Program-made: the position numbers and the translations under genes
Part shown: piece by piece, positions 1 to 10,988 of the stretch
Numbering within the stretch: position 1 is the first letter of the stretch
Layout: each line of letters starts with the position of its first letter
Notes under the pieces: model-generated
Databases searched by the model: none
Told to the model about the DNA's origin: nothing
The model's input: only the letters and a program-made list of their open reading frames with translations
NCBI GenBank assembly: GCA_021161405.1
Contig: JAGHAR010000002.1
Location: 1-10,988 of the forward strand
Source: Candidatus Iainarchaeum sp.
GTDB lineage: Archaea > Iainarchaeota > Iainarchaeia > Iainarchaeales > JAGHAR01
DNA length: 10,988 nt
Direction of reading: 5' to 3'

Positions 1-1314
1 ATTCCAAAGTTAAAGAGATCGAGAAAATTAAAGGAATACAGGAAGAAGAAAATAACAGCCAAAGAGGAAGAAGAAATTCTTCAATATATAGAAAAAAGAG
101 TCGCAGAAGAGTTAAAAATTAATGAAACAAGAAAAATTAGGAAGATAAGCTTACTAATATTTGACGAATTATTCGGCCTCTTTGAGCTTGGGCAATTGTT
201 AAGGGATTCGGAATTAGAGGAGATTATGGTTAATTCCCCGCATAAAGAGGTTTTTGTATTCCACAGGAAGTTCGGAATGTGCAAAACAAACATTATTCTC
301 GGAGATAAATTACATAAAATAATAGAGAGAATTTCCCAGAACACAAAATTTGCAAATAGAAGCATTATAGATGTTAGGATGAACAACGGAAGCAGAGCGA
401 ACATAGCAAGCAGCAGAGTAGCCTGGAACGGCCCCTCTCTAACAATAAGAAAATTCCCAGAGGAGAGAATGAGCATAATAGATTTGATTGATAACGGAAC
501 ACTCAGCTATGAAGTAGCTGCCTTTCTGTGGTTAGCAGTAGAGGGCTTTGGTATATATCCTTTAAACATAATAATTGCGGGCAGCGCAAGTAGCGGAAAA
601 ACCACTCTGCTAAATTCTCTCTTGGCCTTTATTCCGTATTGGCAAAGAATTATCTCAATAGAGGACGTAAGGGAATTGGACCTCTCTTATAGGGAAAACT
701 ATGTAGCTTTGGAAGCAAGAGATTCCGTTCAGAGCAATAGGAAAGAAAAAACAGACATGCTTCTCGAGAACGCTATTAGAATGCGCCCGGATAGAATAAT
801 TGTTGGCGAGGTAAGACATGCTGAAGCAAAAACCCTTTTTACGGCAATGAACACTGGCCAGCAGGGAATTTTAGCTACAATACATGCTAACTCTTGTAAC
901 GATGCAGTGCTAAGATTAACAACAAGCCCTATGAATGTTCCAATGGAACTAATGAGATTGCTTGATATTGTTATCTTTCTGAAAAAGGAAAGGAAGGGAA
1001 TTGAAACAAAGAGGTTTGTAGAGGAGATTGTTGAATTCGACTACATGGCAGGAACCCTGTTAAGTGCTGAACTATTTAGCAGTGAGAATTCAAAGCTTAA
1101 TCTAGACACAAGCCATATTATAGAAGTTATTGCCAAAAATACCGGAAGAACAAAAAACGAAGTCAAAGAAGAGATAATGAAAAGAGCAAAAATACTGGAA
1201 TGGATGCACAAGAATAAAATAACAAATACAAGGGAAGTAACAACAATAATCCAGCACTATTATATAAATCCGAGAGAGATCGAGGAATTAGTCAACAAGC
1301 TTTACGCTGAATAG
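1..1314 (+). CDS. Type II/IV secretion system ATPase (CpaF/VirB11/FlaI-like), 5' partial
   Basis: The frame is open from base 1, so the N-terminus lies outside the window; 437 codons are visible. A charged N-terminal stretch (codons 1-45) leads into the N-terminal domain and then a RecA-like ATPase core. Walker A is GSASSGKTT (bases 580-606), the acidic Asp box is IISIEDVREL (about 649-678), Walker B lies in RPDRIIVGEV (784-813), and the His box is GQQGILATIHANS with His at 883-885. The family forms cytoplasmic hexamers that power assembly or retraction of type IV pili, archaella or Tad-like secretion systems. The roughly 100-residue C-terminal tail is typical of archaeal members. No TadC/FlaJ-type membrane partner is visible; downstream genes are on the other strand, so a partner could only lie upstream. 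The in-frame TTG at 196 is not a credible start because conserved N-domain sequence continues upstream of it. Pilus, archaellum or secretion role cannot be separated here. Confidence 0.93.
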   Translation: MPKLKRSRKLKEYRKKKITAKEEEEILQYIEKRVAEELKINETRKIRKISLLIFDELFGLFELGQLLRDSELEEIMVNSPHKEVFVFHRKFGMCKTNIILGDKLHKIIERISQNTKFANRSIIDVRMNNGSRANIASSRVAWNGPSLTIRKFPEERMSIIDLIDNGTLSYEVAAFLWLAVEGFGIYPLNIIIAGSASSGKTTLLNSLLAFIPYWQRIISIEDVRELDLSYRENYVALEARDSVQSNRKEKTDMLLENAIRMRPDRIIVGEVRHAEAKTLFTAMNTGQQGILATIHANSCNDAVLRLTTSPMNVPMELMRLLDIVIFLKKERKGIETKRFVEEIVEFDYMAGTLLSAELFSSENSKLNLDTSHIIEVIAKNTGRTKNEVKEEIMKRAKILEWMHKNKITNTREVTTIIQHYYINPREIEELVNKLYAE

Positions 1315-1830
1315 TTGTTTATACTCTGCTCCGCTACTCCTCAACTTTGATTCCATAAGCTCAAAACTTTTAACAGAAAATCTTTCTTCAAATTTTATTT
1401 TAGATAGCTCATCAACAATCTCCCTAAACCTCTTATAGTTAAGCGAGCGGTTCCTAGCTAAAGTTATATGCGGATGAAACCTATTGTCAAAAGGCAGATC
1501 TAAAACCTTACATAATTTTGAGTGCAGAGCAATTAGTTCGGAGCTTCCTTTTGTTATGCCAAGCCAAAGTACTCTACTAGAGAAGTGACCTATCTTTGAT
1601 ATTTTAACTTCAAATCTTGGAAAATTGAAATCGGCTAATTTGTCTCTTGCCTCTGCAATTGCTTCCTCCGGCCAATAGCCAAGAAAATAAAGAGTGATAT
1701 GAAGGTTTATCGCTTTCACTATATTCAATTCCTCTGGGAGTTTTTCGAGAAATGTTTCCAGTATCTTTTTCTTTAATTCAAGTGGGAGGTTAACCGCAAA
1801 AAACACCCTTTTGTTTTGCTTTTTAGGCAT
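1288..1830 (-). CDS. thpR: RNA 2',3'-cyclic phosphodiesterase (LigT/ThpR family)
   Basis: 180 residues, the normal length for the 2H phosphoesterase LigT/ThpR family. Both catalytic HxT motifs are present: HITL at residues 44-47 (in NLHITLYFLG) and HITL at 121-124 (in HPHITLARN). Family enzymes open 2',3'-cyclic phosphate ends of RNA, and some members join tRNA halves through 2'-5' bonds in vitro; the cellular substrate in archaea is unsettled. The N-terminus (RVFFAVNLP) matches the family start, and ATG at 1830 has an AATTTAAT box at -30 to -23 (1853-1860), so it probably has its own leaderless transcript although taw3 ends only 45 bases upstream. Its last 27 bases overlap the 3' end of the secretion ATPase gene on the other strand. 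Confidence 0.93.
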   Translation of the reverse strand: MPKKQNKRVFFAVNLPLELKKKILETFLEKLPEELNIVKAINLHITLYFLGYWPEEAIAEARDKLADFNFPRFEVKISKIGHFSSRVLWLGITKGSSELIALHSKLCKVLDLPFDNRFHPHITLARNRSLNYKRFREIVDELSKIKFEERFSVKSFELMESKLRSSGAEYKQLFSVKLVD

Positions 1831-1852
1831 AACACTTATATACTATGAAAAG

Positions 1853-1860
1853 ATTAAATT
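1853..1860 (-). promoter_or_regulatory. TATA-like box for thpR
   Basis: Read on the minus strand this is AATTTAAT at -30 to -23 from the thpR ATG, the distance expected for a leaderless archaeal transcript. It lies in the 45-base gap after the taw3 stop, so thpR may be transcribed both from here and by read-through. Inferred from position and composition only. Confidence 0.45.
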
Positions 1861-1875
1861 ATTGATCACAGCAAG

Positions 1876-2481
1876 TTATGGGCTCAGTTCTGAAATCAGA
1901 ATTCTCTCAAATTTTTTCAACCTCTCATAGTTCTTTTCCAGTTTTTTGTTTGCCTTTTGCAGAATAAATTTGATAAATCTATCATCTGCAAGAAGTTTTT
2001 TCCCTTTTTTAATTGGCAACGATAGGTATTGAGTGCCAACGAGCTCTATCATTATTTTTCCTAAGCCAAGATGCATAATTCCGCCTCTTTTGATTCCTGC
2101 CTTTTTTGCTATTTTGAGAATTTTTCTGGCGTTTTCTATTGTGTTTGTGCCGATATGCAGAATAAAAGGTTCCTGCTTAAACCACAGCTCGTTGTTGCAT
2201 TCCTTTGCAAGAGCTTCCTTAAGCTCAGAGAATTTAACCTTTCTGTGCCATTTCGCAACAAAGAAAGCTTCTTTCTTTTCTTCTCCCTTCGGCAAGCATA
2301 TTAAGAGAATTCTCCCAGCACATCCGCTGCTTGTAAAGAATTCTCTCTGTTTTGAAATGAATTTGCAGATCGGAATAAGCTGTCTATCAACAAGCCCCTT
2401 AGCTAAGGCTTCCTCAAATGTTTTCCTGTGCCTTTGCTTAACCATTGAAAACCGTAGTTGAGCATTGTTAGCGTTTTGCAT
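1876..2481 (-). CDS. taw3: tRNA wybutosine-synthesizing protein 3 (Taw3/TYW3)
   Basis: TYW3 family. Archaeal Taw3 is assigned the N4-methylation of the 7-aminocarboxypropyl-demethylwyosine intermediate at G37 of tRNA-Phe, using S-adenosylmethionine. Evidence is the family block SSGCAGRI (residues 51-58 of the chosen 201-residue product), followed by the WFKQEPFILHIGTNTIENA block and the repeated Gly/Ile-rich region around IKRGGIMHLGLGK and GTQYLSLPI. The C-terminal ~40 residues are Lys-rich and probably helical. I chose the ATG at 2481 because it begins 4 bases after the upstream phosphoesterase stop (2486-2488); a TTG at 2499 would add six residues and overlap that gene, and a later ATG at 2445 (MVKQRHRKTFEEAL) also fits the family. 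Tight spacing implies co-transcription with the phosphoesterase. Taw1 and Taw2 are not in the window. Confidence 0.9.
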   Translation of the reverse strand: MQNANNAQLRFSMVKQRHRKTFEEALAKGLVDRQLIPICKFISKQREFFTSSGCAGRILLICLPKGEEKKEAFFVAKWHRKVKFSELKEALAKECNNELWFKQEPFILHIGTNTIENARKILKIAKKAGIKRGGIMHLGLGKIMIELVGTQYLSLPIKKGKKLLADDRFIKFILQKANKKLEKNYERLKKFERILISELSP

Positions 2482-2485
2482 ATTC

Positions 2486-3145
2486 TCAACCGAATTCAAG
2501 AAATTTTATTGCAAGCACGTTTGCATTCTCATCCAATTCAATAAGAGCAAAGCGGCCTTCTTTAATCGCGGCAACATTTACACACATTACATTCTCTATA
2601 ACCTTGCTTCCTGTTGATTCGTGTACATGGCCAAATATATGAAGCTTTGGTTTTGTTTTCTTGATGAATTCTCTTATGGCTGTAGAACCTATGTTTGTTC
2701 CATTTGCGGTATAGTCAAGAACATTCTTTGGGGGAGAATGGCTTACGAAAATTTCAAGAGGAGTGCAGCTTTCAAGTGCACGCAGTTTATTGCTGAGTTC
2801 TTTTTCTGTAAAAATAACTTCGCCAACATCTCCAGCAGAGCCGCTAGCTCCAGCAATTCTGAATCCATCAAATTCTGTACATCTAAAATTTAGAGAACAA
2901 TTGAATTCCTCTAGGGCCTTTGCTACTTCCCATCTATCAGCATTCCCAACTACTGCAAACAATCTCTCCGATATAACTTTTATGGAGGAGAGAATCTGCA
3001 CTGCATCTTCATAGCTGCCATAATGAGTTAAATCCCCACAGACAAACAATGCGTCTGGCTGTATATTTTGCTCAGCCAAAAACTGCTTGAATTTTTCGAG
3101 CTTTGCAAGATCTCCGTGAATGTCCGAAACAGCAACCAAAAGCAT
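2486..3145 (-). CDS. Calcineurin-like metallophosphoesterase (Icc-related)
   Basis: 219 residues with all metal-binding motifs of the calcineurin-like phosphoesterase fold in order: DIH (8-10), GDLTHYG (37-43), GNAD (67-70), SHSPP with His136, and GHVH (172-175). The C-terminal pattern NIGSTAIREFI before GHVHES resembles the archaeal Icc-related predicted phosphoesterases (COG2129 type). A two-metal centre hydrolysing a phosphomonoester or phosphodiester is expected; the substrate cannot be told from sequence. GNAD replaces the more usual GNHD/GNHE, a substitution also seen as GNCD in relatives, so this is probably not a defect. ATG at 3145 starts the conserved N-terminal strand directly. First gene of a unit with taw3, divergent from the secreted protein across 52 bases. 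Confidence 0.9.
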   Translation of the reverse strand: MLLVAVSDIHGDLAKLEKFKQFLAEQNIQPDALFVCGDLTHYGSYEDAVQILSSIKVISERLFAVVGNADRWEVAKALEEFNCSLNFRCTEFDGFRIAGASGSAGDVGEVIFTEKELSNKLRALESCTPLEIFVSHSPPKNVLDYTANGTNIGSTAIREFIKKTKPKLHIFGHVHESTGSKVIENVMCVNVAAIKEGRFALIELDENANVLAIKFLEFG

Positions 3146-3167
3146 AATTAATTCGCTCTACAAAGGA

Positions 3168-3177
3168 TTTTTATTTA
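3168..3177. promoter_or_regulatory. Central AT box between two divergent starts
   Basis: TTTTTATTTA on the plus strand lies at -30 to -21 from the ATG at 3198. Its complement TAAATAAAAA lies at -32 to -23 from the opposite ATG at 3145. It is the only suitable TATA-like element in the 52-base gap, so it may serve both leaderless genes. Inferred from spacing. Confidence 0.5.
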
Positions 3178-3197
3178 ATTCCTTAAACCAATAGTAT

Positions 3198-3989
3198 ATG
3201 CCAAATATGCATAACACAATTTCGGTAATGCTGATATTTTCTCTTTTGCTTGTTAGTGTAAACGCTATTGCCATAATAGAGCCAATTGCTGTTAGCATAG
3301 AGAATAACCAGGAATTAATAATAGGAAACGCATCCCCGGGGCAAACTATAAAGTTTGTTATAGCAAGAATCTGTGAAGGAGTAGAGTATGAAAGCATCAA
3401 TGTTACAAATATTCCGGAAGATTGGCATTACAGCATAGAAAAAACAACAGAGTTTTTCTCGTTAACAATAACAATTCCAAGCAGCGTTAGCGAGAGAATG
3501 CAGAGAATAGGCATAGAATTGGAAGCAAAGCAGCCACTAAAACAAGAGAAGGGATTCATTATTATAAACATAAGAAAAAATCTGCTTGACTTTGCCGCAA
3601 GGGAATTAACAAAGGAAACAGCAGTAAATAAAGAGGCCTGCTATAAATTTACAGCAATAAACAATTCAATAGCAAACGAAGGAATTGGCTTTAGTACAAG
3701 TTTGCCTGCAAACTGGGTAAAACAGAGCAAAGCAATTGCTAAAAAAAATTCAGCAACAGATTTTAGTGTTTGCGTAATTCCAAGAGCCAGCGGCGTAACA
3801 AGATTTAAAATAAAGCTATTTGGTAAGGATTCTTTGGCTAGCAAAGAATTTGAATTGGTTGTAAAGGCAAAACCAGAATTTTGGGCAAAGATATTGATGC
3901 CTATCTATGCGATGCCGATAATGCTTCCAAGCATGATGCAGAGCTATCTGTTAAATGCTCTGGCTGTGGCTATTTTTAAATTCGCATAA
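3198..3989 (+). CDS. Secreted, membrane-anchored beta-rich protein of unknown function
   Basis: I do not recognise a specific family. The 263-residue product begins with a Sec-type signal peptide (hydrophobic core about residues 9-22, plausible cleavage near VNA-IA). About 205 residues of alternating beta-strand character follow, in what looks like two domains: ASPGQTIKFVIARICEG to about 125, then AARELTKETAVNKEACYKF to about 228. The pattern resembles the NEW3/Ig-like modules of archaeal surface proteins. A methionine-rich hydrophobic C-terminus (about 232-263) would act as a membrane anchor. Three N-glycosylation sequons (NAS, NVT, NNS) and three cysteines lie in the extracellular part. Leaderless ATG at 3198. 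Its last codons contain the elp3 promoter. A surface or cell-envelope role is inference from topology. Confidence 0.75.
   Translation: MPNMHNTISVMLIFSLLLVSVNAIAIIEPIAVSIENNQELIIGNASPGQTIKFVIARICEGVEYESINVTNIPEDWHYSIEKTTEFFSLTITIPSSVSERMQRIGIELEAKQPLKQEKGFIIINIRKNLLDFAARELTKETAVNKEACYKFTAINNSIANEGIGFSTSLPANWVKQSKAIAKKNSATDFSVCVIPRASGVTRFKIKLFGKDSLASKEFELVVKAKPEFWAKILMPIYAMPIMLPSMMQSYLLNALAVAIFKFA
3973..3980 (+). promoter_or_regulatory. TATA-like box for elp3, inside the preceding gene
   Basis: TTTTTAAA at -27 to -20 from the elp3 ATG at 4000, embedded in the final codons (Ile-Phe-Lys-Phe) of the secreted-protein gene. It supports the ATG at 4000 over the longer in-frame start at 3955, which lies upstream of this box. 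Confidence 0.5.
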
Positions 3990-3999
3990 AGCGATCTTC

Positions 4000-5565
4000 A
4001 TGAACAGCATAAAGAAATTCTCAATAGAGTTGGCAAAACGCATAAAGAAAGGGAAGATAACAAAAGAAACACTGAACAGGGCAAAGATAGCACTAGCTGA
4101 GAAATATTGTTTGGATAGATTACCAAGAAATTACGAAATAATCGCCAATCTTCCAGTTAAGCTTAGAAAGGACAAGGAAATTATTAGCGTATTGAAGGTA
4201 AAAAGAGCGAGAAGCAGCTCCGGAATTGTTGTAATTGCTGTGATGCCGAAGCCAAAGAAATGTCCTGGGAAATGCATATACTGTCCAACAAGTTTAGTAA
4301 AGCAGCAAACACCAAAGAGCTATACAGGCAGAGAACCAGCAACAATGCGAGCATTAAGCTTTAATTTTTCCGTTCTTAAGCAGGTAAAAGAAAGATTAAA
4401 GAGTTTAGAGTTGGAAGGCCATAGCACAGACAAAATAGAAATTATAGTAATGGGTGGAACCTTCTTTGCTACAGAGGCAAGCTATCAGAGAAGAGTAATG
4501 CTGCAAATATTCAACGCTGTTACAGGGAAGAGATTCTCCTCCATAGAAAAAGCAAAAAAATATGCAGAGCATTCCAAAAGGAGAATTACTGGCATAACAT
4601 TCGAAACAAGGCCTGATTTTGCAACAAAGAGAATTATCTCAAGGATGTTGTTCTTTGCTGCTACGAGATGCGAGCTAGGTGTGCAGAATCCAGACGATGA
4701 AATCTACAGAAAGGTAAATAGAGGGCACAGCGTAGAGGATGTAATAAAAGCAACTGCCTTGCTTAAAGATTCTGCCTTTAAAGTATGCTATCATATGATG
4801 CTTGGCCTACCAGGAAGCGATTTAGACAAGGATCTTGAAGCGTTTGAAAGAATCTTTAAGGAAGAGAAATTCAGGCCGGATATGCTAAAGATTTATCCTA
4901 CTCTCGTATTGCCGAAAACAAAGCTATACAGGTTGATGAAGGAAGGCAGATACAAGCCATTAACGCTTAATGAAACCATAGAGCTAATAATAAAAATAAA
5001 GAGAATTGTCCCGAGATATGTAAGGATTATGCGCATTCAGAGAGATATTCCATCTGGAATTGTTGCTGGGCCAATAGCAACAAACCTGAGGCAGATGGTT
5101 AAGGAAGAGCTCTCAAAGAGAGGTTTAGAATGCAACTGCATAAGATGTAGGGAAGCAGGCCTAAAGGATGTTGATTTCAAAAAGGCAAAGACAAAGCTGT
5201 TTATTGAGAGCTATAACGCAAGCAATGGCTTAGAGAAATTCTTAAGTATAGAAGACAGGAAGAGAAAAACATTATTCGCATATCTAAGGCTTAGATTCCC
5301 TGCAGAACCGTTCAGAAAGGAGATAGATAAAAACACAGCATTAATAAGAGAGGTCAGAGTCCTTGGAGAAGCTTTACCAATAGGAGAACACAGCAAAGCA
5401 ATACAGCACCGCGGCCTAGGAGCAATGCTTATAAACAAAGCAGAGGAATTAGCAGCAAATGAGAGGTATAACAAGATAATAGCAATCGCTGGCATAGGTG
5501 TAAGGGAGTATTTCAGGAAGCTTGGCTACAGAAAGATCGGAGAATATATGGGTAAAAAACTATAA
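4000..5565 (+). CDS. elp3: Elp3-family radical SAM tRNA U34 carboxymethyl synthase / acetyltransferase
   Basis: 521 residues, the usual length of archaeal Elp3. The radical SAM domain carries the 4Fe-4S cysteines C88, C92 and C95 (CPGKCIYCP), followed by PKSYTGREPATMRA, MGGTF, TFETRPD, ELGVQ and YHMMLGLPGS. A second cysteine group, C378, C380 and C383 (CNCIRC), sits before the GNAT domain. The GNAT domain ends with EHSKAIQHRGLGAML (acetyl-CoA loop QHRGLG) and GIGVREYFRKLGY. Elp3 uses S-adenosylmethionine and acetyl-CoA to install the cm5 group on wobble uridine of tRNAs; archaea have Elp3 without the other Elongator subunits. The 15 residues from the ATG at 3955 (MLWLWLFLN...) are rejected because they overlap the previous gene and lie upstream of the TATA-like box. 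The C-x3-C-x2-C spacing is shorter than in many Elp3 proteins. Confidence 0.95.
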   Translation: MNSIKKFSIELAKRIKKGKITKETLNRAKIALAEKYCLDRLPRNYEIIANLPVKLRKDKEIISVLKVKRARSSSGIVVIAVMPKPKKCPGKCIYCPTSLVKQQTPKSYTGREPATMRALSFNFSVLKQVKERLKSLELEGHSTDKIEIIVMGGTFFATEASYQRRVMLQIFNAVTGKRFSSIEKAKKYAEHSKRRITGITFETRPDFATKRIISRMLFFAATRCELGVQNPDDEIYRKVNRGHSVEDVIKATALLKDSAFKVCYHMMLGLPGSDLDKDLEAFERIFKEEKFRPDMLKIYPTLVLPKTKLYRLMKEGRYKPLTLNETIELIIKIKRIVPRYVRIMRIQRDIPSGIVAGPIATNLRQMVKEELSKRGLECNCIRCREAGLKDVDFKKAKTKLFIESYNASNGLEKFLSIEDRKRKTLFAYLRLRFPAEPFRKEIDKNTALIREVRVLGEALPIGEHSKAIQHRGLGAMLINKAEELAANERYNKIIAIAGIGVREYFRKLGYRKIGEYMGKKL

Positions 5566-5572
5566 CTAGCAA

Positions 5573-5580
5573 AATTTAAA
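5573..5580 (+). promoter_or_regulatory. TATA-like box for the winged-helix gene
   Basis: AATTTAAA at -31 to -24 from the ATG at 5604, just after the elp3 stop. From the other in-frame ATG (5586) it would be only 6-13 bases away, too close for a TATA box, so it decides the start. Confidence 0.45.
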
Positions 5581-5603
5581 AGAAGATGAAACTAATCTTA
5601 AGC

Positions 5604-5909
5604 ATGGAGAATTCAATAAATAGATTCAAGCTATTTCTAATGGAGCATCCAGAAGCAAAACCAATAGCAGAAGCAAAGGAATTAGTGAAAATTCTGGAAT
5701 TTATTAATAGAGCTGCATCTTCTTTTGAAACAATAAAGAGAAATGTGCAAATGGAAGAAGATGCTCTGCTACTCTCATTAGAGGCCCTAATTAAGGCGAA
5801 ACTAATAGAAAAGGAAAGCAGAGCAACAAAAATATTCTACTATACTACTAATCTTGGCAGAAAGTTTATTGAACTGTATAGGGAAGCAAAAAAGGAAATG
5901 CATGCATAG
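5604..5909 (+). CDS. Small winged helix-turn-helix protein, putative regulator
   Basis: 101 residues from the chosen ATG (an ATG at 5586 would add MKLILS). After a helical N-terminus the sequence reads as a winged helix: helix AKELVKILEFINR, helix SFETIKRNV, recognition-type helix EEDALLLSLEALIKAKLI, then a basic wing ESRATKIFYYTTNLG and a C-terminal helix GRKFIELYREAKKE. The TTNLGRKFIE wing end is typical of archaeal wHTH transcription factors. No ligand or metal site is evident (no cysteine), so the signal it senses is unknown. It stands between elp3 and the CARF-like gene, with its own predicted promoter. DNA binding is inferred from fold prediction by eye; a non-DNA-binding winged helix cannot be excluded. 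Confidence 0.65.
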   Translation: MENSINRFKLFLMEHPEAKPIAEAKELVKILEFINRAASSFETIKRNVQMEEDALLLSLEALIKAKLIEKESRATKIFYYTTNLGRKFIELYREAKKEMHA

Positions 5910-5936
5910 AAAAGAGTTTTAGGAGAGGGCAAGGTT

Positions 5937-5944
5937 TTTATATA
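5937..5944 (+). promoter_or_regulatory. TATA box for the CARF-like gene
   Basis: TTTATATA at -28 to -21 from the ATG at 5965, preceded by a T run. It is the closest match to the archaeal TATA consensus in the window and lies in the 55-base gap after the winged-helix gene. Confidence 0.6.
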
Positions 5945-5964
5945 GTAAGATATAGGTTTATACT

Positions 5965-6315
5965 ATGGGAGATGTGCTTTTAGCTACAGTTGGAGCAGGC
6001 AGAGGGAGCTGGGGGCATATCGCAAGATTAATTAATGAAAGACAATGGGAGAGAGTAATTTTAATAGGGACAGAATGGGTAAAGCAGAATTTCAAAGTAG
6101 ATAAGGAAGTGGAATGGCTTCTTGTTGCATCTCGCTCTGGTTTTGAAGGCCTGAAAACAGCAATACTCGAAAGAATTCCGGACAACGCAAATATATTTGT
6201 AAGTATTGCCTCTGGCACTGGCAGAGAGCATGCAGCTCTGCTTGCAGCTCTAAAGGAGAAACAAAAGGATTACAAGATAGTCCTCCTAACAAAAAATGGT
6301 ATAACAGAGATATAG
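5965..6315 (+). CDS. Small Rossmann-like protein resembling a lone CARF domain
   Basis: 116 residues; I do not recognise a named family with certainty. Visible features are an N-terminal strand and Gly-rich loop (VLLATVGAGRGSWGHIARLI), a second strand RVILIGTEWV, then ANIFVSIASGTGREHAALLAAL and a final strand YKIVLLTKNG. The strand/Gly-loop start and the late Ser-Gly-Thr-Gly-x-x-x-x-Ala-Leu helix resemble the ligand-binding CARF fold of CRISPR-associated Csa3/Csm6/Csx1 and ring nucleases, where the corresponding motif is a TGGTK-like loop. No effector nuclease, HTH or transmembrane part is fused, and there is no CRISPR array or cas gene in the window. The gene has its own TATA box and its TAG stop abuts the pelA stop on the other strand. 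A nucleotide-binding role is inference. Confidence 0.6.
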   Translation: MGDVLLATVGAGRGSWGHIARLINERQWERVILIGTEWVKQNFKVDKEVEWLLVASRSGFEGLKTAILERIPDNANIFVSIASGTGREHAALLAALKEKQKDYKIVLLTKNGITEI

Positions 6316-7338
6316 CTAACAGGGCAACTCAAACCTAAGTAAAGCAGCAATGCCTCCTATTGCATTTAATTTATCTTTATGCTCTCCCTTACACGAAACA
6401 ATTACAATCTCTGCTCTTTGTTTTTCTGCCTCCTCTAAAAGCTCTGCAGATAAAGCTCTGTTTTTATCTATGAAAGAATCGCTTATAACTAAAACTTCCA
6501 CAGCATTAAAGGAAAGCGCTTTCTTTACATCTTCTAAGCTGTAGCAAACTTTTTTATCAACAGCAATTCTTTTCAGTAGGTTTTCAACTGCTTCAATCTC
6601 TGAGGCAAGTTGCACTTCCTTGGAGATTTCAGGAAGGCCTTTCCTAAACAGTTCATACAGGCCGGAAATTGTAACACTGCCAACTGCCTTTGTGAATATC
6701 TTTTTCCTGTACTTTTCCCTTATTGCTAAAGCCAATTTTTCCTTTGCAAATCCAGGACCTGCAATTACAACAGCGCTATACTCGGAGATATTCCTTGAGA
6801 GGAATTCTAAAATTTTATTGAACTTCTTTTCTTCACCTATACTGTAGCGCTTACCAGAAGGAAAATCAAGCTGCAGAATTAAAGAAAAACTATTCTCCCT
6901 TACAGCATAAACCTCTGCCTTTCTCTCATCAATTAAGATAACCAATATCTTCTTTCCCTTTGATTGTTTCATTCTCTCCAGCAGTTTCTTGTGGAAAGTA
7001 CTAATCGCATGCTTTTTAAGAAAAATTTTATCGCCAACACCAAATTCCAGGCTGTGAGCAGCGCCTATATCGAGAAATTCCTCTGGTTTGCCTGAAACTA
7101 TTCTGCCTTTAACGCGAAGCATTGAGCTCGTAGCATTGAAAACAACATCGCTAACCTCTAGCTCGAGAAACATTTTAATCCTTTCTGTTCTGCCGGAATC
7201 GAGTTTAACTTTCCTATCGGTAGATGCCTTAACAAAATCCCCTTTCTCTATCAGCTTTGCTGCTAGCCATAACTCTGCCTCTGTATTGCATACGAATTCA
7301 ATAATTTTGTGCTTCTCGTCAAATTTAATAAGTCGCAT
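6316..7338 (-). CDS. pelA: Pelota (aPelota/Dom34), ribosome-rescue factor
   Basis: 340 residues, normal for archaeal Pelota. Three domains are recognisable. The N-terminal Sm-like domain (about 1-125) has KASTDRKVKLDSGRTERIKMFLELEV and DIGAAHSLEFGVGDKIFLKK. The central eRF1-like domain (about 130-245) carries ILVILIDERKAEVYAV and VVIAGPGFAKE, with PGF in place of the GGQ of release factors. The C-terminal domain has YSLEDVKKALSFNAVEVLVISD and ends GGIAALLRF. Pelota enters the A site of stalled ribosomes with aEF1A-GTP and, with ABCE1, separates the subunits without peptide hydrolysis. ATG at 7338 has TTTAAAAA at -29 to -22. It is divergent from abce1, its functional partner, across 51 bases. 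Its stop directly abuts that of the convergent CARF-like gene. Confidence 0.96.
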   Translation of the reverse strand: MRLIKFDEKHKIIEFVCNTEAELWLAAKLIEKGDFVKASTDRKVKLDSGRTERIKMFLELEVSDVVFNATSSMLRVKGRIVSGKPEEFLDIGAAHSLEFGVGDKIFLKKHAISTFHKKLLERMKQSKGKKILVILIDERKAEVYAVRENSFSLILQLDFPSGKRYSIGEEKKFNKILEFLSRNISEYSAVVIAGPGFAKEKLALAIREKYRKKIFTKAVGSVTISGLYELFRKGLPEISKEVQLASEIEAVENLLKRIAVDKKVCYSLEDVKKALSFNAVEVLVISDSFIDKNRALSAELLEEAEKQRAEIVIVSCKGEHKDKLNAIGGIAALLRFELPC

Positions 7339-7359
7339 AAGTTCTTTGTCTTTAAAACA

Positions 7360-7367
7360 TTTTTAAA
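7360..7367. promoter_or_regulatory. TATA-like box shared by pelA and abce1
   Basis: TTTTTAAA on the plus strand lies at -30 to -23 from the abce1 ATG (7390). Its complement TTTAAAAA lies at -29 to -22 from the pelA ATG (7338). The box sits at the midpoint of the 51-base gap. A second AT stretch (TTTAAAAC, 7351-7358) is at -39 to -32 from abce1 and would be too close to pelA. Sharing is inferred from geometry. Confidence 0.55.
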
Positions 7368-7389
7368 CTCTTTTAGAGGAGTTTTTTTC

Positions 7390-9162
7390 ATGGAGCAGAA
7401 AAGGATAGCGGTAATCAACTACAAAAAATGTCAGCCAGAGAAGTGCAACTGGTTATGTATAAGAGTATGCCCTGTGAATAGAACAGGAAAGGAATGCATA
7501 GTTGAACAGAATAAAAAACCGATAATAGAGGAAAATCTCTGCACTGCCTGTGGAATCTGCGTACATAAGTGCCCCTTCGACGCAATAAGGATTGTGAACC
7601 TCAGCGCCAAACTCGATAAGCCATTACATCAATACTGCAAAAACTGTTTCCGTTTGTATGGCTTTGCTTTGCCAATGCAAGGAAAAGTAATCGGCCTTCT
7701 AGGGGCAAACGGTATAGGAAAAACCACTCTGATTAAAATACTATCCGCTCAGATTGTGCCAAACCTAGGGAATTTTAAGGATAATGTAACAGATTACAGC
7801 AATGTCCTTGAATTTTTCCGCGGCAAAGAGGCCTTTGATTTTTTTAATGAATTAGCCAACAGAGAAAAGAAATTCTCCTTGAAAATACAGAGAATAGAGA
7901 GCATAGCTGCTAATTTCCCGAATCTTACAGTAGGAGAGCTTTTAGAAAGATTTGCAGCCAAAGAAAGATTTGCAGATATTGCAAAAGAATTCGAGCTTGA
8001 GAATATAATTAGCAGAAAATTAAAGGAAATTTCTGGGGGAGAACTGCAAAGGGTTGCGATAGCTGTAGCATTGGCAAAAGATGCTGAGCTTTACTTCTTT
8101 GATGAACCTTGCTCTTATCTTGATGTTAGCCAGAGATTGAAGATAGGAAAAAGAATAAGAGATAAAGCAACAAAAGAGGGAAAAGCAGTTATGCTTGCTG
8201 AACATGATCTGATTGTGTTAGATTACGCAAGCGATTTCGTGCATCTATTGTTTGGAGAGCCGCATGTTTACGGTGTAGTAGCAGGAAAGGCAACAACAAG
8301 AAGAGGAATAAACGAATTCCTTGAAGGATATCTAAGCAAGGAAAATATAAGATTTAGAGCAACAGAAATAAAATTTTACGAAAGAGCTGCTGCAACAAAA
8401 AGGAAAAGAGAACCTCTCCTAAATTATCCAAAGATGGAAAAGAAATTAGATGGATTCGAGCTTGTTGTTGAAGAAGGAGAACTGTATAAAGGAGAAGTTG
8501 TTTCTGTCCTTGGGCCGAATGGCATAGGCAAAACAACATTTGTTAGAATGCTTGCAAATGAAATTAAGCCAGATAACGTAGAATTGAAATGCAGCTATAA
8601 AGTAGCGTACAAGCCGCAATATCTAAAATCAGAACATAAAACAGTTAGGCAGCTCTTTGATTCATTGGAGATAGACCTTAGCTTATTTGAATCAGAAATA
8701 GAGCACAGGTTGCAAATAAAGAAATTATTCGACTCGTTTGCAGATGAGCTAAGCGGCGGAGAATTGCAGAGGGTTGCAATTGCTCTAAATTTAGCAAGGG
8801 AAGCGGAAATAATACTCCTAGATGAGCCGAGCGCATTTTTGGATGTTGAGGAAAGGCTTGCTGCGGCTGAAACAATAAAAGCGGTTGTTGAAAAAACACA
8901 GCGCAGCTGCATAGTTGTTGATCATGACCTTCTCTTCCAAGATATTGTTGGAGAACGCATAATAGTATTTGAAGGAATTCCTGCAAAAAAAGGATTCGCC
9001 CATAAGCCGGAAACAATGGAATCAGGCATGAACCGCTTCTTGAAGGGATTGAATATTACATTTAGGAGAGATAAAGAAACAAAAAGGCCAAGAGCAAACA
9101 AATTAGGCTCAAAAAAGGACAGGGAACAAAAGGCAAAAGGCCAGTATTATTATGCGCTGTAA
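7390..9162 (+). CDS. abce1: ABCE1/Rli1, ribosome-recycling ATPase
   Basis: 590 residues, typical length. The N-terminal Fe-S domain has eight cysteines (14, 19, 23, 27 and 51, 54, 57, 61) in the CxPxxCx3Cx3CP and CxxCxxCx3CP patterns that hold two 4Fe-4S clusters. NBD1: Walker A GANGIGKTT (K111), signature SGGELQR from S215, Walker B FFDEP (E239), switch H272. The hinge region includes GEPHVYGVVAGKATTRRGINEFL. NBD2: GPNGIGKTT (K381), SGGELQR from S455, LLDEP (E479), H512. It splits 70S ribosomes after termination or rescue together with aRF1 or Pelota and stays on the small subunit during initiation. A longer reading from GTG 7309 is rejected: family members begin near the MEQKRIAVINYKKC sequence at 7390. 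A GAGGAG stretch (7376-7381) lies 8 bases before the ATG. The C-terminus is Lys-rich (ending GQYYYAL). Confidence 0.97.
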   Translation: MEQKRIAVINYKKCQPEKCNWLCIRVCPVNRTGKECIVEQNKKPIIEENLCTACGICVHKCPFDAIRIVNLSAKLDKPLHQYCKNCFRLYGFALPMQGKVIGLLGANGIGKTTLIKILSAQIVPNLGNFKDNVTDYSNVLEFFRGKEAFDFFNELANREKKFSLKIQRIESIAANFPNLTVGELLERFAAKERFADIAKEFELENIISRKLKEISGGELQRVAIAVALAKDAELYFFDEPCSYLDVSQRLKIGKRIRDKATKEGKAVMLAEHDLIVLDYASDFVHLLFGEPHVYGVVAGKATTRRGINEFLEGYLSKENIRFRATEIKFYERAAATKRKREPLLNYPKMEKKLDGFELVVEEGELYKGEVVSVLGPNGIGKTTFVRMLANEIKPDNVELKCSYKVAYKPQYLKSEHKTVRQLFDSLEIDLSLFESEIEHRLQIKKLFDSFADELSGGELQRVAIALNLAREAEIILLDEPSAFLDVEERLAAAETIKAVVEKTQRSCIVVDHDLLFQDIVGERIIVFEGIPAKKGFAHKPETMESGMNRFLKGLNITFRRDKETKRPRANKLGSKKDREQKAKGQYYYAL

Positions 9163-9170
9163 AAAGTAAT

Positions 9171-9704
9171 TTAGGTTGTAGCATCTAATTCCAAGAAATG
9201 GTTTGCCTGCTCATCATAGACCTTTATATTGCAACCGCTGGTAGTGGTGGTTAATTCAAAATATTTCTTGAATATAACATCTGTAGAATAATTAACGTCT
9301 AAGTTATTGAAGTTTGCAGAGCACTTTAAAACAAAGCTAACAGAGACCATTTTACCAGTTATATTATCAGTTATATTATGTGAGAGGTTGGAGTAAGAAC
9401 AATTAGAACCGAGAGAAGAGAGTGTATCTGAAAATTTTGTGTTTATTTTGTTCAATAGCGTGGAATTGTTAAGGGAGCAGCTGCTATCTACAGATTCTTT
9501 TATTGCATAAGTAAGGGCTTCATCCAAAGCAATTCTTGCCTTTATTGAATCGTTTTGTAGCTCATAGATTGCTTCTGCCTCATTAAACGAGAGGTTTTGA
9601 TTTAGCTCATAGCTGGAAAGGAAAAATACAGCCACTATTAATGAAACAAAGGCAAACGCAATTGCTGCGGTTAGTGCCGCAAATCCTTTTGAGTTAATTC
9701 TCAC
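9171..9704 (-). CDS. Type IV pilin-like protein, sequon-rich (fourth gene of pilin cassette)
   Basis: 177 residues from a GTG start. The N-terminus VRINSKGFAALTAAIAF followed by a hydrophobic helix to about residue 30 is a prepilin-type signal with predicted cleavage after K6-G7. The acidic residue usual near mature position 5 is replaced by Thr (F-A-A-L-T). After a helical stalk (ELNQNLSFNEAEAIYELQNDS) comes an extracellular globular part with four cysteines and nine Asn-x-Ser/Thr sequons. GTG at 9704 overlaps the preceding stop as GTGA and has a perfect GAGGTG Shine-Dalgarno 5 bases upstream; the longer ATG start at 9758 would overlap the upstream gene by 58 bases and bury the signal peptide. 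It ends 8 bases from the convergent abce1 stop. Family assignment is by signal and topology only. Confidence 0.75.
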   Translation of the reverse strand: MRINSKGFAALTAAIAFAFVSLIVAVFFLSSYELNQNLSFNEAEAIYELQNDSIKARIALDEALTYAIKESVDSSCSLNNSTLLNKINTKFSDTLSSLGSNCSYSNLSHNITDNITGKMVSVSFVLKCSANFNNLDVNYSTDVIFKKYFELTTTTSGCNIKVYDEQANHFLELDATT

Positions 9705-9976
9705 CCACACACCTCGCAGAAATCGTAACATTTTATGCCTGTGTCTGTATATCTGCAATATCTACTGCAGAAACCATTGCTTGAAGAAGGCAGGGAAGAG
9801 GAGGTTGTATTGTTAAGATAAAGACCCACAATTGAGCTATCGTTTACTTCTTCGATGCAGCTAATTGAAGAATCGCTACTGTAAGTTAGTATTGAAACAA
9901 CTGCTGCACAGAGCAATATAGCTAATGCTAATGCAAGCAATGCATCAAAGCTGAATACAAAAGCTTTTGTTTGCAT
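9701..9976 (-). CDS. Small cysteine-rich type IV pilin-like protein (third gene of cassette)
   Basis: 91 residues. N-terminus MQTKAFVFSFDALLALALAIL, with likely prepilin-peptidase cleavage after K4-A5 and Asp at mature position 6, then a hydrophobic helix to about residue 31. The short ectodomain of about 60 residues has a Ser/Thr-rich stretch with three sequons (NDS, NNT, NTT) and six cysteines outside the membrane helix, five of them in the last 25 residues, ending CEVCG. The ATG immediately follows the TAA of the upstream gene and is preceded by GGCGATC (9981-9987), a near match to the Shine-Dalgarno GGTGATC. The length is well below that of normal pilins. Function unknown; a minor pilin or tip protein, or a metal-binding or disulfide knot, are alternatives. 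Confidence 0.72.
   Translation of the reverse strand: MQTKAFVFSFDALLALALAILLCAAVVSILTYSSDSSISCIEEVNDSSIVGLYLNNTTSSSLPSSSNGFCSRYCRYTDTGIKCYDFCEVCG
9702..9715 (-). promoter_or_regulatory. Shine-Dalgarno and GTG start coupled to the preceding stop
   Basis: On the minus strand GAGGTG (9710-9715) precedes GTG (9702-9704) by 5 bases, and the GTG shares two bases with the TGA stop (9701-9703) of the 91-residue gene. This decides the start of the fourth pilin-like gene and implies translational coupling. Confidence 0.7.
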
Positions 9977-10495
9977 TTAAGATCGCCAAACACTTAATTT
10001 AAATTCTTTCTCTTGCATTATGCAATTGCCTGCTGCCTTTCCAAGGCAGACATAAAATTCTTCTTTGGAGATTTTGTCCTTATTGATAAGAACAAATTTT
10101 CTTTTAATTGTAAAAACGTTTTTTGAATTAGGGATTGAAGAATTGCAACCGACTATGCTAATACCATCAGTATGGCATTCGTAGTTGGAAGGAATTCCGA
10201 TTGCACTTTTATCTAAAGTTGTAGTTTGTGTTAGACAATTCGGCAGTCTTATGCTTGGCGTAGAGTCGCTAAAAACAAGTTCGCATGTCCATTGTTCATT
10301 ATGGAGAATTTTATTTGCAGCATTAATGGTAATTAGCTTCAGGAGATTCCATTCTGCGTTTTCTCTGGTTCTGTATGCTGCGAGTTCGAACATCGCAAGC
10401 AATAGTCCAATTGCGAGTATAGTTATGCCTACAGCTATAAGGAAATCTATGGAAAAAATCTGGCCGCGTAGCTTTTCATTTCTTTTGCGAAACAT
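9977..10495 (-). CDS. Type IV pilin-like protein with class III signal peptide (second gene of cassette)
   Basis: 172 residues. A basic N-terminus (MFRKRNEKLRG) precedes QIFSIDFLIAVGITILAIGLL, matching the archaeal class III signal peptide (cleavage after R10-G11, Gln at +1, Asp at +6). The helix continues into a stalk (FELAAYRTRENAEWNLLKL) and then a roughly 115-residue ectodomain with six cysteines (TCELVF, PNCL, YECH, VGCN, VCLG, GNCIM) and one sequon (NSS). The ATG follows the preceding TAG stop with no gap, so translation is probably coupled. No homologue is recognised in the ectodomain. A minor pilin role is inferred from signal, size and neighbours. Confidence 0.75.
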   Translation of the reverse strand: MFRKRNEKLRGQIFSIDFLIAVGITILAIGLLLAMFELAAYRTRENAEWNLLKLITINAANKILHNEQWTCELVFSDSTPSIRLPNCLTQTTTLDKSAIGIPSNYECHTDGISIVGCNSSIPNSKNVFTIKRKFVLINKDKISKEEFYVCLGKAAGNCIMQEKEFKLSVWRS

Positions 10496-10849
10496 CTAAC
10501 CACTTATCGTTTGATTACAACTATTAGATAGAGTTATATCAGAGCCCAATGGAATTTCTACGCTGATTGTTTTGCCGTTCTCTGAAGTTGATATTTTTGT
10601 GTTGTTATGTGTGACATTAATAGTGCAGTTAGATGTTGCTGCTGGAATAAAATTATAGGAAAAGGAATCGCTCTGCTCTAAAGCATTAAGTAATGCTACT
10701 GTTCTAATGGCTATTGTTCTTAACTCTGCCTGTTTGCTAAATTCCTGAAAGTTTGCATCAAGCACATTGAAAAGATTTCCAATAGTAACTAAGAAAACTA
10801 TAAATGCAAGTGCTGCAACCAACAGATCGATACTTATTTGTCCTCTCAT
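10496..10849 (-). CDS. Type IV pilin-like protein with class III signal peptide (first gene of cassette)
   Basis: 117 residues. MRGQISIDLLVAALAFIVFL is a very short class III signal peptide: cleavage after R2-G3, Gln at +1, Ser at +3 and Asp at +5, matching the Q-x-S-x-E/D pattern of archaeal pilins. The helix runs to about residue 30 and continues as a stalk (NFQEFSKQAELRTIAIRTVALL). The small ectodomain has two cysteines and four sequons (NCT, NVT, NNT, NQT). It heads the four-gene unit with its own TATA box. Adhesion, DNA uptake or secretion are all possible roles; sequence does not decide. Confidence 0.78.
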   Translation of the reverse strand: MRGQISIDLLVAALAFIVFLVTIGNLFNVLDANFQEFSKQAELRTIAIRTVALLNALEQSDSFSYNFIPAATSNCTINVTHNNTKISTSENGKTISVEIPLGSDITLSNSCNQTISG

Positions 10850-10872
10850 TGAGATAAAATAATTTCATTTAG

Positions 10873-10880
10873 ATATAAAA
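10873..10880 (-). promoter_or_regulatory. TATA box for the pilin-like operon
   Basis: TTTTATAT on the minus strand at -31 to -24 from the ATG at 10849, in the 38-base gap after the preceding gene's stop. The position suits a leaderless transcript carrying all four pilin-like genes. Confidence 0.55.
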
Positions 10881-10887
10881 TTGTTTC

Positions 10888-10988
10888 TTAAGGAAGAAAA
10901 GAAAGCTTAAGTTCTACGCCTTTAGTATCAAATGCCTTTATCCTTTTATTTAGTGGATCGACTATCAAATTTACAAGCCCAAGCCGTG
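10888..10988 (-). CDS. C-terminal fragment of an unidentified protein, cut by window edge
   Basis: A minus-strand frame is open from the right edge to the TAA at 10888-10890, giving 32 codons: RLGLVNLIVDPLNKRIK and then AFDTKGVELKLSFLP. The other two minus frames stop within the first 50 bases from the edge. The LG..LIVDP.NKRI pattern resembles the C-terminal strand of small clan AA (retropepsin-like) aspartic proteases, where a VDP-x-N-x-R/K-L element is common, but no catalytic residue is visible and the match rests on a few residues. It lies upstream of the pilin-like unit on the same strand, 38 bases away. Confidence 0.4.
   Translation of the reverse strand, partial: RLGLVNLIVDPLNKRIKAFDTKGVELKLSFLP

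Follow-up and report, generated by a model that had tools for sequence, protein, structure and literature searches.

The genes for Pelota (pelA) and ABCE1 (abce1), the proteins that separate stalled ribosomes, diverge from a 51-base spacer in the window (the whole stretch of 10,988 nucleotides analyzed here, a complete contig, C11, of a genome of 668,527 bases in 139 contigs with a completeness of 76.2%). The best explanation of this spacer and its orthologs is a conserved bidirectional BRE-TATA-BRE core promoter common to both genes, which would give two near-leaderless mRNAs; the comparison of sequences makes this reading fairly probable. Gene order, spacing, box and flanks of the box were all found to recur across families.

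In such a promoter, TBP would bind the near-palindromic box either way round, the direction being set by TFB, seated on the A-rich element of one side or the other. RNA polymerase would start approximately 27–30 bp off, at or close to each start codon, producing leaderless mRNAs of pelA and, at least ancestrally, of abce1. Only one pre-initiation complex at a time would occupy the box, so that both genes would share its occupancy; the limit of one TBP/TFB orientation at a time comes from known biochemistry and is extended here to this promoter. The positions of the start sites, the service of both genes by one box, the mutual exclusion and any co-regulation are what we infer from the recurring arrangement. 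Coupled supply of Pelota and ABCE1, or competition for TBP, as proposed in an earlier note on this DNA, might follow from it.

The pelA–abce1 Locus

The features of the locus are collected in Table 1. Pfam domains support the identities of both divergent genes: all the features of the ABCE1 family were present above the cut-off, and in the pelA product eRF1_2, at 21 bits, fell short of its cut-off of 27.1 while the other two domains exceeded theirs. Reading of the letters bore out the start codons given in the earlier note (7338 on the minus strand, 7390 on the plus strand) and the 51 bases between them, which correspond to an ATG-to-ATG distance of 52. No alternative start was found for pelA in the 40 codons examined; for abce1, the same search gave, besides the ATG, only one in-frame start, at −81, inside pelA. 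The closest named match among genome contigs was the ‘Candidatus Diapherotrites archaeon’ record L063, with 55% identity of ABCE1.

Table 1. Features of the pelA–abce1 region in the window
Feature	Position	Strand	Remarks
pelA (Pelota), 340 aa	6316..7338	minus	Pfam eRF1_1 and eRF1_3 above cut-off
abce1 (ABCE1/RLI), 590 aa	7390..9162	plus	Pfam Fer4_RLI, Fer4, ABC_tran ×2
TATA-like box in the center, TTTTTAAA / TTTAAAAA, candidate TBP site for both genes	7360..7367		recurs in 11/13 short orthologous spacers
Second TATA-like box TTTAAAA, rival abce1 box	7351..7357	plus	at −39 from abce1; TTTAWA match
Inverted repeat TTTAAAA-CAT-TTTTAAA, exact, 7 bp	7351..7367		read from letters
A-rich flank AAAACA, proposed abce1 BRE	7354..7359	plus	A at −5 in 10/10 aligned spacers; overlaps second box
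T-rich flank CTCTTTT (minus-strand AAAAGAG), proposed pelA BRE	7368..7374	minus	T at +9..+11
GAGGAG, Shine-Dalgarno-like	7376..7381	plus	8 bases ahead of abce1 ATG

The central box TTTTTAAA does lie where it had been placed, at −30 to −23 for abce1 and at −29 to −22 for pelA; the first base of its TTTAAA core, a 6/6 match, is at −28 from abce1 and −29 from pelA. The description of the box as single held only in part. The box is present, but it overlaps one arm of an inverted repeat, TTTTAAA at 7361–7367 being the exact reverse complement of the TTTAAAA upstream with CAT between them, and the other arm is itself a second TATA-like box. The GAGGAG that had been noted 8 bases ahead of the abce1 ATG was likewise seen in the letters, and it places GAGG at −14 and GGAG at −12. 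Near the start it arose in 3 of 5000 shuffles of the spacer, so it is probably not due to chance.

Taken on its own, the window is weak evidence for a shared box, because a TTTAWA inside −32 to −26 of both starts was obtained in 246 of 5000 shuffles of its spacer, and a looser criterion was satisfied in 1167. The looser criterion called a box shared when its scores in both directions reached at least 2.5 and the two centers lay within one base; it was fixed after the first spacer scores had been seen and uses a TATA matrix set by hand from general knowledge. Searches of six sources, the window and the f15 loci L197 and L198 included, gave no Rfam match at the gathering score.

Another divergent pair is found at 3145–3198 of the window, with a metallophosphoesterase-like gene (minus) and a 263-aa ORF (plus) separated by a 52-bp gap, in which no TTTAWA box was seen. 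A 116-aa ORF at 5965–6315 is convergent to pelA and had no Pfam match at E 0.001.

Gene Order in the Phylum

The relatives found first numbered 52, all from one taxonomic order, so that ‘close relatives’ denotes members of the same order, none of the same genus or family. The survey was then based on 87 genomes of the phylum. Both genes were present in 65 of them at the cut-offs used (one pelA match being taken from an earlier search), and one or both lacked a match in the remaining 22. In these 65 the genes were arranged head-to-head within approximately 2 kb in 39, in tandem with abce1 first in 17, on separate contigs in eight and far apart in one. Genome G030, in which abce1 is cut by the contig end, proved to be head-to-head too and was added later, which brought the head-to-head genomes to 40 of the 66 that have both genes; they belong to 15 families, two of which (f21 and f23) lie outside the order. 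In the locus named Woesearchaeota (L064), no Pelota was recognized by eye among six listed ORFs of at least 120 aa. The recurrence of the head-to-head order and of the central box, the check called for in the earlier note, was thus positive, in 40 of 66 genomes and in 11 of the 13 shortest spacers, respectively.

The tandem arrangement, seen in other families of the phylum, likewise leaves pelA and abce1 as neighbors and differs from the one described here in that both genes lie on one strand, abce1 first. Its gaps measured 12–44 bp in seven of the 17 genomes, in which the pair looks operon-like, and 129–723 bp in the other ten.

Pelota was found, and ABCE1 was not, in six genomes: G012, G026, G033 and G040, which are all four members of family f13, G018 (f19) and G008 (f9). 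Searches for ABCE1 in them returned either nothing or incomplete matches with identities of at most about 35%, as for ordinary ABC ATPases; no Fer4_RLI above the cut-off and no bacterial RRF were detected. ABCE1 is otherwise regarded as near-universal in archaea. Completeness is 99% for G012 (a single contig), 93% for G018 and 60–78% for the other four, and the absence of ABCE1 from the six may be a real loss.

One Best Central Box in Most Short Spacers

Gaps were refined to the likely start codons in all 40 head-to-head genomes. Thirteen spacers were no longer than 67 bp (51, 52, 52, 52, 53, 53, 53, 54, 56, 57, 58, 60 and 67 bp), and the eight of 51–54 bp are spread over seven families. One central box was the best for both starts in 11 of the 13, representing nine families and including the window; only G035 and G027 lacked it by the looser criterion. 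Shuffling of the same spacers gave a mean of 2.4 and a maximum of 7 such cases in 2000 rounds, with the reservation that the spacers are related and shuffles ignore kinship. A Shine-Dalgarno-like word ahead of abce1 was found in the window alone, the other 12 short spacers (G030 inspected by eye) having none. In the relatives, both genes are taken to be served by a single, symmetric core promoter, which would give two leaderless mRNAs.

The flanks of the box were initially looked at in one-direction promoters, and this test was dropped since A was only weakly enriched upstream of the box; the flanks were therefore tested on orthologs anchored on the box. Ten shared-box spacers were used (G030, found afterwards, was left out), nine of which MAFFT also aligned on the box, with G005 out of register. 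A occupied −5 in 10/10 spacers, and T occupied +9, +10 and +11 in 8/10, 9/10 and 8/10, −5 and +10 being mirror positions around the box. The aligned spacers hence carry an A-rich element on each side, on opposite strands, as expected of a BRE-TATA-BRE promoter. As controls served 46 promoters with an upstream neighbor on the same strand, drawn in samples of ten. The T measure was 2.50/3 versus 1.22/3 in the controls, and none of 20,000 samples reached 2.50. The A side differed from the controls modestly (2.10 versus 1.57; 0.02), and a wider upstream purine measure did not differ (0.11). The T side alone is not telling, because it should be strong in every spacer whose box serves pelA; both flanks together around one box speak for its sharing.

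Alternative Readings of the Spacer

Positions of boxes and Shine-Dalgarno-like words were calibrated on 60 N-free contigs (343 kb) of this genome, after nine N-only contigs of 69 had been dropped; 347 genes were called, with starts from a simple codon model of our own and without reference annotation. Ahead of 96 divergent-first genes, TTTAWA peaked at −32 to −27 from the start codon, where the box of a leaderless mRNA should lie; the peak of Shine-Dalgarno-like words was at −13 to −9. The central box falls within the TTTAWA peak for both genes. pelA looks leaderless, with its box at −29 and no Shine-Dalgarno-like word, whereas abce1 has a box at a fitting distance but also GAGG and GGAG. The claim of a shared, near-symmetric promoter is partly supported; the recurring order and central box favor it, and it is qualified in the window by the presence of two boxes and of a Shine-Dalgarno-like sequence, and the abce1 side there is uncertain on account of the latter and of the better forward box at −39.

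Two overlapping promoters could accordingly exist in the window. pelA would be leaderless from the central box, and abce1 would be transcribed from the TTTAAAA at 7351–7357, its short leader carrying GAGGAG in whole or in part. On this reading, a single shared box is the state of the relatives, and it has changed here. We regard this reading as possible, though doubtful. In the abce1 direction the −39 box scores 6.9 and the central box 4.4 (hand-set matrix), and the rarity of GAGGAG among shuffles points the same way. In three genomes (this one, G004 and G001; the two genes of the window excluded), the divergent-first genes with a Shine-Dalgarno-like word had TTTAWA at −55 to −36 in 17/69 cases and at −32 to −26 in only 3/69, compared with 50/289 and 58/289 for genes without such a word. 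Given 3/69 versus 58/289, GAGGAG and the better forward box disfavor a leaderless abce1 in the window. On the other hand, as many as 49 of the 69 genes with the word had no TTTAWA anywhere at −55 to −24, and the A-run of the second box is also the site expected for the abce1 BRE of a shared promoter. Moreover, the box-to-start distance of the leaderless genes in this genome, 27–31 bases, would put the start at about −12 to −8, inside GAGGAG, and the leader would then contain only part of the motif, so that this reading has a difficulty of its own. A shift of abce1 to a box of its own with a Shine-Dalgarno leader is nevertheless a serious possibility for this species, in which abce1 may use the 7351–7357 box also or instead.

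The arrangement could also be a matter of geometry only: where leaderless divergent genes of an AT-rich genome lie as close together as they can, their boxes would fall on one spot by chance or economy, so that there would be two ordinary promoters and the sharing would be unselected. We consider this quite improbable, even if several counts agree with it. Gaps of 50–54 bp make up 8 of the 48 divergent gaps in this genome, pelA–abce1 counted; the looser criterion is often satisfied in shuffles of the window spacer, as given above; and among other divergent pairs of three genomes it was satisfied in 7/19 with gaps of 48–60 bp, where shuffles predicted 4.10. The corresponding numbers were 0/11 for 35–47 bp (0.51 predicted), 1/13 for 61–70 bp (0.49) and 0/29 for 71–100 bp (0.00). 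The proportion of 11/13 at pelA–abce1 exceeds that of 7/19 at the other pairs, and a spacing of 51–54 bp has been kept in seven families (8/13 genomes), even though little else in the spacer aligns. Gaps of 50–54 bp were also few in G004 (3/67, one of them pelA–abce1) and G001 (1/65), for which reason their excess is not claimed as general.

Three further divergent pairs of this genome, L151 2392/2444, L145 562/614 and L109 11530/11585, are separated by 51, 51 and 54 bp, respectively, and in each of them one TTTAWA box lies within −31 to −27 of both starts. Since these pairs look alike, the putative shared-box architecture is not peculiar to pelA–abce1, and the notable part is its recurrence at that pair across families.

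Relation to Known Bidirectional Promoters

Bidirectional promoters in bacteria and archaea are reportedly a subject of work by Warman and others. The promoter type proposed for pelA and abce1 is one known from other archaea, and here the putative signal recurs at this pair in many related families. The available part of the Pyrococcus furiosus study (PMC6640164) describes bidirectional BRE-TATA-BRE promoters with TTTAAA, AAA upstream and TTT downstream, mapped start sites separated by 49–50 bp and in vitro transcription in both directions. The motif was derived there on head-to-tail genes, the second product being antisense RNA held to be non-functional, and bidirectional transcription is viewed in that part mainly as a source of such RNA. 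The likeness to the spacers described here lies in the near-symmetric TTTAAA, the A-rich and T-rich flanks and the spacing of about 50 bp between starts (52 between the ATGs in the window). The differences are that both products here would be mRNAs of functional partners, with the layout found in nine families, and that the start sites were mapped in P. furiosus and are predicted from sequence here. According to the accessible text of a review, TFB on the BRE sets the direction of transcription (PMC7289017).

In Salmonella and E. coli, bidirectional promoters rely on the −10 element, and their starts are separated by 18 bp, as described in the available parts of two papers (PMC10268837, PMC12825309). 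Divergent initiation at one symmetric element, with one binding event precluding the other, would be common to both cases; the promoter considered here would work through TBP and TFB. No paper on the pelA–abce1 pair in archaea, or on such a promoter there, was found among the open-licence matches listed, and the part of PMC6514570 available names no archaeal pelA–abce1 gene pair.

A shared box kept in nine families between co-acting partners would, if true, be a case in which the symmetry looks selected. The pelA–abce1 spacer would also be a compact, testable promoter for how the orientation of TFB splits transcription between two genes. An extended version of the shared-promoter reading, which we find rather unlikely, is that one TBP/TFB site inherited from an early ancestor of the phylum acts as an either-or switch tying the supply of Pelota to that of ABCE1. 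The lineages without it would retain the abce1–pelA tandem, and selection would act on co-expression itself.

Wider Head-to-Head Spacers

Of the 27 wider spacers, 21 (75–313 bp) were scored for a shared box, and not one of these 21 had it. Nine of the 11 spacers of 75–204 bp retained a box scoring at least 2.5 at −36 to −24 from pelA, which suggests that pelA mostly holds its box distance and that the abce1 side drifts.

Small ORFs were also noted in head-to-head spacers. In L199–L202 and L209 (G075, G076, G077, G080 and G043), the stretch from pelA to abce1 contains a hydrophobic ORF of about 63–68 aa in the same direction as abce1, and a similar one was seen by eye in G019, G036, G029 and G002. 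In two f15 spacers, L197 (G068) and L198 (G067), an upstream piece, M-A/V-R-I-A-V, resembles the start of abce1 by eye; it is followed by a hairpin-rich stretch and then by the aligned abce1 start, and in G068 the piece lies 52 bases from pelA.
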